From NCBI GenBank assembly GCA_021847485.1, contig JAJZRA010000009.1, forward strand, positions 1 through 44,277: a stretch of 44,277 nucleotides of DNA, read 5' to 3'. The translations under genes were made by a program, and so were the position numbers. This DNA comes from a bacterium (GTDB lineage Bacteria > Elusimicrobiota > Elusimicrobia > Elusimicrobiales > UBA9959). This document shows, piece after piece, positions 1 through 44,277 of the stretch (positions are counted from its first letter, which is position 1; every line of letters begins with the position of its first letter). A model generated the notes under the pieces. The model saw nothing but the letters and a program-made list of their open reading frames with translations, made no database searches and had not been told where the DNA came from.

Positions 1-1
1 G

Positions 2-85
2 CAGGACTACAACAGCTTCAGGCCGCACAGCTCGCTAGGGAATCTGACGCCGCAGGAGTTTGCAGCGAGGACAGTAAATGCTTAA
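2..85 (+). CDS. IS3-family transposase (OrfB), C-terminal end only
   Basis: The frame beginning at base 2 reads QDYNSFRPHSSLG and then a TPQEF motif before a TAA at 83-85. This is the typical carboxy end of the rve integrase domain of IS3-family (IS407-like) OrfB transposases. The rest of the gene lies left of the window, so intactness cannot be judged. It is followed by a plausible insertion-sequence right end at about 100-127. Confidence 0.75.
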   Translation, partial: QDYNSFRPHSSLGNLTPQEFAARTVNA

Positions 86-99
86 ATTTTACACATTCA

Positions 100-127
100 G
101 ACTGGTAGGAATTGCGGGGTAAGGTCA
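100..127. repeat. Putative right terminal end of the IS3-type element
   Basis: Just after the transposase stop the sequence runs into GCGGGGTAAGGTCA. In reverse complement this begins TGACC and a C-rich stretch, as IS407-type terminal repeats commonly do. The partner left end is outside the window, so the exact boundary is inferred from the position and the TGA...TCA ends only. Confidence 0.4.
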
Positions 128-129
128 AA

Positions 130-330
130 CTAATTAACAGCACTGGGGCTTCCCAGAGAAGCCGGGACGCCTTCAATTGAGAAAGGGGAATGCCACACCT
201 CGCCACGGTGTAATAGGCGCACAACGGCAAAAACAATCGCTGTAACCAGCCAAATGATGACCAACAGCGTCAACTTGGCCTTAATACGGTTTAGCCGCCC
301 CCAATCAATTATCCGTCTAATTCTTTCCAT
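130..330 (-). CDS. Small single-pass membrane protein, unknown
   Basis: A 66-residue frame with a basic N-terminus (MERIRRIIDW), one hydrophobic segment at about residues 21-41 and a short polar tail. It starts inside the end of the upstream small gene (14-nt overlap), which suggests translational coupling, since no Shine-Dalgarno sequence is visible. Base composition is clearly more AT-rich than the rest of the window. I recognise no family. It could be mobile-element cargo or a chance frame. Confidence 0.35.
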   Translation of the reverse strand: MERIRRIIDWGRLNRIKAKLTLLVIIWLVTAIVFAVVRLLHRGEVWHSPFSIEGVPASLGSPSAVN

Positions 331-535
331 CAGGTTTATACAATTGTTTCAGGATCTGCATCGACTCTTGATATGAATTTACAGACGGCGGCTGGGATTT
401 ATACCAATATTCAGGATGCATAAAACAAGCATACACGGCCCACCAGGAAATCAGCAACAGCAATCCGAACGATAAGAATATAGAAAGATTTAACCCCCAG
501 TTGACTATCCAGCAAGCAATATTTCTAAGTCTCAT
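317..535 (-). CDS. Small membrane protein, unknown
   Basis: A frame of about 72 residues taken from the ATG at 533-535 (a TTG further upstream at 547 is also in frame). It has one long hydrophobic segment (LSIFLSFGLLLLISWW) followed by a polar tail. It overlaps the start of the next small membrane ORF. Both lie between an IS3-type end and a sequence resembling REP/Y1-transposase flanks, and both are AT-rich, so they are probably acquired DNA. No family recognised and no clear ribosome binding site. Confidence 0.35.
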   Translation of the reverse strand: MRLRNIACWIVNWGLNLSIFLSFGLLLLISWWAVYACFMHPEYWYKSQPPSVNSYQESMQILKQLYKPDGKN

Positions 536-545
536 GTTTATGTGC

Positions 546-580
546 AAATGGGGTCAGGTCTTAAATCTTGATTTAACCCC
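546..580 (+). repeat. ATGGGGTCAGGTCTT-type sequence, likely transposase-flank remnant
   Basis: The string AAATGGGGTCAGGTCTTAAA is visible. Very similar strings commonly flank IS200-like/REP-associated Y1 tyrosine transposase genes in many bacteria. No Y1 transposase gene is present here. I therefore read it as a scar or solo end, which is inference. Confidence 0.35.
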
Positions 581-602
581 GCCTAACCCATTTCAAATAT
601 AC

Positions 603-632
603 AAAAAAAAGCCCCGGCATAGTTACCAGGGC
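603..632 (-). terminator. Intrinsic terminator reading leftward from the tRNA locus
   Basis: On the minus strand GCCCTGG pairs with CCGGGGC (one T-G wobble) around an 8-nt loop and is followed directly by eight T. It would end minus-strand transcripts that leave tRNA-Gln and cross the structured region 644-935. Confidence 0.65.
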
Positions 633-643
633 CTTGAAGTTTA

Positions 644-853
644 GGACTAGGATTCGGTCACGCGTCGGCTCCTCGCCGTCGCTCGTCGCCGCCCGCGACC
701 CCGCCTCCCTGCTGCGGGCTGCTGCCACGCATAGCCCGCATAGCGGGCTTGCGCGGCCCCAGCTCGGCGATTTCGCTTACGCATGAAATCGCCTCCGCTC
801 TTGCGGACCAGCACCGCTGGTCCTCACCTCGCAGGTCCGGCTTTCGAATCCTA
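644..853. repeat. Cloverleaf-like palindromic element, copy D
   Basis: Short outer arms TAGGATTCG (648-656) and CGAATCCTA (845-853) enclose three perfect hairpins: 733-749 (7-bp stem, ATA loop), 766-793 (9-bp stem) and 805-823 (8-bp stem). On the minus strand the second has the loop ATGCGTAAGC and the third the loop GGT. Equivalent loops occur in the copies at 36584, 37732 and 44067 with unrelated stem sequences. The outer arms match the T-arm of the adjacent tRNA-Gln. The minus-strand frame across 658-909 is open but resembles no protein. No gene is supported between 548 and 925. Confidence 0.6.
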
Positions 854-855
854 AC

Positions 856-877
856 GCGAGACATAATTATGTCTCGC
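856..877. repeat. Perfect 22-bp palindrome inside a tRNA-Gln 3' remnant
   Basis: The 22 bases centred between 866 and 867 equal their own reverse complement (half-site GCGAGACATAA). They lie between CGAATCCTA (845-853) and TCCCGGAGCCA (880-890). Those two pieces are contiguous, apart from one base, in the real tRNA-Gln 3' end. The palindrome therefore looks inserted into an inverted copy of that end. Confidence 0.6.
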
Positions 878-879
878 TG

Positions 880-935
880 TCCCGGAGCCAAATTAATAGG
901 CCCCCTCAAAAGGGGGCCTAAATTTGGCTCCGGGA
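880..935 (-). terminator. Long hairpin overlapping the tRNA-Gln 3' end, with terminator core 898-919
   Basis: Arms 880-906 and 911-935 are complementary over about 25 bp with a 2-nt bulge and a CAAA loop. The core AGGCCCCCT/AGGGGGCCT (898-919) looks like a tRNA terminator stem. The outer part of the arm is an inverted copy of the tRNA acceptor 3' strand plus CCA, so this hairpin can compete with tRNA acceptor-stem folding. Confidence 0.6.
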
Positions 936-998
936 CTAGGATTCGAACCTAGACAAAGAGATTCAGAGTCTCTCGTGCTACCGTTACACCATCCCGGA
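925..998 (-). tRNA. tRNA-Gln (anticodon CUG)
   Basis: The minus strand folds as a cloverleaf. The acceptor TCCGGGA pairs with TCCCGGA, with discriminator G, and CCA is encoded at 925-927. The anticodon stem AGAGA/TCTCT holds the loop CTCTGAA (anticodon CTG). The T-arm contains GGTTCGAATCC. tRNA-Pro lies just upstream on the same strand, and a terminator-like hairpin directly follows and overlaps the 3' end. Confidence 0.93.
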
Positions 999-1048
999 AT
1001 ATCGCTGCACTGATATTATATAAATTTCGGGGGCTTCGGAAAACTTTA

Positions 1049-1119
1049 TCGGGGCACCCAGGATCGAACTGGGGACTCATGCTCCCAAAGCACGCGTGAT
1101 ACCATTTCACCATGCCCCG
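1049..1119 (-). tRNA. tRNA-Pro (anticodon UGG)
   Basis: Acceptor CGGGGCA pairs with TGCCCCG, with discriminator A and no encoded CCA. The D-arm is GTGA/TCAC with a short loop. The anticodon stem CGTGC/GCATG holds the loop TTTGGGA (anticodon TGG). The T-arm CCCAG/CTGGG surrounds TTCGATC. It is probably cotranscribed with the tRNA-Gln 50 bp downstream. Confidence 0.93.
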
Positions 1120-1153
1120 AAGGGGATAGTGTATAAATTACGGGGGCCGGGGT

Positions 1154-2287
1154 TCAAACCGGCTTGCGGGGCAGCGACAGGATGAAGCTCAGGCCGCCGC
1201 CGGGGTTCTTCCTGGCGGCCACGTCGCCGCCGTGGGCTTCCATGATGCGTTTTACCGTGGCGAGGCCCAGGCCTATGCCCCCCACTTCGCGCGTCAGGTA
1301 GTCGGCGGCCTGGAAGAAGTTGTCGAAGAGGTGCGGCATAGCCTCGTCGCCCACCTCGGGGCCGGTATTGGAGAAGGCGAGCACCGCGCGGTCGGGCAGG
1401 TGGGACACCTTCACGGCCACGCCGCCGCCTTTCTTGTTGAACTTCACGCCGTTGGCCAACAGCTGCCGGAACACCTCGGAGAGCAGCTCCGGGTCCGCTT
1501 GCACGGGCGCCGGCGTCCCCTCCGCGGAGACGGCCAGCGTAACGCCGGCCTCGTCGAAAAGGAACTTGAGGCCGCGCCCGGCGGCCTCGAGCAGCGCGCC
1601 GAGGTCGGTCTCCTTGCGGTCCACCTTGATCTCCCCTTTCAGCAGGCCGCTGTAGAGCAGCAGCTCGCCGATGCCGAGGTGCAGCCACTTGAGCGCCTTG
1701 TCCACGCGCAGCCACAGCTCGCGCTGTTCGCCGGAAAGCTGCTGGCCCAGGATCTCGCTGGAGGTGACGGCTATGGCCAGCGGGGTGCGCAATTCGTGGT
1801 TGACCCGCCCGAGGAAGGCGTCCTTGGCGCTCTCGGTCTCCTTCAGGCGGGCGTACGCGTCCTCGAGTTCGCGCTTCATGGCTTTCTCGCGGGCCAACTC
1901 CGAGGAGAGGGCGGCCTTCTCGAAGACAGAGCGGATCACGCTGGCCAGGTAATCGGTGGAGAACGGCTTGATGATGTACTCCATCGCCCCGGTCTTGATG
2001 CCGCCTATGGCGCTTTCCAGCGTCGGGTCGGCGGTCATCATGACCACCTTGGTGTCCGGCGACATGTTCTTGATCTCGCGGGCCAGCATGACGCCGTCGC
2101 CGTCGGCGTCGATGTTGATATCGGTGAGTACCAGGTCGAAGGGGCGCTTGTGGAAGGCCGCGCGCGCGGCGGCCACGGAAGGGGCCTGTACCACCTCGGT
2201 CACCACGTCCTGCAGGACGCGCGAGCAAAGCTCGAGCATCTCTTCCTGGTCGTCAATGACCAGGGTCACGGCCTGTATCTTCTGCAT
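1154..2287 (-). CDS. Receiver domain fused to a histidine kinase
   Basis: A 377-residue soluble protein. An N-terminal receiver domain (about 1-125) has acidic residues D12/D13, the phosphoacceptor D56 in LTDINID and a lysine in YIIKPF. A coiled-coil linker follows, then a HisKA domain with the H-box NHELRTP at about 165. The HATPase_c domain shows an N-box-like LLANGVKF and a G-box IGLGLATV. The receiver-first order with no membrane segment marks it as an intermediate sensor that takes phosphoryl groups or signals from a partner kinase. It is last in a minus-strand envelope operon, 19 bp after the amidase gene. The input signal and output partner are not visible. Confidence 0.9.
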   Translation of the reverse strand: MQKIQAVTLVIDDQEEMLELCSRVLQDVVTEVVQAPSVAAARAAFHKRPFDLVLTDINIDADGDGVMLAREIKNMSPDTKVVMMTADPTLESAIGGIKTGAMEYIIKPFSTDYLASVIRSVFEKAALSSELAREKAMKRELEDAYARLKETESAKDAFLGRVNHELRTPLAIAVTSSEILGQQLSGEQRELWLRVDKALKWLHLGIGELLLYSGLLKGEIKVDRKETDLGALLEAAGRGLKFLFDEAGVTLAVSAEGTPAPVQADPELLSEVFRQLLANGVKFNKKGGGVAVKVSHLPDRAVLAFSNTGPEVGDEAMPHLFDNFFQAADYLTREVGGIGLGLATVKRIMEAHGGDVAARKNPGGGLSFILSLPRKPV

Positions 2288-2306
2288 ATTGTCCCCCGCA
2301 GGAAGA

Positions 2307-3005
2307 CTACATCTTTTCGATGAAGCGCTTCAACCCGCGCTTGATGGCCTCGCCCACGGCGCGCCGGGAGGCGTCGTCCAGCAGGAAGGGGCGGTTGGCC
2401 TCCATGTCGCCTATCTCCAGCAGCACGCGGTAAGGCGCCTTGTTGACGTTCTCGTCCACGCTGTAGAAGGCCAGGCGGCCGGTGGCGGCGCAGCGGTAGT
2501 CGTTGCGGCCGGTGGAGCTGTCCAGGTGGGTGCCGCGGTTCTCCAGGTCCGTGGCGCGGGAGATCTCCTCGATGAGGATATCGGAAAGGCGGCGGTTGGC
2601 GGCCTCCAGGGGGTCGCCGTCGTGGATATAGCCCCAGACCGCGTGTCGGCCGGAGCCGGAATTATTGTGCACCCCGATGAAGACGAGCGGGGCCAGCTCG
2701 TTGGAACGCGCCAGCTCCCACGCGTAGCCGGAAAGTCTGCCGTCCTCCAGCGCCGAGGTGTGGGCGATCAGCGTATTGGTGCCGGCGTCGGCGTGGTGCA
2801 GGTCCTTGCGGCCGTAGCTCCAGACCTTGTGCTCGTCGTAATGCGGCGCGGCCGCCATGGCGTAGTCCACCATGGCGGAGGCGGTCAGGGCCTCGTTATA
2901 GTTCTCGCCGGTGTCCGTCTGGTGCGACGGCTGGAAGACGACGCGCGGGAGGTCTCCGGCGGTGAGCGGGGCGGCGGCGAGCAAGGCAAGAAGGAGGGCG
3001 GTCAT
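2307..3005 (-). CDS. Exported N-acetylmuramoyl-L-alanine amidase-like protein (Amidase_3 fold)
   Basis: A 232-residue protein with a signal peptide (about 1-16, ending LTAG). Amidase_3-type zinc motifs are visible but divergent: PSHQ in place of PGHG, GVHNNSG in the middle, and LLEIGDMEANRPFLL near the end, which carries the catalytic-type Glu. It should act in the periplasm, cutting the bond between MurNAc and the stem peptide. It is 3 bp from the PAP2 gene upstream in the same operon. Divergence of the first zinc motif leaves its activity uncertain. A second, larger amidase is at 9913-11745. Confidence 0.75.
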   Translation of the reverse strand: MTALLLALLAAAPLTAGDLPRVVFQPSHQTDTGENYNEALTASAMVDYAMAAAPHYDEHKVWSYGRKDLHHADAGTNTLIAHTSALEDGRLSGYAWELARSNELAPLVFIGVHNNSGSGRHAVWGYIHDGDPLEAANRRLSDILIEEISRATDLENRGTHLDSSTGRNDYRCAATGRLAFYSVDENVNKAPYRVLLEIGDMEANRPFLLDDASRRAVGEAIKRGLKRFIEKM

Positions 3006-3008
3006 AGT

Positions 3009-3833
3009 TCAGAAAGAATAGACCAGCGAGGCGCCGGCGTAACCGGGGGCGCTCACCGGCAGCAGCATGGCGGACGGGGCCGTGCGGTCGGGTTTGGCTA
3101 TCCAGCGCCCCACGGCGGTGCCGAGGGCGGCGCCGGCGAAGACGTCAGACGCCCAGTGCTTGTCAGCGTAGATGCGCTGCAGCGCGGTGGAGGCGGCCAG
3201 CGTGTAGGCGGCTATGCCCACGGCGGGGCTCTCATAGCGGCGGGCGAAGACCGAGGCCACGGCGAAAACGCTGGTGGTGTGGCCGGACGGGAACGACGTC
3301 CTGGCGCTCTTGAACTTGAAAGGCGTGAAGCGCCGCTTGCCGTCCTCCGTGTAAGGCCGGGCGCGGCCGACGGAATATTTCAGCAGCGTCCCGGCGGCGT
3401 TGGCGGCCAGGAAGCTTTCGGTGGCGAGCACGGCGGTGCGGGTACCGTAGTCGCTGCCTAAAACGTAGCTGAGGCCGCCGTAAAGGCCCACCAGGCCCAG
3501 CTCGTAGCCGCCGTTGCCGAACTTCTCGGCGACCTTGGCGGCGTCGTCGTTAAAGGAGGATTGGTTCTTGGCGAAGAGACGCCGTATCTGGCCGTCGGCG
3601 GAATAGACCAGCAGGCCGCCGGCCGCTATCCCGCCGGCCCACCAGGCGGACTCCCGGTCCAGGCGCAGCGGGGCGGTGAGCACCGAGCCCGCGGCGGACA
3701 GGGTCTCGCGCACGGGGCTTTCCCCTTCGGCGGCGCGGCAGAACGGGCAGAAGGCCGCCAGCGCGCCGAGCAGCAGCGTCAGGCAGGCCGCGCCCCGCCG
3801 CAGGGCGGGGAGCAGGGAGAGAGCGCCGGCCAC
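3009..3833 (-). CDS. PAP2-superfamily membrane phosphatase
   Basis: A 274-residue protein with an N-terminal hydrophobic segment. The three-part PAP2 signature is present: KYSVGRARP (about 150-160), PSGH (about 182-185) and RIYADKHWASD (about 217-228). The family dephosphorylates lipid phosphates such as undecaprenyl pyrophosphate or phosphatidate at the membrane. Its place between a CHI-like periplasmic protein and a peptidoglycan amidase suggests an envelope role. The GTG start lies 3 bp after the upstream stop. The exact substrate cannot be told from sequence. Confidence 0.85.
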   Translation of the reverse strand: MAGALSLLPALRRGAACLTLLLGALAAFCPFCRAAEGESPVRETLSAAGSVLTAPLRLDRESAWWAGGIAAGGLLVYSADGQIRRLFAKNQSSFNDDAAKVAEKFGNGGYELGLVGLYGGLSYVLGSDYGTRTAVLATESFLAANAAGTLLKYSVGRARPYTEDGKRRFTPFKFKSARTSFPSGHTTSVFAVASVFARRYESPAVGIAAYTLAASTALQRIYADKHWASDVFAGAALGTAVGRWIAKPDRTAPSAMLLPVSAPGYAGASLVYSF

Positions 3834-3836
3834 GGC

Positions 3837-4394
3837 TCAGCGCCCCAGCAGGCCGTCGCGCAGCGACTTGTCAGAGGGCTTGGGGCCCAGCCAGACCAGC
3901 ATCAGCGCGTCGCCGAAGTCCTTGCCCTCTATCACGCCGAGCGGCTTGCCGTCGGCCTCTATCTCCACGCCCTTACCGGGGCGGTAGGTGAAGACCAGCC
4001 TGTCGCCTTTCTTGACGTTGGGGATGAGCTTCTCGAAGCGGGCGATGCGGTCCTTGATGGCCGGCAGCGCCTCGGGCGCGTTATTGGCGAACCCGTCGGC
4101 GATGGCCTTGGCCACGTCCTCGCCGTCCACGCCGCGCAGGAAGACCAGCTCCATGCGCTTGAGCTGGTCGGAGGAGGCGATCTCCGCGCCGTCCGCGGAG
4201 TTCTTCTCCAGGTACAGGCCGGCCACGTAGACCTTGAAGACGATCTTGGTGCGCAGGCCTATGCCGTTGAGGGAAAGGGTCTTGCCGTCCACCTGCACCT
4301 TGCCGGGCAGGGTCACGCCCTTGAGCGTCATATCGGTACCGGCGGCGAAAAGCGCGCAGGGGAGCAGGATCAGGGCGAGGGCTAATTTCTTCAT
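3837..4394 (-). CDS. Exported chalcone isomerase-like protein
   Basis: A 185-residue protein with a clear signal peptide (MKKLALALILLPCALFAAG). It matches bacterial chalcone-isomerase-like proteins: VTLPGKVQVDGKTLSLNGIGLR, KVYVAGLYLE and a C-terminal GDALMLVWLG. Members in bacteria lack known flavonoid substrates and are thought to bind lipid-like ligands. The start is supported by an AGGAG Shine-Dalgarno and by a promoter about 60 bp upstream. It is first in the operon with PAP2, amidase and the receiver/kinase. Confidence 0.82.
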   Translation of the reverse strand: MKKLALALILLPCALFAAGTDMTLKGVTLPGKVQVDGKTLSLNGIGLRTKIVFKVYVAGLYLEKNSADGAEIASSDQLKRMELVFLRGVDGEDVAKAIADGFANNAPEALPAIKDRIARFEKLIPNVKKGDRLVFTYRPGKGVEIEADGKPLGVIEGKDFGDALMLVWLGPKPSDKSLRDGLLGR

Positions 4395-4449
4395 ATTTCT
4401 CCTTAGGGAACGCGGGCCGGCCCTTGGGGCGCGCCGGCGGCGTCAGACA

Positions 4450-4478
4450 ATAATATATATTCTGACAAGGCTTTTCAA
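4450..4478 (-). promoter_or_regulatory. Sigma70-type promoter for the CHI/PAP2/amidase operon
   Basis: On the minus strand TTGAAA (4473-4478), a 17-bp spacer and TATTAT (4450-4455) fit the sigma70 consensus well. It overlaps the plus-strand promoter of the divergent peptidase gene. Confidence 0.6.
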
Positions 4479-4490
4479 TTTTGATAGGAT
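4462..4490 (+). promoter_or_regulatory. Sigma70-type promoter for the C39/NlpC peptidase gene
   Basis: CTGACA (4462-4467), a 17-bp spacer and TAGGAT (4485-4490). The spacer region contains the minus-strand -35 box, so the two divergent promoters interlock. An inverted pair GTCAGA/TCTGAC (4443-4466) lies over both and could be a protein-binding site. Confidence 0.5.
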
Positions 4491-4523
4491 AAAGCCAGCG
4501 ACCGCTACCTACAGGTGCCTCCA

Positions 4524-6455
4524 TTGAGATCCCGCTGCATACTCTTAACAGGACTTACCATTATGACCGCTACCCTCGGCAAGCCGGCCTTCGCGGCGCA
4601 CGCCCCCCGCTCCTGGACCATAGTCAACTTCCTCCCCGGCGACTTCAAGGAAGCGTCGCTCAAGAACCTGCGCCCGGCCGACCCGCGCACCGGGGCCTTC
4701 GAGGTAACGGATTCCAGCCGCCCCGCCGTGCTGACCTCGGGCGAGATCGCTGCCCTGTTCCCTTTCGACCAGCTGCTGCTCTCGGCCGACGCGGCGCTGC
4801 CGCCCGGCGGCTCGCTCACCGCCGAGGCGCAGGTACGCTCCGCCGAGGGCTGGAGCCCCTGGTTCAGCTTCGGCCGCTTCGCCGCCGGCGCCGAGCGCGG
4901 CAGCGTGAAAGGCCAGGACAACGATTTCGGCGCGATGGACGTGGACGTGCTCAAGCTCAAGCGCAAGGCCTCGTCCTTCCGCTACCGCGTCACGCTGGCC
5001 GGCGCCGGCAAGGCCGCCGTCCTGCGCCTGGCGGCGGCGTCCTACACCGATTCCTCCGCCCCCTACGAGAGCGCCGCCGCGGCCGCCCTGCCGGCCGGCG
5101 AGAAGCCGCTGCAGCTCAAGATGCCGCTGCACTCCCAGATGATGCAGCAGGTGAACTACGCCGGCGACATCTGCAGCCCGGTCTCCCTGACGATGGCCTT
5201 CGGCGCGCTGGGCCTCGAGGCCGACCCCATCCGCACCGCCGAGGCAGTGCTCGACCCGGGCGAGAACATTTACGGCAACTGGTTCCTCAACACCGCCCAC
5301 GCCGGCTCGCGGGGCCTGTACTCCTTCCTGGCGCGGCTGAACTCCCTCGAGGAGGCCCGCGCTTTCCTGGCCGCCGGCGCGCCGGTGATAGCCAGCGTGA
5401 CCTTCGGCCCGGACGAGCTGAAGAACTCCCCCCTCAAGAAGACCAAGGGGCATTTGCTCGTGATAGCCGGGTTCGACGCCAAGGGCAACGTCATCGTCAA
5501 CGACCCGGCCGCGCCCGACGAGAAGACCGTGCGGCGCGTCTACGACAGGGCGCAGTTCGCGGCGGCCTGGCTCAAGAACAAGTTCGGCACGGCCTACATC
5601 CTGGCGCGCGACCTCAACGCTTTCCTGGCGGTCCGGGACAGGGTGGCGGAGCTGTATTCCATGCCGCCCGCCGACGCGGCGGAGAAGCCCAAGCTCATCG
5701 AGAGCCAGCTGGTGGCCAACGAGCGGGTGGAGCTGCTCGACGTCTCCGGCGGCTGGGCCAAGGCCCGCGCCCTGGAGCAGCACAGCCTGAAGGCGAACGG
5801 CAAGACGCTCACGCCCTACGTCGGCTGGCTGCCGCTGGACTCCCTGACCTTCAGCCTGCCTGTGGCCCCCACGGCCGTGGTGCGCGCCAAGACCGCCGGC
5901 GACGCCGACCTGTCGGTGGGCGTCAAGGTGCGCGTGCTCGCCACGGCCGGCGACGGCGCGCGGGTGGTGTTCGGCGACGGCACCCCGGCCCTGCTGCCGG
6001 AAAAGGACCTGACGCCGCTGCCGCAGCGCGCCCGGCCGGACACGCTGCGCGGCCGCATCCTGGACACGGCGCGGCTTTTCCTCGGCGACAAGTACTACTG
6101 GGGCGGCCGCTCGGCCTGGGGCATAGACTGCTCCGGCCTGGTCAACCTGGCCTACCGGGCCTGGGGCCTGGACGTGCCGCGCAACGCGGGCGACCAGTAC
6201 GCGGCCTCCCGGCATCTCACCCGCGCCGAGCTCAAGCCGGCCGACCTGATCTTCTCCTCCGACGCGGCCAAGCCCCGCCTGATAAACCACGTGATGCTCT
6301 ACGCCGGCGGGGGCCGCCTGATCGAGGCCACCGGCGACACCGGCTCGGTGCGCGAGGTCTCCTTCAAGGAGAAGTTCGGCGTCGACTTCGCCAAGGTGCG
6401 GCACGGCGCGCTGGTCAACGGCAAGAAAGTGTTTTTCGGCAGGATCATCCGGTAA
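4524..6455 (+). CDS. Exported double cysteine peptidase: C39-like plus NlpC/P60
   Basis: About 643 residues with a signal peptide ending FAA. After an N-terminal beta-rich region comes a C39-like papain-fold domain (about 200-360) with CSPVSLTMAF for the Cys, KGHLLVIAGFD for the His and VNDP for the Asp. SH3-like segments follow. The C-terminal NlpC/P60 domain (about 515-640) has GIDCSGLVNLAYRAW for the Cys and NHVMLYAGGG for the His. NlpC/P60 enzymes cut peptidoglycan stem peptides. I prefer the TTG at 4524 because AGGTG sits 6 nt upstream and it gives a good signal peptide. GTG 4515 or ATG 4563 are alternatives. Confidence 0.85.
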   Translation: MRSRCILLTGLTIMTATLGKPAFAAHAPRSWTIVNFLPGDFKEASLKNLRPADPRTGAFEVTDSSRPAVLTSGEIAALFPFDQLLLSADAALPPGGSLTAEAQVRSAEGWSPWFSFGRFAAGAERGSVKGQDNDFGAMDVDVLKLKRKASSFRYRVTLAGAGKAAVLRLAAASYTDSSAPYESAAAAALPAGEKPLQLKMPLHSQMMQQVNYAGDICSPVSLTMAFGALGLEADPIRTAEAVLDPGENIYGNWFLNTAHAGSRGLYSFLARLNSLEEARAFLAAGAPVIASVTFGPDELKNSPLKKTKGHLLVIAGFDAKGNVIVNDPAAPDEKTVRRVYDRAQFAAAWLKNKFGTAYILARDLNAFLAVRDRVAELYSMPPADAAEKPKLIESQLVANERVELLDVSGGWAKARALEQHSLKANGKTLTPYVGWLPLDSLTFSLPVAPTAVVRAKTAGDADLSVGVKVRVLATAGDGARVVFGDGTPALLPEKDLTPLPQRARPDTLRGRILDTARLFLGDKYYWGGRSAWGIDCSGLVNLAYRAWGLDVPRNAGDQYAASRHLTRAELKPADLIFSSDAAKPRLINHVMLYAGGGRLIEATGDTGSVREVSFKEKFGVDFAKVRHGALVNGKKVFFGRIIR

Positions 6456-6471
6456 GCGGAGCGGAGGGCAT

Positions 6472-8094
6472 ATGCTGATAAAAGAACGGATCGAGGGCAT
6501 CTTCCCGGAGGCCGGGGAGATCCCGGCGGAGGCGCGCGTAACGCCGCTGGAGCAGAAGGACCACCTGATCGACGGCAGGATCAAGGCGTGGACCGGCCCC
6601 CGGCAGGAGGTCTACTCGCCGGTCTGCCTGCGCGGCAGGAAAGGCCCCGAGCGCGTGCGCCTGGGCTCCTACCCGCTGATGACCGAGAAGGAAGCCCTCG
6701 AGGCCCTCGACGCCGCGGCGAAGGCCTACGACGACGGCAAAGGTCTCTGGCCCACGCTCAGCGTCGAGGCGCGCATAGCCCACATGGAGGACTTCGTCTG
6801 GCGCATGAAGGAGAAGCGCGCCGAGGTGGTGAAACTGCTGATGTGGGAGATAGGCAAGTCCGCCGACGACTCCGCCAAGGAGTTCGACCGCACGGTGGAG
6901 TACATCTCCGACACGATCAACGCGCTCAAGGAGCTGGACCGCAATTCCTCGCGCCTTTCCATAACGCAGGGCATCATGGCGCAGATCAAGCGCTCGCCGC
7001 TGGGCGTGGTGCTGTGCATGGGCCCCTACAACTATCCCCTTAACGAGACCTTCACCACGCTGATCCCGGCGCTCCTGATGGGCAACACGGTGGTCTTCAA
7101 GCCGCCCAAGTACGGCGTGCTGCTGCACCGCCCGCTGCTGGAGGCCTTCCGCGACTCGTTCCCCAAGGGCGTAGTCAACACGCTTTACGGCCAGGGCCGC
7201 AGGATCATAGGCCCCATCATGAAGACCGGCAAGGTCAACGTGCTGGCGTTCATAGGTTCCAGCAAGGTGTCCGACGTCCTGCGCGTGCAGCACCCGGCGC
7301 CGCACCGCCTGCGCTGCGTGCTGGGCCTCGACGCCAAGAACGCCGGCATCGTGCTGCCCGACGCCGACATAGACCTCGCCGTGAGCGAGTGCATCACCGG
7401 CGCGCTCAGCTACAACGGCCAGCGCTGCACGGCCCTCAAGATCCTGTTCGTCCACCGCTCGGTGCAGAGCGAGTTCATCGAGAAGCTGGTCAACGGCATC
7501 GAGGCGGTGAAGCTGGGCATGCCGTGGGAGCCCAAGGTGAAGATAACCCCGCTGCCCGAGGCGGAGAAGCCGCCCTACCTCGCCGAGGTCATCGCCGACG
7601 CCAGGAAGCACGGCGCCAAGGTGATAAACGACTGCGGCGGCCTGACCAACGGGACCTTCGTCTACCCGGCCGTGGTCTACCCGGTGAGCCCGAAGATGCG
7701 CCTGTGGAGCGAGGAGCAGTTCGGCCCGGTGATCCCGGTGGTGCCGTTCAGCGACGTCAAGGAGCCGCTCAAATACGTCGTGGAATCCAACTTCGGCCAG
7801 CAGGTCAGCGTCTTCGGCAGGGACCCGGACACGATAGCCGCGATGACCGACACGCTGGTCAACCAGGTGTCGCGCGTCAACATCAACAGCCAGTGCCAGC
7901 GCGGCCCCGACGTGTTCCCGTTCACCGGCCGCAAGGACTCGGCGGAGGGCACGCTGTCCGTCTCCGACGCGCTGCGCGTCTTCTCGATCCGCTCGCTGGT
8001 GGCGGCCAAGGAATCCGACGCCAACAGGAAGCTGGTGCGCGGCATCCTGCGCGGCCGCAAGTCCAAGTTCCTCTCTACGGACTTCATCCTCTGA
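6472..8094 (+). CDS. GapN-like aldehyde dehydrogenase (NADP-dependent glyceraldehyde-3-phosphate dehydrogenase type)
   Basis: A 540-residue aldehyde dehydrogenase with the GapN-like C-terminal signature QRGPDVFPFTGRKDS and nucleophile Cys319 in GQRCTALK. EEQFGPVIPV is also conserved. Such enzymes oxidise glyceraldehyde-3-phosphate straight to 3-phosphoglycerate, making NADPH without ATP. The usual ELGGK motif holding the general-base Glu reads LGLDAKN (284-290), so that Glu is absent in an ungapped alignment. The start has a GGAGG site. It is followed after 1 bp by endonuclease III, with which it is probably cotranscribed. Confidence 0.82.
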   Translation: MLIKERIEGIFPEAGEIPAEARVTPLEQKDHLIDGRIKAWTGPRQEVYSPVCLRGRKGPERVRLGSYPLMTEKEALEALDAAAKAYDDGKGLWPTLSVEARIAHMEDFVWRMKEKRAEVVKLLMWEIGKSADDSAKEFDRTVEYISDTINALKELDRNSSRLSITQGIMAQIKRSPLGVVLCMGPYNYPLNETFTTLIPALLMGNTVVFKPPKYGVLLHRPLLEAFRDSFPKGVVNTLYGQGRRIIGPIMKTGKVNVLAFIGSSKVSDVLRVQHPAPHRLRCVLGLDAKNAGIVLPDADIDLAVSECITGALSYNGQRCTALKILFVHRSVQSEFIEKLVNGIEAVKLGMPWEPKVKITPLPEAEKPPYLAEVIADARKHGAKVINDCGGLTNGTFVYPAVVYPVSPKMRLWSEEQFGPVIPVVPFSDVKEPLKYVVESNFGQQVSVFGRDPDTIAAMTDTLVNQVSRVNINSQCQRGPDVFPFTGRKDSAEGTLSVSDALRVFSIRSLVAAKESDANRKLVRGILRGRKSKFLSTDFIL

Positions 8095-8095
8095 C

Positions 8096-8731
8096 ATGCC
8101 GAAGACCGACGTAAAAGCTCTGCTGAAGGCGCTGAAGAAGTCCTACCCGCGGGCCTGCTGCTCGCTGGACCACCGGAGCCCGTTCGAGCTGCTGGCCGCC
8201 ACCATACTCTCGGCGCAGTGCACCGACGAGCGGGTCAACCTGGTGACGCCGGCCCTGTTCAAGAAATACCCGGGCCCGGCGGAGATGGCCAAAGCCCCCC
8301 TCCAGGACCTGGAGCGGCTGGTGCATTCCACCGGCTTCTACAAGAACAAGGCGCTGTCGCTCAGGGAGGCCTCTCGCGGCATCGTCGAGAACTTCGGCGG
8401 CCGGGTGCCGAAGACGATGGACGAACTGCTGACGCTGCGCGGCGTGGCCCGCAAGACCGCCAACGTCGTGCTGGGCAGCGCCTACGGCATAGCGGCCGGC
8501 GTGGTCGTGGACACGCACGTCAAGCGCCTGGCCTTCCGGCTGGGGCTCACGAAAGAGACGGACCCCGGAAAGATAGAGCAGGACCTGATGAAGGCCGTAC
8601 CCCGCGAGGACTGGATCTGGTTCGCGCACGCGCTGGTGCTGCACGGCCGCGCGGTCTGCGACGCCCGCCGCCCGCTGTGCGGCGACTGCCCCGTGGCGGG
8701 GCTCTGCCCTAAGAAAGGAGTGGAACCGTGA
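8096..8731 (+). CDS. nth: Endonuclease III (DNA glycosylase/AP lyase)
   Basis: A 211-residue protein of normal family length. It has the helix-hairpin-helix LRGVARKTANVVLG with the catalytic Lys, the catalytic Asp in VVDTHVKRL, and a C-terminal 4Fe-4S cluster motif C-X6-C-X2-C-X5-C. It removes oxidised pyrimidines in base excision repair. The ATG lies 1 bp after the dehydrogenase stop, and its own stop overlaps the next gene (GTGA). Confidence 0.95.
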   Translation: MPKTDVKALLKALKKSYPRACCSLDHRSPFELLAATILSAQCTDERVNLVTPALFKKYPGPAEMAKAPLQDLERLVHSTGFYKNKALSLREASRGIVENFGGRVPKTMDELLTLRGVARKTANVVLGSAYGIAAGVVVDTHVKRLAFRLGLTKETDPGKIEQDLMKAVPREDWIWFAHALVLHGRAVCDARRPLCGDCPVAGLCPKKGVEP

Positions 8732-9003
8732 ACAAATACGAACTCTACATTATCGCCGGTTTCGTCGGAGGGGTCGCGCGAGGGCTCTCCAGCTACCTCA
8801 AGAACGTTAAGACCGGGAAAGCGGTCAAGTTCAACTATTCCTATTTCTTCACCACGGTCTTCTTCTCCGGCGTCCTCGGCGGCATCGCCGGGGCCCTGGC
8901 CGAGAGCGGCTGGAAGACGGCGTTCCTAGCCGGCTACGCCGGCATAGACTTCATCGAGAACGTCTACAAGTCCAGCCCGTTCGCCAAGCTGGCCAAGGCC
9001 TGA
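8728..9003 (+). CDS. Small glycine-rich membrane protein, unknown
   Basis: A 91-residue protein starting at a GTG that overlaps the nth stop, so it is translationally coupled. It has two or three hydrophobic, glycine-rich segments (IIAGFVGGVARG, FFTTVFFSGVLGGIAGALA, AFLAGYAGIDFI). The layout is reminiscent of small holin-like or phage-type membrane proteins, but I do not recognise a family. A terminator follows immediately. Confidence 0.7.
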   Translation: MNKYELYIIAGFVGGVARGLSSYLKNVKTGKAVKFNYSYFFTTVFFSGVLGGIAGALAESGWKTAFLAGYAGIDFIENVYKSSPFAKLAKA

Positions 9004-9014
9004 ACTCAGGGCAA

Positions 9015-9049
9015 AAGAAAAAGCCGCGCCACCCGGCGCGGCCTTCTTT
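9015..9049. terminator. Bidirectional intrinsic terminator
   Basis: GCCGCGCC, an ACCC loop and GGCGCGGC, flanked by an A-rich stretch on the left and TTCTTT on the right. It serves both the plus-strand nth unit and the converging GAF-PAS gene. Confidence 0.85.
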
Positions 9050-9061
9050 ACCGTAAGCGGT

Positions 9062-9916
9062 TCAGAGGTTGGTGATGTCCTGGAAGATGATCCCGGCGCC
9101 TATCACCTTGCCGTCCACGCCCTTGATGTTGATCGAGCTGTAGCCGACCACCTTCTTCTTGCCGTTGACCGTGCAGGTGAATTCCTGGCGGCGCACCGTC
9201 CTGCCCTGCTTGAGCACGTCGCCGATGGCCCCCACTATGTCCGGGCAGAGCTGGAACAGCTCCACCACCGGGCGGTTCAGGTACTCCTGGCCCACCTCGA
9301 AGATCTCGGAGGCCTTGGGGTTGAAGAAGATGACCTTGCCGGTAAGGTCGGCGCCGATGAAGCCGCCGGACAGGTTGTTGATCGTGCTCTCGCCCTTCAG
9401 GTTGAGCTGCTTGATCGTGGCCTCGAGCCGGCCTATATAGACGTCGCGCGCGGCGGCGGCGCAGATCAGCGCCGCGACCTTAAGCGCCTCCTCGGAGAAG
9501 GTTCCGGAGACCGAATTGACGAACTCGGCCACGCCGAGCAGCTCGCCGTTGGCCATCACCGGGACGGCCAGGACGTTCCGGGTCCGGAAGCCGGTGCCCT
9601 CGTCCACTTTCTTCGTGAACAGCGGGCTGTTGTCGGCGTCGTTGACGAGCACGGGCTCCTTGCGCTCGGCGCAGGCCCCGGCCACGCCCTGGTAGGAGAA
9701 GGCGACCCCCACGAGGTCTCCGCCCACGGGCCCGATGCTCTTGCGGAAGGTCAGGCGCCGCCGGGTTTCGTCCGCGTCGAAGAACGTGGCGGCGTGGCAG
9801 CCCAGCAGCGCGGCCCCGCGCCGCACCAGGAAATCCCAGACCGCGTCCTCGCCTTTGCCGCGCTCCGCGCCGAGGTCGCTGTCGAATTTTAGCAGCAGGT
9901 CGATGATGTCGCTCAT
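9062..9916 (-). CDS. GAF-PAS sensor protein without an output domain
   Basis: A 284-residue soluble protein. A GAF domain (about 25-170) includes FRTRNVLAVPVMANGELLGV. A PAS domain (about 180-284) starts at LSGGFIGADLTGKVIFFNP and ends GIIFQDITNL. No kinase, cyclase or DNA-binding domain follows, so it must signal by protein contact. The start at 9916 is chosen because it overlaps the amidase stop (ATGA) and has a GGAAGGGGAAG purine-rich site. The longer upstream frame lies in the amidase coding sequence. Confidence 0.82.
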   Translation of the reverse strand: MSDIIDLLLKFDSDLGAERGKGEDAVWDFLVRRGAALLGCHAATFFDADETRRRLTFRKSIGPVGGDLVGVAFSYQGVAGACAERKEPVLVNDADNSPLFTKKVDEGTGFRTRNVLAVPVMANGELLGVAEFVNSVSGTFSEEALKVAALICAAAARDVYIGRLEATIKQLNLKGESTINNLSGGFIGADLTGKVIFFNPKASEIFEVGQEYLNRPVVELFQLCPDIVGAIGDVLKQGRTVRRQEFTCTVNGKKKVVGYSSINIKGVDGKVIGAGIIFQDITNL

Positions 9917-11745
9917 TTCTTCCCCTTCCTGGGCCGGGGCGGGGCCTTGAAGAAGCCCAGCACGCCCTCGGCCATAGCGTCGGCCAGCTTTTCCTGGAAG
10001 GCCGGCGAGTTCAGCAGGGCCTCCTGGCGCGGCAGGATCATGTACGCGTTCTCCACCAGCGCGGCGGGCATCCACGTCATGCGCGCCACCAGGTAGTCGC
10101 CGTAGCGCAGCCCCTCGTCGGGGAGCGGGATGTCGCGCAGGTAGGCGCGGTGCACGGCGGCGGCCAGGTCGCGGCTGTGCCGCTGGTAATAATAGACCGA
10201 AAAACCGCGGGGCTGGGAGAACGGGTCCTCCCCGTCGCCTATGGCGTTGTTGTGGATGCTCAGGAACAGGTCCCCGCCCAGGTCCTTGGCCGCTTTGGGC
10301 CGGTCCGCCAGGTCGACGAACTCGTCGGCGGAACGGGTCAGCTTCACTTCGGCCCCGAGCCCGGCGAGCCTCTCGCGCAGCTTACCGGCGATGGCCAGGT
10401 TCAGGTCCACCTCGAAGGTCTCCAGCGGGCCCACCGCGCCGTCCAGCCGGCAGCGGGCCGAGGCGGGCAGCGCCGACCAGCGCACGCTGTGCAGCGGCGG
10501 CCGGCTGTTGTCGTCGCACTTCAGGTAAGGGGAATGGCCCGGGTCCAGCACCACCGTCACGCCGGAGAGCGGCTTGGGCCAGGTTAGCGACGGGCGCGGC
10601 GCCGAGCGCAGGTCCACCTGGAGGCCGCGGGAGGTGGTGGAATAGGCCACGTTGTAGCCCCATACTTCCCCGGCCGTCTCGAAATCGTACTGCACCACGC
10701 CCTGCGCCGCCTGGCGGAAGGCGACGTTCCGGACGAAGGCGTCGGAAGAGTCGTAGACGACGTAGTTGGTGTGGTTGTTGGAATAGTAGAGGGTAAGGCG
10801 CAGGCCGAACGGCGTCTCCTCCACGGCGTAAGGGACCTTCTCGTAGACGGTCACCAGCGCGGAGGAGCCGAAAGCGGTCTTCCTGAGCTTGACCGAGCCG
10901 GTCTCGGTCATGGACGGCCAGGCGGGCGCCGGCCCGGGCACCTGCTGCACCTTGGAGTCCTCCACCCAGCCGGCTTCGTCGCGGGAAAGGGCCACGCGCC
11001 GCAGGCCGTTCACCCTGCCGTCGGAGACGAGCTTCACCCCTTTCTGCAGGAACAGCATATAGCCGCCGTCGGGGGCGTCGCGCAGCACCACGGCGTCGGT
11101 GGAGGTCTCCAGCAGGTAGGGAGCGGCCAGGACGGTCACGCGGCCCCTGGCCCTGGCGGACGCGCCGCGGCCGAACAGGGCGGCCTTGAACCGAGCCGTC
11201 AGCGCGCAGTCGCGGCACTTGTCGGAGTAGGTCACGCGGTAGGAGCCGTAGTAGGCGCCCGAACCGGCCGGCGACTCGGTCATCGGCTCGTCCTTGAACA
11301 CGCCGGCCAGCGAGAAGACCGGCTGCCTGCCGGGCGTGCCGGTAGCGGCCACGCGCAGGTAGTCGCCCGGCGAGACCTCGGTATCGGAGGCGTAACCGGA
11401 GATCTCGAGCCTGAGCACGGAAGTGGACGGGAGCGGCAGGTCGGAAGCCAGCACGCGGATGCCGCGCTGCGCGGTAGTCCCGTCGGCCAGGCGGCCCTTG
11501 AAATAGAAGTCGCCCTCGGTCACCGGCAGGTACGCTATGAAGCCGCCGCCCTGGTCCACCTGCACCCGTTCCCCGTTGATCGTCAGCGCGGAGGTGGACG
11601 GCGAGACGTTGCCGAAAACGAAGGTCTTCTGCATGGGCGGCAGCTGGGCGCCCTCGGCGGGATAGACGAAAGTGATCTGCCCGGCCGAGGCCCGCGCGGC
11701 GGCCAGGGGCAGCAGGGCGCAGAGAAGGAAAGCTCTTAAGGTCAT
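9913..11745 (-). CDS. Large exported N-acetylmuramoyl-L-alanine amidase (Amidase_3)
   Basis: About 610 residues. A signal peptide (MTLRAFLLCALLPLAAARAS) leads into beta-rich and SH3-like regions of about 370 residues. The C-terminal Amidase_3 domain (about 385-600) has zinc ligands in VVLDPGHS, ETFEVDLNLAI and FLSIHNN, and the catalytic Glu in ALVENAYM. It cleaves MurNAc-L-Ala bonds in the periplasm. An insertion between the first His and the Glu carries CDDNSRPP and a second Cys. The start is uncertain: ATG 11745 or TTG 11757. It is coupled to the downstream GAF-PAS gene. Confidence 0.9.
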   Translation of the reverse strand: MTLRAFLLCALLPLAAARASAGQITFVYPAEGAQLPPMQKTFVFGNVSPSTSALTINGERVQVDQGGGFIAYLPVTEGDFYFKGRLADGTTAQRGIRVLASDLPLPSTSVLRLEISGYASDTEVSPGDYLRVAATGTPGRQPVFSLAGVFKDEPMTESPAGSGAYYGSYRVTYSDKCRDCALTARFKAALFGRGASARARGRVTVLAAPYLLETSTDAVVLRDAPDGGYMLFLQKGVKLVSDGRVNGLRRVALSRDEAGWVEDSKVQQVPGPAPAWPSMTETGSVKLRKTAFGSSALVTVYEKVPYAVEETPFGLRLTLYYSNNHTNYVVYDSSDAFVRNVAFRQAAQGVVQYDFETAGEVWGYNVAYSTTSRGLQVDLRSAPRPSLTWPKPLSGVTVVLDPGHSPYLKCDDNSRPPLHSVRWSALPASARCRLDGAVGPLETFEVDLNLAIAGKLRERLAGLGAEVKLTRSADEFVDLADRPKAAKDLGGDLFLSIHNNAIGDGEDPFSQPRGFSVYYYQRHSRDLAAAVHRAYLRDIPLPDEGLRYGDYLVARMTWMPAALVENAYMILPRQEALLNSPAFQEKLADAMAEGVLGFFKAPPRPRKGKK

Positions 11746-11821
11746 GAGGGGGTCCAAAGGGTCGTGTTTTCCAGGTTTTTAAAGAAAATGAAATAATAAT
11801 TTAATACCGGTCAGTTATGAT

Positions 11822-11832
11822 TATAATATATT
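11822..11832 (+). promoter_or_regulatory. -10 region close to the start of the LysM barrel gene
   Basis: TATAAT at 11822-11827 overlaps TATATT at 11827-11832. The ATG is at 11840 and no Shine-Dalgarno is present, so the transcript leader would be 0-6 nt. The -35 match is weak. This suggests leaderless or near-leaderless initiation. Confidence 0.5.
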
Positions 11833-11839
11833 CACGCCT

Positions 11840-13150
11840 ATGAAAGAATCGGCTCTGCTCCTCGTCGCTCTACTGGTCCTGGCCCCCTCCGGCGCCGGCG
11901 CGGCCGTCGATCTCACTTACCTGCGTCCCGGCGCGCGCGCCAACGCCATGGGCACGGCCTTCTCCACCGTTGAAGGCGATCCCTACGCCGTTTTCTACAA
12001 CCCGGCGAACCTGACCTCCCTGACCGAGCTCGAGACCCGCGTGGAGACCGCCCGCCGCCTCGCCCCCCTCCAGGAAGGCGAGGCGTCGCTGGCCTACATC
12101 CGCCCGGTGCCCGACACCGAGAACAAGGTGGCCGGGCTCGGCTACTACGCCGTGCGCCAGGGCGGCGGCTTCAGCTCCGACACGCTGACGATGGGCACCG
12201 GCAACCGCTCGGTCATCAAATATTTCCAGCAGCCCGTCTACTACGGCTCCTCTCTCAAGCTGATGAGCCTGCGCACCCCGGAGAAGGGCCACTTCGGGCT
12301 CGGCTTCGACGCCGGCGTGGCCATAGGCAGCGATTCCGGCCTGAGGACGGCCCTCGTCATGTCGGACTGGATGTTCGGGCTCGGGCGCTCGCTGACCACC
12401 ATCACGCTGGGCAACTCCTACAGGATCAAGAACACCCTCCTGCTGGCGGACCTGAAGGCGCGCGGCTCCTACTCCGAGATCTTCCTCGGCGCGGAACAGG
12501 ACCTCTTCAACGGCCTGGTCCAGGCGCGCGCCGGCAAAGGCATCTCGCTCGGCGGCGGCCGCTACCTGGCGCTGGGCCTGGGCGTCAACGTGCTGCCGTG
12601 GACGGTGGACCTCGCTTTCTCGGTGCCGTGGGCCGGCTACCACGAGAACTCCGGCTATTACGGCTTCAATTTCGGCTACCGCTTCGGCTCGAAGACCTAC
12701 AGCGAGAAGCTCGTAGGCGAAGCGTCGCGGGAGGCCGAGGCCCTGCGCTCCGAGATCGACGACCTGCGCGCCCAGCGCGTCACGCTGGAGAGCGCGGTGG
12801 CGGCCGCGCGCGTCAACAAGAACATGCTGGAGACCGACGTGACCGTGATGCAGGGCCGCCTGCGCGACATGGAGGCCAACCTTAAGGACCTCGAGCTGCA
12901 GGCCATCGAGGCCCAGTACCGCAAGGAAAAGCCCAAGCCGGTGAAGAAATACGTTCCACCGCCGCCGGAGCGCTGGCCCAAGCTGCACAAGACCGCCCCC
13001 GGCGAGACGCTGCGCTCAATCGCGGGCAAGTACTACGGCAATCCCAACCTCTGGGAGCGCATCTACGACGCCAACGAGAAGCACGTCTCCAAGGGCCTGC
13101 CGGTGGAAGGGTCCGTGCTGACCATCCCCCCGCCGCCGGCCGGTAAATAA
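11840..13150 (+). CDS. Outer-membrane beta-barrel protein (PorV/UPF0164-like) with coiled coil and LysM
   Basis: A 436-residue protein. The signal peptide ends GAGA. A barrel region (about 22-290) opens with the PorV/UPF0164-type motif GARANAMGTAFSTVEGD...YNPA and ends in aromatic-alternating strands (YYGFNFGYRFG). A coiled coil (about 300-365) follows, then a proline linker and a C-terminal LysM domain (about 385-430: APGETLRSIAGKYYG). The layout suggests an outer-membrane protein tethered to peptidoglycan. It leads an operon that continues into the pseudo-receiver gene after 3 bp. Confidence 0.82.
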   Translation: MKESALLLVALLVLAPSGAGAAVDLTYLRPGARANAMGTAFSTVEGDPYAVFYNPANLTSLTELETRVETARRLAPLQEGEASLAYIRPVPDTENKVAGLGYYAVRQGGGFSSDTLTMGTGNRSVIKYFQQPVYYGSSLKLMSLRTPEKGHFGLGFDAGVAIGSDSGLRTALVMSDWMFGLGRSLTTITLGNSYRIKNTLLLADLKARGSYSEIFLGAEQDLFNGLVQARAGKGISLGGGRYLALGLGVNVLPWTVDLAFSVPWAGYHENSGYYGFNFGYRFGSKTYSEKLVGEASREAEALRSEIDDLRAQRVTLESAVAAARVNKNMLETDVTVMQGRLRDMEANLKDLELQAIEAQYRKEKPKPVKKYVPPPPERWPKLHKTAPGETLRSIAGKYYGNPNLWERIYDANEKHVSKGLPVEGSVLTIPPPPAGK

Positions 13151-13153
13151 ACT

Positions 13154-14293
13154 ATGCCTCCTCCCGTACAGATCATCTGCGCCTCCGAGAAGGACCGGAC
13201 TTTCCTGCGCGGCGTCTTCGCCGCCCTGGGAGCGGAAGCGGTCTTCTCGGCGGACCTCAACGACGCGCTGGCCGTCCTGGAGAAGACCCGCCCCGCGGCC
13301 GTCTTCGTGGCCGACGGCGAGGAGCCGCCGCCCGAGGTCCAGCTGCGGGAGCTCAAGCGCGTGGCCCCGTTCCTGCCGGTGGTGCCGCTGCTCAAGCGCC
13401 GCGACGCCGGCCGCGCGGTGGAGCTGATGAAGGCCGGCGCGCTGGACTGCGCGCAGGCGCCCTGGACCGAGGAGGCCCTGCGCCCGCTATACCGCAAGGC
13501 CCTGCGCCTGACCGGCACCGCGGTCACGCTCGATTCCAACGCCCTGCGCTCGCGGCGCCGCTCGCTGGCCCTGGCGCTGGCCGCCTTCTTCGCCTTCGCG
13601 GGCTTCGCCGGAGGTTTCTATTACGGCTTCCGCCGCTTCTCGCCCAAGGCCCTGCAGCCGCACAGCTTCCTGCTGCCCTACGCCCATCCCACCGGCATAG
13701 TCATAAGGGACGGCTCGGCGCTGATCAGCGACTGGTACAGCCAGGCCGTCTACGAGCACAACCTGAAGAACTTCGGGATCAGGCGCGTGACCAGCCTGCC
13801 GGAGACCACGCCCGTGGCGATGACGGCCACGCCGGATTTCCTCTGGCTGGCCGGCACCGACGGCGTGCTGCAGAAGCGCCTGCTCGACGCCCGCTACACG
13901 CCGGTCACCAAGACCCCGCCGCTCTCCCCCCGGCCGGACAGCGTCTGCTACGACGGCCTCTACTACTGGACCGCGGACTCGCGCACCGGCAGGATCGTCA
14001 AGCGCATGCCCAACGATTCCCTGACCGAGCTGAAGTCCTTCGCCTATCCCGGCGGCAAGCTGAGCGCGCTGACCTGCGACAAGCGCTTCCTCTGGGCGGC
14101 CGACGGCTCGCTGAAGTCCGTGCTGAAGATGTCGCTGGACGACCCGGAGCGCGTCCTGTCCAGGACCGAGCTCAAGGCCTACTCGTCGCGCACGCTGAAG
14201 ATAACGGCCATGGCCGCCAGTGGCGGCAAGCTCTGGTTCGCCGGGGAGGACGGGGACCGCGCGCTGGTCTTCTTCGAGAATGAACCGAAATGA
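13154..14293 (+). CDS. Pseudo-receiver, transmembrane segment and extracytoplasmic beta-propeller
   Basis: A 379-residue protein. Residues 1-120 have the alternating fold of a receiver domain with an Asp in VFVADGEE. However the acidic pair and the conserved Lys are missing (SEKD and QAPW in those places), so it is probably not phosphorylated in the usual way. A membrane helix lies at about 136-158 after RSRRR. The rest contains repeated WD/NHL-like strands (SALISDWYSQAVY, DFLWLAGTDGVL, LYYWTADS, RFLWAADGS, KLWFAGEDG), read as a six-bladed propeller outside the cytoplasm. The function is unknown. The pairing could carry a signal across the membrane. Confidence 0.6.
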   Translation: MPPPVQIICASEKDRTFLRGVFAALGAEAVFSADLNDALAVLEKTRPAAVFVADGEEPPPEVQLRELKRVAPFLPVVPLLKRRDAGRAVELMKAGALDCAQAPWTEEALRPLYRKALRLTGTAVTLDSNALRSRRRSLALALAAFFAFAGFAGGFYYGFRRFSPKALQPHSFLLPYAHPTGIVIRDGSALISDWYSQAVYEHNLKNFGIRRVTSLPETTPVAMTATPDFLWLAGTDGVLQKRLLDARYTPVTKTPPLSPRPDSVCYDGLYYWTADSRTGRIVKRMPNDSLTELKSFAYPGGKLSALTCDKRFLWAADGSLKSVLKMSLDDPERVLSRTELKAYSSRTLKITAMAASGGKLWFAGEDGDRALVFFENEPK

Positions 14294-14597
14294 CCTCCTG
14301 ATCCCCGCGATAGTGCGAGCCTCGCCGGAGCGGCCGGAGCTCTGGGGCCGCCTCGCTTCGCTCTCCCCCCAGGAGGCGGAACTGATAACCCAGTTCGCGC
14401 TGCCGGCCGGCAGAGTGGTGACCCTTTCCTTCGAGTTCGCCGGGGAGAAGTTCGAGGACGTGCGGGCCAGGGTGACCCGGGCGCCGCGCGATCCCGACGG
14501 CTACTACGCCTGCGCGCTCGCCTTCCTGGACGCCGGCCAGCGCGACGGGCTGCGGGCCGCGGTCCTGCGGGTCTCGCCGTTTTCCCCCCCGCGCTAA
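14280..14597 (+). CDS. PilZ-like small protein
   Basis: A 105-residue protein whose start overlaps the end of the preceding gene by 14 nt. The pattern LSPQEAELITQFALPAGRVVTLSFEF, then a beta strand and YYACALAFLDA, resembles the PilZ beta-barrel fold that binds cyclic di-GMP. The canonical RxxxR ligand motif is not clear, so it may be a non-binding PilZ relative. The frame extends further upstream, but only inside the neighbour. Confidence 0.5.
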   Translation: MNRNDLLIPAIVRASPERPELWGRLASLSPQEAELITQFALPAGRVVTLSFEFAGEKFEDVRARVTRAPRDPDGYYACALAFLDAGQRDGLRAAVLRVSPFSPPR

Positions 14598-14603
14598 AAG
14601 AGA

Positions 14604-14609
14604 TACAAT
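14604..14609 (+). promoter_or_regulatory. TACAAT -10 box six bases before a start codon
   Basis: TACAAT is followed by CTAGGC and then the ATG at 14616. With a start site about seven bases after the -10 box, transcription would begin at or next to the A of the ATG. No correctly spaced Shine-Dalgarno is seen. Confidence 0.5.
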
Positions 14610-14615
14610 CTAGGC

Positions 14616-15830
14616 ATGAAACACACGCGCGCCATCGCCGTGACGGCCGCGCTCCTGCTGTTCGCCGCCGGAGCCGCGGTCTTCGGCTATCTCAAGTACC
14701 GCCGGATCACCGCCTACATCGCGGGACAGCTCGGCGGCCAGGCCTCCAAGACCCTGGGCCGCGGGATCAGGCTGAGCGGCGTTTCTTTCTCTCCCCTCAA
14801 GGGCATCGTCATAAGCGATCTCTGCGTCTCCCGCCGCCCCGATTTCTCCAAGGGCGAGTTCTTCTGCGCCTCCAGGGCGGTCATCCGCCCGGAGCTCGCC
14901 TCGCTGCTGCGCAGCCGCGTGCGTTTCTCGCGGGTGGCCTTCGAGAAGCCGGTGATCAAGGTGCGCGAGAAGGGCGGCCGCTGGGATTTCGAGGACCTCG
15001 TCGCGCTGCTGCCGGAGACGGACAAGGGCCTCTACCTCACCTGGAACGCCAGCGAGCTGGAGCTGACGGACGCCGCCGTGGAGGCGGACATGGAGACCTC
15101 CGGCCTTTCGTTCTCGCTGGAGAACGCGTCGCTCAAGCTGGAGCACTATTCCTCGCTCGGCGGCAATTACGGGCTGCAGGCCGAAGGCAGGCTGGCCGGC
15201 GCGGTGGGCGGCAAGCTGCTCTCGGCGGAAGTCTCGCTCGAGGCCGACGCCAATTTCGACTACGGCGGGCTCTCCTCCACCGACGGTTCCTTCCGCGCGG
15301 AAGAGGCCTCCTACGGGGAGATCACCCTCGGTTCGCTGGCCGCGGACTGGAAGCTCTTCAACATGCGCAAGCCGCTGGCGGACAGGAACTACTCGGCCTC
15401 CCTCTCGGCGAAGGACCTGCTGGTGCCGGCCAACGGCAACCGCGTCCGCGAAGCCGTCTCCGGCGGGCTGAAACTCTTCGCTTCCGCCATGGGCCGCCCG
15501 GCCCCGCAAATCGGGGACATAGAGATGGGCTCGCTGGACGCCGCGTTCTCGCTGAACGACTCGGTGCTGGCCGTCAAGGACGTCTCGCTGCGCACCAATT
15601 TCCTGGACCTCGACGGCGGGCTCTCGATAGACGGCCCGGCGGGAACTGCGGAGGCCTCGCTGAAGGCCGCCCTGGGGCCCAACCGGCTGGAGCTGTCCGC
15701 CTCGGGACCGCTGGCCTCCCCGGAGGTCAGGCCGCTGCTGTCGTCCACTCTTTCCGCGGGCTTCAAGTCCGCCCTCCGCGGCGCGGAACAGGCCCTGCTC
15801 AGGATATTCCCGGTAACAGGAGATAGATAA
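14616..15830 (+). CDS. AsmA-like inner-membrane-anchored protein
   Basis: A 404-residue protein with an N-terminal membrane anchor (about 5-27) and a long periplasmic part. It shows AsmA/DUF748-like features: VKVREKGG-type strands, LASLLRSRVRFSRVAFEKP and many short amphipathic beta strands. Proteins of this class are thought to bridge membranes and move or support lipids. A second, larger one is at 25279-27459. Its stop overlaps the lpd start by one base (TAATG), yet it has its own likely promoter at 14604. Confidence 0.75.
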   Translation: MKHTRAIAVTAALLLFAAGAAVFGYLKYRRITAYIAGQLGGQASKTLGRGIRLSGVSFSPLKGIVISDLCVSRRPDFSKGEFFCASRAVIRPELASLLRSRVRFSRVAFEKPVIKVREKGGRWDFEDLVALLPETDKGLYLTWNASELELTDAAVEADMETSGLSFSLENASLKLEHYSSLGGNYGLQAEGRLAGAVGGKLLSAEVSLEADANFDYGGLSSTDGSFRAEEASYGEITLGSLAADWKLFNMRKPLADRNYSASLSAKDLLVPANGNRVREAVSGGLKLFASAMGRPAPQIGDIEMGSLDAAFSLNDSVLAVKDVSLRTNFLDLDGGLSIDGPAGTAEASLKAALGPNRLELSASGPLASPEVRPLLSSTLSAGFKSALRGAEQALLRIFPVTGDR

Positions 15831-17197
15831 TGTCCAAGAAAGTCATCGTCATCGGCTCCGGCCCGGGCGGCTATCCCGCCGCGCTGCGCCTGAAGGAACT
15901 CGGCGCCGACGTTTCCATCGTCGAGGCCTGGGACTTCGGCGGCACCTGCCTCAACCGCGGCTGCATCCCGTCGAAGGCCTTCCTGGACACCGGCCACCGG
16001 GTCCACGCTTTCGAGGGGCTCAAGAAGCTCCTGAAGGACGGCTCCGCCGCCGATTTCTCCGCCGACATGCTGGACTGGGAGAAGATCAAGGCCCGCCGCG
16101 CCGACGTGGTCCTGAAGCTGCGCGCCTCCCTCGAGAAGCTCTTCCAGGCCAAGAAGATAGAGGTCATCCGCGGCCGGGCGGCCTTCTCCGGCCCGAACGA
16201 GGTCACGATCACCGGCCCGCAGGGCGAGCTGCAGAAGCGGACCTTCGACGCCGCCATCCTCGCCGCCGGCACCCGCCCCAGCTTTCCCCCGCCGTTCCGC
16301 GATTTCCACGCCGAGCTCAGCGACTCCGACCGCGTCTTCGACCTGCCGAAGAGACCCGGCTCGGTGCTGATAGTCGGCGCCGGCGTGATAGGCCTCGAGT
16401 TCGCCTGCTTCTTCAACGCCATCGGCGTGAAAGTGGAGGTGCTGGAACTGCTGCCGGACCTGCTGGCCGGCGAGGACCCGCAGGTCACGCGCGCGGTACG
16501 CTCCTCCTTCGAGAAACGCGGCATCAAGTTCCATTTCGGCAAGAAGACGGCGAAGATAGACCTGGCCGGCGGCAAAAAAGCCGTCGAACTGGAGGACGGC
16601 ACGCGCCTAGAGGCCGACGAGATCCTGGTCGGCGCCGGCCGCGCCGCCGACCTGACCGGCATGGGCCTCGAGGCGATAGGCCTCGCCTGGGACAGGAAGG
16701 GCGTGAAGGTAGACGAGTTCATGCGGACCGCCGTGCCGGGAGTCTACGCCGTGGGCGACGTGAACGGCATCTCCCTGCTGGCGCACTCGGCCAGCCGCCA
16801 GGGCGAGCTAGCCGCCGAGAACATCATGGGCGGCAAACACGCCTTCGACGATTCCATAGTGCCGAAGTGCGTCTACGCCTGGCCGGAGGTCGGCTCGGTA
16901 GGCCTGAACAAGGCCCAGGCGGAGGCCAAAGGGCTGCAGGTGAAGACCTCCCGCGCCTTCTATCTCGGCATCGGCAAGGCCGTGGCCACCGACGAGACCG
17001 AGGGCTTCGCGCAGCTGGTCTTCGACGCGGCCGACGAGACGCTGCTCGGCGCGCAGCTCGTGGGCGGCCCCGCCACCGAGCTCGTCCACGTGCTGGCGCT
17101 CGGCGTCAAGCTGAAGCTCAAGCGCAAAGACCTCCGCGAGATCATCTACGCGCACCCGACCATGGCAGAGGCGATCCACGAGGCCCTGCTGAAATAA
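15830..17197 (+). CDS. lpdA: Dihydrolipoyl dehydrogenase
   Basis: A 455-residue flavoprotein of usual length. It has the FAD motif GSGPGGYPAA, the redox disulfide GGTCLNRGCIPSK, the NAD-binding VGAGVIGLEF, the FAD motif GVYAVGDVNG and the C-terminal HPTMAEAIHEAL with the catalytic His-Glu pair. It reoxidises lipoyl groups of the H protein (and possibly 2-oxoacid dehydrogenases). The gcvTHPAPB genes lie less than 1 kb downstream, so it is probably the L protein of glycine cleavage. Overlaps exist with both neighbours. Confidence 0.95.
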   Translation: MSKKVIVIGSGPGGYPAALRLKELGADVSIVEAWDFGGTCLNRGCIPSKAFLDTGHRVHAFEGLKKLLKDGSAADFSADMLDWEKIKARRADVVLKLRASLEKLFQAKKIEVIRGRAAFSGPNEVTITGPQGELQKRTFDAAILAAGTRPSFPPPFRDFHAELSDSDRVFDLPKRPGSVLIVGAGVIGLEFACFFNAIGVKVEVLELLPDLLAGEDPQVTRAVRSSFEKRGIKFHFGKKTAKIDLAGGKKAVELEDGTRLEADEILVGAGRAADLTGMGLEAIGLAWDRKGVKVDEFMRTAVPGVYAVGDVNGISLLAHSASRQGELAAENIMGGKHAFDDSIVPKCVYAWPEVGSVGLNKAQAEAKGLQVKTSRAFYLGIGKAVATDETEGFAQLVFDAADETLLGAQLVGGPATELVHVLALGVKLKLKRKDLREIIYAHPTMAEAIHEALLK

Positions 17198-17967
17198 TGC
17201 GGCTGCTCTCCTGGAACGTCAACGGCTACCGCGCCGTCCTTAAGAAGGGCTTCGCGGACTTCCTCGCCGGCTCCGGAGCCGACGTGCTGGGCCTGCAGGA
17301 GGTCAAAGCCTGCGAGGACCAGCTGACGGAGAAGGACAGGGCCGTGGCCGGCTACGCCTCCGCCTGGAACTGCGCCGAGCGCAAGGGCTACAGCGGGGTC
17401 GCGGCCTTCTACCGCAAACCCCCGCTGGCCGTCACGAACGGCTTCGGCGAGGCGCGCTTCGACTGCGAGGGCCGCGTGATAGCGCTGGAATACCCGGCCT
17501 TCCACCTGCTGAACGTCTATTTCCCCAACGGCGGCCAGGGCCCGGAGCGCCTCAGGTACAAGCTGGAGTTCTACGACGCTTTCCTCGGGCATATAGAGAA
17601 ACTCCGCAAAAAAGGCAAGGCCGTGATCTTCTGCGGCGACGTCAACACCGCCCACCGGGAGATAGACCTGGCCCGCCCGAAGGAGAACGTGGAGAACTCC
17701 GGCTTCATGCCGGTGGAGCGGGCCTGGCTGGACAAGATAACGTCCCTGGGCTGGGCGGACACCTTCCGCGCCTTCCACCCGGGACCGGACCAGTACACCT
17801 GGTGGGACTACAAGACCCGCGCCCGCGAGAGGAACGTGGGCTGGCGCCTGGACTATTTCTTCATCAACCGGGAAAAAGCGTCCCTCGTCAGGGACGCGTT
17901 CATCCTCCCCGCGGTCCAGGGCTCGGACCACTGCCCGGTGGGCGTGGAGCTGGCGCTGCCCCGTTAG
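17197..17967 (+). CDS. xth: Exodeoxyribonuclease III
   Basis: A 256-residue protein with the ExoIII/AP-endonuclease motifs LLSWNVNGYR, LQEVKA with the metal-binding Glu, FCGDVNTAHREIDL, GWADTFR, YTWWDY and the catalytic GSDHCPVG. It repairs abasic sites and removes 3' blocking groups. The ATG overlaps the lpd stop (TAATG). The frame runs open further upstream only because it lies inside lpd. Confidence 0.95.
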   Translation: MRLLSWNVNGYRAVLKKGFADFLAGSGADVLGLQEVKACEDQLTEKDRAVAGYASAWNCAERKGYSGVAAFYRKPPLAVTNGFGEARFDCEGRVIALEYPAFHLLNVYFPNGGQGPERLRYKLEFYDAFLGHIEKLRKKGKAVIFCGDVNTAHREIDLARPKENVENSGFMPVERAWLDKITSLGWADTFRAFHPGPDQYTWWDYKTRARERNVGWRLDYFFINREKASLVRDAFILPAVQGSDHCPVGVELALPR

Positions 17968-17992
17968 CCCTTTAACGTCCTCCCCGCGGCAT

Positions 17993-18022
17993 TTGCCCGC
18001 CCCCGTCCATATTTGTTATAAA
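17993..18022 (+). promoter_or_regulatory. Candidate promoter of the glycine cleavage operon
   Basis: TTGCCC (17993-17998), an 18-bp spacer and TATAAA (18017-18022) in the only AT-rich gap near gcvT. The leader would be about 37 nt and ends with an AGGAGG site. That is too short for a glycine riboswitch, and none is seen. Confidence 0.45.
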
Positions 18023-18065
18023 TTTTATATACCTTTGTTCCATAAAAAATCTCCCAGGAGGCACT

Positions 18066-19193
18066 ATGTCCACCGCGACCACGATCCGCCGTACAGCTCT
18101 TAACGAGACCATGAGGAAGTACGGCGGCAAGATGGTGGACTTCCACGGCTGGGAACTGCCGATCGAGTTCTCCGGCATCCTGAAGGAGCACGAGGCCGTC
18201 CGCAAGTCGGCCGGCATCTTCGACGTCTCCCACATGGGCCAGGTGTTCGTGACCGGCGCCGACGCCTTCAAGCTGCTGCAGCGCACCAACGCCAACGACC
18301 TGCGCAAGGCCACCCCCGGCAAGGGCGTCTACTCGCACGTGACCAACGAGAACGCCGGCCTGGTGGACGACATCATCGCTTTCTGCCTGGCCCCGGACCG
18401 CTACCTCGTCATCGTCAACGCCACCACCTCCACCAAGGACTACGAGTGGTTCAAGGCGCAGGGCGCCCGCATGCACGTGAAGGTGGAGAACAGGAGCGAC
18501 GATTTCTCGATGGTGGCCGTGCAGGGCCCCAACGTCCCGAAGATGTTCGAGGAGTTCGCCCCCGAGGCGCTCAAGCTCCCCCGCTTCGGCATCGTGGAGA
18601 AGGACATCTTCGGGGAGCACTGCTACGTCAGCCGCACCGGCTACACCGGCGAGGACGGCTTCGAGGTGACCGCCCCCCACAAGATCATCGTGCAGGTCTG
18701 GGAGAAGATGATGGAACTGGGCAAGCCCTACGGCATCATACCGTGCGGCCTCGGCGCGCGCGACACGCTGCGCCTCGAGAGCGGCTACCTGCTCTACGGC
18801 TCCGACGTGGACGACGTCCACACCACCTACGAGTCCGGCTACGGCTGGGTGGTCTGCCTGGACAAGGGAGATTTCATAGGCCGCCAGGTCCTCGTCGACC
18901 AGAAGGCCAACGGCGTGAAGCGCCGCCTGACCGGCGTGACGCTGACCGGGGGCGTGCCTCGCACCGGCTGCAAGGTCTTCATGGACGGCAAGGAGATAGG
19001 CGAACTCAACAGCGCCACCTATTCCCCCACGCTGAAGAAAGGCATCGGCGTCGGCTACATGACCCCGCCGAACCTTAAGCCCGGCACCCCGCTCGAGGTG
19101 GAGATCCGCGGCCGCCGCGTGAAGGCGGAGGCCGCCGCGGTGCCGTTCCATAAGGGCACGGCCTTCAGCAAGACGCTTTACACCGGCAAATAA
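18066..19193 (+). CDS. gcvT: Glycine cleavage system T protein (aminomethyltransferase)
   Basis: A 375-residue protein with DVSHMGQVFV near the N-terminus, GYTGEDGFEV in the middle and GLGARDTLRLESG. It moves the methylene group from aminomethyl-lipoyl-H protein to tetrahydrofolate and releases ammonia. The start is fixed by AGGAGG six bases upstream. It is first of the gcvT-H-PA-PB cluster. Confidence 0.96.
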   Translation: MSTATTIRRTALNETMRKYGGKMVDFHGWELPIEFSGILKEHEAVRKSAGIFDVSHMGQVFVTGADAFKLLQRTNANDLRKATPGKGVYSHVTNENAGLVDDIIAFCLAPDRYLVIVNATTSTKDYEWFKAQGARMHVKVENRSDDFSMVAVQGPNVPKMFEEFAPEALKLPRFGIVEKDIFGEHCYVSRTGYTGEDGFEVTAPHKIIVQVWEKMMELGKPYGIIPCGLGARDTLRLESGYLLYGSDVDDVHTTYESGYGWVVCLDKGDFIGRQVLVDQKANGVKRRLTGVTLTGGVPRTGCKVFMDGKEIGELNSATYSPTLKKGIGVGYMTPPNLKPGTPLEVEIRGRRVKAEAAAVPFHKGTAFSKTLYTGK

Positions 19194-19227
19194 GCCGGGA
19201 CGGATCCAGTAAATCAAGGAGACTAAA

Positions 19228-19614
19228 ATGGCTAAACCCGAAGAAGTCAAGTACACCAAGACCCACGAATACGTGCTCCCCGGCGCCGAGGCCACGGTCG
19301 GCATCTCCGACCACGCCCAGCACGAGATGGGCGACGTCGTCTTCGTCGAGCTGCCGAAGGTCGGCCAGAAGCTCGAGAAGGAGAAGCCCTGCGCGGTGGT
19401 GGAGTCCGTGAAATCCGCTTTCGACATCTACGCCCCGGTCTCGGGCGAGGTCACGGCCGTGAACGACGCCGTCACCGGCGAGCCGGCGCTGCTGAACCAG
19501 TCCCCGCTGGAGAAAGGCTGGCTGTTCAAGCTGAAGCCCTCCAACCCGGGCGAGGCCGACGCGCTGATGGACTGGGCCGCCTACCAGGAATTCGTCAAGC
19601 AGGCCGCGCACTGA
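19228..19614 (+). CDS. gcvH: Glycine cleavage system H protein
   Basis: A 128-residue lipoyl carrier of normal length. The lipoylated lysine lies in VESVKSAFDIYAPVSG, and the N-terminal YTKTHEYVLP and ISDHAQHEMGDVVFVELP are typical. It shuttles the aminomethyl group between P and T proteins and is reoxidised by Lpd. A GGAGACT site precedes the ATG. The lipoate transferase downstream at 22686 could attach its cofactor. Confidence 0.97.
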   Translation: MAKPEEVKYTKTHEYVLPGAEATVGISDHAQHEMGDVVFVELPKVGQKLEKEKPCAVVESVKSAFDIYAPVSGEVTAVNDAVTGEPALLNQSPLEKGWLFKLKPSNPGEADALMDWAAYQEFVKQAAH

Positions 19615-19632
19615 GCGGCCCCTCCGCGGACA

Positions 19633-19676
19633 GCGGCCAGGGAGCGGGACGGCCAAGCCGAACCTCCCCTGGCCGC
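19633..19676. repeat. Inverted repeat between gcvH and gcvPA
   Basis: GCGGCCAGGG (19633-19642) pairs perfectly with CCCTGGCCGC (19667-19676), and an inner CGGC/GCCG hairpin lies between. There is no T-tract after it, so it is not a simple terminator. It resembles a small version of the window's larger cloverleaf palindromes but lacks their loop motifs. It could adjust gcvH-gcvPA expression or mRNA stability. Confidence 0.5.
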
Positions 19677-19729
19677 CGCCCGTTGAAGTTCTTGTCCCGG
19701 TTCGCCGTTCCCCTTACACAGGAGCTCCC

Positions 19730-21061
19730 ATGTATATCCCGCACACCAAGAAAGACAAGGAGGAGATGCTCAAGACCATCGGAGCCTCCTCGTTCCAGGA
19801 CCTGGTAAAGCAGGTCCCCTCCAAGTTCCTCAACCCCCGTTTCGCCCTGCCCGCCGAAAGCCTCGACGAGGCCCAGGCCGCGGCCAGACTCGACAGGCTG
19901 GCGAAGAACAACTGCCGCCCGCTGAGCTTCCTCGGCGCCGGCGCCTACGAGCGCTACACCCCGGCCGTGGTCAAGGCGATAACCTCCCGCACCGAGTTCC
20001 TGACCGCCTACACCCCCTACCAGCCCGAGGCCAGCCAGGGCACGCTGCAGGCCATCTACGAGTTCCAGAGCACGGTCTGCGCGCTCTACGGCATGGACTG
20101 CGCCAACGCGTCGATGTACGACGGCGCCAGCTCCTTCGCCGAGGCCGTGCGCGCGGCGGTGCGCGTGACCGGCAGGAAGAAGATCGTATACGCCGCCGGC
20201 GTGAACCCGCAGTACATGGACACGCTGAAGACCTATTTCGCCCACTCGCCCGACTACGCCTACGTTAAGGTGCCGCTGAAGGACGGCGCGATGGACAAGC
20301 CGGCGCTGCCCGCCCTGCTCGAGGGCGCGGCCTGCCTCGCCGTGCAGACCCCGAACTTCCTCGGCGTGATCGAGGACATGGACGGCGTGGCCGACCTCGC
20401 AAAGAAAGCCGGCGCGCTGCTCGTCGCGGCGGCCGACCCGGTCAGCCTCGGCATCCTCGCCGCTCCCGGCGAGTACGGCGCGGATTTCGCGGTGGGCGAG
20501 GGCCAGAGCCTGGGCCTGCCGCTCGCCTATGGCGGCCCCTACCTGGGCCTGTTCTCCTGCAGGAAGGAGCACGTGCGCCAGATGCCCGGCCGCATCTGCG
20601 GCATGACCAAGGATAAGGACGGCCGGCGCGGCTTCGTGCTGACGCTGCAGGCCCGCGAGCAGCATATCCGCCGCGACAAGGCCGCCTCCAACATCTGCTC
20701 CAACGAGGCGCTCTGCGCGCTCTCGGCGACGGTCTACTCGGCGCTGTACGGCCCCGAGGGCCTGAAGGAGCTGGCCGAGGCCAACGCCGGCGCGGCAGCC
20801 TTCGCCGCGGAGAGGCTCTCCGCGGTCAAAGGCTGCTCGCTCAAGTTCAAGTCCCCCTTCTTCAACGAGTTCGTGCTGGCGGTGCCGGGTTCGGCCGCCG
20901 CGCTGCGCGAGAAGGTGCTGGCGGCGAAGGGCATAGACATCGGCCTGCCGCTAACCCCGCTCTACCCCGAGCTCGGCGAGACGCTGCTCGTCTGCGCCAC
21001 CGAGACCAAGACCGAAGCGGACATCCTTAAGCTGGAAGCCGCCGTAAAGGAGGCCATATGA
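19730..21061 (+). CDS. gcvPA: Glycine dehydrogenase (decarboxylating) subunit 1
   Basis: A 443-residue N-terminal half of the split P protein. It has YIPHTKKDKEEML at the start, then FLGAGAYERYTPA, YTPYQPEASQGTLQ and an internal YGGPYLGLFSC. It works with gcvPB as a two-subunit PLP enzyme that decarboxylates glycine. An AGGAG site precedes the ATG. Its end overlaps gcvPB by four bases (ATGA), as usual for subunits made in equal amounts. Confidence 0.96.
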   Translation: MYIPHTKKDKEEMLKTIGASSFQDLVKQVPSKFLNPRFALPAESLDEAQAAARLDRLAKNNCRPLSFLGAGAYERYTPAVVKAITSRTEFLTAYTPYQPEASQGTLQAIYEFQSTVCALYGMDCANASMYDGASSFAEAVRAAVRVTGRKKIVYAAGVNPQYMDTLKTYFAHSPDYAYVKVPLKDGAMDKPALPALLEGAACLAVQTPNFLGVIEDMDGVADLAKKAGALLVAAADPVSLGILAAPGEYGADFAVGEGQSLGLPLAYGGPYLGLFSCRKEHVRQMPGRICGMTKDKDGRRGFVLTLQAREQHIRRDKAASNICSNEALCALSATVYSALYGPEGLKELAEANAGAAAFAAERLSAVKGCSLKFKSPFFNEFVLAVPGSAAALREKVLAAKGIDIGLPLTPLYPELGETLLVCATETKTEADILKLEAAVKEAI

Positions 21062-22509
21062 CCTGCTCCGCCAAACTGGACAACCGCCTCAGCATCGAGA
21101 AGTCCGACGCCGGCCGCCGCGGCCTGTTCTGCAAGAACCCGCTGCGCGCCAGGGCGAAGGTCCCGGCTAACCTGCGCCGCAAGGCCGCCCCCCGGCTGCC
21201 CGAGCTCGCCGAGTTCGACGTGGTGCGGCACTACACCCGCCTCTCCCGGATGAACTTCTCGGTGGACACGCACTTCTACCCGCTCGGCTCCTGCACGATG
21301 AAGTACAACCCGCGCTTCAACGAGGAGGCCGCCGCGCTCGAGGGCTTCGCCGCGCTGCACCCGCTCGCGCACGACAGCTGCTCGCAGGGCACGCTGGAGC
21401 TGATCCACGACCTGGGCGCCCGCCTGACCGAGCTGTGCGGCCTGGACGCGATCACGCTGCAGCCCGCCGCCGGCGCGCACAGCGAGTTCACCGGCCTGCT
21501 GCTGGCCAAGGCCTACTTCGAGGACAAGGGGCAGAAGGAAAGGACCGAGATCATCGTCCCGGACTCCGCGCACGGCACCAACCCCGCCACCGCCTCGATG
21601 ATGGGCTTCAACACCGTCAATATCGCCTCCAAGCCCGACGGCCGCCTGGACGTCGAGGAGCTCAAGAAGCGCCTCGGCCCGAAGACCGCCGTGCTGATGC
21701 TGACCGTGCCCAACACGCTCGGCATCTTCGAGAGCAACATCGAGGCGATCGCCAAGGCCGTGCACGACGCCGGCGCGCTGCTCTACATGGACGGCGCCAA
21801 CCTGAACGCGCTGATCGGCATGGTGAAGCCCGGCGACCTCGGCGTGGACATGATGCACCTGAACTTCCACAAGACGTTCTCCACGCCGCACGGCGGCGGC
21901 GGCCCCGGCGCCGGCGCGATAGTATGCCGCAGGCACCTGGCCCCGTTCCTGCCCGTCCCGACGGTGAGGAAGGAAGGCGGCAGGTACGTCTCCGACTTCG
22001 GCGACAAGCGCACGATAGGCAAGGTGAAGGCGTTCTTCGGCAACACCGGCGTGCTGGTGAAGGCCTACGCCTACATGCTCGCGCACTCCGCCAGGGAGCT
22101 CGGCGAGATCGCCGAATGCGCCATCCTCAACGCCAACTACGTGGCCGCCAAGCTCAAGGACCTGTACCCCTCCTACTCGAAGGAATACTGCATGCACGAG
22201 TGCGTGCTGACCCCCGGCCCCGACCTGGCGGCCAAGGGGATCAAGACGCTGGACGTGGCCAAGGGCCTGCTGGACCGCGGCTTCCACGCGCCCACGGTGT
22301 ATTTCCCGCTGATCGTCCACGAGGCGATCATGATAGAGCCGACCGAGACCGAGTCCAAGGAGACGCTGGACGAGTTCGTCGCGGCGATGCGCGACATACA
22401 CGCCGAAGGCTCGGCGAACCCGCAGGCGCTCAAGGACGCGCCGGTGACGCAGCCGGTCAAGCGCCTCGACGAGGTGCAGGCCGCCCGCCAGCCGAACCTG
22501 CGCTGGTAA
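21058..22509 (+). CDS. gcvPB: Glycine dehydrogenase (decarboxylating) subunit 2
   Basis: A 483-residue PLP-binding half of the P protein. The Schiff-base lysine lies in LNFHKTFSTPHGGGGPG. PLGSCTMKYNPR, QPAAGAHSEFTG and PDSAHGTNPATA are conserved. It is coupled to gcvPA by ATGA. The gene is followed by a 129-bp palindrome and then the lipoate transferase gene. Confidence 0.97.
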   Translation: MTCSAKLDNRLSIEKSDAGRRGLFCKNPLRARAKVPANLRRKAAPRLPELAEFDVVRHYTRLSRMNFSVDTHFYPLGSCTMKYNPRFNEEAAALEGFAALHPLAHDSCSQGTLELIHDLGARLTELCGLDAITLQPAAGAHSEFTGLLLAKAYFEDKGQKERTEIIVPDSAHGTNPATASMMGFNTVNIASKPDGRLDVEELKKRLGPKTAVLMLTVPNTLGIFESNIEAIAKAVHDAGALLYMDGANLNALIGMVKPGDLGVDMMHLNFHKTFSTPHGGGGPGAGAIVCRRHLAPFLPVPTVRKEGGRYVSDFGDKRTIGKVKAFFGNTGVLVKAYAYMLAHSARELGEIAECAILNANYVAAKLKDLYPSYSKEYCMHECVLTPGPDLAAKGIKTLDVAKGLLDRGFHAPTVYFPLIVHEAIMIEPTETESKETLDEFVAAMRDIHAEGSANPQALKDAPVTQPVKRLDEVQAARQPNLRW

Positions 22510-22516
22510 CGAAGGG

Positions 22517-22645
22517 AGGCCCGACAGCCCAGGCCCCCCTCGCTCCTGGCAGAGGGGAACCGTTGCGCGGTTCCCCCCGCCCGGGGAATTTACGGGCGGG
22601 TCCCCCTTCCCCAAAGTCGCGATGGGGGCCTGGGCTGTCGGGCCT
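22517..22645. repeat. Cloverleaf-like palindromic element, copy E
   Basis: Perfect 22-bp arms (22517-22538 and 22624-22645, AGGCCCGACAGCC...) enclose two perfect hairpins: 22554-22576 (9-bp stem, loop TTGCG) and 22576-22600 (7-bp CCCGCCC stem, loop including TTTAC). No T-tract follows, so it is not an ordinary terminator. It fills the gap between gcvPB and the lipoate transferase gene. It has the architecture of the copies in the pur operon but lacks the CACGGTGTG motif. I see no gene in 22510-22685. Confidence 0.75.
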
Positions 22646-22685
22646 AGTAGCACCGCGACGGGTAACATTTAGCGCTCGTTAACTT

Positions 22686-23387
22686 ATGGAAAAAGGACTG
22701 ATAATCGAGACGCAGCCGCTGGACGTCTACGAACAGATGGCGGCCGACGAGGCCCTCTGCGAGGCCAGGCCGGCCCCGTACATCCTGCGCTTCTACAACT
22801 GGAAGGAGCCCGGCGTCACCTTCGGCTATTCCCAGCGGCGCAAGGCCGTCGGAGAGGCCTTGGCCGCCGCCGGCAGCCCCATAACCGCCGTCACCCGCCG
22901 CCCCACCGGCGGGGGCATAGTCTTCCACGAGACCGACCTCACCTTCTCGTTCATCTTCCCCTCCCCCGGCGTCCTGTTCGAGCCCGGCAAGACCTACGAG
23001 CGGCTGCACCGCTCCATCAACGCCGAATACGCCCGCCTGGGCATCCCCTTCGACCTGCTCAACGAGAAGACCAGGGACTACGCCGTCAACGACCCGGTCA
23101 TGGATTGTTTCTCCAAACCGGTCGACAAGGATATATTGTATAATGGGAAAAAAGTGCTCGGCGGAGCGCTCCGGAAGTTCGGCGAGCACATGCTGTACCA
23201 GGCCTCTTTCCAGGCCCCGGACGCCCGGCTGAACGCCGCGATCCACAGGAACGCGGTCATCAGGGCCCTCGGCGGGGAGTACGGCCTGACCTGGGAGTCG
23301 GCGGCGCTGCCGGAAGCGGCGGCCGCCAAGGCCGCGGAGATAGCCGGGGACAAGTACCGCACCGCGGCGTGGAACGGGCGGATCTGA
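22686..23387 (+). CDS. Lipoate-protein ligase A / octanoyltransferase family (LipM/LplA-like)
   Basis: A 233-residue protein of the biotin/lipoate transferase fold. RFYNWKEPGVTFGYSQ is followed by the lipoate-binding VTRRPTGGGIVFHETDLTFS, then a Cys (DCFSKP) and the lysine motif KKVLGGALRK. The single-domain length and the Cys before the lysine favour an octanoyl-transferase (LipM-like) or a short LplA. Its place after gcvTHPAPB suggests it modifies GcvH. No Shine-Dalgarno is seen before the ATG. Confidence 0.8.
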   Translation: MEKGLIIETQPLDVYEQMAADEALCEARPAPYILRFYNWKEPGVTFGYSQRRKAVGEALAAAGSPITAVTRRPTGGGIVFHETDLTFSFIFPSPGVLFEPGKTYERLHRSINAEYARLGIPFDLLNEKTRDYAVNDPVMDCFSKPVDKDILYNGKKVLGGALRKFGEHMLYQASFQAPDARLNAAIHRNAVIRALGGEYGLTWESAALPEAAAAKAAEIAGDKYRTAAWNGRI

Positions 23388-23426
23388 GCCTCCACCGGGA
23401 GGCGCGCAGCAAGATCGGGAGGAACC

Positions 23427-23657
23427 ATGGTAGCTTTCGTGCTCTGCAAGCTGGTAGCCGGCCTCGAACAGAAGGCCGTACAGCAGATAAAGAACGTGCG
23501 CGGCGTGAAGGAAGTATATATGACCTTCGGCGGCTGGGACGCCATCCTGCTGGCCGAATCCGACACGATCGACAAGCTCAGCGGCCTGATCGTGCGCGAG
23601 GTGCGCGGCATCCACGGCGTCCAGACCACCGAGACGCTCGTCACGACTAACTTCTGA
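23427..23657 (+). CDS. Stand-alone Lrp/AsnC ligand-binding domain
   Basis: A 76-residue protein matching the C-terminal RAM/AsnC domain only: FVLCKLVAGLEQKAVQQIKNV, then VKEVYMTFGGWDAILLAE and GVQTTETLVTT. There is no helix-turn-helix, so it cannot bind DNA itself. Such proteins oligomerise and bind amino acids. The closeness to glycine cleavage makes a glycine-sensing role tempting but unproven. The start has a GGGAGG site. Confidence 0.85.
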   Translation: MVAFVLCKLVAGLEQKAVQQIKNVRGVKEVYMTFGGWDAILLAESDTIDKLSGLIVREVRGIHGVQTTETLVTTNF

Positions 23658-23677
23658 TCTCGGCGCGAGAGGGCAAG

Positions 23678-24097
23678 ATGGAAAACGCAGCTTTCGGCCG
23701 GCCGGCCGACAAACTCATCCTGATAGTCGACGACGACGAGTCGGTCAGGGAACTCATCGAGTTCATAGTCAAGAAGGAGGGCTTCCGCACCGAGAAGGCC
23801 TCCGACGGCGAGGAGGCTCTCGCTAAGGCCAGGTCCGTCGACCCGGATTTGATCCTGCTGGACCTGATGCTGCCCAAGTACGGCGGGTTCGAGATCCTGC
23901 GCGAACTGCAGAGCGACGAGACCGGCAGCATCCCGATAGTCATCATCACCGGCCGCTACACCGACCGCTCCACTTCCGACATGATCAAGCAGGAGCCTAA
24001 CGTCAGGGACTTCATAGAGAAGCCGGTGAAGCCGCAGGTGCTGGCCGCGCTGATCCACAAGATCCTGAACACCCAGCCCGCCAGGAGGCCCGCCTAG
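23678..24097 (+). CDS. Single-domain response regulator
   Basis: A 139-residue receiver-only protein. It has the acidic pocket VDDDES, the phosphoacceptor Asp in LILLDLMLPKYGG, the Thr in VIITGRY and the Lys in FIEKPVKP. A short disordered tail ends ARRPA. There is no output domain, so it likely acts by binding partners. It is 20 bp after the Lrp-like gene and 2 bp before the next gene, so it is in one operon with them. Confidence 0.92.
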   Translation: MENAAFGRPADKLILIVDDDESVRELIEFIVKKEGFRTEKASDGEEALAKARSVDPDLILLDLMLPKYGGFEILRELQSDETGSIPIVIITGRYTDRSTSDMIKQEPNVRDFIEKPVKPQVLAALIHKILNTQPARRPA

Positions 24098-24099
24098 CG

Positions 24100-24561
24100 A
24101 TGGCGGCCCGGCTTCCCCGACTCTCGACCTGGGCCGCGCTAGCGGCCCCGGTCTTTTTTCTGCTCGCGGCCGGCGACCTCGCGCTGCGCTCACGCGAGGC
24201 GCTGCGCCTGGCGGAGCGCCAGGAGTACTGGCGGGAGCACCCGGCGGAGAAGGCCGCCTACTTCGAGGCGGATTACCGCGCCAAGGCGGCCGCCGTGGAG
24301 AAGGCCGCCGCGGAAGGCCGCCTGGACGCGCCGGAGGCCAGGACCAGCCTGAGCGCCCTCGCCGCGGAAAGGGACCTGCAGGTATCGGAGAGTTCCGCCA
24401 AGATGGCCTGTGTCTGGTACCGGACCGCGGCCGAGAAGTTCCCCGCCCCCTTCAACCCGTGGGCGGCCAGGGCGCGGGAGCGCCTGCCGGCCGCCCTCGC
24501 CGCCTGGCAGGCCGAACTGGCCGCCGCCGGCGTTAAAGCCGAGCCGTGGATGCTCCGGTAA
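24100..24561 (+). CDS. Membrane-anchored helical protein, unknown
   Basis: A 153-residue protein with one N-terminal membrane segment (about 8-27) and a long alpha-helical, alanine-rich rest with many charged residues, including AEKFPAPFNPWAARARERLP. The pattern resembles small periplasmic helical-repeat proteins, but I recognise no family. It is tightly packed between the receiver gene and a membrane metalloprotease-like gene. Confidence 0.65.
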   Translation: MAARLPRLSTWAALAAPVFFLLAAGDLALRSREALRLAERQEYWREHPAEKAAYFEADYRAKAAAVEKAAAEGRLDAPEARTSLSALAAERDLQVSESSAKMACVWYRTAAEKFPAPFNPWAARARERLPAALAAWQAELAAAGVKAEPWMLR

Positions 24562-24583
24562 CCCCCCGCCGCCCCGCGCCCCC

Positions 24584-25282
24584 ATGAAGTCAGCGCTCAA
24601 GACCACGGCCGGCCTGCTGCTGGCCCCCGCCGCGGCGGCCGGGGCCTGGGCCACCGCCGCCGCGGTCGTCCCGGTCCTGGCCAGGTTCGACGTCACCTTC
24701 CCGCTGCTGGGCGGGGCCCTCGCCGGCCTGCTGCTGCACCTGAGCGGGCGGGGCAAGCGCCCCTACGTGGCGGCCCACGAGCTGACCCACGCGCTGGCCG
24801 CGGTCTTCAGCGGGGTGCGCGTGCGCAAGATCTCGGTGAGCCGCAAGAGCGGCTACGTCCTGCTGGACTCCACCAACGCCTTCATCTCGCTGGCCCCATA
24901 CTTCATCCCCTTCTACACGCTGGCCGCGGGCGCGGCCTACGCGCTGGCGGGCTTCTTCTGGAACGTCGCGCCCTTCCGCCCGTGGTTCCTGGCGGCGGCG
25001 GGCTTCACGCTGGCCTTCCACCTGCTGCACACGGCCGACGTGCTGAGCGGTCCGGTCCAGAGCGACCTGAAGAAGGCCGGCGGGCCGGTCTTCTCGCTGC
25101 CGCTGCTGGTGCTGCTGAACTGCCTGGGCGTGGCCGCGGCCCTCAAGCTGCTCTTCCCCGGCCTGATAGGCCTGAAGCCGCTCGCGGCCCGGGTCCTGGC
25201 GGCGCAGGGCGCCGTCTACCGGCATATCTGGAACGGCCTGCTTTACGCCGTCAATACTGCTAGAATATATATCGGATCATGA
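24584..25282 (+). CDS. Membrane protein with HELTH zinc-peptidase motif (M50-like)
   Basis: A 232-residue protein with about five hydrophobic segments. The motif VAAHELTHALAAVFSG (about 66-81) is an HExxH zinc site at the edge of a membrane segment, as in site-2-type (M50) peptidases. A later FHLLHTAD (about 145-152) could give the third metal ligand. VRVRKISVSRKSGYV between them fits a beta-hairpin. A regulated intramembrane protease is possible. The ATG at 24584 is preferred over the longer frame, which overlaps the previous gene. Its stop overlaps the next start (ATGA). Confidence 0.6.
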   Translation: MKSALKTTAGLLLAPAAAAGAWATAAAVVPVLARFDVTFPLLGGALAGLLLHLSGRGKRPYVAAHELTHALAAVFSGVRVRKISVSRKSGYVLLDSTNAFISLAPYFIPFYTLAAGAAYALAGFFWNVAPFRPWFLAAAGFTLAFHLLHTADVLSGPVQSDLKKAGGPVFSLPLLVLLNCLGVAAALKLLFPGLIGLKPLAARVLAAQGAVYRHIWNGLLYAVNTARIYIGS

Positions 25283-27459
25283 AGTTGTTCAAGCAGATAA
25301 TGGCGAGGATCATCTTCCTGCCGGTCATCCTGGCGGCGGGCATCGCCGCGACCGCGCTGGTGACCGCCAGGGTAATGTTCACGCCGGCGGACCTCGAGTC
25401 CGTGGTCACGAACCAGTTCCAGGAGATCCTCAAGCGCCCGGTGCGCATAGAGTGGGCGCGGCTCTCCGCCACCGGCGAGATCAAGATCAAGGGCCTGCGC
25501 GTGACCGAGCCGGGCCCCGAGGCCGTGGACTTCCTGCGAGCGGAGTACATCTACGCCACCTACCGCCTGCTGCCGCTGCTGCGCCGCAAGATCGAGATCG
25601 ACAGCGTGCTGCTGGTCTCCCCCCGCATCAGGCTGATCAAGCGCCCCGACGGCACCTGGAACGCCGGCGACATCTTCGCCGCCTACCGCAGGAGCGGCGG
25701 CAGCCACCGGCTCAACGTCATCGCCGACGCGGAGCTCAAGGACGGCGAGCTGCTGATAGACGACCGGAAGGCCGGCAAGACCTACTCGCTCGAGAACGTC
25801 AACGCCACGCTCAGGGACTTCAAGCCGGGCGGCGACAGCGCCTTCTACGCCTCGGTCTTCTTCAAGAGCGACGCCTTCAGGCGCCCCGTCACCGGCCGGC
25901 TGTACACGGAGGGCGTGGTGAACTTCGCCGGCTTCGACTGGCCCGCCTCGGAGATCAAGGACCTGCGCGCAGACCTGACCCTCAACGACAAGACCGCCCA
26001 TTTCACCGGCACGATAAAGAACCTGCGCCGCCCCGAACTGGCCCTGAAGGCCGAGACCCAGGAATTCAGGAGCCAGGAGATGGCGTACCTGTTCGACTCC
26101 CCTTGGGAGTTCACCGCGCCGCGCTCGTTCTGGGAGATAAACACCGTGTTCTCCTCGACCCGCACCGTCGAGGCGCGCGTGGTCTGCCGGCCGCTCAACG
26201 TCAAGGCCGAGGGCTTCTTCGACCTGGCCGCCTCCACGCCTTCCTACTCGTTCTCGGTCTGGGCGCCGCCGCTCAACCTGGCCAACGCCGAGCGCTACGG
26301 GCTGAAGCTGCCGGTGGACTCCCCCTCCGGCAAAGTGCAGGTGCGCCTGAAGGTCGCCTCGCGGGCCGGCAAACCGGTCCTTTCGCGCATCTTCCTGACC
26401 ACGGCGGGAGCCGGCTTCGCGTACCGCACGCTGACCGCCGCCGACCTGAACCTCTCCGCGTTGCTCTCCGAGAATTTCGCCAACAGCTACGTCACCGTCT
26501 CCGGCGGCAGGCTGGCGCTGGGCAAGGACAGGCTCACCGGGCTCAGGCTGAAGACCCAGATCTCCAAGGAGGAGCTCTCGCTGACCTATTCCGGCAAGCT
26601 CAACGGCGAACCCGTGCGCGGCAGGACTGCCATAAAGGACCCGTTCAGCTCCAGGAAGACCGTGGATTACATCGGTTACTCCAAGGACCTGGTATATTCC
26701 GAGGTAAAGGACCTGATCCTCGGCACGCGCGAGCTGCGCGGGGCCAAGACCAGGCATCTCTACAAGTCCGACCTGGCCTGGCTGCGCACGCTCAAGAACT
26801 CGATCCCGAGCGGTTACGCCGAGTTCAGGCTGCTCTATAAGGCCGACAAATTCCGCCACGAGTACCTGCAGGCCGACGACTTCTACGCCTCGGCCGCGCT
26901 GAAGAACTTCACCGGCGACATCACCAAGCTGCGCGGCAGGGTCTCGATCAAGTCCGGCAGCGGCACGTTCTACCAGGTGCAGAAGACCTCCGAAAAGGAC
27001 CGGATCTACTACATCGTCTCGATGCCGCTGGTGCTGATCCACCGGATGAACCGCGTCGGGGCGCTGAAGTTCGGCTACAAGATCAACGACGTCTCGTTCA
27101 ATTCCATCGGCGGCGACTACGACCTCTACGACGGCAGGGTCGACGTCAAGAACTTCTACATGGACGGCAAGGAGTTCTCGGCCTACGCCAGCGGCTGGCT
27201 CGACTTTTCCAACGAGACCATGAAGCTAAAAATTTATACAATATCGGGTAAGTACTACTCGATGGGGAGCCTGCCGGAGGCCCTCACCGACGCCAGCGGC
27301 AAGCCTGCCCTCGCGTTCACGATCGAGGGCAGGATGACCAAGCCGGACTTCAAGATGATCAGCCCGAAGGACAGCGGCAGGATCATCGACGAGGCGGCGA
27401 GGAAGGGCGCGGCGATAGATCTCGACAGGATCAGGCGGTTCTTAGGAGGAAAGCAATAA
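25279..27459 (+). CDS. Large AsmA-like/DUF748-type envelope protein
   Basis: A 726-residue protein with an N-terminal membrane anchor (about 12-33). ADLESVVTNQFQEILKRPVRIEWARLS is the AsmA-type start, and many beta strands follow. GALKFGYKINDVSFNSIGGDYDLYDGRVDVKNFYMDG is typical of the AsmA C-terminal region. Such proteins sit in the inner membrane with a long periplasmic beta-groove, thought to carry lipids to the outer membrane. Coupled to the HELTH gene upstream (ATGA) and to pyrE downstream (TAATG). Confidence 0.78.
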   Translation: MKLFKQIMARIIFLPVILAAGIAATALVTARVMFTPADLESVVTNQFQEILKRPVRIEWARLSATGEIKIKGLRVTEPGPEAVDFLRAEYIYATYRLLPLLRRKIEIDSVLLVSPRIRLIKRPDGTWNAGDIFAAYRRSGGSHRLNVIADAELKDGELLIDDRKAGKTYSLENVNATLRDFKPGGDSAFYASVFFKSDAFRRPVTGRLYTEGVVNFAGFDWPASEIKDLRADLTLNDKTAHFTGTIKNLRRPELALKAETQEFRSQEMAYLFDSPWEFTAPRSFWEINTVFSSTRTVEARVVCRPLNVKAEGFFDLAASTPSYSFSVWAPPLNLANAERYGLKLPVDSPSGKVQVRLKVASRAGKPVLSRIFLTTAGAGFAYRTLTAADLNLSALLSENFANSYVTVSGGRLALGKDRLTGLRLKTQISKEELSLTYSGKLNGEPVRGRTAIKDPFSSRKTVDYIGYSKDLVYSEVKDLILGTRELRGAKTRHLYKSDLAWLRTLKNSIPSGYAEFRLLYKADKFRHEYLQADDFYASAALKNFTGDITKLRGRVSIKSGSGTFYQVQKTSEKDRIYYIVSMPLVLIHRMNRVGALKFGYKINDVSFNSIGGDYDLYDGRVDVKNFYMDGKEFSAYASGWLDFSNETMKLKIYTISGKYYSMGSLPEALTDASGKPALAFTIEGRMTKPDFKMISPKDSGRIIDEAARKGAAIDLDRIRRFLGGKQ

Positions 27460-28055
27460 TGTCCAAGCTCGGAAAATTCGACGTGGTCGGTCTTCTGCAG
27501 GAACACGGCGCCATCCTCAACGGCCACTTCCAGATACCGTCCGGCTTCCATACCCAGACCTACATCCAGCCCTCGCTGGTGCTGCAGTACCCGCACCTGG
27601 CCCAGAAGGTCGCCAAGGAGATGGCCGCCAAGTTCCCGCAGGAGGTCAACGTCGTGATCTCCCCCTCCGTCGGCTCGATGGCGATAGGCCAGGAAGTGGC
27701 GCGCGTCAAGAAGGCCCGCTCGATCTTCACCGAGAAGATCAACGGCGTGATGGTGCTCAAGCGCGACTTCAAGATCTCCGAGGGCGAGCGCGTGCTCGTA
27801 GTGGACGACGTGCTGAACTCCGGCCGCCTGTGCGGCGAGGCCATCAACCTGGCCCGCGGCTACGGCGCCAAGATCGTCGGCGTCGCCGCCATCGTGGACC
27901 GCTCCACCGGCGACCTGCCGCTCAACGTGCCGGTGCGCGCGCTGATCTCGTACCCGCTGCAGCTCTTCCCGCCCGACAACTGCCCGCTGTGCCGGCAGAA
28001 GCTGCCGCTCACCATCCCCGGCTCCACCGTGCACCACGTACACGGCCAGGAATAG
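27459..28055 (+). CDS. pyrE: Orotate phosphoribosyltransferase
   Basis: A 198-residue protein with the PRPP-binding motif VLVVDDVLNSGRL and the N-terminal GHFQIPSGFHTQTYIQPSL. SPSVGSMAIGQEVAR is also conserved. It joins orotate to PRPP in pyrimidine synthesis. A C-terminal CPLC pair is present, as in one PyrE subgroup. The ATG overlaps the stop of the AsmA-like gene, and an AGGAGG site lies just upstream. Confidence 0.92.
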   Translation: MSKLGKFDVVGLLQEHGAILNGHFQIPSGFHTQTYIQPSLVLQYPHLAQKVAKEMAAKFPQEVNVVISPSVGSMAIGQEVARVKKARSIFTEKINGVMVLKRDFKISEGERVLVVDDVLNSGRLCGEAINLARGYGAKIVGVAAIVDRSTGDLPLNVPVRALISYPLQLFPPDNCPLCRQKLPLTIPGSTVHHVHGQE

Positions 28056-28073
28056 CCCTCTCCGCACCCGCCG

Positions 28074-28095
28074 GCCCGCGGCCAGCGCCGCGGGC
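28074..28095. repeat. GC-rich hairpin between pyrE and the SAM hydrolase gene
   Basis: GCCCGCGG and CCGCGGGC pair perfectly around a 6-nt loop. No T-tract follows, so it is a weak terminator candidate at best. It may affect mRNA stability. Confidence 0.4.
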
Positions 28096-28113
28096 GGCCG
28101 CCGCGCCAGACCT

Positions 28114-28896
28114 ATGAAGACAAAGTGCATCGCGCTGCTTTCGGACTTCGGGACCCACGACCCTTTCGTCGGAGCGATGAAGGGCGTCCTGCTCTCCAAG
28201 GCCCCGGGCCTGTCCATCATCGACATCACCCACCAGATACCCCCGCAGGACATCCAGACGGCGGCGTTCTACCTGATGGCCGCCATGCCCTACATGCCCC
28301 GGCACACCCTTTTCATGACGGTCGTAGACCCCACCGTCGGCACAGGCCGCGGCATCGTCTGGGCGAGGACCGAGAACTACCAGTTCCTGGCCCCCGACAA
28401 CGGCCTGATAAGCTGGGTGGAGCAGAAGGAGAAGATCGTCGAGGCCCGTTTCGTCAGCAATTCCTCGCTGTTCATGAAGAACATCAGTTCGACGTTCCAC
28501 GGGCGGGACATCATGGCCCCGGTGGCCGCCGCGATAGCCAAGGGCCTGCCCGAGAAGAAGATAGGCCCGGTGTTCGCCGAATACCGCCGTTTCCCGTTCC
28601 CGCAGCCGGAGAAGGCCGGCAACCGCATCACGGGCCAGGTCATAGCGATAGACCATTTCGGCAACGTCGTCACAAACATCACGCGCGCCCAGCTCAACGC
28701 CCGCGCCGTCTTCAACGTGGCGGACCGCATGCTGAAGGGCCTCAAGCTGACCTACGCCTCCGTGCCCGAGGGCGAACCGCTGGCGCTGATAGGCTCCTTC
28801 GGCTTCCTGGAATTCTCGGTCCGCAACGGCAGCTTCGCGCGGACCTTCGACGTGCGGATAGGCTCCCCCGTAGAGGCGATAGTGCTCGATGAATAA
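28114..28896 (+). CDS. SAM hydroxide adenosyltransferase (DUF62, chlorinase/fluorinase family)
   Basis: A 260-residue protein with the family start LLSDFGTHDPFVGAMKG, ITHQIPPQDIQTAAF, FLAPDNGLIS, FHGRDIMAPVAA and IDHFGNVVTNI. The Asp-Arg-His set that activates water in the hydrolase members appears present, so it most likely splits S-adenosylmethionine to adenosine and methionine rather than halogenating. It overlaps the next gene by 8 bp. No Shine-Dalgarno is visible. Confidence 0.88.
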   Translation: MKTKCIALLSDFGTHDPFVGAMKGVLLSKAPGLSIIDITHQIPPQDIQTAAFYLMAAMPYMPRHTLFMTVVDPTVGTGRGIVWARTENYQFLAPDNGLISWVEQKEKIVEARFVSNSSLFMKNISSTFHGRDIMAPVAAAIAKGLPEKKIGPVFAEYRRFPFPQPEKAGNRITGQVIAIDHFGNVVTNITRAQLNARAVFNVADRMLKGLKLTYASVPEGEPLALIGSFGFLEFSVRNGSFARTFDVRIGSPVEAIVLDE

Positions 28897-30073
28897 CCTT
28901 AAAACGCTCAAGCTCCGCCGCGAGGCCGCCAGGCGCCGGGCCGCCGGCCGGCTCTGGGTCTTCTCCAACGAACTGGAGACCGTGGACACCTCCATCCCGC
29001 CCGGCACGGTCTGCGGCCTGCTCTACCCGGACGGCAAGCCCGCCGGCGTCGGTTTCTTCAATCCCCGCAGCCTCATCTCGCTGCGCCTGCTGGCCCAGGA
29101 CACGCTGGAACTGCCGGCCGGCTTCGTCGGGGAGCGCCTGGCCGCCGCGCTGCGCTGGCGCGAGGAGCTGGGCATGGACCGCTGCGGCAGGATCTGCTTC
29201 GGCGAGTCCGACGGCCTGCCGGGCCTCGTAGTGGACCGCTACGGCGACTACCTGGTAGCGGAGATCCTGTCGGCCGGCGTCGAGCTGCTAAAGGACGAGG
29301 TCACGGCGGTCCTCACCGACCTGCTGCGCCCGCGCGGCCTGCTCTACCGCAACACCCACCAGTTCCGCGAGCTCGAGGGGCTGCGCTCCTACGAGGAGAC
29401 GGCCTTCGGCGTCATGCCCGAGTACGCCGAGATCGAGGAGAACGGCCTCAAGTACCGCGTCCCGATGGCCGGCTCCCAGAAGACGGGCTGGTACTTCGAC
29501 CAGCGCGAGAACCGCGCCGCCCTGGAGCCTTTTTTCCGCGGCCGCAAGGTCCTGGACCTGCACACCTACCTGGGCGGCTTCGCGATAACCGCCGCCCGGG
29601 CCGGCGCCGGGCAAGTCTGGGCCGTGGATTCCTCGGAGAAGGCCATAGAGACCGCCGCCGCCAACGCGGAGCTCAACGGCGTCGCCGGGAAGATAGTTTT
29701 CCGCAAGGAGAAGGCCGAGCGCCTGCTCGAGGCGCTCGAAACCGGCCAGTTGCCGGAACGCCCCGACTTCATCCTGCTGGACCCGCCCAACATCGTGCGC
29801 AACAAGAAGCACCTGCCGCAGGCGCTCAAGATGCTGGGGCGCATGGCCGGCTCGGCGCTGAAGGCGCTGCCTCCCGGCGGGCTGCTGGCCGTCTCGACGT
29901 GCTCGCACCACATCTCGCGGGGCGCGCTGGTGGAAACGCTCGCGGCGGCCGCCGCCCGCGCCGGCCGCCGGGCCGTGCTGGCCGACCTGCGCGGCCAGTC
30001 CAAGGACCACCCGGTCCTGCTCAGCATGCCGGAGACCGAGTACCTGCACTTCGCCCTGCTTCGCGTCCTCTAG
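28889..30073 (+). CDS. RlmI-like class I rRNA cytosine methyltransferase
   Basis: A 394-residue protein. An N-terminal PUA-like part (LRREAARRRAAGRLWVF... to about 80) is followed by GLPGLVVDRYGDYLV and a Rossmann methyltransferase with SAM motif VLDLHTYLGGFAITAARAGA. The catalytic-type DPPNIVRNKKH and the Cys motif STCSHH are present. RlmI makes 5-methylcytosine in 23S rRNA, and this relative probably does similar work. It overlaps the SAM-using gene before it by 8 bp and ends at a strong terminator. Confidence 0.87.
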   Translation: MNNLKTLKLRREAARRRAAGRLWVFSNELETVDTSIPPGTVCGLLYPDGKPAGVGFFNPRSLISLRLLAQDTLELPAGFVGERLAAALRWREELGMDRCGRICFGESDGLPGLVVDRYGDYLVAEILSAGVELLKDEVTAVLTDLLRPRGLLYRNTHQFRELEGLRSYEETAFGVMPEYAEIEENGLKYRVPMAGSQKTGWYFDQRENRAALEPFFRGRKVLDLHTYLGGFAITAARAGAGQVWAVDSSEKAIETAAANAELNGVAGKIVFRKEKAERLLEALETGQLPERPDFILLDPPNIVRNKKHLPQALKMLGRMAGSALKALPPGGLLAVSTCSHHISRGALVETLAAAAARAGRRAVLADLRGQSKDHPVLLSMPETEYLHFALLRVL

Positions 30074-30085
30074 CCGGGCGCGGGC

Positions 30086-30130
30086 GGACAAAAAGAAAAG
30101 GGCCCGTTAAGGGCCCTTTTCCTTTTGTCC
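30086..30130. terminator. Strong bidirectional terminator between converging genes
   Basis: A 20-bp stem (30086-30105 with 30111-30130, one mismatch) with a GTTAA loop. It has a GGGCCC core and A-rich and T-rich flanks, so it works on both strands for the methyltransferase and the converging receiver gene. Confidence 0.9.
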
Positions 30131-30143
30131 CCGACGGGACGGC

Positions 30144-30512
30144 TCAGATTATGCTTTTGACGACCTTGAGGATCTCGGCCTTGCTGGACGGCTTCGTGAT
30201 ATAGGTCTTGGCGCCGTAGGAGATAGCCTGCTGGATCTCGTTGATGCTGCCCTCGACGGTGAGCATCACTACCGGGATACCCTTGGTGACCTTGTCGGAC
30301 TTGATGGCCTTGCAGGCCTGCAGGCCGTCCATGACCGGCATATGGATGTCGCTCATGATCAGGGCGGGCAGTTCCTTGCGGGCCAGCTCCACGGCCTGCT
30401 GCCCGTTCTCGGCCCTTATCACGGCGTAACCCTCGGCCTCGAGCATCGAGGCCAGGGTCTCCAGCATCTCGGCGTCGTCGTCGGCTATCAGGATCTTATT
30501 GTGCATCGGCAT
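30144..30512 (-). CDS. Single-domain response regulator
   Basis: A receiver-only protein of about 122 residues (MPMHNKILIADDDAEM...). The phosphoacceptor Asp is in LIMSDIHMPVMDG, the Thr in VVMLTVEGS and the Lys in YITKPSSKAE. The ATG at 30512 has an AGGTG site 6 nt upstream. The longer frame would run into tRNA-Phe and is rejected. No kinase is adjacent. The PAS kinase at 33274 is the nearest candidate partner. Confidence 0.92.
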   Translation of the reverse strand: MPMHNKILIADDDAEMLETLASMLEAEGYAVIRAENGQQAVELARKELPALIMSDIHMPVMDGLQACKAIKSDKVTKGIPVVMLTVEGSINEIQQAISYGAKTYITKPSSKAEILKVVKSII

Positions 30513-30536
30513 ATGCGCACCTGGAGATAAAAAATT

Positions 30537-30608
30537 TGCCGCGGGTTGGGATCGAACCAACGACACCTGGTTTTTCAGACCAGTGCTCTACCACTGAGCT
30601 ACCGCGGC
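30537..30608 (-). tRNA. tRNA-Phe (anticodon GAA)
   Basis: Acceptor GCCGCGG pairs with CCGCGGC, with discriminator A and no encoded CCA. The anticodon stem CTGGT/ACCAG holds the loop CTGAAAA (anticodon GAA). The T-arm GTTGG/CCAAC surrounds TTCGATC. It lies 24 bp upstream of the receiver gene on the same strand. Confidence 0.95.
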
Positions 30609-30680
30609 AAAATCTGTGGTAAGTACTGCCTTTCAATAATAGCATTTTTTGAAAAACCTGTTAACTCCGTCCTGAAAACG

Positions 30681-30703
30681 GAAAACCCCCGCCGCGGCGG
30701 GGG
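30681..30703 (-). terminator. Terminator of the purB-purA unit
   Basis: On the minus strand CCCCCGCC and GGCGGGGG form a perfect hairpin followed by TTTTCC. It starts 22 bp after the purA stop. Confidence 0.8.
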
Positions 30704-30724
30704 CCTTCCGGGAGCGCAGGCCGG

Positions 30725-31744
30725 CTACTTCACTTCGAGCACGTCGAACAGGCCGGGCCCGTAGGAGATCAGCTCCACCTTCGGGTTCGGGTAGGCCGCG
30801 CAGACCTTCTCCAGCGTGCGCATGAAGCGCGCGGCCTCGCCGGCGAAGCTCTTCACGCCGCGGCTCAGGTCGGCGCCCTCGAGCATGTCGATGTGCGTGA
30901 TAGCGAGCTTCGTGGCCGAGTTGACGCGCACGGTCTGCAGCGCCACGTCCATCTCGAACTCCCCCACCCGGCGCAAACGGCCGCTGACGCTGCCGACCTC
31001 GCGGCCGGCGGTGTGGTATTTATCGAGCTTCTTCTTGTCCCTCATCTCTTTCGCGACGAAGCCGGGGCCGACGCGGGTGACGTAGGGCTTGAACACGGCG
31101 TAGACGTCCCCGGCGTACTTCGGGCCGAGGCCCGCCTCGCCCAGGAACGTGGAGGCCGTGGTGTCGCGCGACGTGACGTAAGGATACTCGCCGTGCAGGT
31201 TGGAGAGCTTCATGCCCTGCGTGCCCTCGAGCAGCATGCGGGAGCCTTTGGCGAGCGCCTTATTAAGAAGCTCGGGCACGTCCTTGACGTAGCGCTTCAG
31301 GCGCGGGTGGTCCTTGGCGAACTTGAGCGCCTTGCGGTCCACGCGGTCCCGCACGGCGGCGCCGAGGCCGGTGCCGACGCTGCCTATCTTGGCCATCATG
31401 CGGGCGTCGCCGCGCTCGGCGGCGGTGTGGCGCGGCTCTATGATCACCGCGTGGGGGTCGATGATGAGCCGGTCGGCGGTCCCGGTCAGCCTGACCTCCT
31501 TCTCCAGCCAGTCGGGGATGATGTAGGTGCCGGCGCCGAGCACCATCTTGGCCTTCGGGTTCACGAACCCCCCGGGCATGGTCTTCAGCGTGTAGATCTT
31601 GTCCTTGAAGAAGATAGTATGCCCGGCGTTGGGCCCGCCGACGCGTATGGAAAAATCGTACTTGCGTTTCGCGGCGAGATACGCGCAGATCTTGCCCTTC
31701 CCCTCGTCCCCAGCCTGCCCTCCGACCACTATGTCTACCGGCAT
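30725..31744 (-). CDS. purA: Adenylosuccinate synthetase, short archaeal-length form
   Basis: A 339-residue protein with the P-loop GGQAGDEGKGK, GGPNAGHT, SVGTGLGAA and LEGTQGMKLS. It makes adenylosuccinate from IMP, Asp and GTP. Typical bacterial PurA has about 430 residues; 339 fits the short archaeal type that lacks two surface segments. It starts 1 bp after purB. A GGAG site precedes the ATG. Confidence 0.94.
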   Translation of the reverse strand: MPVDIVVGGQAGDEGKGKICAYLAAKRKYDFSIRVGGPNAGHTIFFKDKIYTLKTMPGGFVNPKAKMVLGAGTYIIPDWLEKEVRLTGTADRLIIDPHAVIIEPRHTAAERGDARMMAKIGSVGTGLGAAVRDRVDRKALKFAKDHPRLKRYVKDVPELLNKALAKGSRMLLEGTQGMKLSNLHGEYPYVTSRDTTASTFLGEAGLGPKYAGDVYAVFKPYVTRVGPGFVAKEMRDKKKLDKYHTAGREVGSVSGRLRRVGEFEMDVALQTVRVNSATKLAITHIDMLEGADLSRGVKSFAGEAARFMRTLEKVCAAYPNPKVELISYGPGLFDVLEVK

Positions 31745-31745
31745 G

Positions 31746-33158
31746 TCAGTTCTCCTTCGGCCCGGTCAGGGCCAGTTCCGCCGCAAGCCCCGTATAGGTA
31801 CGGGGCGAAAGCTTCCTCAGCTCGGCCTTCACGCGCTCCTGCACGTCCAGGCCCTCTATGAACTCGGCGAAGGATTCCGCCGTGACCTCGCGGCCGCGCG
31901 TGAACTTGCTTAAAAGCTCGTAGGCGCCGGAGGCCCGCTCCCGGCGCAGTATCGTCTGCACGCCCTCGGCTATTATCTCGGGGTGGGCGTCCAGCTCGGC
32001 CAGGCAGGCGGAGGGGTTCACCGACACGCGGGCTAGGCCGGCCAGCACGGACCCGTAGGCGGCGAGCGCGTGGCCGAAAGCGGCGCCGAAGTTGCGTTCG
32101 ACCGTGGAATCGGACAGGTCGCGCTGCAGCCGCGAGACCGGCAGCTTCGCGGAGAAGAAGCCCAGCATGGCGTTGGCCATGCCGAAGTTGCCCTCGGCGT
32201 TCTCGAAATGTATAGGGTTCACCTTCTGCGGCATCGTCGAGGAGCCCACCTCCCCCGCCACCGCCCGCTGCGCCACCAGCCCGGCGGAGATGTAGCGCCA
32301 CATGTCCTGGCAGAAGGCCAGCGCGACGGTGTTGGCCCGGCGCAGCGCGTCGAAGACCTCGGCGTAGCTGTCGTGCGGCTCTATCTGCGTGGTGAACGGG
32401 TTGAGCGCGAGGCGCGGGCCCTTGCCGGCATTAAAGGACTCGATGAACTCCCTCGAGAAACGGCGCCAGTCCACGCCGGGGTAGGCGGCGCGGTGCGCGT
32501 TGTAGCTGCCGGACGCGCCGTTGAGCTTGGCCAGTATGGTCGCCCGCCGCAGCTGCGACACCTGCCGGTGCAGCCTGGCGTGGAACACCCTGAACTCCTT
32601 GCCGAACGTGGTCGGCACGGCGGGCTGGCCGTGCGTGCGGGCGAGCAGCGGGACCCTGGCGTTGGCGCGGGCCAGGCGGTCCAGCTCGCGCAGCAGTTCC
32701 TCCATGACCGGCAGCAGCTCGAGGGCGAGCGCGTCCCGGATCATCAGGGCGTAGGAGATGTTGTTGACGTCCTCGGAAGTGAGCGCGAAGTGGACCAGCT
32801 CGGAAAGGTCGCGGAGGGAGGTGCGGGCGAGCCTGCCCTTTATGAAGTACTCCACGGCCTTCACGTCGTGCCGCGTGGCGGGGACGCCTCCGGCGCCGCG
32901 GTCCTCGATGGCCGCGATCAGGGCCTTGTCCGAGGCGGTAAGGCGAGGCAGGGCCTCCAGCAGCTTCTTCTCCGCGGGCTTAAGCCGGCGGGCCTTCACT
33001 CCGGGAACGGAGCAGAGCGCCGCCAGGTACCGGCATTCCACCAGCACGCGGTAGGCGGCCAGCCCCCCTTCGCCGCAGATGCCGCCCAGGCCGCCCAGCT
33101 TGGCGGCGTACCTCCCGTCCAACGGGCTGACGGCGTTCATATCGCGTTCGGCTGCCAT
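31746..33158 (-). CDS. purB: Adenylosuccinate lyase
   Basis: About 470 residues, with the fumarase-superfamily signature SSTMPQKVNPIHFENAEGN, an E. coli-type start (NAVSPLDGRYAAKL) and LTSEDVNNISYA. It acts twice in purine synthesis, on SAICAR and on adenylosuccinate. The start at 33158 is chosen for a GGGAGG site 4 nt upstream. The longer frame to 33218 would begin beyond the leader hairpin. Confidence 0.95.
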   Translation of the reverse strand: MAAERDMNAVSPLDGRYAAKLGGLGGICGEGGLAAYRVLVECRYLAALCSVPGVKARRLKPAEKKLLEALPRLTASDKALIAAIEDRGAGGVPATRHDVKAVEYFIKGRLARTSLRDLSELVHFALTSEDVNNISYALMIRDALALELLPVMEELLRELDRLARANARVPLLARTHGQPAVPTTFGKEFRVFHARLHRQVSQLRRATILAKLNGASGSYNAHRAAYPGVDWRRFSREFIESFNAGKGPRLALNPFTTQIEPHDSYAEVFDALRRANTVALAFCQDMWRYISAGLVAQRAVAGEVGSSTMPQKVNPIHFENAEGNFGMANAMLGFFSAKLPVSRLQRDLSDSTVERNFGAAFGHALAAYGSVLAGLARVSVNPSACLAELDAHPEIIAEGVQTILRRERASGAYELLSKFTRGREVTAESFAEFIEGLDVQERVKAELRKLSPRTYTGLAAELALTGPKEN

Positions 33159-33168
33159 AAGGCCTCCC

Positions 33169-33211
33169 AAAAAATACCCCCGTGTCCGCTTTTGCGCAAG
33201 ACACGGGGTAT
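33169..33211 (-). promoter_or_regulatory. Terminator-like hairpin in the purB leader (possible attenuator)
   Basis: On the minus strand ATACCCCGTGTC pairs with GACACGGGGGTAT (one bulged base) across a 13-nt loop and is followed by TTTTTT and then the purB GGGAGG site. Hairpin plus T-run fill nearly the whole predicted leader. This looks like an intrinsic terminator that must be avoided for purB-purA expression, or a 5' stabiliser. Confidence 0.55.
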
Positions 33212-33221
33212 CTTGCAATTA

Positions 33222-33227
33222 ATTCTA
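33222..33227 (-). promoter_or_regulatory. -10 box of the purB-purA unit
   Basis: TAGAAT on the minus strand, with only a weak -35 (TTTTCC at 33245-33250). Transcription would start near 33215, immediately before the hairpin. Confidence 0.35.
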
Positions 33228-33258
33228 ACAAATCCGGCGCGGCGGGAAAACCGCCTTT

Positions 33259-33267
33259 TGCTACAAT
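33259..33267 (+). promoter_or_regulatory. Extended -10 promoter six bases before the kinase start
   Basis: TG at 33259-33260, one base, then TACAAT (33262-33267), then ATCGCT and the ATG at 33274. There is no -35 match and no Shine-Dalgarno. This fits a leaderless transcript like the one predicted at 14616. Confidence 0.5.
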
Positions 33268-33273
33268 ATCGCT

Positions 33274-34374
33274 ATGGAACGCGACCCCGCCATTGCGGCC
33301 ATAGTGATGGAAGCCCTGCGGCAGAGCTGCGAGGTCTTCTACCTCACCGACGCCGACGGCGCCATCCTCTACGTCAACCCGGCCTTCGAGCGCCTGACCG
33401 GCTATTCCGGCGGCGAAGTCCTCGGCAAGACGGCCCGGGTCCTCAAGAGCGGCTCGCATTCCCCGGAGTTCTACCGGGAGATGTGGGCGACCATCAAGGC
33501 CGGCCGGATCTGGCGCGGCCGCCTGGTGAACCGCCGCAAGGACGGCACCGTCTACGTGGACGAGCAGCGCATCTGTCCCATCAAGGACGAGACCGGCGCG
33601 GTCAGGTACTTCTTCTCCATCCGCCACGACATCACCCGCGAGATGCAGCTGGAGGACCAGCTCAACCAGAGCCAGAAGATGGAGTCGCTGGGCCTGCTGG
33701 CCGGCCAGATCTCGCACGATTTCAACAACCTGCTGACCATCATCATCGGTTCGATGGACCTGGTCAGCGAGGAGCTGCCTCCCGGAGGCGTCGGGGCCAA
33801 GCTGGCCTCCGAGATCCTGCGCTCCTCCCGGGAATCCGCCAACCTCATCAAACAGCTTATGGTCTTCGCCCGCCGCCAGGAGTCCAGGCCGGTGGAGATC
33901 CCGCTGAACGAACCGCTCAAGGAGCTCAAGGTGCTGCTGGACAGCCTGCTCGGGCACAACGTCAGCGTCGCCTATTCCCTCGCAGAGGATATTTCAAAGA
34001 CCCGGATAGAGCCGGAACAGTTCAAGCAGGCCGTCATGAACCTGGCCACCAACGCCCGGGACGCCATGAACGGCAACGGCGCCATAATGATCCGCACCTT
34101 CGAAGCCGGTCCGGAAGGGCTCCCCGCGGGAGTCCCGCCCGGGCGCTACTGCGCGTTCGAGCTGTCCGACACCGGCCCCGGCATCCCGCCCGAGATCCTG
34201 CCGCGCATCTTCGAACCTTTCTTCACCACCAAGCCCAAGGGCAAGGGCACCGGCCTGGGCCTCTCCTCGGTCTACGGCATCGTCTCGCAGAACGGGGGCC
34301 GCGTCATCGCCGCCAACCGCGACGGCGGAGGCGCCGTCTTCACGATCCTTTTTCCCGCCATAACCAGGGCCTAG
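33274..34374 (+). CDS. PAS-domain histidine kinase
   Basis: A 366-residue soluble kinase. A PAS domain (about 10-125) has [15 protein letters not shown] and ends [11 protein letters not shown]. The HisKA-type H-box is [10 protein letters not shown] (about 147-156), and the HATPase_c has [19 protein letters not shown] and [11 protein letters not shown]. The HDFNN form is common in kinases with PAS inputs. It lies alone between two pur units, and its stop overlaps the purNH stop tail-to-tail. Its partner may be one of the free receivers nearby. Confidence 0.92.
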
Positions 34375-36527
34375 TGCCTGAAGTGCCTCATACCGGTAAG
34401 CACCATGGCCACGCCCAGGCGGTCGGCCGCGGCTATCACCTCTCCGTCCTTGACCGAGCCTCCGGGCTGGATCACGGCGGTGGCGCCTATGCGCGCGCCC
34501 TCCTCGAGGGCGTCGGGGAAAGGGAAGAACGCGTCGGAGGCCATCACCAGCGTCTCCGGCTTCGGGTTCTCCTTTAAATAAGCCCCGTACTTGTGGCCGG
34601 CCATGAACACGGAGTCCACGCGGGACATCTGGCCGGCCCCTATGCCGACCGTGCGGACGTCGTCGGCGAGGACTATGGCGTTGGAGCGGACGTACTTGGC
34701 GGCGGCCCACGCGAAACGCAGCGCCGCCTCCTCCTTCGCCGTGGGCTTGCGCGCCGTGGGGACTTCCCACTTGTCCCCGAGCAGCCTGTCGTCGTCCGAG
34801 CTGACCAGCACCTCGTCGCCGACGGAACGCAGCACTTTCTGCCCCTTCGGGAAGCCGGACCACTTGAGCAGGCGCAGGTTGGCCTTCCTGGCGAACACCT
34901 CCAGCGCCTTCGGGTCGTAATCGGGCGCGCAGATCACCTCGACGAACCGCTTGGCCAGGAACTCCGCGATGCGCCCGTCCAGCCGCCGGTTGACGGCGAT
35001 GATGCCGCCGAAGGCGGACAGCGGGTCGGTGCTCCAGGCCCGCTCGAAGGCCTCGGCGATGTCCCCGCCGGTGCCCAGCCCGCACGGCGTCACGTGCTTG
35101 AAGATGACGGCGGCGGGCTTATCGAACTCCTGCACGGCCTGCCAGGTGCCGTAGGCGTCCAGGATATTATTGAACGAGAGCTCCTTGCCCTGCAGCTGCT
35201 CGAACGGCGGCCGCGCGTTCCGGGAGTACAGCGCGCAGGACTGGTGGGGGTTCTCGCCGTAGCGCAGGTCGCGCACCTTGTTAAGGGCGATCTCCAGCTT
35301 CCCGGGGAGGCCCGGCGCCGCCAGCGTGCGGGCTATCTCCCCGTCGTAGGCCGCGGTATGGGCGAAGCCCTTCACCGACAGCTCCTTCTTCAGCTCCTCC
35401 GGCAGCCCGCCCTTGCCGGCGCGCAGGGCCTCCAGCGCGCGCGGATAGTCGGCCGGCTCGGTGAGCACGGCCACCGACCGCCAGTTCTTGGCGGCGGCGC
35501 GGATCAGCGCCACGCCGCCGATGTCGATGTTCTCTATGAGCTCCTCGCTCCAGGGCGCGGCTTTCTTCGCGGTGGCCGAGAAAGGGTAGAGGTTGACCAC
35601 CACCATGTCTATGGGCTCGATGCCGAACCGGAAGACGGTCTCGGCGTGGGCGGGGATGTCGCGGCGGTAGAGGATGCCGCCGTGCACGGCGGGGTGCAGG
35701 GTCTTCACGCGGCCGTCGAGCATCTCGGGGAAGCCGGTCAGCGTCTCGAGGGCCCGCACCGGCACGCCGGCTTCCCTGAGGGCCTTGTAGGTGCCGGAAG
35801 TGGAGACCAGTTCCACTCCCTCGCCCGCCAGTCCTCTGGCGAACTCGAGCAGCCCGGTCTTGTCGGAGACGGAAAGGAGGGCGCGGCGCACCCGGCCGGT
35901 CTCCGGAAGGGGCCCGGCGATCTTCACCCGCCCCCCCTCCACCTTCAGGCGGCCGGAGCAGTAGAGCGCGGCGGCGGCCGGGTAGACGGCGTGCTCGGCG
36001 GCGTGCACTCTTTCGGCGAGGGTCTCCGGCGTGTCGCCGGGCAGCACGGGCACCGGCTGCTGCAGGACTATGGGGCCCCTGTCGTAGGCCTCGTCGACGA
36101 AATGGACGGTGGCGCCGCTGACGCGGGCCCCGGCCTCGAGCACGGCCTCGTGGACCTTCATGCCGTAATAGCCTTTACCGCCGAAGGAGGGCAGGAGGGC
36201 CGGGTGGACGTTGAGGATCCGGTCCTTATAGTCCGAGAGCATCTTAGGTCCGAGCTTGAGCATGAAGCCGGCGAGGCAGACGAGGTCGGCCTTGGCGCTG
36301 CGGCAGAGCATGGCGAGGTGCTCGTCGTAGTTGCCGGGGGCGAAATCCTTGGGATCGGCGGTCTCAACGGGGATGCCGGCCTGGCGGGCCCTGTCGAGGG
36401 CGCCGGCGTCCTTCCTGCTGGAGACCACGAGGGTTATCCTGCCGTCGATGCGGCCGTCGCGCGCCGCGTCCATCAGAGCCTGCAGGTTGCTGCCGCCGCC
36501 GGATGCGAACACCACGATATTCTTCAT
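34371..36527 (-). CDS. purNH: Fused GAR formyltransferase and AICAR formyltransferase/IMP cyclohydrolase (PurN-PurH)
   Basis: One frame of 718 residues. Residues 1-205 are Pur[15 protein letters not shown], the catalytic Asn-His in [16 protein letters not shown] and the Asp in [12 protein letters not shown]. From about 213 it is PurH: the MGS-like cyclohydrolase ([28 protein letters not shown]), then the transformylase ([31 protein letters not shown]). Both formyl-transfer steps are thus on one chain. The ATG at 36527 has a perfect AGGAGG site. The upstream frame runs into the palindromic element and is rejected. Confidence 0.93.
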
Positions 36528-36534
36528 AGGCCTC

Positions 36535-36726
36535 CTATGCCTGTCTTCCGCGAATTCCCAATCGTGCAAAATAAACCCGGGGCCGGGCGAAAGGCTGCCT
36601 TCGGAGGGATGTCGCGGAGGGTCCGGCTTGCGTAAGCGCCGGACCCGAGCGAACAAGGGGCGGGCACGGTGTGCCCGACCCCGGCCCGAGGAAGGCAGCC
36701 TTTCGCCCGCCCGCGCGCGTTCTCAT
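36535..36726 (-). CDS. Small open frame through palindrome copy A (doubtful gene)
   Basis: A 63-codon frame that starts 3 bp after the purM stop and ends in the TAG next to the purN AGGAGG site. It spans the whole palindromic element. The peptide is Arg/Pro/Gly-rich and unlike any family I know. It may be passed by ribosomes moving from purM to purNH rather than make a working protein. Confidence 0.2.
   Translation of the reverse strand: MRTRAGGRKAAFLGPGSGTPCPPLVRSGPALTQAGPSATSLRRQPFARPRVYFARLGIRGRQA
36584..36709. repeat. Cloverleaf-like palindromic element, copy A
   Basis: Perfect 19-bp arms (36584-36602 and 36691-36709) enclose hairpin 1 (36619-36646, stem GGGTCCGGC/GCCGGACCC, loop TTGCGTAAGC) and hairpin 2 (36661-36677, stem CGGGCAC/GTGCCCG, loop GGT). 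It lies between purM and purNH. It shares CGTAAGCGCCG, CCCGAGCG and CACGGTGTG with copy B, although the stems of the two differ. Confidence 0.8.
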
Positions 36727-36729
36727 GCG

Positions 36730-37698
36730 TCACTTCAACATGACCTCGTTGCGGCCTTTGACCACCTCGCCGATCACCATGGAACCTTTCAGGGTCTTCA
36801 GGGCGGTCCGCACGGCGGCGGGCCGCATTACGGCTATCATGCCGATGCCCATATTGAAGGAGTCCCACATGTCCTTCTCGGGGATATTGCCGAGGCGCTG
36901 CACTTCGCGCATGAGGGGCGGAACGGTCCAGGCGCCCGTGGCCACTACGGCGCCCATGTTCTTCGGGAGGACGCGCGGCAGGTTGCCGGGGATGCCGGCG
37001 CCGGTGATGTGCGCGAGGGCGAGGACGTCGTGGCCCTGCCGCCGGAGGGCGGCCCGCAGCCTGTTCACGTCCTTCACGTAGATCCTGGTGGGCGTGAGCA
37101 GGCGGGCGGCGTATTTGCGCAGCAGCTTCTTCCCCTCCAGGGCCTTGCGGACGAGGGAGAAGCCGTTGGAGTGGAAGCCGGTGGACGGCAGGCCGACGAG
37201 GACGTCGCCGGGGCGCACCTTGCGGCCGTCGAGGACCTCCGAGTTCTTCACTATGCCCACCGAGAAGCCGGCGAGGTCGTACTCGCCGGGGGCGTAGAAG
37301 CCGGGCATCTCGGCGGTCTCGCCGCCGAGCAGCGCCGACTCGCCCTGCCGGCAGCCTTCGAGGATGCCGTCGATGATCCTCTTGGAGCGCGCGAGGTCAA
37401 GCTTGCCGGTGGCGTAGTAGTCGAGGAAGATCATGGGCCGGGCGCCGCAGCAGACCAGGTCGTTGACGCACATCGCGACGAGGTCTATGCCGATGGTGTC
37501 GTGGCGGTCCAGCAGGAAGGCGAGCTTGAGCTTGGTGCCCACGCCGTCGGTGGAGGCGACCATGCTGTACTCGCCCCGGGTCTCGGGGATGGAGAGCAGG
37601 CCGGCGAAGCCGCCTATGGCCTTGGACTTCTTCTCCAGGAACTCGGTGAACTTGTCCGCCAGCCCGATATCCACTCCGCTCTTCTTATAGGTGATCAC
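36730..37698 (-). CDS. purM: Phosphoribosylformylglycinamidine cyclo-ligase (AIR synthetase)
   Basis: About 322 residues. It begins ITYKKSGVDI, then STDGVGTKLKLAF, GIDLVAMCVNDLV and the GGETAEMPGFY motif, as in PurM. It closes the imidazole ring using ATP. The GTG at 37698 is chosen because GGAGG lies 5 nt before it. The longer frame to 37746 would start within the palindromic element. The GTG overlaps the TGA of the small frame that crosses that element. Confidence 0.94.
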   Translation of the reverse strand: MITYKKSGVDIGLADKFTEFLEKKSKAIGGFAGLLSIPETRGEYSMVASTDGVGTKLKLAFLLDRHDTIGIDLVAMCVNDLVCCGARPMIFLDYYATGKLDLARSKRIIDGILEGCRQGESALLGGETAEMPGFYAPGEYDLAGFSVGIVKNSEVLDGRKVRPGDVLVGLPSTGFHSNGFSLVRKALEGKKLLRKYAARLLTPTRIYVKDVNRLRAALRRQGHDVLALAHITGAGIPGNLPRVLPKNMGAVVATGAWTVPPLMREVQRLGNIPEKDMWDSFNMGIGMIAVMRPAAVRTALKTLKGSMVIGEVVKGRNEVMLK

Positions 37699-37877
37699 AT
37701 TGTCCTCCAGAGACAGTTCCGCGTGCGCATTGACGCCCAAGGGCATGGGGACGGAGGGCCCTCGCGCAGGGCGAGGCTTACGTAAGCGCCGAGCCCGAGC
37801 GGGAGCGCGGCCACGGTGTGGCCGATAGCGTGCCCGCCGGCACCATGCCCTTGGGCGTCCTTCGTGCGATGCGTCAT
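37695..37877 (-). CDS. Small open frame through palindrome copy B, coupled at both ends (doubtful gene)
   Basis: A 60-codon frame whose ATG overlaps the purD stop (ATGA) and whose TGA overlaps the purM GTG. It spans the palindromic element completely. Coupling at both ends suggests that ribosomes translate across it. The peptide (Gly/His/Pro-rich, start MTHRTKDAQG) matches no family I know. Confidence 0.3.
   Translation of the reverse strand: MTHRTKDAQGHGAGGHAIGHTVAALPLGLGAYVSLALREGPPSPCPWASMRTRNCLWRTM
37732..37859. repeat. Cloverleaf-like palindromic element, copy B
   Basis: Perfect 17-bp arms (37732-37748 and 37843-37859). Inside are a CCTCGC/GCGAGG hairpin (37760-37776), the 12-bp palindrome GCTTACGTAAGC (37776-37787) and the hairpin CGGCCAC-GGT-GTGGCCG (37808-37824). 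It fills the purD-purM gap. The outer arms differ from every other copy. Confidence 0.8.
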
Positions 37878-39124
37878 TGCCCGATATCCTTCCTGTACTG
37901 CATGCCTTCGAATTTTATGGCGGCGAGGGCGGCGTAGGCCTTCTCCCTGGCCTCGTCCGCGTCCATGCCGACGGCGCTGACCGCCAGCACCCGGCCGCCG
38001 GCGGTGAACCAGGCGTCCTCTTTCTTTTCCGTGCCGGCGTGGAACACCGTCACCCCCGGGGTCCTCTCGTAGAGCCCCGTTATCGGCCGGCCTTTCTCCG
38101 GCGCCTCGGGGTAACCGGCGGCGGCGGCCACGACGCTGACGCAGACCCCGTCCAGCAGCTCCAGCTCCCGCCCGGACAGCTTTCCGTCCGCGCAGGCCGC
38201 GAGAACGGGCAGCAGGTCGCTCTTGATGACCGGCAGCACGGCCTGCGTCTCGGGATCCCCGAAGCGCACGTTGAATTCGAGCACCTTGGGACCGTCGGCG
38301 GTCAGCATGACGCCGGCGTAGATGACCCCGCGGAAACCGATGCGCTCCTTGGCCAGCCCGGAGAGGAAGCGCTGGATGACCTGGGTGCGGATGACGGCCA
38401 TATCCTCTTCCGCCAGGTCCACCGGGCAGACGGCGCCCATGCCGCCGGTATTGGGGCCTTCGCCGCCGTCGAGCAGGCGCTTGTGGTCGCGCGAGACCGG
38501 CAGCAGCAGCGCGCTCTCGCCGTCGGTCAGCGCCATCACCGACGCCTCCTTCCCGGCCAGGAACTCCTCCATCACCACCTTGGAACCCGAGAAGCCGAAG
38601 ACCCGCTTCTCCATGAAATCCTCCACGGCGGCGAGGGCCTCCGCCTCGTCGCGGCAGATGCGCACGCCCTTCCCCGCCGCCAGGCCGTCGGCCTTGATGA
38701 CCACCGGGTACTTCCGGTTGGCCGCTATCTTCTCCCTGGCGAAGGCCGCGGAATAGAAGACCGTGAACTCCGCCGTGGGGATCTCGTTGCGGTCCATGAA
38801 CTCCTTGGCGAACTGCTTGGAAGCCTCCAGCATCGCCCCGCGCCGGGACGGGCCGAAGACCTTCAGCCCCTTGGCCGTAAGGAAATCCGACAGGCCCTTG
38901 GCGAGCGGCGCCTCCGGGCCCACGACCACCAGGTCTACGCCCTGCGCCGCGCAGTAGCCGTAGACGCCGTCCTGGTCGTCCTGGCGCACAGGCGGGCAGG
39001 CGGCGAGCTCGGCGATGGCGGCCGAACCCGGGATGCAGTGCAGCTTGCCCAGCAGCGGGCTCTGCTTCAGCTTCCAGGCCAGCGCGTGCTCGCGGCCACC
39101 GGAACCGATTATCAATACGTTCAT
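37874..39124 (-). CDS. purD: Phosphoribosylamine-glycine ligase (GAR synthetase)
   Basis: A 416-residue ATP-grasp enzyme of normal length with IGSGGREHALAWKL at the start, VIKADGLAAGKGVRI and EFNVRFGDPETQ. It joins phosphoribosylamine to glycine, so it links the pathway to the glycine metabolism encoded nearby. Its start overlaps the purF stop (ATGA). Confidence 0.96.
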   Translation of the reverse strand: MNVLIIGSGGREHALAWKLKQSPLLGKLHCIPGSAAIAELAACPPVRQDDQDGVYGYCAAQGVDLVVVGPEAPLAKGLSDFLTAKGLKVFGPSRRGAMLEASKQFAKEFMDRNEIPTAEFTVFYSAAFAREKIAANRKYPVVIKADGLAAGKGVRICRDEAEALAAVEDFMEKRVFGFSGSKVVMEEFLAGKEASVMALTDGESALLLPVSRDHKRLLDGGEGPNTGGMGAVCPVDLAEEDMAVIRTQVIQRFLSGLAKERIGFRGVIYAGVMLTADGPKVLEFNVRFGDPETQAVLPVIKSDLLPVLAACADGKLSGRELELLDGVCVSVVAAAAGYPEAPEKGRPITGLYERTPGVTVFHAGTEKKEDAWFTAGGRVLAVSAVGMDADEAREKAYAALAAIKFEGMQYRKDIGQ

Positions 39125-40464
39125 ATGCGCTCCGTATACTTGCCGGTGAAGCAGGACACGCAGAAATCCCTGTCGCGCCCGCCGCCGCAGGCCTCCACGA
39201 GGCTGGGCAGGCTGAGGTAATGCAGCGCGTCGGCCCCTATGAACCGGCGTATCCCGTCCAGGCTCAGGCGGTTGGCGATGAGTTCGGCCTTAGTGGGAGT
39301 GTCTATGCCGAAATAGCACGGCGAGATTATGGCCGGCGAGGCTATGGCCATGATCACCTTTTTAGCCCCGGCGCGCTTGAGGTTCTTCACGATCTTGCGC
39401 GACGTGGTGCCGCGCACCAGCGAGTCGTCTATCAGGATGATGGTCTTGCCCTTTATGACGTCGCGTATGGGGGCCAGCTTCAGGTGGGCCGTGAACTCGC
39501 GCAGGCGCTGGTCCGGCTGGATGAACGAGCGGCCGGTGTAGTGGTTGCGCATGAAGACGGTCTGGTACGGGACGCCGGACTCCTTGGCGTAGCCCAGCGC
39601 GTAGACGGTGCCGGAGTCCGGCACGCCGCTGACGAGGTCCGCCTTCACGCCGGCGAGCTCGCGGGCGAGCATGGCCCCTATCTCGTAGCGGGCGGTCTGC
39701 ACGGAGCGGCCGGCCACCACGGAATCGGGCCTGGCGAAATAGACCTGCTCGAAGATGCAGCGCGTGAACTTCTTCGCCGGGGCGAACCGGCGCGACTTCA
39801 GCCGGCCTCCGGAGATGGTCACCATCTCGCCCGGCTCTATCTCGCGCAGCACCTTGCCCCCCGCCACGTCTATCGCGCACGTCTCGGAGGCCAGGATATA
39901 GGACTTGCCGAGCCGCCCCAGCACCAGCGGCCTGTAGCCGTACGGGTCGCGGGCGCCTATCACCTTGCCCGGCGCCAGGAACAGGAAAGCGTAGGCGCCG
40001 GAGAGCTTCGGCAGGTTCCGGGCCAGCGTGTCCTCGAGCGTGCGGCCGCGGTAGCGGGCCGCCAGGTGCAGGATCACCTCGCTGTCGCTCGACGACTGGA
40101 AGATGGCCCCCTCCTTCTGCAGCTTCGCCTTCAGCGCGTCGGCGTTGGTGATGTTGCCGTTATGCGCCACCGCCACGACGCCGAGGCAGGAGTTCAGCAC
40201 CAGCGGCTGCGCGTTCTTGATGTGGCTGGAGCCGGCGGTGGAGTAGCGGATGTGGCCTATGGCGTTGCGCCCGTCCAGCTGGGCCAGCACGTCGTCGTTG
40301 AAGACCTCGTTGACCAGCCCCATGCCGGCGTAGTGCCTGAGCGAGCCGTGGTCGTCCGTGACGATCCCGGCGGATTCCTGGCCGCGGTGCTGGAGGGTGA
40401 ACAGCCCCACGTAGCCTATCCTGGAAGCGTCCTTATTGTCGGTAATGCCGAATATTCCGCACAT
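39121..40464 (-). CDS. purF: Amidophosphoribosyltransferase
   Basis: A 447-residue protein. The nucleophile Cys is residue 2 (MCGIFGI) with no propeptide to remove. The PRPP motif is ILIDDSLVRGTT. Cysteines in TRCIFEQ, CYFGIDTP and the C-terminal CVSC fit the 4Fe-4S ligands of the Bacillus-type enzyme. It makes phosphoribosylamine from PRPP and glutamine, the committed step. It is 12 bp after purQ. Confidence 0.95.
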   Translation of the reverse strand: MCGIFGITDNKDASRIGYVGLFTLQHRGQESAGIVTDDHGSLRHYAGMGLVNEVFNDDVLAQLDGRNAIGHIRYSTAGSSHIKNAQPLVLNSCLGVVAVAHNGNITNADALKAKLQKEGAIFQSSSDSEVILHLAARYRGRTLEDTLARNLPKLSGAYAFLFLAPGKVIGARDPYGYRPLVLGRLGKSYILASETCAIDVAGGKVLREIEPGEMVTISGGRLKSRRFAPAKKFTRCIFEQVYFARPDSVVAGRSVQTARYEIGAMLARELAGVKADLVSGVPDSGTVYALGYAKESGVPYQTVFMRNHYTGRSFIQPDQRLREFTAHLKLAPIRDVIKGKTIILIDDSLVRGTTSRKIVKNLKRAGAKKVIMAIASPAIISPCYFGIDTPTKAELIANRLSLDGIRRFIGADALHYLSLPSLVEACGGGRDRDFCVSCFTGKYTERI

Positions 40465-40476
40465 GGTTTTCCTTTT

Positions 40477-41220
40477 TTATCTGACGTAGTCCACCGCGTT
40501 CTTGAAGAACTGGAACCCGGCCGCCTCGGCTTCGCGGGCGGCCGCCGGCCTGTCCGGGTTCTGCCAGGAGAAGAAGTTGCGCTCCGGGTGCGGCATCAGG
40601 CCGAAGCAGGTGCCCGACGGGCTGCAGATGCCGGCGATGTCGAGCATCGAGCCGTTGGGGTTCCGGGCGTAGGTCAGCGCGTGCAGCTCGCCGCCGGTTA
40701 TCGCCGCGAGCTCTTTCCTGTCCTCGACGATGAACTTGCCCTCGCCGTGGGCTATCGGCAGTTCGATCTCCTCCGGCAGGCCCTTCGTGAAGATGCAGGG
40801 GCTCCGGCGGTTAACCTTCAGCTTCGCCCACTTGGCCATGAAATGCCCGCAGTCGTTGGTATAGAGGGTCGAGACCTGCGCGTCGGCCCTGTTGGCCGGC
40901 AGGAAGCCGGTCTTTACCAGGATCTGGAAGCCGTTGCAGATGCCTATGACCGGCCGCCGCCCTTTTATGAACTTCCCGAAGTCCCCGGCGAGCCGCGCCA
41001 TCTTCACGGCGTAGATCTTGCCGGCGGAGATGTCGTCCCCGTAGGAGAAGCCGCCCGGGAAGGCCATGATGTCGTAATCCAGCACTTCCTTCTCCCCGGC
41101 GAGCAGCTGGTTTATATGGACCAGCTCCGGTTCCGCGCCGACGTACCTGAACGAATTGAACGTCTCGATGTCGCAGTTGGTGGCGGTACCGCGCAGTATT
41201 ATCGCCTTGGGGCTCTTCAT
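40477..41220 (-). CDS. purQ: FGAM synthase glutaminase subunit
   Basis: A 247-residue class I glutamine amidotransferase with the nucleophile in GICNGFQIL and the His/Glu in PHPERNFFSW. It feeds ammonia to PurL. Its start overlaps the purL stop (ATGA). Confidence 0.95.
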   Translation of the reverse strand: MKSPKAIILRGTATNCDIETFNSFRYVGAEPELVHINQLLAGEKEVLDYDIMAFPGGFSYGDDISAGKIYAVKMARLAGDFGKFIKGRRPVIGICNGFQILVKTGFLPANRADAQVSTLYTNDCGHFMAKWAKLKVNRRSPCIFTKGLPEEIELPIAHGEGKFIVEDRKELAAITGGELHALTYARNPNGSMLDIAGICSPSGTCFGLMPHPERNFFSWQNPDRPAAAREAEAAGFQFFKNAVDYVR

Positions 41221-43598
41221 ATCAGTTCCTTCTTCCAGCAGGCCTTCAGCCGCTCCGTGCCGGCGGAGAACAGAGGTTCCCCGCCGAGGAAGACGGCCAG
41301 GTCCGGCTCCTCGCAGACATGTCCCAGCTCGGCGGCCGGCAGGCCCCGGAGGCGCCGCAGGAACTCGGTCTCCCGGTCCTTTACGACCTCCAGCACCAGG
41401 CGGGCCGGGCTCTCCCCGAAAAGCAGCTCTACGGGCGTCAAGCCCTTCTCCGCGGGCGCGCCGTCCAGGTGGAGCGCCGCGCCCAGCCCTCCGGAGAAGG
41501 CCATCTCGGAGAGCGTCACGGCGAGGCCGCCCTGGGACACGTCGTGGGCCGCCGCCACGCAGCCGGCCCTAATGGCGCCGGCGACGGCCGCGTAGAGCTT
41601 CGCCGCGGCCTTCATGTCCAGGGCCGCCACGGCGTTGTTGCCGGTGGCGGCCAGCTCGTTGTAGACCGAGCCGCCCATGCCGCGCCGGGCGACGCCGGCG
41701 ACGTACACCGGGTTGCCGGGCTCCTTGAAGTTGATGGTCAGCGACCTGCGCACGTCCTCAACCGGGGCCGTGGCCGAGATCAGCAGCGACAGCGGGATGG
41801 GATATTCCCTGCCGTCGGCGTCCTTCGACTGGTTGTAGAAGCTGTCCTTACCGGAGATGAACGGCGCCCCGTAGGCCAGCGCCCCGGCCAGGCAGCCCTC
41901 GGAAGCCTGGACCAGGTCGCCCATCACCTTGGGGTCGCGGGGGCTGGCCGCGCAGAAGTTGTCGAGTATCGCCACCCGGGACACGTCGGCGCCGGCGCAC
42001 AGCAGGTTGCGAACGGCCTCGTCTATGGAATGCAGCGCCATCTGGTACGGGTCGATGCGCCCTACGGCCGGCGCGAACCCGTGGCCGACGGCGAAGCCGG
42101 CGTAGTCCCCGAGGTCCAGCGTGGCCGCCTGCGGCCAGATCACGGCCGCGTCGCCGGGTCCGTCGCCATAGCGGCCCTGCAGCGGCTTGCCGACCGTGCC
42201 GCCCTGCACTTCGTGGTCGTACTGCGTTATCACGGAGTGGCGCGAGCAGACGTTGGGATGGGCCAGCAGGGCCTCGAGGGCCTTGCCGAAATCCTTCGGG
42301 GCGGCCGGGGCCCTGGAGCTCACTTTCACCGCGCGTTTCACGGCCGGCTTCTCGAAGTTGGGCACCCCGCCGTGCAGGAAGGCCATCGGCAGGTCCACCA
42401 CCTTCTCGTCCCCGTGCGTCACCAGCAGGCGGCCGTCGCCGGGGAACTCGCCCAGCACGCAGTACTCGCAGTTCTCCGCGTCGAGTATCGCGGCGAGCCT
42501 CTTCAGTTTCCCTTTCGGCACGGAGAGTATCATGCGCTCCTGCGACTCGGAGACCCAGATCTCCCACGGTTCTATGCGCGTGTCCTTCAGCAGGGCCTTC
42601 TCCAGGCGCACATGCGCGCCGGTCTCCGAGCCCAGTTCGCCTATCGCGGAGGAGAAGCCGCCGGCGCCGCAGTCCGTCACCGCGTTATAGAGGCCGAGGT
42701 CGCGCGCGCGCATCAGCACGTCCAGCGCCTTCTTCTCGTTGACCGCGTGGCCTATCTGCACGGCCGAGGACGTGGTCTCCTCGTCGATATTGGCCGAGGA
42801 GAACGTGGCGCCGTGTATGCCGTCGCGGCCGGTGCGGCCGCCTATGGAGACTATCAGGTCCCCGGGGACGACGCGCTTCTCGATCTTGTCCACGGGGATC
42901 AGGCCGGCGCAGCCCACGTAGACCAGCGGGTTGAGCAGGTAGCCGTCGTCGAAATAGAGGCCGCCGGCCGCCGTCGGGATCCCTATGCGGTTGCCGTAAT
43001 CGCGCACGCCCTCCACCACGCCGCGCATGATGCGCTCGGGCCCGAGGGCGTTCTTGGGCAGCCGGGACTTGCGGTCGAGGCGCCCGAAGCAGAAGGTGTC
43101 GGTGTTCAGCACGGGCTTGGCGCCCAGGCCCACGCCGAGGATGTCGCGTATCACGCCGCCCACGCCGGTCTCGGCGCCGCCGTAAGGCTCCACCGCGCAG
43201 GGATGGTTGTGCGTCTCGGCCTTAAAGGCAAGCCCCCACTTGCCGGCCTTGCCGAACTCGACTATGCCGGCGTTATCCTTGAAGACCGACAGGCACCAGC
43301 TCCTGTTCAGCGTTCTCGTGGCCTTCACTATGGTCTCTTTGAAGAGGTTCTTATATCTCTTTATCCTCTTTCCGTCGCGGTAGGCCACCGGGCCGGAGAA
43401 GGTCTTGTGTTTGCAATGCTCGGACCAGGTCTGGGCTATTGTCTCCAGCTCCCCCCGCGTGGGCCGGCGGCCGATCCGGCGGAACTGGCGCTGCACCTCG
43501 GCGAGCTCGGCGGCGTTCAGCGACCAGCCGGCGGCCTTATCCAGGGCCTCCAGCTCGCGGGGCTTGAGCGAATTGAAGTTCTCGAGCATGTCGGTCAT
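41217..43598 (-). CDS. purL: FGAM synthase catalytic subunit (small-type PurL)
   Basis: A 793-residue protein, slightly longer than usual small PurL. It has TWSEHCKHKTF, KAETHNHPCAVEPYGGAETGVGG, TDCGAGGFSSA, ISGKDSFYNQ and AAHDVSQGGLAV, which are typical. It converts FGAR to FGAM with ATP. No glutaminase domain is attached; PurQ and PurS come from neighbouring genes. Start and stop overlap purS and purQ by four bases each. Confidence 0.96.
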   Translation of the reverse strand: MTDMLENFNSLKPRELEALDKAAGWSLNAAELAEVQRQFRRIGRRPTRGELETIAQTWSEHCKHKTFSGPVAYRDGKRIKRYKNLFKETIVKATRTLNRSWCLSVFKDNAGIVEFGKAGKWGLAFKAETHNHPCAVEPYGGAETGVGGVIRDILGVGLGAKPVLNTDTFCFGRLDRKSRLPKNALGPERIMRGVVEGVRDYGNRIGIPTAAGGLYFDDGYLLNPLVYVGCAGLIPVDKIEKRVVPGDLIVSIGGRTGRDGIHGATFSSANIDEETTSSAVQIGHAVNEKKALDVLMRARDLGLYNAVTDCGAGGFSSAIGELGSETGAHVRLEKALLKDTRIEPWEIWVSESQERMILSVPKGKLKRLAAILDAENCEYCVLGEFPGDGRLLVTHGDEKVVDLPMAFLHGGVPNFEKPAVKRAVKVSSRAPAAPKDFGKALEALLAHPNVCSRHSVITQYDHEVQGGTVGKPLQGRYGDGPGDAAVIWPQAATLDLGDYAGFAVGHGFAPAVGRIDPYQMALHSIDEAVRNLLCAGADVSRVAILDNFCAASPRDPKVMGDLVQASEGCLAGALAYGAPFISGKDSFYNQSKDADGREYPIPLSLLISATAPVEDVRRSLTINFKEPGNPVYVAGVARRGMGGSVYNELAATGNNAVAALDMKAAAKLYAAVAGAIRAGCVAAAHDVSQGGLAVTLSEMAFSGGLGAALHLDGAPAEKGLTPVELLFGESPARLVLEVVKDRETEFLRRLRGLPAAELGHVCEEPDLAVFLGGEPLFSAGTERLKACWKKELI

Positions 43599-44041
43599 AT
43601 TTTCTCTACCCCGAATTTATTCACGGTCTCGTTGACCAGGGTCCTGGCCACGGCGTGCTTAAGTTTCAGTTCGGACTCGCAGGCCACGTAGTAGGCGCGG
43701 CCGAAGCGCACGGCCCGGGGCTCCTTGCCGAGGACGTCGGCTATGGCGCCTTTCACGCTCTCCCCCACCACGTCGGTGACGGAGTCCTTGAGCCACACCT
43801 CCACCCGCCAGCCTTTCAGGCCGGGCCGGGGCCGGGAGAGCGAATAGGTCTCGGTGATCGGGTCGGTCAGCAGGTCGGCGCCGAGCCGGTCGAACTCGGG
43901 GCGGCTGAAGTCCGCCTCCACCCGGTAGAGCCTCGACAGCCGCGCGGCCTTCACCTTCAGCCCGGCATGCGCCATCCGGGCGATAAAACCTTCTTCCTCG
44001 TTCTTTGCGTACTTCTCTTTAGTCCGTATTTCGATTATCAT
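43595..44041 (-). CDS. purS: FGAM synthase PurS subunit, apparently a tandem double domain
   Basis: 148 residues, nearly twice the usual PurS length of about 80. The second half (about 75-148, WRVEVWLKDSVTDVVGESVKG... to VNKFGV) fits PurS. The first half (IEIRTKEKY..., VKAARLSRLYRVEADF, LLTDPITETYSL) has the same strand-helix-strand order and the PurS-like NPVIEDY-type ending. It may thus be a fused PurS pair. The ATG at 44041 has a GGAG site. Confidence 0.8.
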   Translation of the reverse strand: MIIEIRTKEKYAKNEEEGFIARMAHAGLKVKAARLSRLYRVEADFSRPEFDRLGADLLTDPITETYSLSRPRPGLKGWRVEVWLKDSVTDVVGESVKGAIADVLGKEPRAVRFGRAYYVACESELKLKHAVARTLVNETVNKFGVEKI

Positions 44042-44057
44042 ACAGTTCTCCGCTTGT

Positions 44058-44216
44058 TCAGAGCCCGGGCCTGGCGAGGGTATGCCTTCTCCGGGTACGC
44101 TCGGCACACCGTGCCTCGCTCACGTCGGTCGGCCCTCGCGCTATGCAAGCTCGGGCCGCCCGAGGCCCCTGCGAAGGCATACCCTCGCCAGGCCCCCGAC
44201 TTCGCATCTCGCGCAT
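44058..44216 (-). CDS. Small open frame through palindrome copy C, upstream of purS (doubtful gene)
   Basis: A 52-codon frame (MREMRSRGPGEG...) starting at an ATG with GGAG eight bases upstream, crossing the whole palindromic element and ending 16 bp before purS. Good initiation signal and position would suit a leader peptide. The Arg-rich peptide matches no family I know. Confidence 0.3.
   Translation of the reverse strand: MREMRSRGPGEGMPSQGPRAARACIARGPTDVSEARCAERTRRRHTLARPGL
44067..44195. repeat. Cloverleaf-like palindromic element, copy C
   Basis: Perfect 23-bp arms (44067-44089 and 44173-44195). Inside are the hairpin GGCAC-ACC-GTGCC (44103-44115) and a weaker GGCCC/GGGCC stem (44132-44156) around CTATGCAAG. 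It is oriented opposite to copies A and B: on the minus strand it reads CACGGTGTG. It lies directly upstream of purS. Confidence 0.78.
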
Positions 44217-44242
44217 TTCAAATCTCCTCATATAAGAAAGAA

Positions 44243-44270
44243 GGAGCCGGGTGGCAGTTCACCCGGCTCC
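44243..44270 (-). terminator. Terminator-like hairpin upstream of the pur operon
   Basis: GGAGCCGGGTG and CACCCGGCTCC pair perfectly around a 6-nt loop. On the minus strand it is followed by TTCTTTCTT. It ends a gene beyond the right edge or acts as an attenuator ahead of purS. Confidence 0.7.
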
Positions 44271-44277
44271 GGTTATT

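Follow-up and report, generated by a model that had tools for sequence, protein, structure and literature searches.

Cloverleaf-like extragenic repeats with a conserved core and variable paired arms at gene ends in one clade of Elusimicrobiota

MITEs, ERIC sequences and similar bacterial miniature elements are short, non-coding and interspersed, and they keep their terminal repeats. Integron attC sites have conserved core sites in cassette arrays, Y1/HUH-mobilised ssDNA elements have strand-specific folded ends, and compensatory change is commonly read as evidence of a functional RNA. REP sequences are described as palindromes of 20-40 bp (PMC3733652). Template switching is reported to homogenise the arms of inverted repeats and invert their spacers (PMC8604942), and both to generate hairpins and to keep them intact (PMC8794818). 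Here we set beside these systems a family of cloverleaf-like palindromes, which we call type I, from a window of 44,277 nucleotides (the whole stretch of DNA that was analysed), one contig of a 2.2-Mb assembly (122 contigs, 83% complete).

The palindromes and motifs of the window are given below. Scores marked R1 come from a covariance model built from 16 aligned type I copies, with 126 positions and 44 pairs.

36584..36709, + strand: copy A, type I cloverleaf (R1 138.8 bits; fold z -7.9)
36627..36641, + strand: hairpin P2 core motif CTTGCGTAAGCGCCG of copy A, from the 15-base core motif scan
36665..36673, + strand: hairpin P3 motif CACGGTGTG of copy A
37732..37859, + strand: copy B, type I cloverleaf (R1 95.1 bits at 37734-37857; fold z -6.7)
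37812..37820, + strand: hairpin P3 motif CACGGTGTG of copy B
44067..44195, - strand: copy C, type I cloverleaf (R1 88.3 bits at 44071-44191; fold z -7.4)
44105..44113, - strand: hairpin P3 motif CACGGTGTG of copy C
22517..22645, - strand: type II cloverleaf, core TTGGGGAAGGG...GGAACCGCGCAACGGTTCC, a training copy of model R2
644..853, - strand: composite palindrome (called type III) beside tRNA genes, with an R1 score of 37.1 bits at 711-820 (-)

Copies A, B and C had been reported in a preliminary description, whose coordinates and motifs for them proved correct: among the 41 inverted repeats ranked in the window, C is first (44067-44095/44167-44195), B third (37732-37759/37832-37859) and A fourth (36578-36602/36691-36715), with 22517-22645 in second place. 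The motif CACGGTGTG, said to be identical in all three, occurs exactly three times in the window, once in each copy (0.22 expected; three or more in 1 of 100 shuffles), and CGTAAGCGCCG, said to be common to A and B, has its two window occurrences there (0.03 expected; 0 of 100 shuffles reach two). The predicted fold is a three-way junction formed by an outer stem P1, a hairpin P2 with CTTGCGTAAGCG and a hairpin P3 with CACGGTGTG, and for each of the three copies none of 200 shuffles was equally stable. All three are among the training copies of R1, and their R1 scores are to be read as such; independent support comes from a core-motif scan of the genome and from R1 matches in other genomes. 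In that scan, the core pattern CTTRCGTAAGCGCCG (at most one mismatch) was found at 23 places in the genome versus 1 for a reversed control, and 22 of the 23 lie inside R1 matches (the exception is L022). A, B and C belong to one real, stable family with common loops. Several members have a smaller palindrome nested in a hairpin (P2 of L035, L036, L039, L043, L010 and L023; P3 of L040; both hairpins of L051), which looks as if it had been inserted into the loop.

The claim at the centre of the preliminary description, that pairing is kept while sequence changes, holds on a much larger set. In the 16-copy alignment, 27 of the 44 consensus pairs have both bases altered in one copy or more; in an alignment of 126 copies, taken from 100 of the at least 114 loci listed by a core scan of a genome collection, 40 of the 44 pairs are changed on both sides and still paired in at least one copy. 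In these 126 copies, 92.2% of cells are paired compared with 65.5% after shuffling, and the covariation score is 0.556 compared with 0.140 for shuffled and at most 0.095 for slid alignments, values that lean towards the model because the alignment was fitted to it; long complementary arms are present as well in arm alignments made without the model. Individual pairs of copies display the same behavior: in the doublet L120/L277, several positions of one arm pair have changed on both sides with pairing kept, and the same is seen between L101 and L103 in the purM spacer of two genomes (G001 and G010).

The best-conserved columns in the 126 copies are those of P2 (GCTTGCGTAAGCG) and P3 (CACGGTGTG), and the arms diverge more than the core. 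Within the genome of the window, mean divergence is 48.3% for arms versus 20.5% for the core (435 comparisons among 30 copies), and within its main subtype 32.3% versus 8.2% (120 comparisons among 16 copies, motif columns left out); a motif-selected set that includes the out-of-register L038 gives 36.5% versus 7.4% (153 comparisons, 18 of 20 copies). L034 and L039, for instance, differ at 22 of 38 arm positions and at 4 of 85 core positions. The arms had been described as unrelated between copies; they do vary, but not to the point of being wholly unrelated, since a GGCAAGGGTATGG-like stem recurs in many arms across the family, changed one base pair at a time.

Type I is multi-copy and extragenic. 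The covariance-model search for further copies that had been proposed found 43 R1 matches in the 2.2-Mb genome of the window at E≤0.1, 38 of them at E≤2.1e-6. All 25 genomes searched of the same genus carry type I, with 6 to at least 83 R1 matches each (E≤1e-3; 85 candidates scored per genome), while none of 16 genomes from another family of the same order has an R1 match at the same threshold. Across the phylum, where filters were strict and scoring covered ten candidates in each genome, R1 matches (E≤1e-5) in 45 of 340 genomes, every one of them in five genera of one family: 32 of 32 in the genus itself and 13 of 13 in four further genera, as against none of the 14 genomes from eight other genera of that family and 0 of the 281 remaining genomes. 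Deeper scoring with R1 gave 99 matches in one genome (G018) and 85 in another (G042). The core scan of the genome collection returned at least 114 stretches, those listed being titled Elusimicrobia, Elusimicrobiales, Elusimicrobiota or unassigned 'bacterium isolate', and viral contigs gave no match to the core pattern. Two outcomes had been named as contrary to the preliminary description, an absence of further copies and conserved arms lacking covariation; what we found is many further copies, with arms that vary and covary.

Contigs that end in or beside palindromes were seen in two assemblies (G000: C17, C102, C112, C113 and C115; G042: C19, C24, C36, C37, C40 and C46). That many contigs end in this way suggests that assemblies break there, so that the copy numbers are lower bounds.

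Neighboring copies obey a strict rule of orientation. Among 254 copies, all 41 pairs of type I neighbors less than 400 bp apart are arranged 5'-to-5', with 11-160 nt between them, while 172 copies are single; the 254 were de-duplicated by their flanks, with at least one place still counted twice (L116 is the same place as L079). The spacers of the 41 doublets differ (39 were compared; 2 longer ones were counted only). As to gene context, 21 doublets lie between tandem genes, 11 between convergent and 3 between divergent ones, and 6 at an edge, and this spread over tandem, convergent and divergent contexts means that gene orientation is no explanation of the head-to-head rule.

The same rule extends to a second family. 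The palindrome at 22517-22645, between a glycine-dehydrogenase-like and a lipoate-ligase-like gene, is a member of type II, which combines TTGGGGA(A/G)GGG and a GGAACCGCGCAACGGTTCC-like hairpin with variable complementary arms; further members are found in L080, L088, L090, L091, L093, L096, L126, L134, L147 and L174. A model of this family, R2, trained on 11 copies including the one in the window, has 1-75 matches in 23 of the 25 genus genomes (training copies included), and 13 distinct places were found in the 193 loci searched (15 R2 matches, 2 of them duplicates). Wherever type I and type II lie within 100 nt of each other in these loci, they are head to head (6 of 6: L062, L076, L079, L080, L126 and L138). 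Such mixed doublets make it less likely that the doublet moves as one fixed unit, and a rule common to two cloverleaf families points to a recognition or joining activity.

The window palindromes are consequently not all of one family, as the preliminary description had it: 22517-22645 belongs to this second family, and the membership of 644-853 in type I is unproven. The match at 711-820 is weak: copy C scores just as well, at 37.2 bits, when read on its wrong strand. The motif GCGTAAGCG, which had been taken to link 644-853 to the others, occurs twice in the window against 0.62 expected, a count that 10 of 100 shuffles reach. Yet another cloverleaf insert, of ∼267 nt with 31-bp perfect arms, lies at a stop codon in G042 (L239:14690-14990) and is absent from the counterpart site in G018. 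Between this insert and two more G042 copies (L292 and L295) the arms differ, partly with matching changes. A pre-existing hairpin as the insertion target is not supported in this one case, the G018 counterpart being without a hairpin.

Copy A lies in the spacer between purM and the purN-purH gene, 20 nt past the purM stop, and copy B in the spacer between purD and purM, 14 nt past the purD stop, each antisense to both neighbors; copy C is upstream of purS and sense to it, close to the contig end. (The single frame at 34371-36524 on the - strand matches a formyltransferase (PurN-like), MGS and AICARFT/IMPCHase (PurH-like), and is by its sequence an apparent PurN-PurH fusion.) For 190 copies, contexts were assigned with a simple gene caller made for this analysis: 55 are on the same strand as both neighboring genes, 59 on the opposite strand, 33 between convergent and 9 between divergent genes, while 33 lie at the edge of a locus and 1 overlaps a gene. 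Tandem or convergent spacers thus hold 147 of the 156 copies with genes on both sides. Among the single copies, 136 of 172 adjoin a gene 3' end, at a median of 27 nt and in 109 cases within 60 nt. Type I thus sits mostly just past stop codons, in either orientation. Base profiles of the flanks (246 upstream and 244 downstream flanks of the 254 copies) reveal, at the 5' foot (-6 to -1), a short box resembling GGAGGG and, at the 3' foot (+1 to +6), a C-rich stretch. Some copies run on into CGACTTGGCATCTCGCGG-like sequence.

This bias towards gene 3' ends is what one would expect of a host element selected in place at mRNA 3' ends, as an mRNA stabiliser, a terminator aid or a nucleoid-protein site, that is, a barrier to a protein or nuclease that would be bidirectional because the fold is nearly palindromic. 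Persistence at the same junctions also speaks for a host element: by raw count, 24 groups of shared junctions have a single type I copy in at least two genomes. One site, 51517, is unusually conserved, with 113 nt identical in G018 and G042 and flanks that differ by 17% and 7%; identity within diverged flanks fits function in place or gene conversion. Of five sites compared between these two genomes (∼90% identical, with nine blocks of 79-93%), this is the identical one; one is inverted and different, two are different and one is not comparable. Likewise, the elements in most of the 24 groups are clearly different by eye, and only 32 of 50 single-single pairs at shared junctions (pairs that are not independent) have the same orientation, a variation in sequence and orientation that counts against a host element. 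So does the frequent lack of an element from the same spacer in relatives: of 23 genomes, 3 have type I between purD and purM; between purM and purN, 7 have type I (in L087 cut by a contig end), 5 have type II and 1 has a third type, the others having a spacer that is short, shows a possible remnant or is cut. In addition, the pur genes on either side of A and of B share one strand, so that a strong terminator there would have polar effects, and no T-rich conserved stretch was found right after the stem in the flank profiles of the 254-copy set. We consider a host element of this kind unlikely.

At one junction, five genomes have five clearly different elements (L034, L066, L181, L168 and L207), and the occurrence of different elements at the same junction across species indicates that copies have been replaced or re-inserted at shared junctions over time. 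Close genome pairs yielded no type I copy with a clean empty counterpart; clean pairs of filled and empty sites were seen only for other cloverleaf inserts.

The mismatches in the arms carry a strand asymmetry. At the 13 outermost modelled arm positions, read on the element strand, G.T mismatches outnumber A.C mismatches by 107:30, whereas the 14 nt beyond the model have 39:54. This recount on the outer arms used 242 of the 254 copies (12 short or weakly paired ones dropped) and gives 146:84 overall; it leaves aside the innermost part of P1, where conserved wobble columns inflate the ratio (165:30 with those). Over the whole stretch, gene-sense copies (39:22) and gene-antisense copies (54:28) are alike. 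Because sense and antisense copies are alike and the excess is absent outside the arms, these counts suggest, as moderate evidence, a strand-specific fold of the element itself, not of the host transcript; the copies share ancestry, one-strand C-to-T damage could produce an excess of this sign, and G-U pairs are permitted by the model.

These counts also bear on whether the covariation reflects any function at all. Inverted repeats could be made and kept perfect only by template switching at replication and be spread by recombination, and the preliminary description had named template switching as a possible source. Two observations fit it well. The double changes in P1 are near random in pair type, with a transition fraction of 0.33, as if the other pair types were equally likely (alignment register shifts would bias this count the same way), and the core appears inverted between similar arms at G018:C25:42192 and in L175/L201. 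Arm homogenisation, spacer inversion and hairpin maintenance by template switching are moreover published (PMC8604942, PMC8794818). However, such a process acting alone leaves unexplained a core and loops conserved in five genera, the head-to-head rule, and the G.T excess inside the arms as compared with outside, and we regard covariation wholly free of function as quite improbable.

A free-standing, multi-copy structured RNA gene (riboswitch, ribozyme or sRNA) is very improbable, for although the predicted three-way junction, the near-complete covariation, and the GUAA-like loop and G-A internal loops read by eye in the alignment would suit one, the orientation to genes is unbiased, no promoter-like conservation beyond the short G-rich foot is found upstream of 246 copies, no Rfam match is above threshold, and the element is confined to one clade at up to ∼100 copies.

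The Rfam searches agree with the preliminary description in that no named family applies. In the window, only three tRNAs exceed the gathering thresholds of Rfam 15, and seven further loci yielded three matches at E≤0.5, all sub-threshold, among them mir-B6 (33.2 of 89 bits) overlying a copy in L055. In the open-licence literature, no published description of these repeats was found among the matches listed.

We found no mobilising protein for type I. A Y1/RAYT transposase, the partner suggested in the preliminary description, was searched for in 31 genomes of the genus and 59 of the family and rejected: none of 10 Y1 loci has a type I copy within ∼1.5 kb or to the contig end, and in the 59 family genomes presence does not track, the Y1 transposase (PF01797) being undetected in 7 of the 45 genomes with type I and present in 11 of the 14 without it. 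The sequence GGGGTCAGGTCTTAAATCTTGATTTA at 550-576 of the window presumably resembles sequences near Y1-type transposase genes.

Taken together, type I is probably, in a judgement we make with moderate confidence, a REP/REPIN-like repeat, non-coding and interspersed, in which the core is conserved and the arms are kept complementary by template-switch repair, by selection on a folded strand, or by both. Under such a scheme, a protein acting in trans would recognise the core and hairpin loops and would spread the copies, or make them uniform, in the form of a folded single strand, and the outer arms would be structural, with no message in their sequence. Template switching from arm to arm at replication could repair one arm from the other and allow the core to invert, and selection against unpaired arms may add to the complementarity. 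The trans-acting factor is included because template switching leaves the core, the clade-wide spread, the doublet rule and the strand bias unaccounted for. A bolder proposal, which we put forward only tentatively as an unlikely one, is an element class that spreads as a folded single strand, with the core inherited faithfully and the arms rebuilt by foldback copying at each event, and with several families that share the head-to-head joining rule and the gene-end niche in one clade.

The interpretation in the preliminary description is, as a whole, partly supported, and the observation is larger than it reported. Type I offers a natural system with up to ∼100 copies per genome in many species, and since its core and arms evolve at different rates, fold selection and template-switch repair could be told apart by direct comparison.

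Among known systems, type I resembles MITEs and ERIC sequences in being short, non-coding and interspersed, but its outer stem is more variable than its core. The preliminary description had taken varying arms to exclude a mobile or interspersed element; the turnover of subtypes and the doublets nevertheless look REPIN-like. Mitochondrial double-hairpin and GC-cluster elements are palindromic, as type I is, and are described as mobile, but they are organellar. Template-switch hairpins (PMC8794818, PMC8604942) resemble type I in their compensatory changes over several bases, in arms that have been homogenised and in spacers that are inverted; they are, however, a mutation process and not a repeat family, and such a process neither conserves a core nor orients neighbors. 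The closest likeness in location and pairing is to REP and REPIN sequences (PMC3733652, PMC3116915). As with REPs, copies lie downstream of genes in tandem or convergent spacers, and as with REPINs there are inverted doublets, yet 172 of the 254 copies are single. In contrast to the REP of 20-40 bp, type I is a three-way junction of ∼126 nt; the unpaired end tag GTAG/CGTC of REPs was not found in type I flanks, and no tie to a RAYT (Y1) transposase gene was found. Its outer stem, moreover, covaries at all 19 pairs, and its doublets can mix two families. Because it fails the REP features of size, tag and RAYT, we do not file type I as a REP; it is a new variant within the extragenic palindromic repeats.
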